The position numbers were made by a program, and so were the translations under genes. The notes beneath the pieces were generated by a model. It saw nothing but the letters and a program-made list of their open reading frames with translations. It made no database searches and was not told the origin of the DNA. From positions 1 to 47,169 of the forward strand of contig DUPU01000216.1 of the NCBI GenBank assembly GCA_012838175.1: a stretch of DNA of 47,169 nucleotides. Reading direction: 5' to 3'. Within the stretch, counting starts at the first letter, position 1, and each line of letters opens with the position of its first letter. Below, in pieces: positions 1-47,169 of this stretch. The DNA comes from Clostridia bacterium (GTDB lineage Bacteria; Bacillota; Dehalobacteriia; Dehalobacteriales; Dehalobacteriaceae).

Positions 1-224
1 GCATCTTTTAAGCTCATCAAATGATAAACTACAGTTAAATTATCAGGATAATCAACTGCTGTGACATCTTCTAAAAAAGTAAAATCAGTATTTTCCTTAA
101 TCTCTTTTAACACTTTAAGGATCTCATCCGAGGGGACAATCAAAGATTTTTCATCTTCGCTTACCCCGACTATCCCGCCTAATTTTTGGTTTAAGCTATC
201 AGCAAAAGCTTTAACATTATCCAT
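1..224 (-). CDS. nuoC: NADH-quinone oxidoreductase subunit C, N-terminal part (truncated by window edge)
   Basis: Reverse-strand reading frame from ATG at 222-224 ([20 protein letters not shown]...[20 protein letters not shown]) directly after nuoB; NuoC-like DVTAVDYP segment. Confidence 0.8.
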
Positions 225-711
225 TTATTTTTAACCCCGCAATTTTTGGATTGTTGATTCGTTGTTTCAATTGAAGGAACCCGTAAATTAATGCTTCCGG
301 CCTAGGCGGGCAACCGGGTACATAAACATCTACAGGAACCAGCATATCCACACCCCGCACTACATTGTAAGAATCCACAAATGGCCCGCCGCTGATAGCA
401 CAGCTGCCCATGGCAATGACATATTTCGGTTCAGCCATCTCATCGTAAATTCTTCTCAACAACGGAGCCATCTTGTTTGTCACCGTACCGGCAACAATCA
501 TCAAGTCCGCATGACGGGGTGACGGACGAAAGACCTCGTAGCCAAAACGAGCTAAGTCATAGCGACCTCCCCCTGCAGCCATCATTTCAATGGCACAGCA
601 AGCTAAACCAAAGGTAACCGGCCACAAGGAATTTCCCCGAGCGAAATTCAACACCTTCTCCACAGAAGCTAAAATTACATTTTGCGGCACATCTTGGTTT
701 GTTACATCCAT
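217..711 (-). CDS. nuoB: NADH-quinone oxidoreductase subunit B
   Basis: [39 protein letters not shown] motifs of NuoB/PSST. ORF track start (741) is probably too long; ATG at 709-711 ([10 protein letters not shown]) overlaps the nuoA stop. Confidence 0.95.
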
Positions 712-1058
712 TCTAATGCTCCTTCCTTCCAGGCATACCAAAGGCCTATTACTAAGATCGCAATAAAGATAATCATTTCAATAAAGGCAAATAAACCCAA
801 AGCCTGAAATTTTACAGCCCACGGATAAAGAAATACCGTTTCTACGTCAAAAACAACAAATACCAGGGCATACAAAAAATAATTGATTTTAAATTGCACC
901 CATGTGGGTCCCTGAGTATCCAAACCACACTCATAAGTGGTCAGTTTCTCCGGGTTCGGACGTTTTGGTCCCAGAATCAAAGCCACAAATACTATAATAA
1001 AGGGAAATATTATTGCGGCTATGAGATAAATACCCAACCCGCTGTATTGTTGCAACAT
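702..1058 (-). CDS. nuoA: NADH-quinone oxidoreductase subunit A
   Basis: 118 aa, three TM segments, [10 protein letters not shown] and [15 protein letters not shown] motifs. Confidence 0.95.
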
Positions 1059-1204
1059 AATCTCACCTCCTTTTTAATTGTAACAAATTTTAAATACTTA
1101 ATTTAGTCCTTTGTTTAAAATAATTCTGGGAATTCTTTCTTATCTACATATTTTGATGTTTTATATACCTTTGAGTCATTTGATTTCTCATCCTCTTTCC
1201 CTTG

Positions 1205-1876
1205 TTAGGATTCATTTTTAGTTGTACCTGCTTTTATATGAAAAGAAGTCCGATGAATACAAGTTCGACCTAACTCTAAGACCAATCTGATATGTTCCGG
1301 AGTGGGATAACCTTTATGTCTGATAAATCCGTATCCCGGAAATCGTTCATCATAAAGAGCCATCAACCGGTCCCGGTGACACTTGGCAATAATACTTGCT
1401 GCCGCAATGGAAGCACTTTTGGCATCTCCTTTAATAATTGAGGTTTGGGGAATATTTATTTGCTCCAGATTTACCGCATCTATCAGTAAATGTTCGGGCC
1501 TGACAGCAAGTTTTTTAACAGCCCTGGCCATGGCAAGAAGTGTGGCCTGATAAATATTCATCCGGTCAATATCATAAACTCCTACCGCCCCCACGGCCCA
1601 AGCAAGGGCCTTCTCTTTTATTTCCCTTTCTAAGACATATCTTTTGGCTTCCCCGATTTTTTTTGAATCATTAAGCCCCGATATAAAGCACTCCCGGGGC
1701 AAAATAACAGCTCCGGCAATTACCGGGCCGGCTAAAGGACCCCGGCCGGCCTCATCCACACCGGCAATAAACTCAGCACCCCTTTCATACAATTCCCGTT
1801 CATATTGATACAGACGGCAAATTCTTTCCTGTTCCACCTGAAGTGTTTTTTTCCACCCATGCTCCTCTTTATCCAT
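1205..1876 (-). CDS. rnhB: Ribonuclease HII
   Basis: AGVDEAGRGPLAGPV motif. Start at 1876 (MDKEEHGWKK) preceded by GGAGGCGG; the longer ORF start at 1981 overlaps rbgA. Confidence 0.92.
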   Translation of the reverse strand: MDKEEHGWKKTLQVEQERICRLYQYERELYERGAEFIAGVDEAGRGPLAGPVIAGAVILPRECFISGLNDSKKIGEAKRYVLEREIKEKALAWAVGAVGVYDIDRMNIYQATLLAMARAVKKLAVRPEHLLIDAVNLEQINIPQTSIIKGDAKSASIAAASIIAKCHRDRLMALYDERFPGYGFIRHKGYPTPEHIRLVLELGRTCIHRTSFHIKAGTTKNES

Positions 1877-1922
1877 AATGCCGCCTCCCCGAATATCATC
1901 ATTAACCAAAAAGCAATCAAAA

Positions 1923-2846
1923 CTAAACTGATCCCGGTTTTTCCAAGGTGAATCTGCCCAGTTTTCCGCTGCGAAATTCACGGAGAAGCATTACCGCCGT
2001 TTGTTCCATCATAACTACTCCTCCGGAAGCAAGAAAACCTCTTTTTCTCCCGATCTCCTCCATTATCACCCAAGGATCGGAACTGACCAATTCAATTTTA
2101 TATCGCTCCTCCAATACTTCGGGCCGGTTTTCTTTAAGATAGAGTACCAAATGTTTTGCCACATCTTCCAATGAGAAAACCAGGTCACTGATGGCCCCGG
2201 TAGCAGCCAATTTAAATCCTGTTTGTTGATTCTCAAACTTAGGCCATAACATACCGGGCGTATCTAATAATTCCAAGTCATCCACTACCCGAATCCATTG
2301 GGTACCTTTGGTTACTCCCGGTTTATTTCCGGTTTTTGCAACTGTCCGATTAACCATGGCATTTATTAAAGTAGACTTTCCTACATTGGGTATGCCTACA
2401 ATCATGGCTCGCACTGCCCGTCTCCTTCTCCCCTTAGCTTCTAAAGCTTTCATTACAGGGCCTGCCGCTCCTTTTACCTCATTAATTAATTCTTTTATTC
2501 CTTGTTTTGAACTGCTGTCAACTGCCGCAGCGCCTAAACCTTGACTTTTAAAATAAGCAATCCACTTTAAGGTCATTTCATGGTGAGCCAGATCCCTCTT
2601 ATTCAATGCTATAACCCTGGGTTTCTCCCGCAAAATAGGTTCCAAAACCGGATTTCTGCTGCTTTGGGGAATCCTGGCGTCAACCACTTCTATGGTTACA
2701 TCTACTAAGGAAAATTTTTCTTTAATTTGCTTTTTTGCCTTGACCATGTGGCCCGGATACCACTGAATCGAAGTCAGATTTGACCTGTTGTTTAATTGAT
2801 TTATTGTGGATTTATCAGGCTTATTGTAATCTTCCATTAAGATCAC
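1923..2846 (-). CDS. rbgA: Ribosome biogenesis GTPase YlqF/RbgA (circularly permuted GTPase)
   Basis: IQWYPGHMVKAKKQI, NKRDL preceding GIPNVGKSTLIN and DTPGMLWPK; permuted G motif order. Confidence 0.95.
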   Translation of the reverse strand: MILMEDYNKPDKSTINQLNNRSNLTSIQWYPGHMVKAKKQIKEKFSLVDVTIEVVDARIPQSSRNPVLEPILREKPRVIALNKRDLAHHEMTLKWIAYFKSQGLGAAAVDSSSKQGIKELINEVKGAAGPVMKALEAKGRRRRAVRAMIVGIPNVGKSTLINAMVNRTVAKTGNKPGVTKGTQWIRVVDDLELLDTPGMLWPKFENQQTGFKLAATGAISDLVFSLEDVAKHLVLYLKENRPEVLEERYKIELVSSDPWVIMEEIGRKRGFLASGGVVMMEQTAVMLLREFRSGKLGRFTLEKPGSV

Positions 2847-2868
2847 CGTCGCTCCTATGACTTATTTC

Positions 2869-3417
2869 CTAAGTCATTTTTAGCCATGTAATGCGTTTAC
2901 AAGGCCAGTAGATACACATAGCTTTGCCCTTAATATTTTTCCGGTTTAATGCTCCCCAAATCCTGCTGTCTTGGCTGTCCGCCCGATTATCTCCCATCAC
3001 AAAATATTCTTCCTCTTCCAGCCGAACAGGTCCAAAACTATCATATTTTATACCTTGGGGTAGATAACCCTCTGGAAGAACTTTTCCGTCAATATAGACC
3101 CTGTTGTTTTTTCCTTCAATAGTTTCACCCGGTAAGGCAATTATTCTTTTTATGTACTCTATTCTTTCATCCAGGGGAAGTTTTAATACTACAATATCGC
3201 CCCGAACCGGTTCTCCAAAACGATAAAATAATTTATCAACCAGAACTCTATCTCCCGGTTGAAGTATAGGCGACATGGACCGGGATGGAATCACATAGGG
3301 AGCGCACAAAAAAATGCGTATTATGATCGCCAGTACTATTGCCCACGATAAAATTTCGACAGCTTCCCCCAAAAAATCTTTTAATCTTTGAAAAGACAAA
3401 TCTAAAAATTTGTCCAA
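2869..3417 (-). CDS. lepB: Signal peptidase I
   Basis: N-terminal TM, PSRSMSPILQPGDRVLVDK, GDIVVLK, IKRIIALPGE, YFVMGDNRADSQDSRIWG. Confidence 0.95.
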   Translation of the reverse strand: MDKFLDLSFQRLKDFLGEAVEILSWAIVLAIIIRIFLCAPYVIPSRSMSPILQPGDRVLVDKLFYRFGEPVRGDIVVLKLPLDERIEYIKRIIALPGETIEGKNNRVYIDGKVLPEGYLPQGIKYDSFGPVRLEEEEYFVMGDNRADSQDSRIWGALNRKNIKGKAMCIYWPCKRITWLKMT

Positions 3418-3559
3418 ATAATATTAGACCCCCATGATAAAAAATATTTATCCTTAACATAAGTTTAGAATTATGTGCAATCTGTAACAAGGGTAAATTA
3501 TTGCCATATGTTAATTTTATTGCCTAATTAAAACTATTAATATGACTGTAATTTACGAT

Positions 3560-3588
3560 AAAAGGGACCGATTTACTCAGTCCCTTAC
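3560..3588 (-). terminator. Rho-independent terminator after rplS
   Basis: Minus strand GGGACTGAGTAAATCGGTCCCTTTTAT. Confidence 0.7.
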
Positions 3589-3593
3589 ACTGC

Positions 3594-3935
3594 TTAACGA
3601 ATATCCTTAATTCTGGCTGCCTTACCTGTTCGCTCCCTAAGGTAATATAATTTTGCTCTGCGCACTTTACCCCGGCGAATCACTTCAATCTTATCAATTC
3701 TGGGAGAGTGTAACGGGAAAGTTCTTTCCACTCCTACACCATATGTGACACGGCGAACAGTAAAAGTTTCCCGAAGTCCTCCACCTTTGCGCTTAATCAC
3801 CAGGCCTTCAAAGACCTGAATTCTTTCCCTGGTTCCTTCTACTACTTTCACATGCACCCGAACAGTATCACCAGGTTTAAAGGGAGGAATATCCGTCTTC
3901 ATCTGTTCCTGTTCCACAATCTTCAATAAATCCAT
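3594..3935 (-). CDS. rplS: 50S ribosomal protein L19
   Basis: [31 protein letters not shown]...[23 protein letters not shown]. Confidence 0.97.
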
Positions 3936-4033
3936 TTGCCCTGCTCCTCCTTCCTTCCAAGACGTTCATAACTGCCCTCATCATTCCTGCAGCAGAGGAC
4001 CGCCCGTAAATCAATCCAAAAGCACTGAAAAAT

Positions 4034-4062
4034 ATTATAACACAACAAATTAATGGTGGCAA
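4034..4062 (-). promoter_or_regulatory. Sigma-A type promoter for rplS
   Basis: Minus strand TTGCCA, 17 nt spacer, TATAAT; about 95 nt leader to the rplS ATG. Confidence 0.75.
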
Positions 4063-4116
4063 TATTTTACCACTATTTTACCTTATTGGACAGGATTTTA
4101 CTCCGTATTCTTTTAA

Positions 4117-7100
4117 TTATGACACAGTCAAAGCTTTTAACTTTTTACAGCCGATATCTTCACATACCTGTAAATCGAGTTGTTCATCTTTATGCAAGTT
4201 TTCAAAAGCCGTGGCAATCATCAGCTTTATCCGGTTCAGCTGGTTTACTTCACTGGCTCCCGGGTCATAGTCAATAGCCACAATATTGGTTCCCGGATAA
4301 ACACGCTTTAATTCCTTAATCATGCCTTTACCCGTAACATGATTGGGCAAACAGGCAAATGGCTGCATGCAAATAATATTTTTTACTCCGCTTTGAATCA
4401 ATTCTACCATCTCTCCCGTTAACAGCCATCCTTCTCCGGTATGATGGCCTAAAGAAACAACAGTGGAAGCTCCTTGGGCAATTTCTTCAATTGTTTTCGG
4501 CGGATAAAATCTTTTACTGTTAGTTAATGCCTCCCGGTAAGTAGTCCGGTAATATTCCATAAGCTTAATCACGCCAAGGGCAATTAACTGGGATAGTTTA
4601 CTTCCCGCTAAGTATTTATAATGATAATCCTTATCATACAAGCAATACAATAAGAAATCCGTGAGACTTGGCACCACGGCCTCCGCCCCTTCCGCCTCCA
4701 CAATATCCACCACATTATTATTGGCAGTAGGATGAAATTTAACAAGAATTTCTCCCACCAATCCGACCTTAGGTTTAACTTCATTGGTTATTTCCAACTC
4801 GTCAAACTCCTTCACAATGCCCCGGATATTCTCTCTGAAAAGGGCTTTATCAGGAAAAGACAAAGATTTTAAGCAAATCTTGACCCATTTTTCATATAAC
4901 TCATTGGCGGATCCTTTAAACTTTTCATAAGGCCGCACCCGGTACAAGACTTGCATTAAAAGATCTCCATATATTAAACCCATCATGGCTTTATCTAATA
5001 GTCCCAGGGAATATTTAAAGCCGGGATTTTTTTCCATTCCGTTAGGATTAATTGATATTACCGGAATATGGGGAAAGCCGGCGTCCCTTAAAGCCTTCCG
5101 TAAAAAACCGATGTAGTTGGTAGCCCGGCAGCCTCCCCCTGTTTGAGACATAATCACGGAAGTATTATTTAAATCATACTTACCTGATTTTAAAGCCTCA
5201 ATTAACTGTCCAACCACAATAATCGCCGGATAGCAAGCATCATTATTTACGTATTTTAGACCTTCATCGATAGCTTTTCTGTCAATGGAAGGAAGGACTT
5301 CAATATTATAGCCGGACAGTCTGAATGCTTCCTGCAAAAACTGAAAATGAATGGGAGACATTTGAGGCGACAGAATAGTATGAGTTTTTTTCATTTCCTT
5401 AGTAAACTTAATTTTCTCATACTTATTGTTTACCTTCTTTAATTGATAATCGTTTCTTTCCCGTTCCACCATGGCCGCCTTCAGAGAACGAATGCGGATG
5501 CGGGCCGCCCCCAAATTGCTTATTTCATCTATTTTCAAGGCAGTATAAATTTTAGAATTACCCTGAAGTATTTCCTGCACCTGATCTGTAGTAACCGCAT
5601 CAAGTCCGCAACCAAAAGAGTTCAGTTGCACCAATTCCAAATCCTTAGCTTCGGCCACAAAACTCGCCGCTGCATAAAGCCTGGAATGATAAGCCCATTG
5701 GTCTACGACTCGAAGAGGTCTTTCTACATGACCCAAATGGGCTACTGAGTCCTCCGTAAACACAGCCATGCCCAATGAATTTATCATCTCCGGAATACCA
5801 TGATTAATCTGGGGATCCAGGTGATAAGGCCTTCCTGACAAAACTATTCCTTTCATTCCCCGCTCCCGAATAAACCTCAGCGCCTTCTCTCCCGCTTTTC
5901 GCATATCTTTTTTAAAGTTTTCTTGTTCCCGATAAGCCTTAGCTACACTTTCCCTAATTTCTTTTTTCCTAATATTAAATATCTTTAGCTCTTCAAATAA
6001 TCTTTCCACTAATCTTTTTTTATGATCATAAGGAAGGAAGGGTTTCATGTACAATATATTTTCTTCCCTGATTAAATCTATGTTGTTTTTTACCACCTCG
6101 GGATAAGAAATAACTATGGGACAGTTAAAATGATTATCCGCATCTTTTTGCTCCTGTATTTCAAAAATTATACTGGGATAAAATATAAATTTAATACCCT
6201 TCTCAATTAAACTCATAATATGACCATGCACCATTTTCCCCGGATAACATACAGACTCAGAAGGTATTGTCTCTATTCCTTTTTCATAAATACGATTGGA
6301 CGAACGGTCAGAGAGTTCCACCCTAAACCCTAAATTAGTAAAAAAGGTAAACCAAAAAGGATAGTTCTCGTATATATTTAAAACCCTGGGAATACCCACA
6401 GTACCTCTTTTTGCTTCTTCTTTAGATAGAGGTTTATAGCCGAAAAGTCTTTTGTACTTATATTGGAACAGATTGGGTAAAAAACCTTGCTCCTTTTCTT
6501 TTCCCGCTCCTTTTTCACACCTGTTTCCGGAAATAAACTTTTTACCGTTTCTAAATTTATTTATGGTCAAGAGGCAATGGTTAGAACAGGATTGACACCG
6601 GGAAATGGTTGAATTCAGGGTAAACTCATTCAATTTCCTTTTATCTAATAAACCGGTTGAATACCCCTCTTGAAATCTTTCTCTGGCAATCAAAGCTGCA
6701 CCGAAAGCCCCCATGATCCCTGCTATATCCGGCCTGATTACTTCCCGCTCAGAGAGGATTTCAAAGGCTCGGAGCACCGCATCATTATAAAAAGTTCCTC
6801 CCTGCACAACTATTTTTTCACCTAAATCATGAGGATTCTTGACTTTAATTACTTTAAATAAAGCATTTTTAATTACCGAGTATGATAATCCGGCGGAAAT
6901 ATCAGCCACAGTGGCCCCTTCTTTCTGAGCCTGTTTAACCCGGGAATTCATAAAAACAGTGCATCTGGAGCCTAAATCAACAGGTTTTTCCGCTTTCAAA
7001 GCCTCCCGGGCAAAAGCTTCAATACTCAAATCCAAAGAGCTGGCAAAGGTATCTAAAAATGATCCGCACCCGGAAGAACACGCTTCATTTAAAAGGATAC

Positions 7101-8418
7101 TCTCAATCACACCATCCTTAATCTTAAGGCATTTCATATCTTGACCGCCGATATCTAAAACAAAATCCACTCCCGGACAAAAGAATTCCGCAGCTTTATA
7201 ATGGGCAATGGTTTCGATTTCCCCAATGTCAACATTCAAGGCTGTCTTGATTAAACCTTCCCCATAACCGGTAACAGTGGAATTAACAATTTTGGCGCCG
7301 GGGGGCAAAAGATGATAAAGTTTTTTCAACGCCTTAATGGTGGAATTAATAGGACTCCCTTCGTTACTCCCGTAATAGGTATAAAGAAGTGAACCTTCTT
7401 CGTCAATCAAGGCAATTTTAGTAGTAGTAGAACCGGCATCAATTCCTAAAAAGCACTTTCCGGAAAAAGTTTTCAGTTCCCTTCTTTTAACGGAGTATTT
7501 TTCATGCCTCAGTTTAAACCTTCCATATTCTTTTTCATCGGTAAAAAGCGGGGTAAGCTGATCATCTTCATTTTGGAATGTGCTTTCCAAATTCTTCAGT
7601 CGACTTAATAGGTTCCTAAAGAATATAGGTTCTTCATTTATAGAAGATAAAGCAGCACCAATAGCCACGTAAATCTGTGCATTCTCGGGAAAAATTACCT
7701 GACTTTCCTTTAATTTTAAAGTTTCCATAAATCTTCGTCTTAACTCTGAAAGAAAATACAAGGGACCTCCTAAAAAGGCTACATTTCCCCGGATAGGTCT
7801 GCCACAGGCCAAGCCACTGATTGTTTGAATTACCACAGATTGAAAGACGGATACGGCAATATCCTCCTTCGCTACCCCTTCATTCAACAAAGGTTGTACA
7901 TCAGTTTTAGCAAAAACCCCGCATCGGGCCGCTATGGAGTAAATCATCTTGTAATTCTTTGCTAACTCATTTAAACCGGCTGCATCTACCTTTAATAAAG
8001 TCGCCATTTGGTCTATGAATGAACCGGTACCTCCGGCGCAGGTGCCATTCATCCTCTGCTCCACACCATCTTTAAAATATGTAATTTTAGCATCCTCGCC
8101 ACCTAATTCAATGACCACATCCGTTTCCGGATGATAGCTTTTAATGGCTTTGGCAGCCGCAACGACCTCCTGGGTAAAAGAAACATCTAAATTATTTGCT
8201 ATGCTCATACCGCCGGAACCGGTAATCATTACGGTCAGCCGGGCATCATTTAGTGTGAGATGATTAGATGAATCTTCCAGGATCTGCACTAGCTTCTTTT
8301 TAATATCGGCATAATGTCTCTCATATCTGCGATAAATCAGTTCCTTATTGCTATTGAGAATAACTACTTTTACAGTAGTAGACCCAATATCAATACCCAT
8401 ATGAAATAAGTTATTCAT
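4117..8418 (-). CDS. Large acyl-CoA dehydratase activase-related protein (two BadF/BcrA/HgdC-type ASKHA domains plus DUF2229/HgdB-like regions)
   Basis: Two ASKHA starts ([15 protein letters not shown] and [15 protein letters not shown]), [16 protein letters not shown] and [16 protein letters not shown] cluster-binding segments; ATG at 8416-8418 ([12 protein letters not shown]) preceded by AAGGTGTGAG. Confidence 0.9.
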
Positions 8419-8554
8419 CCACTCACACCTTCTTGTTCCGAAATAAAAACAAAAAAGCAAATAAGATAAACAAAACTCAAAAATTTATACAATAGTATAC
8501 TTTTAAAGAATAAAATACTAATTTAATTATACAATATAATGCAGAAAATATATA

Positions 8555-8598
8555 GATGCAAGAAAAAGCCCAATAAATCAAAGGGCGAAAAACAACCT
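8555..8598 (-). terminator. Hairpin with U-tract
   Basis: Minus strand GCCCTTTGATTTATTGGGCTTTTTC. Confidence 0.55.
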
Positions 8599-8654
8599 TA
8601 ACTATTTAATATTCGGCGTTCAAGAGCCTCATTCCTTTTTTATAAAAAGCATGA

Positions 8655-8688
8655 AAAAAGGACGGTCTTTTTCTTGATCGTCCCCATT
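8655..8688 (-). terminator. Terminator after the trmD operon
   Basis: Minus strand GGACGATCAAGAAAAAGACCGTCCTTTTTT. Confidence 0.7.
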
Positions 8689-8772
8689 GTCTATCATGTA
8701 TTAGCGGTTTTTTGACTATCAATTTTTTCAGCACAATAAAGCCTTGTTAGGAAACCAAAATCTATTCCCCAG

Positions 8773-10077
8773 TCATTCCCCTTGCAATCGATCCAGTATA
8801 ATGGATGCAGCACTCCGAACCGACAAATGATTATATTCCCCCGGCCCGTAGACAGGTTTTAATATAAAATCCGAGTTTTCAATTAAAGATTGTTCTAATC
8901 CCCAGCCGGTCCCAAAGAGCAGGAGATAATTTCCTCCTTTTCGTTCCATAATATCCCGTAATTCCCCGTAACCTACTCCCTGGGGATATGCTTTGGCAGC
9001 AGTGGAAATTACTTTGGGTGCGGCTCCGTATTCTTCACTAATCTTTGCTTTTACTTCCTCAACAGAATCAGCCAAAGCACTTTTGGTCAAAGCATGCTTC
9101 CTGTCCGGATTATAACGGGCTCCATAACCTTTTACCCAATGGTTAATCAATGTGTGGATCAATTCATGCTGAGCTTTAATCGGCTGCACCAAGAAATATT
9201 TTTCCACACCATAAGTTGTTGATGCTCTGGCAATATCATGAAGATCTAAGTTGGTAAAGGAGGTATTAATCACCTCTCTTTTTTTATTATATACAGGGTA
9301 ATGGACTAAAGCCGTAAACAAGCGATAATTTTCCCGTACCGTCTTTTTGTGTTCCGCCATAAGTTTTATATCTTCCTGACTCAAGGGTGCATTCTTCCAT
9401 AAATCAGGCCTGTTCTTCCATGTTTTCAGCAGAGACTGTTTCCGACGCCAAATCCTGATTTCCTCATGATTACCGCTGAGTAAAACATCCGGCACTTTTA
9501 AGCCTTGGAATTCTGCCGGTCTGGTATAATGAGGATACTCTAACAAACCATCGGAAAAAGACTCCTCCTCAGCAGAAACTTCATCTCCCAAAACTCCCGG
9601 AAGGAGCCGAACCACGGCATCCACAATAACCATGGATGGTAATTCTCCCCCGGTAAGTACGAAATCACCAATGGATAATTCCTCCCCTTGAAAAAGTACC
9701 CGTACCCGGTCATCAATCCCCTCATAATGACCGCAGATAAAAATGAGGTGTTCTTCCTTAGAAAGCTCCCAAGCCTTCTTTTGGCTGAAAATTTCTCCTT
9801 GGGGACTGGTAATAATAATCCTGGGAGGCATAGCTTTAGCTGCGGAACTTTTTATGTGCTGCACCGCCTCGTAAATCGGTTCCGGTTTCATCACCATCCC
9901 GGCTCCCCCGCCGTAAACCAGATCATCAACCATACGATGCTTATTAAAGGCAAAATCCCTAATATTGATCACATTAATATCAACAATACCTTTTTCCCCG
10001 GCTCTTTTTATAATGCTCTCCTTTAAAGGAGCGAACATTCCGGGAAAAAGCGTCAAAATATCAATTCGCAAACTCAT
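8773..10077 (-). CDS. trmD: tRNA (guanine-N1)-methyltransferase TrmD fused to a C-terminal TM1570-like SPOUT RNA methyltransferase domain
   Basis: TrmD: MRIDILTLFPGMF-like start, FICGHYEGIDDRV, GDFVLTGGELP. After about 245 aa a second domain begins (VHYPVYNKKREVINTSFTNLDLHDIARASTTYGVEKYFLVQP...LLLFGTGWGLEQSLIENSD...YNHLSVRSAASIILDRL). Confidence 0.93.
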   Translation of the reverse strand: MSLRIDILTLFPGMFAPLKESIIKRAGEKGIVDINVINIRDFAFNKHRMVDDLVYGGGAGMVMKPEPIYEAVQHIKSSAAKAMPPRIIITSPQGEIFSQKKAWELSKEEHLIFICGHYEGIDDRVRVLFQGEELSIGDFVLTGGELPSMVIVDAVVRLLPGVLGDEVSAEEESFSDGLLEYPHYTRPAEFQGLKVPDVLLSGNHEEIRIWRRKQSLLKTWKNRPDLWKNAPLSQEDIKLMAEHKKTVRENYRLFTALVHYPVYNKKREVINTSFTNLDLHDIARASTTYGVEKYFLVQPIKAQHELIHTLINHWVKGYGARYNPDRKHALTKSALADSVEEVKAKISEEYGAAPKVISTAAKAYPQGVGYGELRDIMERKGGNYLLLFGTGWGLEQSLIENSDFILKPVYGPGEYNHLSVRSAASIILDRLQGE

Positions 10078-10084
10078 TACACCC

Positions 10085-10585
10085 CTACTCATCAAGTCCC
10101 GGAAGCAGTTGTACTATCATTTGTTTTTCCTTGATATCAATTTCCTTAACGATAATTTTTAATGCCGGAATCAATAAATCTTTTTTCCCCGTTCTTCTTA
10201 CCACATAAACATCGTTCGCCCCTGTTTCCAGAATATCCGTTACTTCCCCCAGATAGCTTCCTTCCAAATCATATACCCTAAGGCCTATTATCTGGAAATG
10301 GTAATAATGACCGGGGGAAAGCTCCATTAATTGTTCCCGGTCAATAGTAAGATAACTATTGGTTAATTCTTCCGCCTGATCCCGGTTGTTTACTTTAGCA
10401 AATTTTATTAACAAATACTCTTTTTGTTCCCGAATATTTTCAATTTCCAAATAAGTGTTGCGGGCATCTGACCAAACGCTTTTTGTTTTTTGAAAACGTT
10501 CAGGAAAATCTGTTAAAGGCAGAACCCTTACCTCCCCTTTAACACCATGAGGGGAAAGGACTTTTCCGATAATTATCCGTTCCAT
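10085..10585 (-). CDS. rimM: 16S rRNA processing protein RimM
   Basis: IGKVLSPHGVKGEVRVLPLTDFPERF; PRC-barrel part LGEVTDILETGANDVYVV; operon position. Confidence 0.95.
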   Translation of the reverse strand: MERIIIGKVLSPHGVKGEVRVLPLTDFPERFQKTKSVWSDARNTYLEIENIREQKEYLLIKFAKVNNRDQAEELTNSYLTIDREQLMELSPGHYYHFQIIGLRVYDLEGSYLGEVTDILETGANDVYVVRRTGKKDLLIPALKIIVKEIDIKEKQMIVQLLPGLDE

Positions 10586-10674
10586 GAAAAATGCCCCTTT
10601 TCTTACAGCCTTTAGCTAATATAAACCTTTTATCATAATTGATGTCAAAAAGGGGACAATTTTGCCCCCTTTTC

Positions 10675-10902
10675 TTAGATAATTTCCACGCTTGCTTTTT
10701 TCCCTTCCTTGGTGGCCACCGCTTTAACCACGGTACGAATCGCTTTGGCAATACGTCCTTGCTTTCCAATGACTTTACCCATATCCTCAGGTGCCACCCT
10801 CAATTCCAATACAGTATGCTTGTCTTTTTCCTGAACCTCTACGGAAACTGCATCGGGATTATCCACAAGGGATTTGGCTAAAAATTCTACTAGGTCCCTC
10901 AT
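10675..10902 (-). CDS. khpA: KH-domain RNA-binding protein (YlqC/KhpA)
   Basis: 75 aa; MRDLVEFLAKSLVDNPDAV...ELRVAPEDMGKVIGKQGRIAKAIRTVVKA with GKxGR KH loop; between rpsP and rimM. Confidence 0.93.
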   Translation of the reverse strand: MRDLVEFLAKSLVDNPDAVSVEVQEKDKHTVLELRVAPEDMGKVIGKQGRIAKAIRTVVKAVATKEGKKASVEII

Positions 10903-10941
10903 ATTATTTAATTCCCCCCCAGTTTCATGGTTAGGACATAA

Positions 10942-11202
10942 TTATTTTTCCGCAAATTTCTTCAATACACCGGCCTTTTTAAAAAGTGCTTTCACTGTAT
11001 CTGAAGGTGCCGCCCCCTCAGAAAGCCACTTCAAGGCTCTTTCTTCATTAATCTGATATTCCTCCGGGTGTTTGGTCGGATTGTAATACCCAATCTCCTC
11101 AATAAAACGCCCGTCTCTAGGTGAGCGGGAATCTGCCACCACCACTCTGTAAAACGGAGCTTTTTTCGCACCCATTCTTTTTAATCTAATTTTAGTTGCC
11201 AA
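10942..11202 (-). CDS. rpsP: 30S ribosomal protein S16 (TTG start proposed)
   Basis: [44 protein letters not shown] at 11200-11202 preceded by AAGGAGGTGAGAAAA; the longer ORF start at 11244 is unlikely. Confidence 0.95.
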
Positions 11203-11359
11203 TTTTCTCACCTCCTTGTTTAAGTTCCATAACCAGGCTGGCATCGTTCACATCGTTAACTTCTAACAGACAAGTCATAAGTTCTAATTGTTTATACCTG
11301 AGAAACGCTGCGAACATCGTAAGCTTTGTAAACACCGGTTATAAATTTAAAATATTAAT

Positions 11360-12715
11360 TTACATAAAAGGGAATTTAAAAGGTAGTTTCCCCTTTTTAC
11401 CTTTTTTCATCATGGCACTACCGCTAAACTGCTTCAAAAGCTTTTTAGTTTCTGTAAATTGCTTAATGAGTTTGTTTAAATCCTGAACCTTGGTACCGCT
11501 CCCTGAAGCAATTCTTTGTTTCCTGCTGCCGTTAATAATTTCCGGATGCCTTCGCTCTTGAGGTGTCATAGATTGAATCATCGCCTCAATCTTTATAAAC
11601 TCCTTTTCATCTACCTGTAAATCCTTTAGTTTTTTATTGCTTCCTATACCGGGAATCATACTAATTAAATCCTGAAAAGAACCCATCTTTTTAAATTGCT
11701 GCAGTTGATCCAAAAAGTCCTCGAAAGTAAATTCCGCCTTACGCATTTTTTCTTCCATTTCTTTGGCCTTTTTAGCATCAAAATTAGCCTGAGCCTTTTC
11801 AATAAGAGTTAGGACATCCCCCATGCCCAGAATCCGGGAGGCCATACGGTCAGGGTAAAAAGGCTCCAAAGCATCCAGTTTTTCACCCATACCCACAAAC
11901 TTAATCGGCCTGCCGGTAACCGCTTTGACAGAAAGGGCGGCACCTCCTCGGGTATCCCCATCCAACTTTGTCAGTATCACACCGTCAATACCTAATTCAT
12001 TATTAAAGGACTCTGCTACATTCACCGCATCTTGTCCGGTCATGGCATCAACTACCAGAAGTATCTCATGAGGTTTTACGGCGGTTTTTATATTTTTTAA
12101 TTCCTCCATTAATTCTTCATTAATATGGAGACGTCCGGCAGTGTCAATAATCACAAAATCATTCCCTTTTGCCGCCGCCTGTTCCATGGATTTTTTAGCA
12201 ATTTCCACAGGGCTTAATTCCGTTCCCAGACTGAAAACAGGAATCCCTAATTGCTCACCTAATACCTGAAGCTGTTTCACGGCCGCCGGGCGATAAACAT
12301 CCCCTGCTACCAAAAGAGGTTGCCTGCCCTGTTTTTTTAGGTAATGGGCAAGTTTCCCACCACTGGTGGTTTTCCCGGCACCCTGCAAGCCAACCAGCAT
12401 TACAACCGTGGGAGGTTTAGGGGAAATAATAATTTTGGATTGACTGCTTCCCATCAAAGCAGTTAATTCCTCATGAACAATCTTAACCACATGCTGTCCC
12501 GGAGTCAGGCTTTCCAAAACTTCCTGTCCCACAGCCCTTTCTTTAACCTTGGCGATAAAATCCTTAACAACTTTAAAACTTACATCTGCCTCCAAAAGAG
12601 CAACCCGGATCTCACGCATTGCTTCCGTAACATCTTTTTCCGTAAGCTTACCTTTATTTTTTAGCTTTTTAAAAGTTTCCTGGAGTTTCTCTGCTAAAGA
12701 ACTAAATACAGCCAT
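11360..12715 (-). CDS. ffh: Signal recognition particle protein Ffh
   Basis: GLQGAGKTTSGGKLA, DTAGRLHINEELMEEL, LTKLDGDTRGGAALS, C-terminal Met-rich M domain. Confidence 0.97.
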   Translation of the reverse strand: MAVFSSLAEKLQETFKKLKNKGKLTEKDVTEAMREIRVALLEADVSFKVVKDFIAKVKERAVGQEVLESLTPGQHVVKIVHEELTALMGSSQSKIIISPKPPTVVMLVGLQGAGKTTSGGKLAHYLKKQGRQPLLVAGDVYRPAAVKQLQVLGEQLGIPVFSLGTELSPVEIAKKSMEQAAAKGNDFVIIDTAGRLHINEELMEELKNIKTAVKPHEILLVVDAMTGQDAVNVAESFNNELGIDGVILTKLDGDTRGGAALSVKAVTGRPIKFVGMGEKLDALEPFYPDRMASRILGMGDVLTLIEKAQANFDAKKAKEMEEKMRKAEFTFEDFLDQLQQFKKMGSFQDLISMIPGIGSNKKLKDLQVDEKEFIKIEAMIQSMTPQERRHPEIINGSRKQRIASGSGTKVQDLNKLIKQFTETKKLLKQFSGSAMMKKGKKGKLPFKFPFM

Positions 12716-12723
12716 GTTAAAAC

Positions 12724-13083
12724 CTACTTTCTTTCCAGTTCATTTATTTCCTGGATGATTTCAGATACCTGATCTAACAACTCTATGTTTTTTGTTTCTC
12801 GGACCAAGGAAACCAGTTTCCCAATCTCTGTTATCCTGCGGCTTTGCTGCTTAAACTTATCAACCAGACGGAGTTTATCTTCATAGCCTTCAAGAATCTT
12901 TTCCGTCCTTTTCAAAAGGTCGTAAACTGCCTGACGGCTGATACCGTATTCTTGTGCAATCTCTGACAGAGACAAATCTTCCCCATAAAACATTTTCATG
13001 ATTTCTTGCTGTTTTTTCGTTAACAACTGTCCATAGAAATCAAATAACATCGCCATGCGGGCCAGTTTTTCTATCTCATTCAC
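12724..13083 (-). CDS. ylxM: YlxM family helix-turn-helix protein (UPF0122)
   Basis: MLFDFYGQLLTKKQQEIMKMFYGEDLSLSEIAQEYGISRQAVYDLLKRTEKIL. ORF track start at 13149 lies inside a promoter; GTG at 13083 proposed. Confidence 0.85.
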   Translation of the reverse strand: MNEIEKLARMAMLFDFYGQLLTKKQQEIMKMFYGEDLSLSEIAQEYGISRQAVYDLLKRTEKILEGYEDKLRLVDKFKQQSRRITEIGKLVSLVRETKNIELLDQVSEIIQEINELERK

Positions 13084-13120
13084 AACTTCCACCCGCTTGT
13101 TAAGTATTTTTACTTTACAA

Positions 13121-13149
13121 ATTCTATAGGAAAAAGATTCTTTTGTCAA
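13121..13149 (-). promoter_or_regulatory. Sigma-A type promoter for ylxM-ffh-rpsP-khpA-rimM-trmD
   Basis: Minus strand TTGACA, 17 nt, TAGAAT. Confidence 0.75.
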
Positions 13150-13173
13150 GCATACATATCATAAAACCATGTA

Positions 13174-13228
13174 ATAAAAAGAGATTAAATAACACCACAT
13201 TCCTTACCGGATGGTGAAATTTAATCTC
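13174..13228 (-). terminator. Terminator after cfa
   Basis: Minus strand GAGATTAAATTTCACCA...TGGTGTTATTTAATCTCTTTTTATT, long near-perfect stem. Confidence 0.75.
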
Positions 13229-13322
13229 CCCAATTTTATAGTTCCTCCAGCAATTATACCATTTATAAACAATTCTTGAATAAACAATTCCTTAGATTTA
13301 TTGATTAATCTTTAACCTGATC

Positions 13323-14516
13323 TTATTGATAGAGAAATGCTCTGGTCATTTCCAAATTGTTATTCAAACCCTTTGAAAAAAGAATCTGGTGTATATTTAA
13401 TCCCGAAACCCGGAATGAAGCTGCACAGGAATTTAAATATAGGCGCCACATGCGTACAAAACGTTCACCGTATTTTTCCCTAACTTTCTCTACATGTTTT
13501 TCAAAATTCTTAGCCCAAAAGTCAAGTGTTTTTGCATAATGCAAACGCAAACTCTCTACATCTAACAAATGGAAATCGAAATCCGGAAGATGCCCGATTA
13601 ATTCTCGAATTGAAGGTATATACCCTCCGGGAAAAATGTATTTCAAAATCCATTTATTGCACGGTCCTTCAATTAAACCTGTAATACTGTGCAGCATGGA
13701 TAGGCCTTGGGGAACCAAAAGCTTGTCGACTGCAGCAAAATACTTTGGCAAATTGGCATGTCCGACATGCTCCACCATCCCTATACTAACCACCTTGTCA
13801 AATTTTTCCCCGCTTTTTGCTAAATCACGATAATCCATAAGGCGTACATCTACCTGCCCTGTTAAACCCAGTTCTTCAATCCGCTCTTTGGTTTTCAAAT
13901 ACTGTTCCCGGCTTAAGGTAATACCCGTAGCTTCAACCCCATATTGTTGAGCGGCCCGGATAATCAGCCATCCCCAACCGCTGCCGATATCCAGCAGTTT
14001 TTCTCCCGGTTTCAATTGCAGTTTTTTAAGAGTATAATCAATTTTATTAAGCTGTGCCTGAAACAAAGTATTCTCAGGAGAAGCAAAATAGGCACAGGAA
14101 TAACTCATAGTTTCATCCAGCCAGAGGGCATAAAAGTCATTACCCAAATCATAATGGTGCTGAATGTCTTTTTCCTGTTGTTTCAGAGAAGTTCCTCTCT
14201 TGGGGCGAAACAAGCCTTTAATCTCTTTAAACGCTTTCTTTTGAAAAAAGGAACTGCCCCCATGATAGGCAGCTTCAATAATTTTCTGCAGGTCCCCCTC
14301 AAAATCTATCTTACCGTCCATATAAGCCTCTCCCAGGGCTAAAGATACATCCTTTAAAATTTTAGTTTCCGAGATTTTGTCATGTAAAATAATCTTAAAC
14401 TCCGGCTCGCCTTGACCGTATTTTTCTTCTGTTCCGTCCCAATACCTTACAGCATAAGGGGTCTCCTGCATCATACGAAAAAAGTTTTGAAAGAACTTCT
14501 TTTCCATAAAAATCAC
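13323..14516 (-). CDS. cfa: Cyclopropane-fatty-acyl-phospholipid synthase family methyltransferase
   Basis: HYDLGNDFYALWLDETMSYSCAYF, LLDIGSGWGWLIIRAA, VSIGMVEHVGHANLPKYF, IFPGGYIPS. Confidence 0.93.
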   Translation of the reverse strand: MIFMEKKFFQNFFRMMQETPYAVRYWDGTEEKYGQGEPEFKIILHDKISETKILKDVSLALGEAYMDGKIDFEGDLQKIIEAAYHGGSSFFQKKAFKEIKGLFRPKRGTSLKQQEKDIQHHYDLGNDFYALWLDETMSYSCAYFASPENTLFQAQLNKIDYTLKKLQLKPGEKLLDIGSGWGWLIIRAAQQYGVEATGITLSREQYLKTKERIEELGLTGQVDVRLMDYRDLAKSGEKFDKVVSIGMVEHVGHANLPKYFAAVDKLLVPQGLSMLHSITGLIEGPCNKWILKYIFPGGYIPSIRELIGHLPDFDFHLLDVESLRLHYAKTLDFWAKNFEKHVEKVREKYGERFVRMWRLYLNSCAASFRVSGLNIHQILFSKGLNNNLEMTRAFLYQ

Positions 14517-14732
14517 CGCCTATCATAATAACTATTGAACAAAGCCTAAGATAATTATAAAACTTTGTGGGTGATTTTTCCATTTGGTTTATATTGATTA
14601 GCAAGCATTTTTTTAAAATATACCTGAAAAATCTTTTCTGCCTCTAAAATTTTTAACTTTTCTTTTGAATGCTCTCTATACTGAATTTTTTTATTTTGAC
14701 CTGCTAAAAAAATATTATGTACCTGGTAATAA

Positions 14733-15584
14733 TTAATTTGTCATAAACACCACCCCAAGTGTATTTGGACCGCAATGAGAGGCAATAGTACATCCCGCCT
14801 GAACAACAAAAATCTCCTTAAAATCAGCCAGTTCTTGAACGGTTTCTTTGACGAGGCTAATGCGCTCGGAAGAAATTCCGGAATGGGTAATAAAAATCCT
14901 ATTTAAATTTAGGTTTTTACAACCACTGATCTTATCTCTGACATATTTCTTTAACACTTTATCCAGGGAACCCCGATATTTTTTTCCCACACACATTTTT
15001 CCCACAGTGCTGTCAACCTCAATGCAGGGTTTAATGCTTAATAAGTTTGCTCCCAACTTGGCAATACCGGAGCATCTTCCCCCGGCATGGATAAAAGTAA
15101 GGGTATCCAGGATAAAGCTGACCTGACTTTTAGCTCTTAGCATGTTTATATCTTCTCTTATTTCCTGAGCAGACATTCCCTGAGATATACGTTCAGCCGC
15201 TTCAATAATCAGCAAGCCGATTCCTGTTGACAGAGTGCGGGAATCAATAGGGTAAACATTTTTTAATTCCTGAGCCGCCAGACAACAATTCTGATATGAT
15301 GAAGAAAATCCGGAACCAAGACTAATATGAATTACTTCATAACCTTCATTTGTCCATTGCTTAAAATACTTAATGTACTCGGCGGGAGTAATCGCAGCAG
15401 TTCTGGGTAAAATCCGCTGCTGACGGTAAACAGCATATATCTCTTCTGCAGTTATGTTCACGCCGTCCAAATATTGCTTATCACCCAAAGAAATATGATA
15501 GGGATAACAATTTACGTGATATCGTTTCATTAATAAATCATCAAGATCACAGGCACTGTCCGCACTAAGAATAATCTTACTCAT
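14733..15584 (-). CDS. DegV family fatty-acid-binding protein
   Basis: ILSADSACDLDDLL, ISLGSGFSSSYQNC, VYPIDSRTLSTGIGLLI, GRCSGIAKLGANLLSIKPCIEV. Confidence 0.9.
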   Translation of the reverse strand: MSKIILSADSACDLDDLLMKRYHVNCYPYHISLGDKQYLDGVNITAEEIYAVYRQQRILPRTAAITPAEYIKYFKQWTNEGYEVIHISLGSGFSSSYQNCCLAAQELKNVYPIDSRTLSTGIGLLIIEAAERISQGMSAQEIREDINMLRAKSQVSFILDTLTFIHAGGRCSGIAKLGANLLSIKPCIEVDSTVGKMCVGKKYRGSLDKVLKKYVRDKISGCKNLNLNRIFITHSGISSERISLVKETVQELADFKEIFVVQAGCTIASHCGPNTLGVVFMTN

Positions 15585-15906
15585 TTAGCTCACTCCGTTT
15601 GTCTCAATAACATTTTAATCAGACTGTTTTACTTGTTTTAAAATCTGTTAAAAGTCTCTTCATAAATATTAGATTGATTATTACTATCCTGCTCACTTCC
15701 ACGATTTTATGTTACAAAAGTTCTACCGGGAGAAACATGGTTTAAAATTAAATATCGACAACAATCGATTATTTCTACTTGTTACAAGCCCATTATATAC
15801 ATTATCCAATATTCTTATTAAAAACAAGAATAAATATTTTTGCCCGAGAAAAATTACAAAAAATCTAAGATATGACATTGATATGACATTCTTTTACATC
15901 GCCTTC

Positions 15907-15935
15907 TTGCATCCCGCTAGAATTTATGGTAAATT
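15907..15935 (+). promoter_or_regulatory. Sigma-A type promoter for the P-type ATPase cassette
   Basis: TTGCAT, 17 nt, TAAATT. Confidence 0.6.
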
Positions 15936-15941
15936 ATGATT

Positions 15942-16038
15942 ATCAAGTACTATTCCGTGAGGGAGTAGTTTACGCAGCATTTGCTGTGGGGATAGGCCAA
16001 CATCCTGAACTGATAATTGGTTCTGGCTTACCTTAAAA
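15942..16038 (+). ncRNA. Probable yybP-ykoY (Mn2+) riboswitch
   Basis: GAGGGAGTAG followed by hairpins and a CCAACATCCTGAAC segment, resembling the yybP-ykoY GGGGAGUAG and AACAC elements; followed by an intrinsic terminator and a P-type ATPase, a known association. Called by eye. Confidence 0.55.
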
Positions 16039-16041
16039 AAC

Positions 16042-16085
16042 AAGACTCATGGGTGGTTTTAGAACTGCCTATGAGTCTTTTTATA
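16042..16085 (+). terminator. Intrinsic terminator downstream of the leader aptamer
   Basis: AAGACTCATGGGTGGTTTTAGAACTGCCTATGAGTCTTTTTAT. Confidence 0.8.
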
Positions 16086-16251
16086 ATTGTATACATGGAA
16101 AACCTGTTTGGCCCCGTATATTTTTATCTAAATAGGGGGAACAACTTATTAAACTTCATACAAAGGAGTTGATCACATCCGATGTAGATGAAATATTAAA
16201 AGAAAGAACTCAAGCAAAATCATAAATATTTTTAAAGGAGATGTGTTGCGC

Positions 16252-18918
16252 ATGTGGTTTTCAAAATCTCCGGAAGAGGTTTTAAAAGAGTTTGACGTAA
16301 ACCCTTCTACCGGTCTTTCCAGCGAGGAAGCAAAAACAAGAATCGAAAAGTACGGTGAAAACAAGCTTAAAGGAAAACCTAAGAAAAGCATTATTTCTTT
16401 ATTCTTTGCCCAATTAAAGGATATGCTGATTTATGTTCTTTTGGGAGCTGCCCTGATCACCATTGCTATAGGTGAATATGTAGACGCAATAATCATTCTT
16501 TTAGTTGTTGTTTTAAATGCCGTGATAGGAGTGGTACAGGAATATAAGGCGGAAAAAGCAATAGAAGCCTTGCAGCAAATGGCTACTCCGAAATCTTTGG
16601 TGAAACGGGATGGAGAAGTTAAAGAAATCAGTTCCGAAGAAATTGTACCGGGAGATATTGTAGTTTTAGATGCCGGGAGATATGTGCCGGCTGATCTTAG
16701 ATTAATTGACAGTGTTAACCTGCAAATAGAAGAATCAGCTCTTACGGGCGAATCTGTTCCCTCAGACAAAAATGCCCGCGATCTCCATGAGGATCCTAAA
16801 ACTCCCATTGGTGACAAGTCAAATATGGCATTTATGTCTACCCTTGTTACCTATGGCAGGGGGGAAGGCGTTGTAGTAGCAACAGCCATGGATACGGAAA
16901 TCGGTAAAATAGCCAAGATTCTGGATGAAGATAATGAAGAAATGACTCCCCTTCAAAAAAGATTAGACGAATTGGGCAGGATTCTGGGATTCCTAGCTAT
17001 TGGAATATGTGCGCTAATATTTGTCATTGCCCTGTTCCAAAAGCGAGATCTATTTGACATGTTCTTAACTGCAATAAGTTTGGCAGTTGCAGCTATTCCG
17101 GAAGGCCTGGCAGCCATTGTTGCCATAGTTTTGGCTTTAGGTGTCACCAGAATGTCCAAGATTAACGCTATTGTTAAGAAACTTCCGGCTGTTGAAACCT
17201 TGGGTTCGGTTAACATTATTTGTTCAGATAAAACAGGGACACTCACCCAGAACAAAATGACAGTAGTGAAGCATTATACACTGAACAATCTTAAAGATGT
17301 GCCGGCTACTGAAACTAGTTTTAAAGCCGATCCTGATGAAGCCGAATTAATCAAGACCTTTGTATTATGTTCCGATGCTACTTACGAAAACGGTCAAAGC
17401 ACAGGAGACCCCACGGAAATAGCCTTAGTGGTATTAGGTGATAAATATCACCTGCCAAAAAGAGAACTAAACGAAAAACATAAAAGAGTGGGCGAAAAGC
17501 CCTTTGATTCAGACAGAAAGCTTATGTCGACTTTAAACGAGGAAGCCGATGGCTACAGGGTTCATACCAAGGGGGCAATTGACAATATATTAAAAATTTC
17601 CACTCATGCTCTTGTAAATGGGAAGATAGTTCCTTTAACCGAAGAAATGAAAGCTACCTATTTAAAAGTTGCGGAAGAGATGTCTGATAATGCACTAAGA
17701 GTTCTGGGTGCCGCTTTCAAAGATACGAAGAGTATTATCCCCCCGGAAGAAATGGAAAAAGACTTAATTGTCATCGGGATGGTAGGAATGATTGACCCGC
17801 CCCGACTGGAGGTTAAGGATTCTATCAAACAAGCGAAAATGGCAGGAATCACTCCCATTATGATTACCGGTGATCACAAGAACACTGCCGTGGCTATTGC
17901 CAAAGAACTGGGCATTGCAGAATCTATTGACCAAAGCCTAACAGGTGCGGAAATTGATCAATTATCGGATGAAGAGTTTTCTGAGAGAATTAACAATTAC
18001 AGGGTATTTGCCCGGGTTTCTCCGGAACACAAGGTTAAGATTGTTAGGGCTTATAAATCCCAAGGCAACATCGTCTCCATGACCGGTGACGGGGTAAATG
18101 ATGCCCCTTCTTTAAAATATGCCGATATCGGTGTGGCTATGGGAATAACCGGTACTGATGTATCTAAAGGTGCCAGTGATATGATCTTAACAGATGATAA
18201 TTTCACCACCATTGTTCATGCTATTGAAGAAGGCCGAAATATCTATAATAATATTAAGAAATCCGTTGTTTTCTTATTGTCATGTAATTTAGGGGAAGTG
18301 ATAACCATTCTGTTCTCTATCCTCTTCTTCTGGCCGGTGCCTCTTCTGCCGACACAAATATTGTGGATAAACTTGATTACCGACTCATTACCTGCTATTT
18401 CCCTTGGCATTGACCCCGGCGATAAAGATGTGATGAGAAAGAAACCAAGAAACCCCAAGGAAAGTTTCTTTGCCCACGGAGCATGGTTAAGAGCCATTAT
18501 TGGCGGTGTATTAATAGGCATCTTAACTTTAACCGCCTTCTACCTGGGATTAATTGAGCACGGCTACACCCTGGGCTCACAAAATATCCCTGAAGATGTT
18601 TTAACTTATGCCAGGACCATGTCCTTTGTGGTATTAGCGGGATCTCAACTGTTCTACTCCTTATCAATGAGAAACGAATATAAATCCATATTCCAAATCG
18701 GAATTTTCTCCAACAAATATCTCATTGGAGCCATCATCATAGGCTTTATCCTGCAAATCGGAGTAATTTCAGTACCCTTCCTGGCAGAAGCTTTTAAAGT
18801 GCAAAACTTAAGCATAATGGATTGGGATATCGTTATATTATTAGCCTTAATCCCGCTAATTGTTAATGAGATCATCAAAATATTCATACGGGCTACTGAA
18901 AGAAGGACAGGCATATAA
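16252..18918 (+). CDS. P-type cation ATPase, Ca2+/Mn2+ (PMR1/SERCA-like) subfamily
   Basis: ALTGESVP, CSDKTGTLTQNKM phosphorylation motif, TGDGVNDAPSLKYADIGVAMG, PEGLAAIVAIVLALG. ATG at 16252 with AAAGGAG upstream preferred over GTG at 16243. Confidence 0.95.
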   Translation: MWFSKSPEEVLKEFDVNPSTGLSSEEAKTRIEKYGENKLKGKPKKSIISLFFAQLKDMLIYVLLGAALITIAIGEYVDAIIILLVVVLNAVIGVVQEYKAEKAIEALQQMATPKSLVKRDGEVKEISSEEIVPGDIVVLDAGRYVPADLRLIDSVNLQIEESALTGESVPSDKNARDLHEDPKTPIGDKSNMAFMSTLVTYGRGEGVVVATAMDTEIGKIAKILDEDNEEMTPLQKRLDELGRILGFLAIGICALIFVIALFQKRDLFDMFLTAISLAVAAIPEGLAAIVAIVLALGVTRMSKINAIVKKLPAVETLGSVNIICSDKTGTLTQNKMTVVKHYTLNNLKDVPATETSFKADPDEAELIKTFVLCSDATYENGQSTGDPTEIALVVLGDKYHLPKRELNEKHKRVGEKPFDSDRKLMSTLNEEADGYRVHTKGAIDNILKISTHALVNGKIVPLTEEMKATYLKVAEEMSDNALRVLGAAFKDTKSIIPPEEMEKDLIVIGMVGMIDPPRLEVKDSIKQAKMAGITPIMITGDHKNTAVAIAKELGIAESIDQSLTGAEIDQLSDEEFSERINNYRVFARVSPEHKVKIVRAYKSQGNIVSMTGDGVNDAPSLKYADIGVAMGITGTDVSKGASDMILTDDNFTTIVHAIEEGRNIYNNIKKSVVFLLSCNLGEVITILFSILFFWPVPLLPTQILWINLITDSLPAISLGIDPGDKDVMRKKPRNPKESFFAHGAWLRAIIGGVLIGILTLTAFYLGLIEHGYTLGSQNIPEDVLTYARTMSFVVLAGSQLFYSLSMRNEYKSIFQIGIFSNKYLIGAIIIGFILQIGVISVPFLAEAFKVQNLSIMDWDIVILLALIPLIVNEIIKIFIRATERRTGI

Positions 18919-18970
18919 ATTTATAACAATTTAAAGGAACTTGCTTTTAGAATATAGTAAAAAATTAAAC

Positions 18971-19006
18971 AACAAAGGGACGATTGACTGTCCCTTTGTT
19001 GTTTTA
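18971..19006. terminator. Bidirectional terminator between the convergent ATPase and deaminase genes
   Basis: ACAACAAAGGGACGATTGACTGTCCCTTTGTTGTTTT. Confidence 0.8.
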
Positions 19007-19160
19007 TCCGACTACTTAAACCATGTTAAAACCCCATAAGAGGATTACCCTATTCTACTCTTCAGCTTAGCCAAAAAACTAATTCACTAATAACGGAAAA
19101 CAAATAACAAAACTTGTTCCCTTGGAAGAGGATTCCACCTAACTCTCGCTTTGTAACTTT

Positions 19161-20471
19161 CTAAGATTTTACCTCATGCACCAGTTTTTGTGCACATTTT
19201 TCTGCCTCATAAAGAATTCTCTCCTCATCTAAGGTTAATACCTGGCGGTTTTCCATGATTACTTTCCCATCAATAATCACGGTTTTTACATCGGATGCCT
19301 GGGCAGCATACACCAAGTGAGCCGCTGCATCATGACGAGGAAAAAGATGAGGTTTTTGGAAATCAACCAAAATTAAATCTGCTTTTTTTCCCACTTCTAT
19401 TTGCCCAATTTCCTTTTCCATTCTTAATACCGATGCGCCGTTTCGGGTAGCCATTTCGATAGCTTGGTAAGCAGGAAGGGAAGTAGGATCCATTGTTGCC
19501 ACTTTTTGCAGCAAACTTGCCGACCTCATTTCTTCGATCATATCCAAATTATTATTGCTGGATGCTCCGTCTGTGCCTAAAGCTACCGACACCCCTTTTT
19601 CCAGCATCTTGGTAACCGGAGCTATTCCGCTGGCAAGCTTCATATTACTCTGAGGATTATGTGCTACGCCCACCTTTTTCTCCGCCAATATTTCTATCTC
19701 TCTTTCATTTACATAAACCACATGTGCTCCTAAAACATGGCGTTCAAATAAACCAATATCATGCATCAATTCCACCGGTCTTTTTCCGTAGGTTTTTTCA
19801 ATCTCAGCCACCTCGGAAAGAGTTTCCGCTAAATGAATATGAATACCGGTGCCCAGCTGGTCGGCATAATCCATGACCTTTTTAAGATAATCAGGAGGGC
19901 AGGTATAGGGAGCATGAGGAGCAAGCATAGTGGTGATGCGTCCGTCTGCTTTACCATGCCAATTTCCGGCAAAGTTAACAGATTCATGCAAAGCAGCTTC
20001 TCCGTTAGGTCCAATACCAATAACCCCTCGAGCCAGCACGGCTCGCATACCGCTTTCTTCCACAGCTCTTGCCACATCATCCATAAAACTATACATGTCC
20101 ACAAAGGTGGTCGTACCGGACTTGATCATTTCCAAAATACTCAGCATTGTACCCCAAAAAATATCCTGTCCGGACATGATTGCTTCAATAGGCCAAATCT
20201 TTGTATTCAACCATTCCATTAAAGGAAGATCATCAGCATAGCTGCGAAAAAGGGTCATGGCTGCATGAGTATGAGTATTAATAAATCCTGGCAATACCAC
20301 ACATCCGGAAGCATCAATTATCTTGTCAAAATCTCCGTCTTCCGAAATATCTCCAATCCCGCTGATTCTTCCGTTATAAACGGCAATACTGCCTTGCATA
20401 TAATAATTATCCTCGGCCCCATACCCCTTGGTCATCGGAATAATTTGAGCATCCTTTATTAATATTTTCAT
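19161..20471 (-). CDS. mtaD: Amidohydrolase, 5'-methylthioadenosine/S-adenosylhomocysteine/5'-deoxyadenosine deaminase family
   Basis: GFINTHTHAAMTLFRSYADDLPLMEWL, HIHLAETLSEV, GAHVVYVNEREIEILAEKKVGVAHNPQSNMKLASG, LGTDGASSNNNLDM. Confidence 0.9.
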   Translation of the reverse strand: MKILIKDAQIIPMTKGYGAEDNYYMQGSIAVYNGRISGIGDISEDGDFDKIIDASGCVVLPGFINTHTHAAMTLFRSYADDLPLMEWLNTKIWPIEAIMSGQDIFWGTMLSILEMIKSGTTTFVDMYSFMDDVARAVEESGMRAVLARGVIGIGPNGEAALHESVNFAGNWHGKADGRITTMLAPHAPYTCPPDYLKKVMDYADQLGTGIHIHLAETLSEVAEIEKTYGKRPVELMHDIGLFERHVLGAHVVYVNEREIEILAEKKVGVAHNPQSNMKLASGIAPVTKMLEKGVSVALGTDGASSNNNLDMIEEMRSASLLQKVATMDPTSLPAYQAIEMATRNGASVLRMEKEIGQIEVGKKADLILVDFQKPHLFPRHDAAAHLVYAAQASDVKTVIIDGKVIMENRQVLTLDEERILYEAEKCAQKLVHEVKS

Positions 20472-20501
20472 AAATACACCTCCGTGATGATTACCGGCAT
20501 T

Positions 20502-21155
20502 TTACTGCCCATAACTCTTCAGAAAATTTTCCCTGAGAATTTTTATCTCTAAATCATCCAAAATATGAGGGGTTCCCAATATTTTAGCAGTTAAAAAAAC
20601 TTGGGCCAATTTTTCCACCAGAACGGCAACAGTTAATGCTTCATGTAATGACTTTCCCACTGCCACCACTCCGTGATTGGCCATAAGCACGGCGTTTCGA
20701 TTTTCCAATGCCCTCACCGTATTACTAGCCAATTCATTTGTTCCGGGCAGAGCATACTGGGCAACTTCAACAGCACCGCCAATTAACTGGGCTGCTTCCT
20801 CCAATACCGGGGGGATATGCTCCCGTGCCACTGCAAATGCACAAGCATAATTGCTATGAGTATGTATTACTGCTGATACATCGGGCCGGCCTTTATATAT
20901 TTCCTGGTGCATCTTTGCCTCTGTGGAAGGCTTCCTATTGCCTTCTACAATTTCTCCGTCTAAATTCATGGTCACTAAATCCCCTGGTTTTAATTCATGG
21001 TATGGCATACCCGACGGTGTCACAATATACTGGGGTTTTTTGGGGACCCGGCTGCTGATATTTCCCCATGTAGCCACCACCAAACGATGATCCACAAGTT
21101 TTTTCCCGGTATCAATAATCTGATCCTTTAATTGCAGTGCCGAATAAATAATCAT
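20502..21155 (-). CDS. Class II aldolase (fuculose/5-(methylthio)ribulose-phosphate aldolase-like)
   Basis: WGNISSRV, VTPSGMPYHEL, KPSTEAKMHQEIY, VIHTHSNYACAFA, MANHGVVAVGKSLHEAL metal-site motifs. Confidence 0.88.
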   Translation of the reverse strand: MIIYSALQLKDQIIDTGKKLVDHRLVVATWGNISSRVPKKPQYIVTPSGMPYHELKPGDLVTMNLDGEIVEGNRKPSTEAKMHQEIYKGRPDVSAVIHTHSNYACAFAVAREHIPPVLEEAAQLIGGAVEVAQYALPGTNELASNTVRALENRNAVLMANHGVVAVGKSLHEALTVAVLVEKLAQVFLTAKILGTPHILDDLEIKILRENFLKSYGQ

Positions 21156-21177
21156 ATAAAAACCCCCTTAATTAGGT

Positions 21178-22212
21178 TCAAGACGATAAAATGATTTTTC
21201 TCACTGCGTCCTCATTGGGGCTATAAATTATACCTCTCTCCGTAATAATGGCAGAAACTAAATAATGGGGTGTCACATCAAAGGCTGGATTTAATACCGG
21301 AACATTTAGAGGTGCAGTCTGATAGCCAAAAATCTCCCTTACTTCCTGGGCGTTTCTTTCTTCGATGGGAATCTCATTTCCTGACTTTAGGGTTAAATCA
21401 AAGGTACTGACAGGGGCGGCCACATAAAAGGGTATATTATGTTCCTTGGCCAAAACCGCTAGGCTGTATGTACCGATTTTATTGGCCACATCACCTCGGG
21501 CGGTAATGCGGTCCGCTCCTACAATTACCAAATCCACTAAACCTTTATACATTACATATCCGGCCATATTGTCAGTAATTAAAGTAACGGGAATATGCTC
21601 TTCCATCAGTTCAAAAGCAGTTAATCGTGCTCCCTGGAGCAGTGGTCTTGTTTCATCGGCAAAAACCTTGATTTCTTTTCCTTCTTCATGGGCGGCTCTT
21701 ATTACACCTAAAGCGGTGCCGTAACCTCCGGTAGCAAATGCTCCCGCATTGCAATGAGTCAGGATGCCGGCCTTTTGGGGAATTAACCGGGCGCCGATAC
21801 TTCCCATTTTCTTATTAATAATAACATCGTCCCGGAGGATACTGTCGGCTGCTGCAAGAATATCATAAAAAAGCTGCTGGGAAGATTTATCCCCTGTGAT
21901 TAACTCCTTAACCCGGTCCAATGCCCAAAATAAATTAACAGCGGTAGGTCGGGACACCGCCAATTCGTCGGCTGCTTTCAACAAATATTCCCGGCAGTTT
22001 TTTATATCCTTCCGGCAACATTCCCATGCGGCCAAAGCCATCCCATAAGCTGCGGCAGCTCCGATCGCCGGAGCACCCCGCACCACCAAACCTTTAATGG
22101 CATGGATTACATCTTGATAGTTTTGACAGGTATAGAAACTAATTTCCAGGGGAAGTTTAGTCTGGTCCAACAGAATCAGAGCATTATCTTCCCAACGCAT
22201 GGTTTCAATCAT
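21178..22212 (-). CDS. mtnA: S-methyl-5-thioribose-1-phosphate isomerase
   Basis: VVRGAPAIGAAAAYGMALAA, THCNAGAFATGGYGTALGVIRAA, ADETRPLLQGARLTAFEL, VGADRITARGDVANKIGTYSLAVLA. Confidence 0.95.
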   Translation of the reverse strand: MIETMRWEDNALILLDQTKLPLEISFYTCQNYQDVIHAIKGLVVRGAPAIGAAAAYGMALAAWECCRKDIKNCREYLLKAADELAVSRPTAVNLFWALDRVKELITGDKSSQQLFYDILAAADSILRDDVIINKKMGSIGARLIPQKAGILTHCNAGAFATGGYGTALGVIRAAHEEGKEIKVFADETRPLLQGARLTAFELMEEHIPVTLITDNMAGYVMYKGLVDLVIVGADRITARGDVANKIGTYSLAVLAKEHNIPFYVAAPVSTFDLTLKSGNEIPIEERNAQEVREIFGYQTAPLNVPVLNPAFDVTPHYLVSAIITERGIIYSPNEDAVRKIILSS

Positions 22213-22247
22213 TTACCCTTCCTCCAATCGGGGGGATGTTTTCTTTT

Positions 22248-22985
22248 TTATATCATTTTAATGGTTTCCATTAATAAATTGGTTAGATTTTCTTTGTTCT
22301 TCGCCATCACTTCCAACACCTCTTCATGGGTTAATTCAATAGGAGAGATGCCTGCGGCAAAATTTGTCACCATACAAACGGTAGCATAACTAAGCCCGGC
22401 TTCCCGGGCAAGAACCACTTCGGGAACACTGGTCATACCTACCACATCTCCTCCTAAAATTTTGTACATGCGAATCTCCGCCGGTGTCTCAAAGCGAGGT
22501 CCTTCGGTGCAAACATAAGTACCCGATAGGTGTACAGTAATATCCAGGGATTCTGCCGCCTGGCCCAGGATTTTTCTTAACTGGGGACTATACGGATGGG
22601 TCATGTCAGTGTGAGTAACACCTAACTCTCCCCCATCAAAAAAAGTAGCAGGCCGGTTTTTCGTAAAATCTAAAAATTGATCCACCAGTACAAAACTACC
22701 CGGGGCCATCCCCTCATTAAGAGAACCAACCGCCGCAGTAGCCAGGACGTATTCCACCTCCAACTCCTTTAAAGCCCAAATATTAGCCCGGTAATTAACC
22801 AAATGAGGAGGAACGGAATGAGTCGCTCCGTGCCGGGCTAAAAAAACAATTTCTTTTCCCAAATATGTGCCCAAAGCTACTTTTGCCTGTCCATAGTCAT
22901 TATTTATAATTTCTTCCCGTACATCGGTTAGAATATCCGGATTATATACTCCCGTCCCTCCGATAACTGCAACTTTCGGTGCCAT
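22248..22985 (-). CDS. mtnP: MTAP/MTIP-family nucleoside phosphorylase
   Basis: VAVIGGTGVYNPDIL, FLARHGATHSVPPHLVNYRANIWALK, YVCTEGPRFETPAEIRMYKILGGDVVGMTSVPEVVLAREAGL. Internal ATG (MAPKVAVIGG) preferred; approximate start. Confidence 0.92.
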   Translation of the reverse strand: MAPKVAVIGGTGVYNPDILTDVREEIINNDYGQAKVALGTYLGKEIVFLARHGATHSVPPHLVNYRANIWALKELEVEYVLATAAVGSLNEGMAPGSFVLVDQFLDFTKNRPATFFDGGELGVTHTDMTHPYSPQLRKILGQAAESLDITVHLSGTYVCTEGPRFETPAEIRMYKILGGDVVGMTSVPEVVLAREAGLSYATVCMVTNFAAGISPIELTHEEVLEVMAKNKENLTNLLMETIKMI

Positions 22986-22989
22986 TTTT

Positions 22990-23916
22990 TTATTCCTCCT
23001 CATTAAATAAGGCTTTGACAAAATCATCCGCCTGAAAATCTCTCAAATCATCCATACCTTCCCCAATCCCAATCAGTTTTATGGGAATTTTCAGTTCATC
23101 TCTAATACCGATAATCACGCCCCCTTTGGCAGTCCCATCCAGCTTGGTAAGACAAATTCCCGTCACATCCACCACTTCCCTAAAAGTGCGCGCCTGGGAT
23201 ATAGCGTTCTGACCGGTGGTAGCATCTAAAACCAATAGTACCTCCACGTTGGCCTCCGGCAATTCCCGACGGATAATTCTGGCAACCTTTCGTAATTCCT
23301 CCATTAAATTGGTCTTATTATGAAGACGGCCTGCCGTATCAATAATCAATACGTCCTCCCGGCGAGAAACAGCTGCCTTACACGCATCAAAAACAACTGC
23401 TCCCGGATCAGACCCTTCCTGGTTCCGGATAACTTCCACCCCTACGCGCTGACCCCAAATTACCAACTGGTCAATAGCCGCAGCCCGAAAAGTATCACCT
23501 GCCGCCAAAAGAACCTTATATTTTTCTTTAATCAGAAGATAAGCCAGTTTTCCGATAGTAGTCGTCTTTCCTACTCCGTTGACCCCCACCACCAAAATCA
23601 CATTGGTCTTGCCTTTTTCCAGTAACAAATTATTCTTTTCCTTATCCCCTGTTAAGATTTTGGATATTTCCTCTTTCATCACTTCCTTTAATTCAGAAGC
23701 ATCCTTCAATTTTCTTTCTTTTACCCTGGTGCGTAAGGTTTCCACCAGTTTTAGAGAAGTATTAATTCCTACATCTGCTTGAATTAAGGTTTCTTCCAAC
23801 TCTTCAAATAGTTCTTCATCAATGGCTTTATTAAAGGAAAGTACACCGGAAACTTTCTCTACAAATCCTTGACGGGTTTTGGTTAAACCCTCTTTTAACT
23901 TATTCAAAAAACCCAC
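22990..23916 (-). CDS. ftsY: Signal recognition particle receptor FtsY
   Basis: VGVNGVGKTTTIGKLA, AAGDTFRAAAIDQL, DTAGRLHNKTNLMEEL, TKLDGTAKGGV; no long acidic N-terminal extension. Confidence 0.96.
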   Translation of the reverse strand: MGFLNKLKEGLTKTRQGFVEKVSGVLSFNKAIDEELFEELEETLIQADVGINTSLKLVETLRTRVKERKLKDASELKEVMKEEISKILTGDKEKNNLLLEKGKTNVILVVGVNGVGKTTTIGKLAYLLIKEKYKVLLAAGDTFRAAAIDQLVIWGQRVGVEVIRNQEGSDPGAVVFDACKAAVSRREDVLIIDTAGRLHNKTNLMEELRKVARIIRRELPEANVEVLLVLDATTGQNAISQARTFREVVDVTGICLTKLDGTAKGGVIIGIRDELKIPIKLIGIGEGMDDLRDFQADDFVKALFNEEE

Positions 23917-24425
23917 CTAATATCCTCCTTTTCTTGTTGCTCCTATTAGATCCCTATTAATTGAGGAAATTGCATAATTCAAAAATATTTTTTAATGATA
24001 CAATATATTGATCCTATCATCAGTGGCACTACTATATATTGTTACAGGTTATTCAAAAGTGTAATTATGCAATTTGCTCAATTAATTATTGCCTATTCGT
24101 TAATAAAGGTTAAGGCATTTCTTCCCTTAACCTTAAACATATTCTACCATATCCCTCATACCGGTGACAACGACTAAAGACTTGTTATTAAGAACAGTCA
24201 AGGCAAATACTTATCACATATAATAACTCCATGCTTAAGCCCCGCTTACCAGGGGGAAATACCGCTGATTATTCCTTCTGCATCGATAAAGTCAAACAGC
24301 CGGCATTTCGCCCCTGACCTAATTCCATAATTTTTCGGACCAGTTTATCCGCAATTACCCGAGATATACCGTTAATTCGCAAATCTTTCACCTCTTTATT
24401 TTACTCCGGATTAGTATTTCTCGGA

Positions 24426-24474
24426 ATAAAAAAAATAAGCATGACAGAGAACAGCTTCCTGTCATGCTTTTTTC
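24426..24474. terminator. Bidirectional terminator downstream of the aminomutase
   Basis: AAAAAAAATAAGCATGACAGAGAACAGCTTCCTGTCATGCTTTTTTCC. Confidence 0.85.
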
Positions 24475-24477
24475 CCT

Positions 24478-25743
24478 TTACTCAGCTTCTGGTATCAGGG
24501 AAAACTCCATTTCTCGGTTTTCCCAATTTCGCAAGTGAATCCAATGACCATTGTGATTTTTTACATACCTGGGCAAGATGGGAACTTTCCCATAACCTCG
24601 GGGTGCATTAATAATATAGGTAGGAACGGCTAACCCGGAAGTATAACCCCGCAGCTTCTTCATGATATCCAGTCCCTCATCCACCGTAGTTATAAAATGC
24701 CTGGTACCTTTAACGGCTTTGGCATGAAAAATATAATAAGGTCTAACTCTTATTTTCAAAAGTTCGTGATTCATTTTTTTCATTACATGGGGGTCATTGT
24801 TAATACCTTTTAGCAGAACTGCCTGGTTGCCTAAAACAACACCGGCTTCTACCAGCATATCACAAGCCTTTTTGCTTTCAGGGCCTATCTCCCTGGGATG
24901 ATTAAATTGTGTATTAATATATAAAGGCCCGTGTTTTTTTAATATAGCACACAAGTTTGGGGTAATACGCTGGGGCAATGTCACCAATGTCCTGGTACCC
25001 AGTCGTTTAATCTCTACATGATCAATCTTATCCAATTCTGTCAACAGCCAGTCTATTTGCCTGTCACTTAATAACAAAGCATCTCCTCCGGTAATTAAAA
25101 CATCCCGAATCTCATGATTTTTTCGAATATAATCTAAAGCTGCCCGGAGGTTCGCTTCAGTCTGGTGTTTATCCACCTCACCGATATTCCGTCTTCTCTG
25201 ACAATGCCGGCAGTACATGCCACACTGGTTCGTGACATTAATAATCAAACGGTCAGGATATCTCCTGGTGATACACGGAGCCGGCGAAGTAAACTCCTCG
25301 GCCATCGGATCATCATAACCGGTTTCGTCTAACTCTTCAACGGAAGGCACTGACTGCCGCATAATGGGGTCACCGGAGGAATTTGGCTCGATTAAAGAAG
25401 CATAATACGGGGAAATAGCCCAGCGATATTTCTGTCCAACCTTTTCAATCCCGGCCAAATCCTTTTCAGGAAGCCCCAATATTTCAGACAGCACCGAAAC
25501 CCGGTTAATACGGTGCGACATCTGCCACCGCCAATTATTCCAATTTTCTTCTGTTCCTTTGAAATAGGCAAGAATCTTCTTCTTATTGCTTTTTATAATT
25601 TCATCCATTTCAAAGCCGGTTTTAATAGTATGTCTTATTTCCAGATAATCGCCTATCTTCCTTTTGAGTTCAGCAGCACGTTCCAACGCAATGGCCCTTT
25701 TATCATCTTCACTGAACCTTTGGGATTTAATTTCCATTACCAT
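24478..25743 (-). CDS. eam: Glutamate 2,3-aminomutase (KamA-family radical SAM/PLP enzyme)
   Basis: CGMYCRHCQRRR radical SAM motif, PLP-binding RGYGKVPILPRYV. Substrate-site positions read K (FHAKAVKG) and N (IINAPRG) where lysine 2,3-aminomutase has Asp. Start MVMEIKSQR at 25743 with GGAGGG; the ORF track start runs through the leader terminator. Confidence 0.85.
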   Translation of the reverse strand: MVMEIKSQRFSEDDKRAIALERAAELKRKIGDYLEIRHTIKTGFEMDEIIKSNKKKILAYFKGTEENWNNWRWQMSHRINRVSVLSEILGLPEKDLAGIEKVGQKYRWAISPYYASLIEPNSSGDPIMRQSVPSVEELDETGYDDPMAEEFTSPAPCITRRYPDRLIINVTNQCGMYCRHCQRRRNIGEVDKHQTEANLRAALDYIRKNHEIRDVLITGGDALLLSDRQIDWLLTELDKIDHVEIKRLGTRTLVTLPQRITPNLCAILKKHGPLYINTQFNHPREIGPESKKACDMLVEAGVVLGNQAVLLKGINNDPHVMKKMNHELLKIRVRPYYIFHAKAVKGTRHFITTVDEGLDIMKKLRGYTSGLAVPTYIINAPRGYGKVPILPRYVKNHNGHWIHLRNWENREMEFSLIPEAE

Positions 25744-25767
25744 ATAATTCCCTCCTTTTCTCTGTTC

Positions 25768-25804
25768 TAAAAAAATAAATGCTCCGGTTAACTTATTCCG
25801 GAGC
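25768..25804 (-). terminator. Intrinsic terminator of the c-di-AMP riboswitch expression platform
   Basis: Minus strand GCTCCGGAATAAGTTAACCGGAGCATTTATTTTTTT. Confidence 0.88.
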
Positions 25805-25842
25805 AAAAAGGTATGACTAATTAAAGCACACAATATGCTTTA

Positions 25843-25970
25843 AGCCCTCCCTTTCCACGCTTGCGAAGTTAGCTGACGGATTCGGGTCGAAAGTGTAACC
25901 CTACCTCATAATGAGGATTCACCCCGGAATTGGTTCCCCCGCTTCTTTTAAAAGAATTCAGCGATCAAGG
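25843..25970 (-). ncRNA. ydaO-yuaA (c-di-AMP) riboswitch
   Basis: Minus strand GATCGCTGAATTC...GCGGGGGAACCAATTCCGGGGTGAATCC...GGTAGGGTTACACTTTCGACCCGAATCCGTCAGCTAACTTCGCAAGCGTGGAAAGGGAGGG, matching the conserved GGGGGAACC, GGGGUGAAUC, CCGUCAGCUAAC segments. Confidence 0.92.
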
Positions 25971-26060
25971 ATAATATTATATTAGATCACCAAAAAATTT
26001 ACTACCTTTGTTATTATATCATAAATAGTAAGGACAATTCAATGAATATGCGTAAATTTT

Positions 26061-26828
26061 TTAAATGTTTATAGAATCACCGATATTTTCCAGGAAAACG
26101 GTTTCCACAAAATCCTCTTTTATTTTCACATAATTTTTCTTTGCAGTGGTTATCCAACCGAACCTATCCCATTCCCGGTATGGAAAATGGATTATCGCTA
26201 TCCTATGGGGTTTGAGGTATTTCTCCACTATTTTCCTGGCTGAAGGAAGACTTATATAAGGAAAGGGGGCAATCAGCAGGTCAATATTAAAATTCACAAA
26301 TGGAAAACAAGCATAATTTTCCACGCAAGGTCTGGCATCTCCCACATGCAAAATTTTCTTTCCATCACCTTCAATAAGATAGGCTATATTTTGCACATCC
26401 TTGTACTCTTTTCCATCATGGAGCATAGAAATCAATTTTATGTTAAAACCTGTTAATGGTAAGTTGTTATAACCTCCCGGACTGGGGTTAAAACCAATCC
26501 ACCTATTTTTATTCAAATTTGGGTGAATTTTAAGAATCTCCTCTATAACCCTATTATTGGCTATTACGTGGGTTTCTTTTCTTTGCTTTAAAAACTCCAC
26601 AGTGCTTTCCGCATCAAAATGGTCACTATGATGATGAGTAAACAGCAGTAAAAGAATATTGTCAAAAGGAGTAGTCCCGGCAATAATCCGCTCCTTTATT
26701 TCAAGGGGAGGGTTCTTATACCAAGGCAATTCTGAATTGCACAACCCATCCACCAGCACTTTTTTACCACTAAAATCTATAAGTACACCGGCATTGGAAA
26801 TATAAGTTATCTTAGGCACTGATCTCAC
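26061..26828 (-). CDS. Metallo-beta-lactamase-fold hydrolase (UlaG-like)
   Basis: LLLFTHHHSDHFDAEST (HxHxDH-type), ILHVGDARP, IAIIHFPYREWDRFG; overlaps smc 3' end by 17 nt. Confidence 0.82.
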   Translation of the reverse strand: MRSVPKITYISNAGVLIDFSGKKVLVDGLCNSELPWYKNPPLEIKERIIAGTTPFDNILLLLFTHHHSDHFDAESTVEFLKQRKETHVIANNRVIEEILKIHPNLNKNRWIGFNPSPGGYNNLPLTGFNIKLISMLHDGKEYKDVQNIAYLIEGDGKKILHVGDARPCVENYACFPFVNFNIDLLIAPFPYISLPSARKIVEKYLKPHRIAIIHFPYREWDRFGWITTAKKNYVKIKEDFVETVFLENIGDSINI

Positions 26829-29800
26829 CTAAATCCGCCAGTTTAACAGATAAAACCTTGGACACTCCGCTCTCTTCCATTGTGATGCCATATAAAACAT
26901 CTGCAATTTCCATCGTACCTTGTCGGTGAGAAACTAAAATAAATTGAGTGCTTTTTGAAAGCTCATACATATAAGCGGCAAAACGGTCTACATTTGCTTC
27001 ATCTAAAGCTGCCTCAATCTCGTCTAATACACAAAATGGACTAGGCCTAACGTTGAGAATAGCAAAAAGCAGGGCAATTCCCGTCATTGCCTTTTCTCCT
27101 CCGGAAAGAAGATTTAAATGCTGCAGTTTTTTTCCGGGAGGCTGAACCACAATATCAATGCCTGTTTCCAAAATATTATCCGGATTTGTCAAGCGCAGTT
27201 CTGCGTTTCCTCCGCCAAAAAGCCTGTTGAAAGTATGGTTGAAATGATTACTAACTTGGGTAAAGGTTGCCTGGAATCTTTTTATCATAATCCGATCCAT
27301 TTCTTCGATAACTTTAAAAAGTGCTTGTCTTGCTTCCAATAGATCTTCCCGCTGACCGGTTAAGAACTCATGCCGTTCATACACCCGTTGGTACTCTTGT
27401 ATAGCACTAAGATTTACGGGACCTAAAGAATCAATCTCCCTCTCTATTTCTCCGATTCTGGAGAGGGCCGCCCTTCGGGAGGTTAATTCCTCTTTTCTTA
27501 GTAGGGCTTGATCAAAGCTTAAATTAAATTTTTCCTGAAGCCGTTCTATTTGTTTTTCCCATTCCATTTCCAGCCGGCTTTTTTTCAATTCCCATTGATG
27601 TAGTTCTTGTCCAATTTGGGTAAGGATGCGATTATTTTCTTTTTCCCTCTTTTCCGCCTCTGTCAATTCCTGGCTTTCCGCTGTGCGCCGGTGTTTTTTC
27701 TCATTTAACACTCTGTCTTTTTCCTCTTTTTGCCGGCTATACTCCAGTATCTTGTTTTTTGTCGCCAGGATATCTTGTTCCTTCTTCTTCAGTTCTTGCT
27801 CCAGGCAGACTTTTTCTTCTCTCTTCTTCTCCTTTAAAAACCTTGTATTCTCTTTTTCTTCCTTTAAGCGACGAATGTTGCTCCTGACAGCATTTTCGTC
27901 CTGAATCAAAGCAGCCAGTTTTATTTTAATCTCTGTCAGGTCCTCACTTTTTTCATTGAAACCTTCCTTCTGAGTTTTTAATTGCTCCTGAAGAGAAGAT
28001 ACTAACAGGCTTATATTTTCTTTTTCTTGTTCTTTAGTCTTAAGTTCTTCCATTAGGTTTGCTTTTTGCCCGGCTAATTCCTGCTTTTGCCTGCAGTTAT
28101 CCGCTATTTCCATCTGCACTGCAGTCAAGTTTTTCTTTGCCGTCTCTTGAGCCTGAATCAGCTGCATCTCATCCCGACGGTACTCAGTCCCGTTATGTTC
28201 CAAATCCTTCAAGGTCTCTTGGTACAAGACCATCCGGCTTTTCATCTCATTTATTTCCAACCGTAAGTGCCCTAAGGAGTCTTCTGTTTCCTGAAGTTCC
28301 GCAGACACTTCTTTAACCTGCTTCCTAAGCTCCTCAATTTCTCTTCTTCGTGAAAGCAAATGACCGGCTTTTTTTTGTGGACTGCCGCCTGTCAAAGAAC
28401 CGCCCGGATTAACCAGATCTCCCTCCAGAGTAACCACCCTTGTTTGAAATTTTAAAACTTTGGCAGCCTTTAAAGCCCCATCCATATCTTGTGCCACTAC
28501 AATCCGTTTCAAGAGAAATTCTACAGCCGGACGCACCTTGTTATCACAAGTTACCAGGTCAGAAGCAAAACCCAATATTCCTTCTAACTCTTGAATCTTA
28601 CCGGCAATATCTTTATTATCCGGACATTTAATCACATTCAGAGGCAAGAAAGTAGCCCGTCCACCCTTAATATTTTTTAAATACTCAATGGCTTTTTTTC
28701 CATCTGCATCTGTTTCGGTGACAATACTCTGAATCCCGCCTCCCAAAGCAGTTTCAATGGCTAACCGTACCCGGTCCGGAACTTCAATTAGCTCAGCTAT
28801 TACCCCCACTATACCTGCTGTTTCAAGATGTTTTTTTCGGGCTGCTTGTAAAATTGCCCTGACTCCCGGATAATATCCTTCATAATCATGCTGCATTTCC
28901 GTTAATAGGTTTAAACGTGCTTTTAGGGTTTGCAGTCTCTCCCTTTCCTTTAATTCTCGCTCAATAAAACCTGCCTCATCACATTCTTTTTGCCGGATTT
29001 CTTTGTCCAGAAGGGCTATTTTATTTTTAAGTCCTTCTGTTTCCCCCTGAACTTGACGGAACATTTCCATTAGTTTTCTCTTTTTTACATCGTTGTTTTC
29101 TATAATAGCATTTAATTCCTTCTCCTGTACGGACAATTTACCCCACAGATGGTCGAGTGTTTGATGTTTTTGTTCACAACCGGAAACCTTATTTCTCAAA
29201 TCAGCCATAATTTGCATCAAATCAAAGGCATTGTTTTTTAACAATTCAATACGTTTTTCCAGGTTTAAAATTCCTTGGGCCTTTTCCTCCCGGTCCTTTT
29301 CCCGATTTGATAAAGCCTCTTGAAGCTCTTTAATTGACTCTGCAATGTTATGCCGATGCTGCTCCTCATTGCTCAGAGAATGAGTAAGGGAACCCTCCTT
29401 TTCCTCCAGTTCTGCAATTTCTTTGTTTAGTTTTTCTAACTCCTGACAGATGGCATCACGGCGGGCAGACAACAGCTTGCCTTCAGATTCCGTCTGTTCC
29501 ACCTGACGATATAATTGAAATACTGCCTGCTGCAGCTGATTGATTTCTTCATCCCATAATTCAATATTTAACCGTAATTCTTCAATGTGAGATTCATTTT
29601 TCGCCTTTAAAGACTCAAATTCCAATACTCTTAATTGTTTTTCAGCCACCACTTGCTCTGCCTTTGACAATTTCTCCTGCACATCTTCCATATTGTGCAC
29701 CAGAAGATTTATCTCCAATTGGTCGCTTTCCGCCTTTAAGCCTTGATAAATTGCCGCTTTTTCCGCCTGTTCCTTTAAAGGTTCCAATTGAGCCGACAGT

Positions 29801-30390
29801 TCATATATAATATCCTGAATTCTCTCCAAACTCTGCTCCGTATCGTGGAGTTTTCTAATCGCCTCTTTTTTTCGGTTCCGATACTTAATAATGCCGGCAG
29901 TTTCTTCAATAATGCTTCTCCGTTCTTCCGGTTTAGATGTTAAAATCTCATCCACTTTACCCTGGCTGATAATAGAAAAACCATCATTACCCATTCCTGT
30001 GTCTATAAATAAATTATGTACATCTTTCAACCGGCAGGGAAGATTATTGATTAAGAACTCCCCTTCCCCTGACCGGTAAGTGCGCCTGGTAATGGAAATC
30101 TCGTTAAATTCCAAGGGAAAGAAACCGTCACTGTTATCTAAGGTAAGACATACCTCAGCCATGCCCAAGGGCTTGCGTTTTTTCGTCCCGGCAAAAATCA
30201 CATCCTCCATTTTGCTTCCCCGCAGGCTTTTAATACTTTGTTCCCCTAAAACCCAACGGATCGCATCAATAACGTTGGATTTGCCGCTTCCATTCGGCCC
30301 TACGATCACCGAGACCCCCGGGCCGAATTCCAGCTTCGTTTTATCAATAAAGGATTTAAAACCGTGTAACTCAATTGATTTTAGGTGCAT
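26812..30390 (-). CDS. smc: Chromosome segregation protein SMC
   Basis: MHLKSIELHGFKSFIDKTKLEFGPGVSVIVGPNGSGKSNVIDAIRWVLGEQS, central hinge GGRATFLPLN, C-terminal LNLLSGGEKAMTGIALLFA and CVLDEIEAALDEANVDRFA. Confidence 0.97.
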   Translation of the reverse strand: MHLKSIELHGFKSFIDKTKLEFGPGVSVIVGPNGSGKSNVIDAIRWVLGEQSIKSLRGSKMEDVIFAGTKKRKPLGMAEVCLTLDNSDGFFPLEFNEISITRRTYRSGEGEFLINNLPCRLKDVHNLFIDTGMGNDGFSIISQGKVDEILTSKPEERRSIIEETAGIIKYRNRKKEAIRKLHDTEQSLERIQDIIYELSAQLEPLKEQAEKAAIYQGLKAESDQLEINLLVHNMEDVQEKLSKAEQVVAEKQLRVLEFESLKAKNESHIEELRLNIELWDEEINQLQQAVFQLYRQVEQTESEGKLLSARRDAICQELEKLNKEIAELEEKEGSLTHSLSNEEQHRHNIAESIKELQEALSNREKDREEKAQGILNLEKRIELLKNNAFDLMQIMADLRNKVSGCEQKHQTLDHLWGKLSVQEKELNAIIENNDVKKRKLMEMFRQVQGETEGLKNKIALLDKEIRQKECDEAGFIERELKERERLQTLKARLNLLTEMQHDYEGYYPGVRAILQAARKKHLETAGIVGVIAELIEVPDRVRLAIETALGGGIQSIVTETDADGKKAIEYLKNIKGGRATFLPLNVIKCPDNKDIAGKIQELEGILGFASDLVTCDNKVRPAVEFLLKRIVVAQDMDGALKAAKVLKFQTRVVTLEGDLVNPGGSLTGGSPQKKAGHLLSRRREIEELRKQVKEVSAELQETEDSLGHLRLEINEMKSRMVLYQETLKDLEHNGTEYRRDEMQLIQAQETAKKNLTAVQMEIADNCRQKQELAGQKANLMEELKTKEQEKENISLLVSSLQEQLKTQKEGFNEKSEDLTEIKIKLAALIQDENAVRSNIRRLKEEKENTRFLKEKKREEKVCLEQELKKKEQDILATKNKILEYSRQKEEKDRVLNEKKHRRTAESQELTEAEKREKENNRILTQIGQELHQWELKKSRLEMEWEKQIERLQEKFNLSFDQALLRKEELTSRRAALSRIGEIEREIDSLGPVNLSAIQEYQRVYERHEFLTGQREDLLEARQALFKVIEEMDRIMIKRFQATFTQVSNHFNHTFNRLFGGGNAELRLTNPDNILETGIDIVVQPPGKKLQHLNLLSGGEKAMTGIALLFAILNVRPSPFCVLDEIEAALDEANVDRFAAYMYELSKSTQFILVSHRQGTMEIADVLYGITMEESGVSKVLSVKLADLGEISA

Positions 30391-30436
30391 AACTACCTCC
30401 CGCCCAAAAATCCCTGGTATTCATTTTACCATAGAA

Positions 30437-30466
30437 AAAAGCGCCTTGGTAGACGCTTTTTACTAA
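30437..30466. terminator. Hairpin terminator between the 4Fe-4S protein and smc genes
   Basis: AAAAAAGCGCCTTGGTAGACGCTTTTT; flanking A and T tracts. Confidence 0.65.
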
Positions 30467-30501
30467 GGAAGGCTGCCTTGGCAAGCATACCATCCTTTCC
30501 T

Positions 30502-31272
30502 TTATAAACTAACCTTTTCTTCGCCCATTCCCTTTAGCTTAAGGGCATCCCTTTCTTTTTGGAGGGATAAAACCCCTGCCGGGCAGTTTTTTATGCAAGT
30601 GGCGCATTTAATGCAATTAATATTATTGAACTGATTGTTATCGGAAAAATTCAAATAGGGAGTCAATTGAAAAGGACAAACACGGGAACATTTGCCGCAT
30701 TGATGACATTTCTCCCGGCATTCAATTGTAACCTTCTTTTCCGTTTTCTTCGCAGCTCCTGTGATTCTGCCTAGCCCGTGAGTTGCTTTTTGAATAGATC
30801 CCATAGGACAAAACTGGCACCAAGTTCTCGGGGCAAAAATAAGCCCGGTAATACCACCAATAATCAGAACCACCAAATATGTGCTAACAAAAACAAAGCC
30901 TAATTTGTCTAAAAAATCGAAAGTACCCCAAGCATGAAAAGAATTTATGATCTTCCGGGAAAAATTATACATAAAGAAAATAAAAAAAACTATAATAAAA
31001 ATCTTTGATTTTAATATCTTCGGTATTTTTACATTTCGGCTGAAAGGCAAAAGAAACCGGTCAAACAAACTGCCGTGGGGACAAATATTGCCGCACCAAA
31101 ATCTTCCCGTAAAAAAACCGGTAATCATTAAACCGGCCATAATCAGGATTACAAGAAGCCCCAATTTTGGTTCCCACAATCCTCCTATGGCTACCAATAA
31201 GGTAAACACCCAGGCATTTTTTCTTAAAACGCTAAAGGTCCGGTTCGTTTTAATATAATAGTTTTTAACCAT
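30502..31272 (-). CDS. Membrane-bound 4Fe-4S polyferredoxin (NapH/NosR/CcoG-like)
   Basis: CGNICPHGSLFDR and CQFCPMGSIQKA motifs, several TM helices, two C-terminal ferredoxin CxxCxxCxxxCP sets (CREKCHQCGKCSRVCP, CIKCATCIKNCP). Start chosen at MVKNYYIK. Confidence 0.85.
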   Translation of the reverse strand: MVKNYYIKTNRTFSVLRKNAWVFTLLVAIGGLWEPKLGLLVILIMAGLMITGFFTGRFWCGNICPHGSLFDRFLLPFSRNVKIPKILKSKIFIIVFFIFFMYNFSRKIINSFHAWGTFDFLDKLGFVFVSTYLVVLIIGGITGLIFAPRTWCQFCPMGSIQKATHGLGRITGAAKKTEKKVTIECREKCHQCGKCSRVCPFQLTPYLNFSDNNQFNNINCIKCATCIKNCPAGVLSLQKERDALKLKGMGEEKVSL

Positions 31273-31324
31273 GCTGCATAATAAACCTCCTGTCAAAAAA
31301 ACATTCTTTCATTATACCTACCAC

Positions 31325-31343
31325 GTACCCCTATAGGGTATTT
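31325..31343 (-). promoter_or_regulatory. Candidate CsoR/RcnR-type operator overlapping the transcription start
   Basis: GTACCCCTATAGGGTATTT with 10-bp palindrome CCCTATAGGG. Confidence 0.5.
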
Positions 31344-31345
31344 AA

Positions 31346-31374
31346 AGTATAATTTATTTCCGTCTTTTTGTAAA
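31346..31374 (-). promoter_or_regulatory. Sigma-A type promoter for the polyferredoxin gene
   Basis: Minus strand TTTACA, 17 nt, TATACT. Confidence 0.7.
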
Positions 31375-31446
31375 GACCGTTTTTGATAAAATTGTGTTTA
31401 TCTTGTGATATTGTCATCCTATCAGTTATCGTGAGAAAATGTTTTA

Positions 31447-31480
31447 ATAAAATAAAAAAAGCGGGTTTCCCCGCTTACCT
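31447..31480 (-). terminator. Terminator after the cysteine desulfurase-like gene
   Basis: Minus strand GTAAGCGGGGAAACCCGCTTTTTTTATT. Confidence 0.8.
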
Positions 31481-31506
31481 TATTAAACCGTAATACAGCT
31501 TAATAT

Positions 31507-32652
31507 CTATTTCCCCTCTTCGGCAATTAAGGCCACCGCTTCTAAGGCCTGATCAATATCTCTTTCACTATTAAAGTACCCCACAGACATTCTGATGGCA
31601 CCTTGAGGAAAAGTTCCCATGGTCTCATGAGCCAAAGGGGCACAATGTAATCCCGGACGGGTCATTATCTCAAATCGGTTATCTAAAACAAAGGCCACCT
31701 CGGCCCCATCCAAGCCGGCGATATTAAAGGAAACCACACAGGAACGTTTTTCATGAGATAAAGGGCCGTAAACCTCTACTCCCTTAATTGCCCTTAAGCC
31801 ATCCACCAAACGAACGGTTAAAAATGCTTCCCGTTCCCGGATCTTGCTCATACCTTCTTTTTTTATAAACTCCACCCCGGCCAAAAGACCCGACAGCCCA
31901 AAAGCATTTAATGTCCCCGCCTCCAACCTGTCAGGCATAAAATCCGGATGGTACTGGCTGTCGGAACGACTCCCCGTTCCTCCCAAACGATAAGGCTGCA
32001 CCTCCACATGGGGAGCCACATAAAGGCCGCCTGTGCCCTGGGGTCCGAAAAGCCCTTTATGCCCGGTAAAAGCAAGAAGGTCAATCCACATCTTTTGTAC
32101 ATCTATGGGCATTACCCCGGCACTTTGGGCGGCATCAACCATAAACAACACGCCTTTTTCCCGACATATTCGCCCGATTTCTTCTATCGGCTGAATAGTA
32201 CCTGTTAAATTAGATACATGGCCCACTACCACCAATCTGGTTTCCCTTTTGATTTCCTTACGGATTCTTTCGACAGAAACAAATCCCTCCTTAGTGCAAG
32301 GCACAATGGACAAACCACCGCCCCTTTGTTCAAAATCCCGCAGAGGGCGGAGAACAGAATTATGTTCCATACTGGTGGTAATGACATGGTCCCCCGGTTT
32401 TAGAACTCCTTTTAATGCCATATTTATAGCATCCGTAGCATTGGAAGCAAAAATTATCTGCCGGGAACTTTCCCCATGAAACATTTCCGCTAATGCTTCC
32501 CGAGTTTGGGTTACAACCCGACCCGCTTCCAACGAAAGCCGATGTCCGGAACGACCCGGATTTCCCCCCTTATGAAACCAATGTTCTTCCATCGCCTGCC
32601 ACACTTCTCTCGGCTTGGGAAAAGAGGTTGCTGCATTATCTAAATAAATCAT
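31507..32652 (-). CDS. Aminotransferase class V / cysteine desulfurase family protein
   Basis: MIYLDNAATSFPKP, VDAAQSAGVMPIDV, LAFTGHKGLFGPQGTGGLYV (PLP Lys), TRPGLHCAPLAH. Confidence 0.93.
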   Translation of the reverse strand: MIYLDNAATSFPKPREVWQAMEEHWFHKGGNPGRSGHRLSLEAGRVVTQTREALAEMFHGESSRQIIFASNATDAINMALKGVLKPGDHVITTSMEHNSVLRPLRDFEQRGGGLSIVPCTKEGFVSVERIRKEIKRETRLVVVGHVSNLTGTIQPIEEIGRICREKGVLFMVDAAQSAGVMPIDVQKMWIDLLAFTGHKGLFGPQGTGGLYVAPHVEVQPYRLGGTGSRSDSQYHPDFMPDRLEAGTLNAFGLSGLLAGVEFIKKEGMSKIREREAFLTVRLVDGLRAIKGVEVYGPLSHEKRSCVVSFNIAGLDGAEVAFVLDNRFEIMTRPGLHCAPLAHETMGTFPQGAIRMSVGYFNSERDIDQALEAVALIAEEGK

Positions 32653-32772
32653 GACTTACTCCTTACTGAAATCAAATAGTGTTGCCAATATAATCAATTA
32701 ATTCTAAACAGGTAACCTTGTTTCCGTCAAATTAATTATTTTTATTAGTAAGAGACTTTTGATTAGATTATT

Positions 32773-34029
32773 TTATATCATGTCTAATACATCCTTAATG
32801 CTATTTACCCTAACGGCACCGTGATGAAACATTTGATCAATTATTTTATCAGCCTGCCCACCGGTAAAATCCCTTTTATCAAAGTCACCTTGTTCCACAA
32901 TAATTACTCTTTTATTATGGTTTCTTTGGGCATCAAAAACCTGCCTTAAGTTGGCCAGATTCCCTTCTCCAAAGGGTACCGGCAAAACTATAATCAATTC
33001 TGCCTTCTGAATTAATTCCAGGTTAACTTTCAGAGCTTCCTCGGAAATGGGAGCAAAAGGTGCCTCTTCGGAAACATCCGCTCCAATCTCTTTGGCTTTT
33101 CTCCAATCGGAATCCCCTACATTTAATACCCCGCAGCTAATTTGACAGCCATACATCTGGAGCTGCTCCATTAAAAAAACTCCGCTGCCTCCGCCGCAAA
33201 GCAGGTGAATTTTAATTTCTTCCGTCTTGGTCTTTCTATTCTTTTCTTTGCTTAAAGGAATGATATTTAACTTTCCTGTAATCTCGTTGGTGGACACAGC
33301 CACCTCCACATGATAGATTTCCCGAATATTTTCGCTGGTTAATACTTCACTCGGGTCTCCATAGGCAACTATTTTCCCTTTGTTTAACAAGACTATTTTT
33401 TCACTGAATTGAGCAGCAAAATTCAAATCGTGTAAGACAGCTATTACGGTCAGGCCTTTAGTTCTGTTAAGATTATCCATTAACTCCAGCAAATCCAACT
33501 GATGTTGAAGGTCTAAATGTGAGGTGGGCTCATCCAAAAGCAAAACCTTCGGTTCCTGAGTTAAAGCCCTAGCTACAATTACTCTCTGCCTTTCTCCGCC
33601 GCTTAATTCGTTGATTAACCGATCCTTCAGGTGCCAGACATTGGAAAGTTCCATGGCCCACCTGGCAATTTCCAAGTCTTTTTCACTGTCCCCCTGAAAT
33701 CTTTTTTGATGGGGCATTCTGCCCATTAAAACAGTTTCCATCACGGAAAAGGCAAAATCTACACCGGTATCCTGAGGTACCACCGCCAAATTCCTGGCTA
33801 AGTTTTTTTTCTTTATTTTAAAGATATCCTGGTTTTCTAAAAGGACCACCCCTGCCTCCGGGGACAGTTCTGCAGATAGATTTTTTAACAAGGTAGATTT
33901 ACCGGATCCATTGGGTCCGATAATACTGATAAAACTACCTTTCTTGATCTCAAAAGTTAATTCTTTTAAAATAATATTTCCATTGCCATAACTAAAGGTA
34001 AGATCTCTGGCCTCAATCGCTCTATCCAC
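32773..34029 (-). CDS. btuD: Cobalamin-type ABC transporter ATP-binding protein with about 150-aa extra C-terminal domain
   Basis: IIGPNGSGKSTLLKNL, LSGGERQRVIVARAL, LLLDEPTSHLDL; extra domain from about KIHLLCGGGSGVFLMEQLQ to the C terminus. Confidence 0.9.
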   Translation of the reverse strand: MDRAIEARDLTFSYGNGNIILKELTFEIKKGSFISIIGPNGSGKSTLLKNLSAELSPEAGVVLLENQDIFKIKKKNLARNLAVVPQDTGVDFAFSVMETVLMGRMPHQKRFQGDSEKDLEIARWAMELSNVWHLKDRLINELSGGERQRVIVARALTQEPKVLLLDEPTSHLDLQHQLDLLELMDNLNRTKGLTVIAVLHDLNFAAQFSEKIVLLNKGKIVAYGDPSEVLTSENIREIYHVEVAVSTNEITGKLNIIPLSKEKNRKTKTEEIKIHLLCGGGSGVFLMEQLQMYGCQISCGVLNVGDSDWRKAKEIGADVSEEAPFAPISEEALKVNLELIQKAELIIVLPVPFGEGNLANLRQVFDAQRNHNKRVIIVEQGDFDKRDFTGGQADKIIDQMFHHGAVRVNSIKDVLDMI

Positions 34030-34040
34030 GAAAACTCCTC

Positions 34041-35102
34041 CTAAAAAGCGCTATCCTTCTTTTTCTTCAACAAATAAATAAAAAAGGGACCCCCAAACAT
34101 AGCGGTAATAACACCAATGGGAATTTCCATCGGAGCGAAAAAGGTCCGGGCAAAGGTATCGGTTATCACCATAAATATTCCGCCAATTAAAAAGGACATG
34201 GGAAGCAGAATCCTGTGGTCAGGTCCCACCATTATCCGCACAATATGAGGAATGATTAAACCGACAAAACCGATAATTCCACAAACAGAAACAGCACCGG
34301 CAATAGTTAGGGATGCTATTGCCAACAAAACAATTTTTAACTTTTCTAAATCAATGCCCAAATGATGGGCGGTACTATCGCCGAAAACCATAGCATTTAA
34401 TTCTTTCGCGAAAAATATTAAAAGGACCACACCAAAAAATATTAAAGGTGCGGCAATTCCTACATGCCCCCAGTTGGTGTTGGCAAAGCTGCCCATAATC
34501 CAAAAATAGACTTTTTCCAATTGATCTGTATTCATCACCATTAAAAAGGATATCATGGCTTGCAAAAAAGAACTGAGGGCAATTCCCGCCAATAATAGGG
34601 TATGGACCATTACTCTATTGCCTATCCGAGCTAGGGTATAAACCAGCCAGGTAGTTAAAAGAGCGCTTAAAAAACTGAATAAGGGAATCCTCATCATCCC
34701 CAAAAAGCCGCCTATTCCGGTAACAATGACTATGGTAGCACCTAAAGCTGCCCCGGAGGATACCCCGATTACCGAAGGATCAGCCATGGGGTTTTTGAAA
34801 AATCCCTGAAAGGTAGCTCCCACCACCCCTAAAGCCCCTCCGACCAATGCAGCTAAAATTACCCTGGGCATTCTCAATGACCAGATAATAGTCTGATGTA
34901 CTTCAGAATATCCGTTCAAATCAATAAAATTCTGAAAATAAGGAATTTTACCGAAAATAATTCCGGCCGCGTCTGTAAAGGAAATATCAGCCGGTCCTAA
35001 AGTTGTGGAATAAACACTGATAACAAAAAGGGCAAGACTGCTTATTATTAATAATGCTCTCCAGCGTTTTCTTTTTCCGATTAAATTCATGTTCCTCTCC
35101 AC
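34041..35102 (-). CDS. btuC: FecCD-family ABC permease (cobalamin-type)
   Basis: SLRMPRVILAALVGGALGVVGATFQGFFKNPMADPSVIGVSSGAALGA; GFVGLIIPHIVRIMVGPDHR. Confidence 0.93.
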   Translation of the reverse strand: MERNMNLIGKRKRWRALLIISSLALFVISVYSTTLGPADISFTDAAGIIFGKIPYFQNFIDLNGYSEVHQTIIWSLRMPRVILAALVGGALGVVGATFQGFFKNPMADPSVIGVSSGAALGATIVIVTGIGGFLGMMRIPLFSFLSALLTTWLVYTLARIGNRVMVHTLLLAGIALSSFLQAMISFLMVMNTDQLEKVYFWIMGSFANTNWGHVGIAAPLIFFGVVLLIFFAKELNAMVFGDSTAHHLGIDLEKLKIVLLAIASLTIAGAVSVCGIIGFVGLIIPHIVRIMVGPDHRILLPMSFLIGGIFMVITDTFARTFFAPMEIPIGVITAMFGGPFFIYLLKKKKDSAF

Positions 35103-35158
35103 GTGTTTCCTAACAAGGGTTGACCCTCATTATATTCAAAATAAAAAACTATATGTTA

Positions 35159-36076
35159 TTAGAAAACCTCCGGATGAATAATCTTGGAAATTTCCTCCAA
35201 ACCCTGAATTACTCTTGGCCCGGCCCTGCTGATTAAACTGTCATCAATCGTATAAACCTTATTATTCTTGACGGCGCTTAAAACATCATAACCGTTTCTA
35301 TTAATTATATCATCCGGAGTATGACTATGGGTATTAATAATATAAACCTCCGGATCCACTTCCAGCAATTTTTCCAAACTATAGGTATAATACCTTTCAT
35401 TGTTATCTGCCGCCACATTTATTCCGCCGGCATCTGTAATAATGCTGTGAATGAAACTATCGGACCCGGCCGACATTAACGGATCATCCCATACTTCGAA
35501 AAAAACTCTCGGTTTAGGTCGGTCCTTTACTTTTGTCTTAATCTCTTTCATTTTATTAGTCATTTCTGCAGCTATTTTTTCTGCCTCAGTTGCTTTTCCG
35601 GTAATTTTTCCGGTTATAATAATATTTTCTATAACCTGCTCAATATTATCCGCATCCAAAACAGCCACCTTAATGTTTAATTCTTCCAGCCTCTTAATTA
35701 ATTCTTCCTGTACTCCCGCTGATGCAAACACTAAATCAGGTTTTTTCGCCACAATCACTTCTACATTAGGGTCTTCAAATCCTCCCACCTTATCCTTGTT
35801 TTGAGCTTCCTCCGGATAATCACAATAATTGGACACCCCGATTATTTCCTCATTTAATCCCAAGGTAAATAAAATTTCGGTTATCGCGGGGCTGATAGAT
35901 ATAATCTTTTCAGGATATTCCTCAATACTTATTTCTCTTCCCAGGCTGTCGAAAACTGTTTTGTTTTCCCCTGTTACGATTTGTTCTTGATCACCGTTTT
36001 GGTTATTAGACCCACAACCCAACCCCAAACTTAATATTAAAATCATTACTATAATTGGAATTATTGATTTTTTCAT
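35159..36076 (-). CDS. btuF: Cobalamin-type ABC transporter substrate-binding lipoprotein
   Basis: Lipobox LGLGCGSN, ISISPAITEILFTLGLNEEIIGVSNYCDYPEEA, periplasmic-binding fold; start MKKSIIP with AAGGAGG. Confidence 0.9.
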   Translation of the reverse strand: MKKSIIPIIVMILILSLGLGCGSNNQNGDQEQIVTGENKTVFDSLGREISIEEYPEKIISISPAITEILFTLGLNEEIIGVSNYCDYPEEAQNKDKVGGFEDPNVEVIVAKKPDLVFASAGVQEELIKRLEELNIKVAVLDADNIEQVIENIIITGKITGKATEAEKIAAEMTNKMKEIKTKVKDRPKPRVFFEVWDDPLMSAGSDSFIHSIITDAGGINVAADNNERYYTYSLEKLLEVDPEVYIINTHSHTPDDIINRNGYDVLSAVKNNKVYTIDDSLISRAGPRVIQGLEEISKIIHPEVF

Positions 36077-36110
36077 ATCCTTTTCCTCCTTGCTTTTCAA
36101 GTTACCGTGG

Positions 36111-36809
36111 TTAAGAATTAGTTTCTTTATATTTTAAATATCGCCTCACAGCCTCAGTAACTGATTTTCGTACGGTACGACCAATCATACCCCCAACTTC
36201 AGTGGCCGTTCCGGCATAGGGAAGCTTTTCACCCTTTCCTGTTACGGCAACCACCACTGCATCTGTGGATGTACCGGAAGCAGGTTCTCCCGTAAACACG
36301 TCTTTTATCTCTAAATCTTGCAGGGCCATAGTTTTTCCTTCTGTAGCAGTGATAACGGCATTTACCATCGCCCCTTCACTTAAGTTCCCGTCCACAAGAA
36401 CTATTATGTTAATTGTCCCGGCTCCGCTATAACATTTAGGAGGCGGGGTCCCCCCCGCCGCCATAGCATTGCTTGTTCCCGCTGTGGCTATAGCAGTAAC
36501 TGATATATCCCGCCCGATTTCAAATTCTATCGAGGCATCCTTAACATGAGCTGCAGTCATCATTCCCGTAGAATCATCAGGGTTAAGGCCTATTTTTTGA
36601 ATCCCCTTGATGAGATCCTCCATAGGGTTTTCTCCATCATAGCCTTTAATTACCTGTTGATTTACCACGAAATAAGGAGTCTGAAACCCTCCTCCCAATA
36701 CAGAAGAGTTTAAGGTATAAAGCCTTTTTTCAGATGCCAGCACCAAAATTTTATTCTGTTCAAATAATCGTATTCCCGGTACCGGTAAGTTAAAATCAAT
36801 CCTATCCAT
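36111..36809 (-). CDS. cbiZ: Adenosylcobinamide amidohydrolase CbiZ
   Basis: LNSSVLGGGF, GMMTAAHVKDASI, ATAGTSNAMAAGG, AGTINIIVLVDGNLSEGAMVNAVITATEGKTMALQDL, GTSTDAVVVA. Confidence 0.9.
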   Translation of the reverse strand: MDRIDFNLPVPGIRLFEQNKILVLASEKRLYTLNSSVLGGGFQTPYFVVNQQVIKGYDGENPMEDLIKGIQKIGLNPDDSTGMMTAAHVKDASIEFEIGRDISVTAIATAGTSNAMAAGGTPPPKCYSGAGTINIIVLVDGNLSEGAMVNAVITATEGKTMALQDLEIKDVFTGEPASGTSTDAVVVAVTGKGEKLPYAGTATEVGGMIGRTVRKSVTEAVRRYLKYKETNS

Positions 36810-36901
36810 AAATTTACCTGCCCTCAATTATATGTATATTCTATCCAACTGACACCTAACTAGCTTAGCATCTAATGAACCAACATGCAATAACCATATT
36901 T

Positions 36902-37198
36902 TTATTTAGATTGCATTATACCAGTCTCTGTTTTAGTACGCCCTCTTTTTAGACCCACATAATATCCCAAGAATCCTGCTCCTAGGGCAGCTTGCAAGGC
37001 AAAAAGAAGACTCTCCGTTTCCCCTCCCGGCGGTTCCCATAAGGGAGCAAACCAAGGTTGATAATCAGGATTAATCTCAATAATTGCCTCTTCCGCCAGG
37101 CCGTCTGCTCCGGCGAACTCAGAACCTTGATTGATAAAAAGGGGAACAACAGTCAAAGTTACTACCAATAATACTATTATTATCCATGACTTTCCCAT
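36902..37198 (-). CDS. cbiN: Cobalt transport protein CbiN
   Basis: Two TM helices flanking EFAGADGLAEEAIIEINPDYQPWFAPLWEPPGGETESLLFALQAALGA. Confidence 0.92.
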   Translation of the reverse strand: MGKSWIIIVLLVVTLTVVPLFINQGSEFAGADGLAEEAIIEINPDYQPWFAPLWEPPGGETESLLFALQAALGAGFLGYYVGLKRGRTKTETGIMQSK

Positions 37199-37200
37199 GT

Positions 37201-37953
37201 TTACGCCTCCTTTTCCTTGGCAAACAGATTCAGCAAGCTTAATTCATTTCTGCTGTAAGTAGACAAAAACTTAAACACAATGACAGTTAATAATCCTTCA
37301 CTGATGGCCAATGGAATTTGAGTCACAGCAAAAATGGTTAGAAACTTCACAGCTGAAGCAGTCACCCCGCCGACAGAATCCGGATGTGCCAGTGCCAATT
37401 GAAGTGATGTAGTAACATAAGTTATTAAATTGCCTAGTAATGCCGCCAAAAAAACGGTTATTTCCTGAGAGAGAGCTAATTTTTTCCCTAAGCGGAAAAC
37501 CCAATAGGCCAACATAGGTCCCACCACCGCCATGGAAAAGGTATTGGCTCCCAATGTGGTCAATCCCCCATGAGCCAGTAAAACTGCCTGAAACAATAAT
37601 ACAATGCAGCCGATAACACTCATGGCAAAAGGACCAAAAAGTATGGCACCCAATCCGACACCGGTGGGATGGGAGCTGCTCCCGGTGACGGAAGGAATTT
37701 TTAAAGCAGATAAAACAAAGGCAAAGGCGCCTGCAACCCCCAGCAATAATTTTAGTTCCGGATTTTTTGCCACTTTTCGGGAAATAGAAACAATCCCAAT
37801 AATGACAAAAGGTAAGCTTAAAACATACCAAAAAACGCACCATTTGACCGGCAAAAAGCCTTCCATAATATGCATGGCATAAGCCGGCTGGGGAAAACAC
37901 ATCATCAGCACCACTATGATCAAGGCAAGAAACATCAACAATTGATTTTTCAT
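37201..37953 (-). CDS. cbiM: Cobalt transport protein CbiM (with signal peptide)
   Basis: [44 protein letters not shown]-rich. Confidence 0.95.
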
Positions 37954-38002
37954 AGCACCAACTCCTATTTTTCCTATTATTTATCAAAATTACCATTTAA
38001 TC

Positions 38003-38040
38003 ACACAAAAATTCCCCCTTTACACGGAAAAGGGGGAATA
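38003..38040 (-). terminator. Terminator of proximal cobalamin riboswitch
   Basis: Minus strand ATTCCCCCTTTTCCGTGTAAAGGGGGAATTTTTGTG. Confidence 0.85.
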
Positions 38041-38091
38041 CACCTAATAACAGTTAAGCCTTACCAGTCTCCTTTGGTTCACGGCTTTCTT

Positions 38092-38252
38092 AAAGGCAGG
38101 TCTTCTGGCTCTCGTGTCATCCTCCTCCCACGTCTTCCCATCCAATATCTCGGACAGTGACATATCGGGGATTTGTCACCGATTACAGCGGCGGATCCGC
38201 ACCGGCATGGTACCGGTTTCCCTATTCTCCTTCTAAAGGCACCTTAAAGACA
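38092..38252 (-). ncRNA. Cobalamin riboswitch 1 (proximal to cbiM)
   Basis: Minus strand GGTGCC...GGGAAACCGGT...GCCGCTGTAATCGGTGACAA...CACTGTCC...GGGAAGACGTGGGAGGAGGATGACACGAGAGCCAGAAGACCTGCC. Confidence 0.93.
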
Positions 38253-38355
38253 TATATTCAATTGTAACCAAGAAAATATATTTTCATGGATTTTTTAAAA
38301 AATTTCAACCCGGCCCGATTTCAGACCGGGCAAAACAAAGGAGTTGTTATGGCTA

Positions 38356-38393
38356 GAAATTAAAACCTCATTTCCCTTAAGAAAATGAGGTTA
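38356..38393 (-). terminator. Terminator of distal cobalamin riboswitch
   Basis: Minus strand AACCTCATTTTCTTAAGGGAAATGAGGTTTTAATTTCT. Confidence 0.8.
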
Positions 38394-38451
38394 AACAACC
38401 ATCCAATCTAAGCCCCCCTTTTCCAGCGAAAGGTTAAAAATGCTTCATATT

Positions 38452-38612
38452 TAGGCAGGTTTCCTGACTCACAATCATCACTCCGCCTTACCTTCCCAGG
38501 AATTTTACCCAGTGGTTTAAAAAGCGAAGCTCCTTGTTTACAGTGGCGCGACCGTCCAGGACTTATACCTGGTTCCCTTTTACCCGTTGACCTTAAATCA
38601 ACAGCACCTAAA
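38452..38612 (-). ncRNA. Cobalamin riboswitch 2 (distal)
   Basis: Minus strand TAGGTGCTG...AAAGGGAACCAGGTATAAGTCCTGGACGGTCGCGCCACTGTAAACAAGG...CCACTGGG...GGGAAGGTAAGGCGGAGTGATGATTGTGAGTCAGGAAACCTGCC. Confidence 0.93.
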
Positions 38613-38800
38613 TACACAATCTATTAAATTTTCCCTATTAAAATGTTAACACAATCTGGTTAAAAATACAATACACAAATTTTGCGCTATGTTGTCAACT
38701 TTTTGTTCAACTTTATAAAGGATCATAAAGGATCTTTTAAATAGGATTTTACTTTTCGGATAATGGGGACTCTGCCTCAATGATAACCTTTCATTTTTGT

Positions 38801-40867
38801 TTATGTGCCATAATAAGGACATTTTTTCCCTAAACATTCCTTGTTTTTCTGATGCTGATTACAAATATATTCAGCATCGTCAATAGATTTAAAATAAGCT
38901 GTGTTTTTCATAAAAGTCTTAATGGAGGTGATAGCCTCACGTTTACAGCATCTCGGGCCACCAAATTTGCTTATTTCCAGCAGAGCACGACCGGTAAGGA
39001 TATTTGCTTCACCGCGTTTTTCTAAAGACAAGGGTGTAACATTATTAATAATTGAAAATGCAATGCCAGTTCCCACACATGCACCGCAAACACCATAATA
39101 TCCACAACTACCGCCGGCTAGATAACTTCCCCTTTTGATTGCTTCCCTGATTAATGTCCTATCTTTTTTCCCTGATAAATTCTGAAACGCAGCTACAAGA
39201 ACTGCCGGAACAATACTATGATACTCCGGTCCATGCATATTTAAGCCGGAAAGATTAAATATTTTTTTTATAAGTTTCATTGGGTTTGTTTCTGCACTGC
39301 CGGCAATTACCTGTTCCACCCTGCCAAGAACATCCATGCTGTGGCATAAGCTGCAGATATAATGGCCCTCGGGACATTTAATATATGTTTCATATTCTTT
39401 TCCGCAGACCTGACAAAGCTCGGTAGAAGCGGATTCTCCGTAGATTAGTTCCTTTCCGCATACCAGGCAGCCTTCGGTTTTCTTTTCCGCTTCAAAAAAG
39501 GAAAATCTTTGTACATGCCCTCGGTATAATGTTTTCCCTTCTGCACTGCTGAGATTATATGCACAAAATGGTATGATCCTGCCATCAGGGCTTAGCACGT
39601 GCAAGCTGCATTCACTAAGCCTTTCCAAATCCAAGTTCCAGCAATCCTGAAATGCCATTCCGGTAATTGTAAATCCGTAGGTTTTTATTCGTTTGATAAA
39701 GTAATCAAACCCGTCCGTTTCATGCTCTGCACGGATCTGATTCTCCTCTTCGTCTTCTCTTACCCATCGCCGGGAGACAAAGTTTTGGTTTTTTTCTACA
39801 GGAGAAATGTTCCTTTCTCCAGTGCAGCATGTATTATTGCTTGACGGTGTCAATTTTTTGACACTTCCATCCGGCATCAGCACAAAACTCCCATGAAATC
39901 CGCACCGAGCGTGATCACATCCAGAGGGGGCAAAATCTTCAACCTGAATAAGGCTCTCGGTTTGATTTTCGATTTCCCTGATGATTTCCGGTAAAGTAAT
40001 CCTTTGTTCATCCCGGGGCGGGTCAGGATATCTTCCGAAATAACTTACCGGTTGAAAATGTATCCCCCTGACATCAGGGATTTTTGACATCCCAAAACGG
40101 ACAATCTCTCCAATATTTCCTGAATTTACACCTGGAACGATTGTGGGTACAAGCACCACGCCCAATTTATTATTACCGCAATTTTCAATTGCTTTTACCT
40201 TTATACCCAACAAATCTCTTCCCCGAAGCCTTCGGTAGATTTCCGCCCTTGTCCCGTCGAATTGCATAAAAACCGAAGACAAACCTGATTCTTTAAGTGC
40301 TTTAACATACTCCGGATCTTGGGCAAGCCTAAGCCCGTTTGTATTTAACTGGATATAAGGAAAACCCATATCTTTTGCCATTTTGATTATTTCCGGAAGA
40401 TCATCCCTGACCGTCGGTTCCCCGCCGGATAAATGAATAAAAGGCTTTCCGGCATCAGCAAGGTGCTGCAGCCACTTTTTTATCGTCTCAAAAGAGGGAT
40501 CTGAAGCTTTTTTTCTGCTATTGGCATAACAAACATTGCAGTTGAGATTGCACCGCTCTGTCACCTCTAACAAGACACAACAGGTTTGCTGTCTGTGGTC
40601 GGGGCATAGTCCGCAGTCATAGGGACAGCCCTTTTCCACCTTGCTCAGGCATTTTTGAGGTTGAGAACGAACTTTGTTCTTTTTCCATGAATAATAATCA
40701 GGCTTACCCTCTCCACGCCAGATAATTGTGGAAAAATCCCCATGATTTTCGCATGTTTTTTCCATATAAATATTACCGCTCTGTAAAACATGCCGGGCCG
40801 GTATTTTACGCAAACACACCGGACATACGCTTTCAGTAAGATGAATTACTTTTTTTGCTTCTGTCAT
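38801..40867 (-). CDS. Radical SAM protein (MJ0619/Tes/TrsS-like) with a C-terminal Cys-rich DUF5714-like domain
   Basis: N-terminal CPVCLRKI...CENHGDFSTIIW...CPYDCGLCPDHRQQTCC, radical SAM CNLNCNVCYA, HLSGGEPTVRDDL; C-terminal GGSCGYYGVCGACVGTGIA...GGPRCCKRE. Confidence 0.85.
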   Translation of the reverse strand: MTEAKKVIHLTESVCPVCLRKIPARHVLQSGNIYMEKTCENHGDFSTIIWRGEGKPDYYSWKKNKVRSQPQKCLSKVEKGCPYDCGLCPDHRQQTCCVLLEVTERCNLNCNVCYANSRKKASDPSFETIKKWLQHLADAGKPFIHLSGGEPTVRDDLPEIIKMAKDMGFPYIQLNTNGLRLAQDPEYVKALKESGLSSVFMQFDGTRAEIYRRLRGRDLLGIKVKAIENCGNNKLGVVLVPTIVPGVNSGNIGEIVRFGMSKIPDVRGIHFQPVSYFGRYPDPPRDEQRITLPEIIREIENQTESLIQVEDFAPSGCDHARCGFHGSFVLMPDGSVKKLTPSSNNTCCTGERNISPVEKNQNFVSRRWVREDEEENQIRAEHETDGFDYFIKRIKTYGFTITGMAFQDCWNLDLERLSECSLHVLSPDGRIIPFCAYNLSSAEGKTLYRGHVQRFSFFEAEKKTEGCLVCGKELIYGESASTELCQVCGKEYETYIKCPEGHYICSLCHSMDVLGRVEQVIAGSAETNPMKLIKKIFNLSGLNMHGPEYHSIVPAVLVAAFQNLSGKKDRTLIREAIKRGSYLAGGSCGYYGVCGACVGTGIAFSIINNVTPLSLEKRGEANILTGRALLEISKFGGPRCCKREAITSIKTFMKNTAYFKSIDDAEYICNQHQKNKECLGKKCPYYGT

Positions 40868-40987
40868 TTAGTCCTCCTAAGCAGTTTGGCACCAGCTTTT
40901 TCGGTTTAAGTTAATCACAGTATGAACAGCAATAATCCGCCACACCCTTGACAATCAATTTGAAGCTAGACTGGGCAGGCACTATTG

Positions 40988-41200
40988 CTATTTATCCTCC
41001 AATTGCATCTCAACATCCGCCATACGCCCTTTTGTCAGTTCCTCCGGAATAAACACCTGGCCGCACTTCGGACATCTCAGCAAATCTGTATGGAAGCTAT
41101 GCCCTAAATATTTAAAAAAAGTTTTTGCTCGCTTAAGCTCCTCCTTACAAAGATGACAAATAAGTTTTTTATCTTCCTTCAACTGATTATGCCTCCTCAA
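40988..41200 (-). CDS. Small Cys4 zinc-ribbon-like/redox protein (resembles DVU_1557 family)
   Basis: 70 aa with CHLCKEEL and CPKCGQVF; overlaps the upstream flavoprotein stop by 14 nt. Confidence 0.7.
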   Translation of the reverse strand: MRRHNQLKEDKKLICHLCKEELKRAKTFFKYLGHSFHTDLLRCPKCGQVFIPEELTKGRMADVEMQLEDK

Positions 41201-43439
41201 TCTTCATCCGATGACTGTAAGCATTAAGCAGTGTAAACCGTCCATCAGCTTCCTGCCGGTATTCCACCCAATATGTCATGTTGCCTATAACTAAATGTCC
41301 GATAAAGGAACCAGTGTGAACATCAACAATTTTTCTGCCACTGCTTTCACAGTATTCCACCACAGACTGAACATCTATTTCCAGAATCATTTGATCATGG
41401 AGCTTTTGCTTCAACTGAGGCGAGATTTCTAACTTAATTTTGTTCTCCATTGGCTCCTTCACTACCTCTTCTTTCCAAAACTCTTTTCTCAGCTTTCTTT
41501 TAAGAATAACTCTATTGTTTCTACGCTCAGATATAGTAGGCGGTTTGCGCCGAGGCCTATTCAAGCCGAATAACACATCAAGTATATGGTAACAAGGTTT
41601 TCCTGCTGCTGAAAAAATATCCCGGCAATTGATACAATAAGCAATATAGGGATGGTTGTTTTCAGCAATCCTTACTTTAATTACCTCTCGGGCATAAGAA
41701 GGATTGGCAATGGATACCTGACCACCCCAACTGCAGCATCGGGCAAACTTACCCTCATAACGAAGGGGTTCAAGACAAAAACCTGCTTGTTTTGTCAGTT
41801 CCCTGACTGCTTGATGTAATTCCGGCTCATGCCGGCTGGTACATGGATCAAAAACCGAAACAATTTCTCCGGCGGCGTCAATGGACGGAGATACCCCAAG
41901 TTTTAAAATTAAATCATAAAGAAACTGACCTTCAATTTCGGGAAGATACTTGTGGAACATCTGCCGGCAGGTAGGACAGGCAAAAACAGCTATAGGCTTT
42001 CCCAAGGAAATCCATTTCTCCTTTAGCTTTACCATGGCATCCTGGAGCAGGGGCTCATCTCCCGCCCAATCAGCAGGGGCACCGCAGCAACTTAACATCA
42101 ATGCTGTATCCGGGTAATGTTCCAATAAAAAACGATAACTCTCGGTAACATATCTTGGGTCAGAAGCGCCTAGCTGACAACCGGGGAAAAACATGTACCT
42201 GCTTTGGGAATAACCCGGAGAACTCTTGCAAAGTGCCGCCGCATCCCCATTGGCAAAATCCATATCACGTAGCCAAAAATCATGATACGCCCACGGCATC
42301 GCTCCTTTTTCCCGCATAGCCCGATGGCTTTGTAGGAGAAAATCACCGGTATCAATCTCTTGGGGGCAAATCTCTTTACACAGGCTGCAGTGATTACATG
42401 TGGAAATGAGGCGAGTAGCAACAGTACCATTTCCGTCCAAAGTCCCGGGATGGACCGTAACCTCAACTTCTTCACCAATTCGTTTCGGATATTTGCCATA
42501 ATACCGCATTAAATCACAATGGCGAATACAAGCATCACAGGAACACTGCAAGCAGCGTTTTGCTTCTGCCATTGCTTCTTCTTGGGTATAGACTTCCCCC
42601 TGTGCAGGAATTACAGGTTCCATTGGCACTATTAAGTCTGTATTCATTTTTATTCTGGTACCGCTCCCCGGTTCGGGCTGGTTCATCGTTCCTGCCTTGA
42701 GGAAACGCTCTATAGCTGTTATCACATGAAGCCCGTCAGCTATGGCTTCTACAATGTTTTTCCCGCATAACTCACCACCAAGAAAAACTCCGGGTTTATT
42801 ACTGGCAAAAGCACCGTGCTCATCTCGCTTCAGTCCGAAATCTGCCCCACCTGCACCGGTAGCCACATATATGGCATCAAACTCCAGATTATCCAAACTT
42901 TTTATTTCCGTATTCAAACATAATTCATATTTTTCATAGCAAAACTGCTGTTGAATATCGGTTAAAAAAACTTCCGGAGGTAAAAGGCTCCAGAGATGTC
43001 CGCCGATCCGGTCTGTTTTCTCGAAAACTGTTACCTGGTATTTTTTCGATGCTAAGCGAAGAGCACATCCTAGTCCACTGATTCCGGCGCCGATAACAGC
43101 AATTCTTTTGTTTTTAGGAGGAAGATTATAATTATTAGGTTTTAAATTCCGGGCATAGTTTATAGCGGCTTTTTCCAGGAGTTTCAGATCAACAGCTTTG
43201 TCTGTTATCCGCCTTGGACATACATTTTTGCAGGGCTCATCACATAACTGGGATACAATACCCGGAAATCCCACCGCATTTAGATAGCTCCTGTAAGCAG
43301 TGTTAAAGCCACCCCGCTGTATCTTGGATATAAAGCTAATAATATCAAACTGGAAAGGACAAGCCGCAGTACAAAAAGGAGGTTCATCCTGTAAACAATT
43401 TTTTATTTGCTTCTTAAAACTTTCCATATAAAACTCCAT
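41187..43439 (-). CDS. Pyridine nucleotide-disulfide oxidoreductase with N-terminal Fe-S motif, 4Fe-4S ferredoxin motif and two HdrB-like CCG sites
   Basis: IAVIGAGISGLGCALRLA; CNHCSLCKEICP; CX29CCX35CPTC and CX34CCX32CINC counted in the translation. Confidence 0.88.
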   Translation of the reverse strand: MEFYMESFKKQIKNCLQDEPPFCTAACPFQFDIISFISKIQRGGFNTAYRSYLNAVGFPGIVSQLCDEPCKNVCPRRITDKAVDLKLLEKAAINYARNLKPNNYNLPPKNKRIAVIGAGISGLGCALRLASKKYQVTVFEKTDRIGGHLWSLLPPEVFLTDIQQQFCYEKYELCLNTEIKSLDNLEFDAIYVATGAGGADFGLKRDEHGAFASNKPGVFLGGELCGKNIVEAIADGLHVITAIERFLKAGTMNQPEPGSGTRIKMNTDLIVPMEPVIPAQGEVYTQEEAMAEAKRCLQCSCDACIRHCDLMRYYGKYPKRIGEEVEVTVHPGTLDGNGTVATRLISTCNHCSLCKEICPQEIDTGDFLLQSHRAMREKGAMPWAYHDFWLRDMDFANGDAAALCKSSPGYSQSRYMFFPGCQLGASDPRYVTESYRFLLEHYPDTALMLSCCGAPADWAGDEPLLQDAMVKLKEKWISLGKPIAVFACPTCRQMFHKYLPEIEGQFLYDLILKLGVSPSIDAAGEIVSVFDPCTSRHEPELHQAVRELTKQAGFCLEPLRYEGKFARCCSWGGQVSIANPSYAREVIKVRIAENNHPYIAYCINCRDIFSAAGKPCYHILDVLFGLNRPRRKPPTISERRNNRVILKRKLRKEFWKEEVVKEPMENKIKLEISPQLKQKLHDQMILEIDVQSVVEYCESSGRKIVDVHTGSFIGHLVIGNMTYWVEYRQEADGRFTLLNAYSHRMKIEEA

Positions 43440-43503
43440 TTAATAAATTCTTTTAATATTATTTTAATACTGGTTTAGATTTTATCATAATGGATATTAT
43501 TAA

Positions 43504-43541
43504 TATGCCCGTACTGTGCAAATATGCACAGTTCGGGCATA
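43504..43541. repeat. 38-nt near-perfect inverted repeat between the aldehyde oxidoreductase and flavoprotein genes
   Basis: TATGCCCGTACTGTGCAAATATGCACAGTTCGGGCATA; no U-tract on the minus strand. Confidence 0.8.
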
Positions 43542-43566
43542 GGTAAATTTAAATGGATAACTGTAA

Positions 43567-46488
43567 TTAGAAGAATCTCTCAGCATCTGCATCTCCCAAA
43601 GGAATAAAGAAGTCGTTACCCCCATATTTTACCGGATTTGCTTTAATCTCTTCCAGTTCATCGTAAAGATCAGATCCAAGGAAATATTTTTTCGGAGGCT
43701 CAATCTTGCCTCCGGAGGCGAGAATATCTAATCCAGCCTTCACCTTTTCTGGTGTCGCGGGCATCTCAAAGATACGTACTCCACAAGCATTATAAATAGC
43801 ATTTAAGACAGCAACATGCCCTGCAGACTGGAAAGCCTCGGAAGCACCGGAGGAACCAAAAGGTCCAATTTCATCCGGTCTTTCGTAATGAATTACATTT
43901 ATATCATCAGGTATATCCTGAATATACGGCACACCGGCACCTAGCATATTGGCATGCTTTTTCACATCATCATAATTCTCACTGAGGGCAAAGCCAATAC
44001 TATGAGAGATACCGCCATAAGCCTGCCCGTTAACGGCATCGATGTTACCGATCTTACCTACACAATCCACACAGGTGAAACGAAGTACTCTTGTTTTACC
44101 GGTAGTAGTGTCTACTTCTACCTCCGCTAAATTAAGACAATAGGTATAGGCGGGAGTAGGATCTCCAATACCGGTATTGGGGTCCAAACGGCAAAGTCCG
44201 GGAATAGTGACATTCTGGAAAGTACCATAATATTTTGTAGGAATGCCTTCAGCCACCATCTCTTCATAGGTACGGAAGGTACCGTCCGGTTTGCGCATGG
44301 CATTAATCAATTTCTCAGCAGCAATTATGGTAGCTTTACCACTCATAAAGTGAGTACGGCTGGCCCCTGACATACCACTATCCGGACAAAGCTTAGTATC
44401 ATTCTGCACCAGCCTGATCTTATCAGGAGTAACACCCAATGGTTTAAGGGCTTCCAGTGTTAACATCAGGGAACCGATATCTCCTCCCTGCCCTAGTTCT
44501 TGATAAGTGTCATATTTAATAAAGGTATTTTCCGGGGTTAGTTCAATTGCTACAGAGGAACTGTCCGTTCCGCCTTCCGTAACATTAAAACCACCCCAGG
44601 ACAAACCGACACCGCGGCGTTTCTCGGGAGTATCGGCAGCCTTCGCTTCTTTCACCGCTCTTTCGTAATATGGTTTCATGATCTTCATTATTTCCTCCAT
44701 GGGGTACTGGCGGAAAGGATAGCTGTTGATATTGGTATCTCCGGGGCGGGCAATGTTTCTCCAACGGAATTCAAAAGGATCAATTCCTGCTTTTTCTGCT
44801 AACATGTCTATCAAAGCTTCAGATAAAGTATACGCCTGAGGAGAACCATAGCTGCGGTAAGCGGTCCCAAAATTATGATTGGTATTGGCAACCCGGACTA
44901 ACCCTGCCACATTTGGCACATAATAAGGAAAGAAAGCAAATCGAGCCGGTTTAGTCATAACATCATCCCCACCCCAGGAATAAGCTCCATGATCCAAACC
45001 AAAATCAAATTCAACAGCAGTAATTTTCCCGTTTTCATCACAAGCTGCCTTACCGTTAGAATAACTGGGCATGCGTTTTCCGGAAAAATGCTGATGCTCC
45101 TCATAGGTCATAGAGAGGGCAACAGGCATCTTGGTTACCACAGCGGCAGCTGCCGCCAAACAAATGTCTCCGGCATTGGTTGACCAACCAAAGCTGGCCC
45201 CGGTAGGATTCATCACAATGCGTATTTTATCCTTGGGTACACCCACTGAATTGCCGATACGGCCGATAGACGAATAAACCCCCTGAGACTTGCATTGGAT
45301 TGTTAAATAATCATCCTCATCAAAATAAGCCTGCACAGTAGTACCCTCAATGGATAAATGAGGCTGCCGGGTAGAATGGAAGCTCCCCTCAACGCTGTAA
45401 GCCGAATTGTCTATTATTTCTTTCACCTTGGAAGGCTCTTCCAAACCTGCACCCTTTAAAACCGGCTGCATGGAGAAAATATTAGGTGTATCTTCATGAA
45501 CTCGGATAGCATCCGGCGTTACTGCATCCAAATAATTCAAATATTCAGGAAGCCGCTCAATTTCCACTTTAACTTTATCTGCAGCAGCACGGGCATGATC
45601 CTTTGTATCTGCAACAGCCAGGGCCACAACATCACCATAACGATATATTTTATCCTCGCACAATACCTTGCGGCTCGGCACCATTACCGTTGTGCGTTCA
45701 TGGAAATGAGCTTCTGCCATTACATTGGAGCCCCCCGCTTCCTTTAGTTCCTTGTGAGTAATAATTTTCACTACTCCAGGCATCTTTTCCGCTTCCGAGG
45801 TATCTATCTTTAAGATTTTGGCATGATGGGCAATTTTGGGCTGAACTATCGCTACATGAAGTGTCTCGGGAGGCATCTTCAGTGCCTGATCATCTCCATA
45901 GTCGGCCAGTCCGCACACCTTCGCCAGAGCTGTGGGTCGCACCAGGGGCTTACCGTAATACTCTTTGTCCTCAGGAAGCTTGAAAGTAATATCTTCAATA
46001 GTTGCCTCACCGCGTACAACCTTAGCCGCTGCCATTACGGCATCAACAATTTGCTTATAACCGGTGCAGCGACATACGTTCCGATGTTTCTGGAACCAAG
46101 CACGCACTTCTTCCCGAGTAGGATTATTGTTTTCCAAGAGTAGAGCATAAGCAGAGACGATAAAACCGGGAGAGCAGAAACCGCACTGTACAGCACCACA
46201 ATTCATGAATGCCACTTGCAAGGGGTGTAAGTTAGCAGGAGTGCCGATACCTTCAATTGTGATAACTTTACTATACTCCTCCACTGTCCTAATCTTTTTG
46301 GTACATGAGCGGATAACTTTGCCGTTAAGAATCACTGAACATGCTCCGCAAACACCTGTTCCACAGCCAATTTTAGTCCCTGTAAGACCCATGCGGCGTA
46401 ATACATCAGCCAGAGAATCTTTTTCCGGGTTACAGGCAAACATACGATTCGCTCCGTTAATATTCAACCACATTTTTCTTAGCTTCAT
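43567..46488 (-). CDS. mop: Molybdopterin-dependent aldehyde oxidoreductase (xanthine oxidase family, Desulfovibrio Mop-like)
   Basis: N-terminal [2Fe-2S] motifs (CGTGVCGACSVILNGKVIRSC; CGFCSPG...CRCTGY); MCD-site and catalytic regions NPTGASFGW, AYRSYGSPQ, GPFGSSGASEAFQSAGHVAVLNAI. Confidence 0.92.
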   Translation of the reverse strand: MKLRKMWLNINGANRMFACNPEKDSLADVLRRMGLTGTKIGCGTGVCGACSVILNGKVIRSCTKKIRTVEEYSKVITIEGIGTPANLHPLQVAFMNCGAVQCGFCSPGFIVSAYALLLENNNPTREEVRAWFQKHRNVCRCTGYKQIVDAVMAAAKVVRGEATIEDITFKLPEDKEYYGKPLVRPTALAKVCGLADYGDDQALKMPPETLHVAIVQPKIAHHAKILKIDTSEAEKMPGVVKIITHKELKEAGGSNVMAEAHFHERTTVMVPSRKVLCEDKIYRYGDVVALAVADTKDHARAAADKVKVEIERLPEYLNYLDAVTPDAIRVHEDTPNIFSMQPVLKGAGLEEPSKVKEIIDNSAYSVEGSFHSTRQPHLSIEGTTVQAYFDEDDYLTIQCKSQGVYSSIGRIGNSVGVPKDKIRIVMNPTGASFGWSTNAGDICLAAAAAVVTKMPVALSMTYEEHQHFSGKRMPSYSNGKAACDENGKITAVEFDFGLDHGAYSWGGDDVMTKPARFAFFPYYVPNVAGLVRVANTNHNFGTAYRSYGSPQAYTLSEALIDMLAEKAGIDPFEFRWRNIARPGDTNINSYPFRQYPMEEIMKIMKPYYERAVKEAKAADTPEKRRGVGLSWGGFNVTEGGTDSSSVAIELTPENTFIKYDTYQELGQGGDIGSLMLTLEALKPLGVTPDKIRLVQNDTKLCPDSGMSGASRTHFMSGKATIIAAEKLINAMRKPDGTFRTYEEMVAEGIPTKYYGTFQNVTIPGLCRLDPNTGIGDPTPAYTYCLNLAEVEVDTTTGKTRVLRFTCVDCVGKIGNIDAVNGQAYGGISHSIGFALSENYDDVKKHANMLGAGVPYIQDIPDDINVIHYERPDEIGPFGSSGASEAFQSAGHVAVLNAIYNACGVRIFEMPATPEKVKAGLDILASGGKIEPPKKYFLGSDLYDELEEIKANPVKYGGNDFFIPLGDADAERFF

Positions 46489-46735
46489 TCACATTCCTCC
46501 CCATTTTTTATTTGATCCCGTCACAACAAATGACAGGTATCAAGCCTCTCCAATTATTAACTTAGAGTTTTTAACAGCAATTATTTCTCTAAAAAAACCA
46601 CAACCGGTTATCAACTTGTCAACTTTTTGTACACATTTATTATTAAAATGTCAGCTTTTTATACAAATTAGTGCTCCAACTGTACTAGTTCTTTGCTTCT
46701 TTCATTCCAATACTGCTGTAAATTAATAAAAAAAC

Positions 46736-46764
46736 AGTATTCCCCCCTTGGAAATACTGCTTAT
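46736..46764 (-). terminator. Hairpin terminator upstream of mop, reading minus
   Basis: Minus strand GCAGTATTTCCAAGGGGGGAATACTGTTTTTTTATT. Confidence 0.75.
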
Positions 46765-47169
46765 AAAAGCTGCTTTACAGTACAAAACATAGTTTAAGCA
46801 TCTTTTACTTTGTTTCCTTTCCAAAAGGGAGGCATAAATGTTTCCACTTATACCCTATCGGTTAATCGCCATGGTACTAACTTTAGGCATAATTAACTCG
46901 GAAACTTATAGAATATAAAGATATCATTATTTTAAAGATTTTTCTTAATATGATTGATCAATATTAAGTTTTAATTTTTCAAAAAATATTACACATTTTT
47001 TAATAGTTGCAAAAATCATGCCAATTAACTTTTATATTATTTACTCAACTTTCCCACTTACAATGTGGGCTTGATCTTTGAAAAATTCATATAGAAACGC
47101 ACATTAAAACAACAGAAAACCCCCTTGGAATGGTATAATTGAATTGACCAAAACCCAACAATACCAGCC

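Follow-up and report, generated by a model that had tools for sequence, protein, structure and literature searches.

A predicted c-di-AMP OFF riboswitch ahead of a glutamate 2,3-aminomutase gene in a member of the Dehalobacteriaceae

Can the second messenger c-di-AMP act directly on the synthesis of an osmolyte, through the leader of a biosynthetic gene? The question is raised by a locus in a 47,169-nucleotide stretch of DNA from a Clostridia bacterium (hereafter, the window), in which an initial annotation, made from the letters alone, had placed a ydaO/yuaA riboswitch on the minus strand in front of an aminomutase gene (24478-25970). In our preferred reading, to which we give a probability of about 0.8, the leader of this gene, eam, is a c-di-AMP riboswitch that terminates transcription and switches off beta-glutamate synthesis when c-di-AMP is high, i.e. 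when K+ and turgor are sufficient.

The eam leader and its aptamer

The covariance model of the c-di-AMP riboswitch family (RF00379) matches the leader end to end, from position 1 to 134 of 134 (Table 1), with 107.8 bits against a gathering score of 38 bits, an E value of 7e-25 and just two non-standard pairs over the whole model. A chance match at this level is not credible, and the ydaO core reported in the initial annotation is thus confirmed; the aptamer starts 3 nt upstream of the interval given there, which is otherwise almost exact. No second RF00379 match was found in the 2.4-Mb, 96%-complete genome, the eam leader being the only copy found. A genome search returned one diadenylate cyclase (DAC) domain and also a PgpH-type c-di-AMP phosphodiesterase domain, which points to a host cell that very likely makes and degrades the ligand. 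The aptamer is also placed as expected for its family, in the 5' leader of a putative osmotic-type gene of an organism with both domains, and by analogy with this known family the eam leader would bind c-di-AMP. The Na+-I riboswitch (RF03071) gave no match in the leader, the 47-kb window or the genome, so that the leader carries a c-di-AMP aptamer and not a tandem Na+/c-di-AMP gate.

Downstream of the aptamer, the leader continues with an intrinsic terminator and with a GGAGGG motif 6 nt 5' of the ATG at 25743, both as initially described. A further terminator-like hairpin follows eam itself, which suggests that the gene is transcribed on its own; the unit lies between smc and a metallo-beta-lactamase-fold gene on one side and ftsY on the other.

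Table 1. Features of the eam unit in the window, with the tandem-gated putative osmolyte genes of a sister genome (G002).
Feature	Position	Strand	Basis
Probable sigma-70-type promoter, TTGAAT-18-TATAAT, TG before -10	26013..26042	-	Consensus scan, best-placed site, pattern match only
c-di-AMP (ydaO/yuaA) riboswitch aptamer, RF00379	25842..25973	-	cmscan 107.8 bits, full model 1-134
Predicted antiterminator 5' side ATTCCGGGGTGAA, overlapping conserved aptamer core GGGGUGAAU	25918..25930	-	Pairing calculation
Predicted antiterminator 3' side TTTGCTCCGGAAT, including terminator 5' arm	25795..25807	-	Pairing calculation
Intrinsic terminator GCTCCGG-loop-CCGGAGC, then ATTTATTTTTTT	25769..25804	-	Sequence and folding
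Ribosome-binding site AAGGAGGG	25750..25757	-	Sequence; 6 nt to start codon
eam, predicted glutamate 2,3-aminomutase (radical SAM, PLP), 421 aa	24478..25743	-	TIGR04368 702 bits
Terminator 3' of eam, AAGCATGACAG...CTGTCATGCTT, T-tract	24428..24469	-	Sequence
Tandem Na+/c-di-AMP riboswitch and putative sucrose-type osmolyte genes, G002	L053:1347-3080 and L196:61-810

Elsewhere in the window, we observed two cobalamin riboswitches in tandem (38078-38626, minus strand), which score 120.1 and 115.5 bits and are separated by about 175 nt, and a molybdenum/tungsten cofactor riboswitch (46798-46915, minus strand; 77.3 bits) that precedes a 973-aa ORF (43567-46488).

Spread of the arrangement and the osmolyte reading

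The survey covered 399 genomes of the phylum, in which we looked for both eam and RF00379; the eam-bearing genomes were then searched again, such that nearly all of their riboswitches are listed. In 78 of the 145 genomes with a listed eam, RF00379 lies on the same strand, 48-411 nt 5' of the eam match, and these 78 span 22 families according to the family labels of the search tables; note that the sampled genomes are kin and that the 78 cases do not amount to 78 independent events. All but one of these riboswitches (77/78) score above the gathering threshold in a scan of the leader alone. On a rough estimate, if the few riboswitches of each genome were placed at random, well under one case of this kind would be expected. 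About half of the sampled eam genomes have no riboswitch upstream of the gene, which counts against the preferred reading. In a relative from the same family that has the unit (G001), the neighbouring genes are unlike those in the window, indicating that leader and gene stay together independently of their surroundings. Overall, the riboswitch-eam arrangement is real and widespread, and its distribution is evidence for eam as a major c-di-AMP riboswitch target.

A Na+ riboswitch lies ahead of the c-di-AMP riboswitch in one of the 78 leaders, as well as at two further named loci. In one of these two, from Firmicutes bacterium HGW-Firmicutes-8 (L002:2573-5554), a Na+ riboswitch, a c-di-AMP riboswitch, eam and an overlapping lysine-type aminomutase gene follow one another, apparently bringing both predicted beta-amino-acid enzymes into one unit behind a tandem gate. 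A contig of Pelotomaculum sp. UBA3103 carries c-di-AMP riboswitches at L005:327-563 (minus strand) and 2629-2866 (plus strand), one of them belonging to eam and the other lying in opposite orientation at a distance of about 2 kb.

What beta-glutamate would be for is the point on which the most serious alternative turns. The riboswitch could be real and control eam while beta-glutamate serves redox, light or temperature stress, or is the precursor of a modified product, in which case the logic would be that of general stress or envelope metabolism, not turgor. Other c-di-AMP riboswitches govern cell-wall enzymes (PMC3766115; PMC9960051), and in Moorella eam is among the genes most induced by blue light (PMC7835215). 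However, the Na+ riboswitches found in tandem ahead of eam in relatives point to salt and osmolytes, and so does the third same-family genome, G002, where the same tandem precedes an operon for a sucrose-phosphate phosphatase. We therefore regard this alternative as improbable, although it is the best placed of those considered.

G002 has no eam match at E 1e-150 and two c-di-AMP riboswitches. The first of them forms the tandem with a Na+ riboswitch, ahead of a GT4 glycosyltransferase and a sucrose-6-phosphate phosphatase (PF05116, 214 bits), which suggests that the tandem-gated operon makes a sucrose-type compatible solute; the second lies ahead of a TrkA/KtrA-like K+ regulator. The presence of these riboswitches at putative sucrose-type osmolyte genes and at a K+ regulator favours the view that control of eam is control over an osmolyte. 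Beta-glutamate itself is a documented compatible solute; as points against the preferred reading, it is known chiefly from methanogens and has been detected in few bacteria, and labelling in methanogens excluded an aminomutase route to it (PMC1224877).

The enzyme and the switch

The initial annotation had predicted a beta-glutamate-forming enzyme, and the protein models agree: the gene product scores 702.3 bits with TIGR04368 (glutamate 2,3-aminomutase; cut-off 650) and 447.9 bits with TIGR03820 (lysine 2,3-aminomutase, AblA), below the cut-off of 525.4. In an alignment with PDB 2a5h, Lys342 and Asn379 stand where lysine 2,3-aminomutase has Asp293 and Asp330. In 2007, Ruzicka and Frey reportedly assigned to these two positions the choice of substrate that separates the lysine from the glutamate enzyme. 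The K/N pair is present in 44 of the 46 aminomutase sequences examined, the exceptions being a lysine-type paralogue (L051) and the second, lysine-type gene of locus L002, whose eam itself has K/N. The CxxxCxxC motif at 174-181 (C174, C178 and C181) and the PLP lysine, Lys386, are invariant in all 46.

That the enzyme is instead AblA, with beta-lysine or N-acetyl-beta-lysine as its product, as annotated in a published Dehalobacter case, would be in keeping with the shared superfamily and with the strong match to PDB 2a5h, an L-lysine 2,3-aminomutase. We nevertheless rejected this identity on the TIGR03820 score and on the replacement of both specificity Asp residues; moreover, the acetyltransferase gene that would accompany it (ablB) is absent 3' of eam, where a terminator stands instead, and the AblA reading is very unlikely. 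The gene product is predicted to be a beta-glutamate-forming EAM, not a lysine aminomutase, while the conversion of glutamate to beta-glutamate and its osmotic role would follow by analogy with known families. A separate contig of the same genome (C126; L046:1348-1842, minus strand) encodes a C-terminal fragment, 164 aa long, of a lysine 2,3-aminomutase (TIGR03820, 222 bits) that keeps the lysine-type Asp residues, i.e. a truncated second aminomutase gene.

We then turn to the direction of the switch. The terminator arms, GCTCCGG at 25804-25798 and CCGGAGC at 25787-25781, are followed by a T-rich tract, and a folding energy of -13.3 kcal/mol was calculated for the hairpin plus its flanking pair. 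Note that a simple terminator scanner skipped it, its loop limit being 8 and the real loop 10; inspection of the sequence and folding confirmed the terminator. A competing duplex of 13 contiguous pairs joins the two antiterminator strands of Table 1, the 5' strand including the most conserved stretch of the aptamer, GGGGUGAA, and the 3' strand the 5' arm and loop of the terminator. Its energy, -18.1 kcal/mol, was reached by none of 1500 arm shuffles and by 9 of 1500 random 15-mers from the window. Left unconstrained, the leader adopts the antiterminated fold (-60.1), and enforcing the terminator gives -58.1; these energies are for the ligand-free secondary structure and ignore the tertiary structure of the aptamer.

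The terminator arm also pairs with the same core segment in two relatives of the same family (G001 and G003). In a permutation test pooled over 54 leaders, the native antiterminator pairing is modestly favoured (z -2.4, with 45 of 5000 permutations as good), the effect being modest in part because the leaders of the relatives vary in architecture and pairings. The expression platform of the eam leader thus comprises a terminator and a mutually exclusive antiterminator that overlaps the aptamer core, as in OFF-type switches. Since the 13-bp antiterminator uses both the aptamer core and the terminator 5' arm, the simplest mechanism is predicted to be a transcriptional OFF switch, in line with the initial expectation that the gene is off when c-di-AMP is high; in vivo, this direction would be that of the known families. 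That the leader is a relic, degenerate or unable to switch, or else works as an ON switch or at the level of translation, is scarcely probable with an aptamer that is intact over the whole model and a terminator that faces an exactly competing antiterminator, even if a simple search detected a terminator between aptamer and gene in only 60 of the 78 related leaders, such that the other 18 may point to other mechanisms in the group.

In the transcriptional OFF switch that we favour, the core GGGGUGAA would pair, without ligand, over 13 bp with the terminator 5' arm, allowing read-through and production of EAM. The enzyme would turn L-glutamate into beta-glutamate, which would serve as a counter-ion for K+ and as a static compatible solute. 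At high c-di-AMP levels, the bound aptamer would retain its core, leaving the GCTCCGG hairpin free to form and to stop transcription before eam. Upon hyperosmotic stress, c-di-AMP would drop and beta-glutamate synthesis resume.

Known systems and the place of eam among c-di-AMP targets

The closest described system is the tandem Na+/c-di-AMP riboswitch of the Dehalobacter lysine-2,3-aminomutase gene tested by White et al in 2022, in which c-di-AMP induces termination in vitro, with read-through under 5%, and the aptamer core hinders the terminator solely in the absence of c-di-AMP, an arrangement explained as sparing osmolyte synthesis (PMC9337991). In both leaders, a c-di-AMP riboswitch and its intrinsic terminator precede an aminomutase gene of the KamA type; they also share a core described there, and predicted here, to block the left arm of the terminator without ligand, an OFF response to c-di-AMP (predicted in the present case) and the osmolyte rationale. 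They differ in that Dehalobacter CF has the tandem whereas a single riboswitch stands here, with no Na+ riboswitch in leader or genome, and in that the published gene is annotated ablA (beta-lysine) and the present one is predicted to be eam (beta-glutamate). The same work names eam among the osmoprotectant genes under Na+ riboswitches (PMC9337991); riboswitch control of eam is therefore common to both settings, but Na+, through the Na+-I (DUF1646) riboswitches, turns eam on, whereas c-di-AMP is predicted here to turn it off.

Further comparisons are more distant. The ydaO/kimA and yuaA/ktrA riboswitches of Bacillus subtilis belong to the same aptamer family, and there too c-di-AMP limits osmotic capacity, but their targets are K+ importers and not a solute-synthesis enzyme. 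The salt-regulated ablA-ablB genes of methanogens likewise include one for a radical SAM aminomutase whose product is a beta-amino-acid osmolyte; unlike for eam, the substrate is lysine, an acetyltransferase is the partner and no riboswitch has been described.

The initial annotation had presented the locus as a direct switch from c-di-AMP to osmolyte synthesis. The conservation of the aptamer-eam unit over 22 families argues for such a switch, but the novelty that was implied does not hold: the principle is already published for one aminomutase leader (PMC9337991), and the present case mainly extends and generalises it. For ydaO, the passages located in a regulon survey name just transporters and cell-wall enzymes (PMC3766115). 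What is added to the published work is the single-input c-di-AMP riboswitch on eam and the frequency of this arrangement. Lists of ydaO targets are said to be given by Nelson in 2013 and Block in 2010, and these may already include eam.

The locus links the essential messenger c-di-AMP to osmolyte synthesis, and not solely to the transport of K+ and solutes. We would give even odds to the broader proposition that eam is among the main and evolutionarily oldest c-di-AMP riboswitch targets in anaerobic Bacillota, and that beta-glutamate is in these bacteria a widespread, largely undocumented turgor solute, whose level depends on an OFF switch with c-di-AMP as its single input; osmolyte synthesis, and not transport alone, would then be under direct control. 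The prediction is that many anaerobic Bacillota would accumulate beta-glutamate under salt stress.
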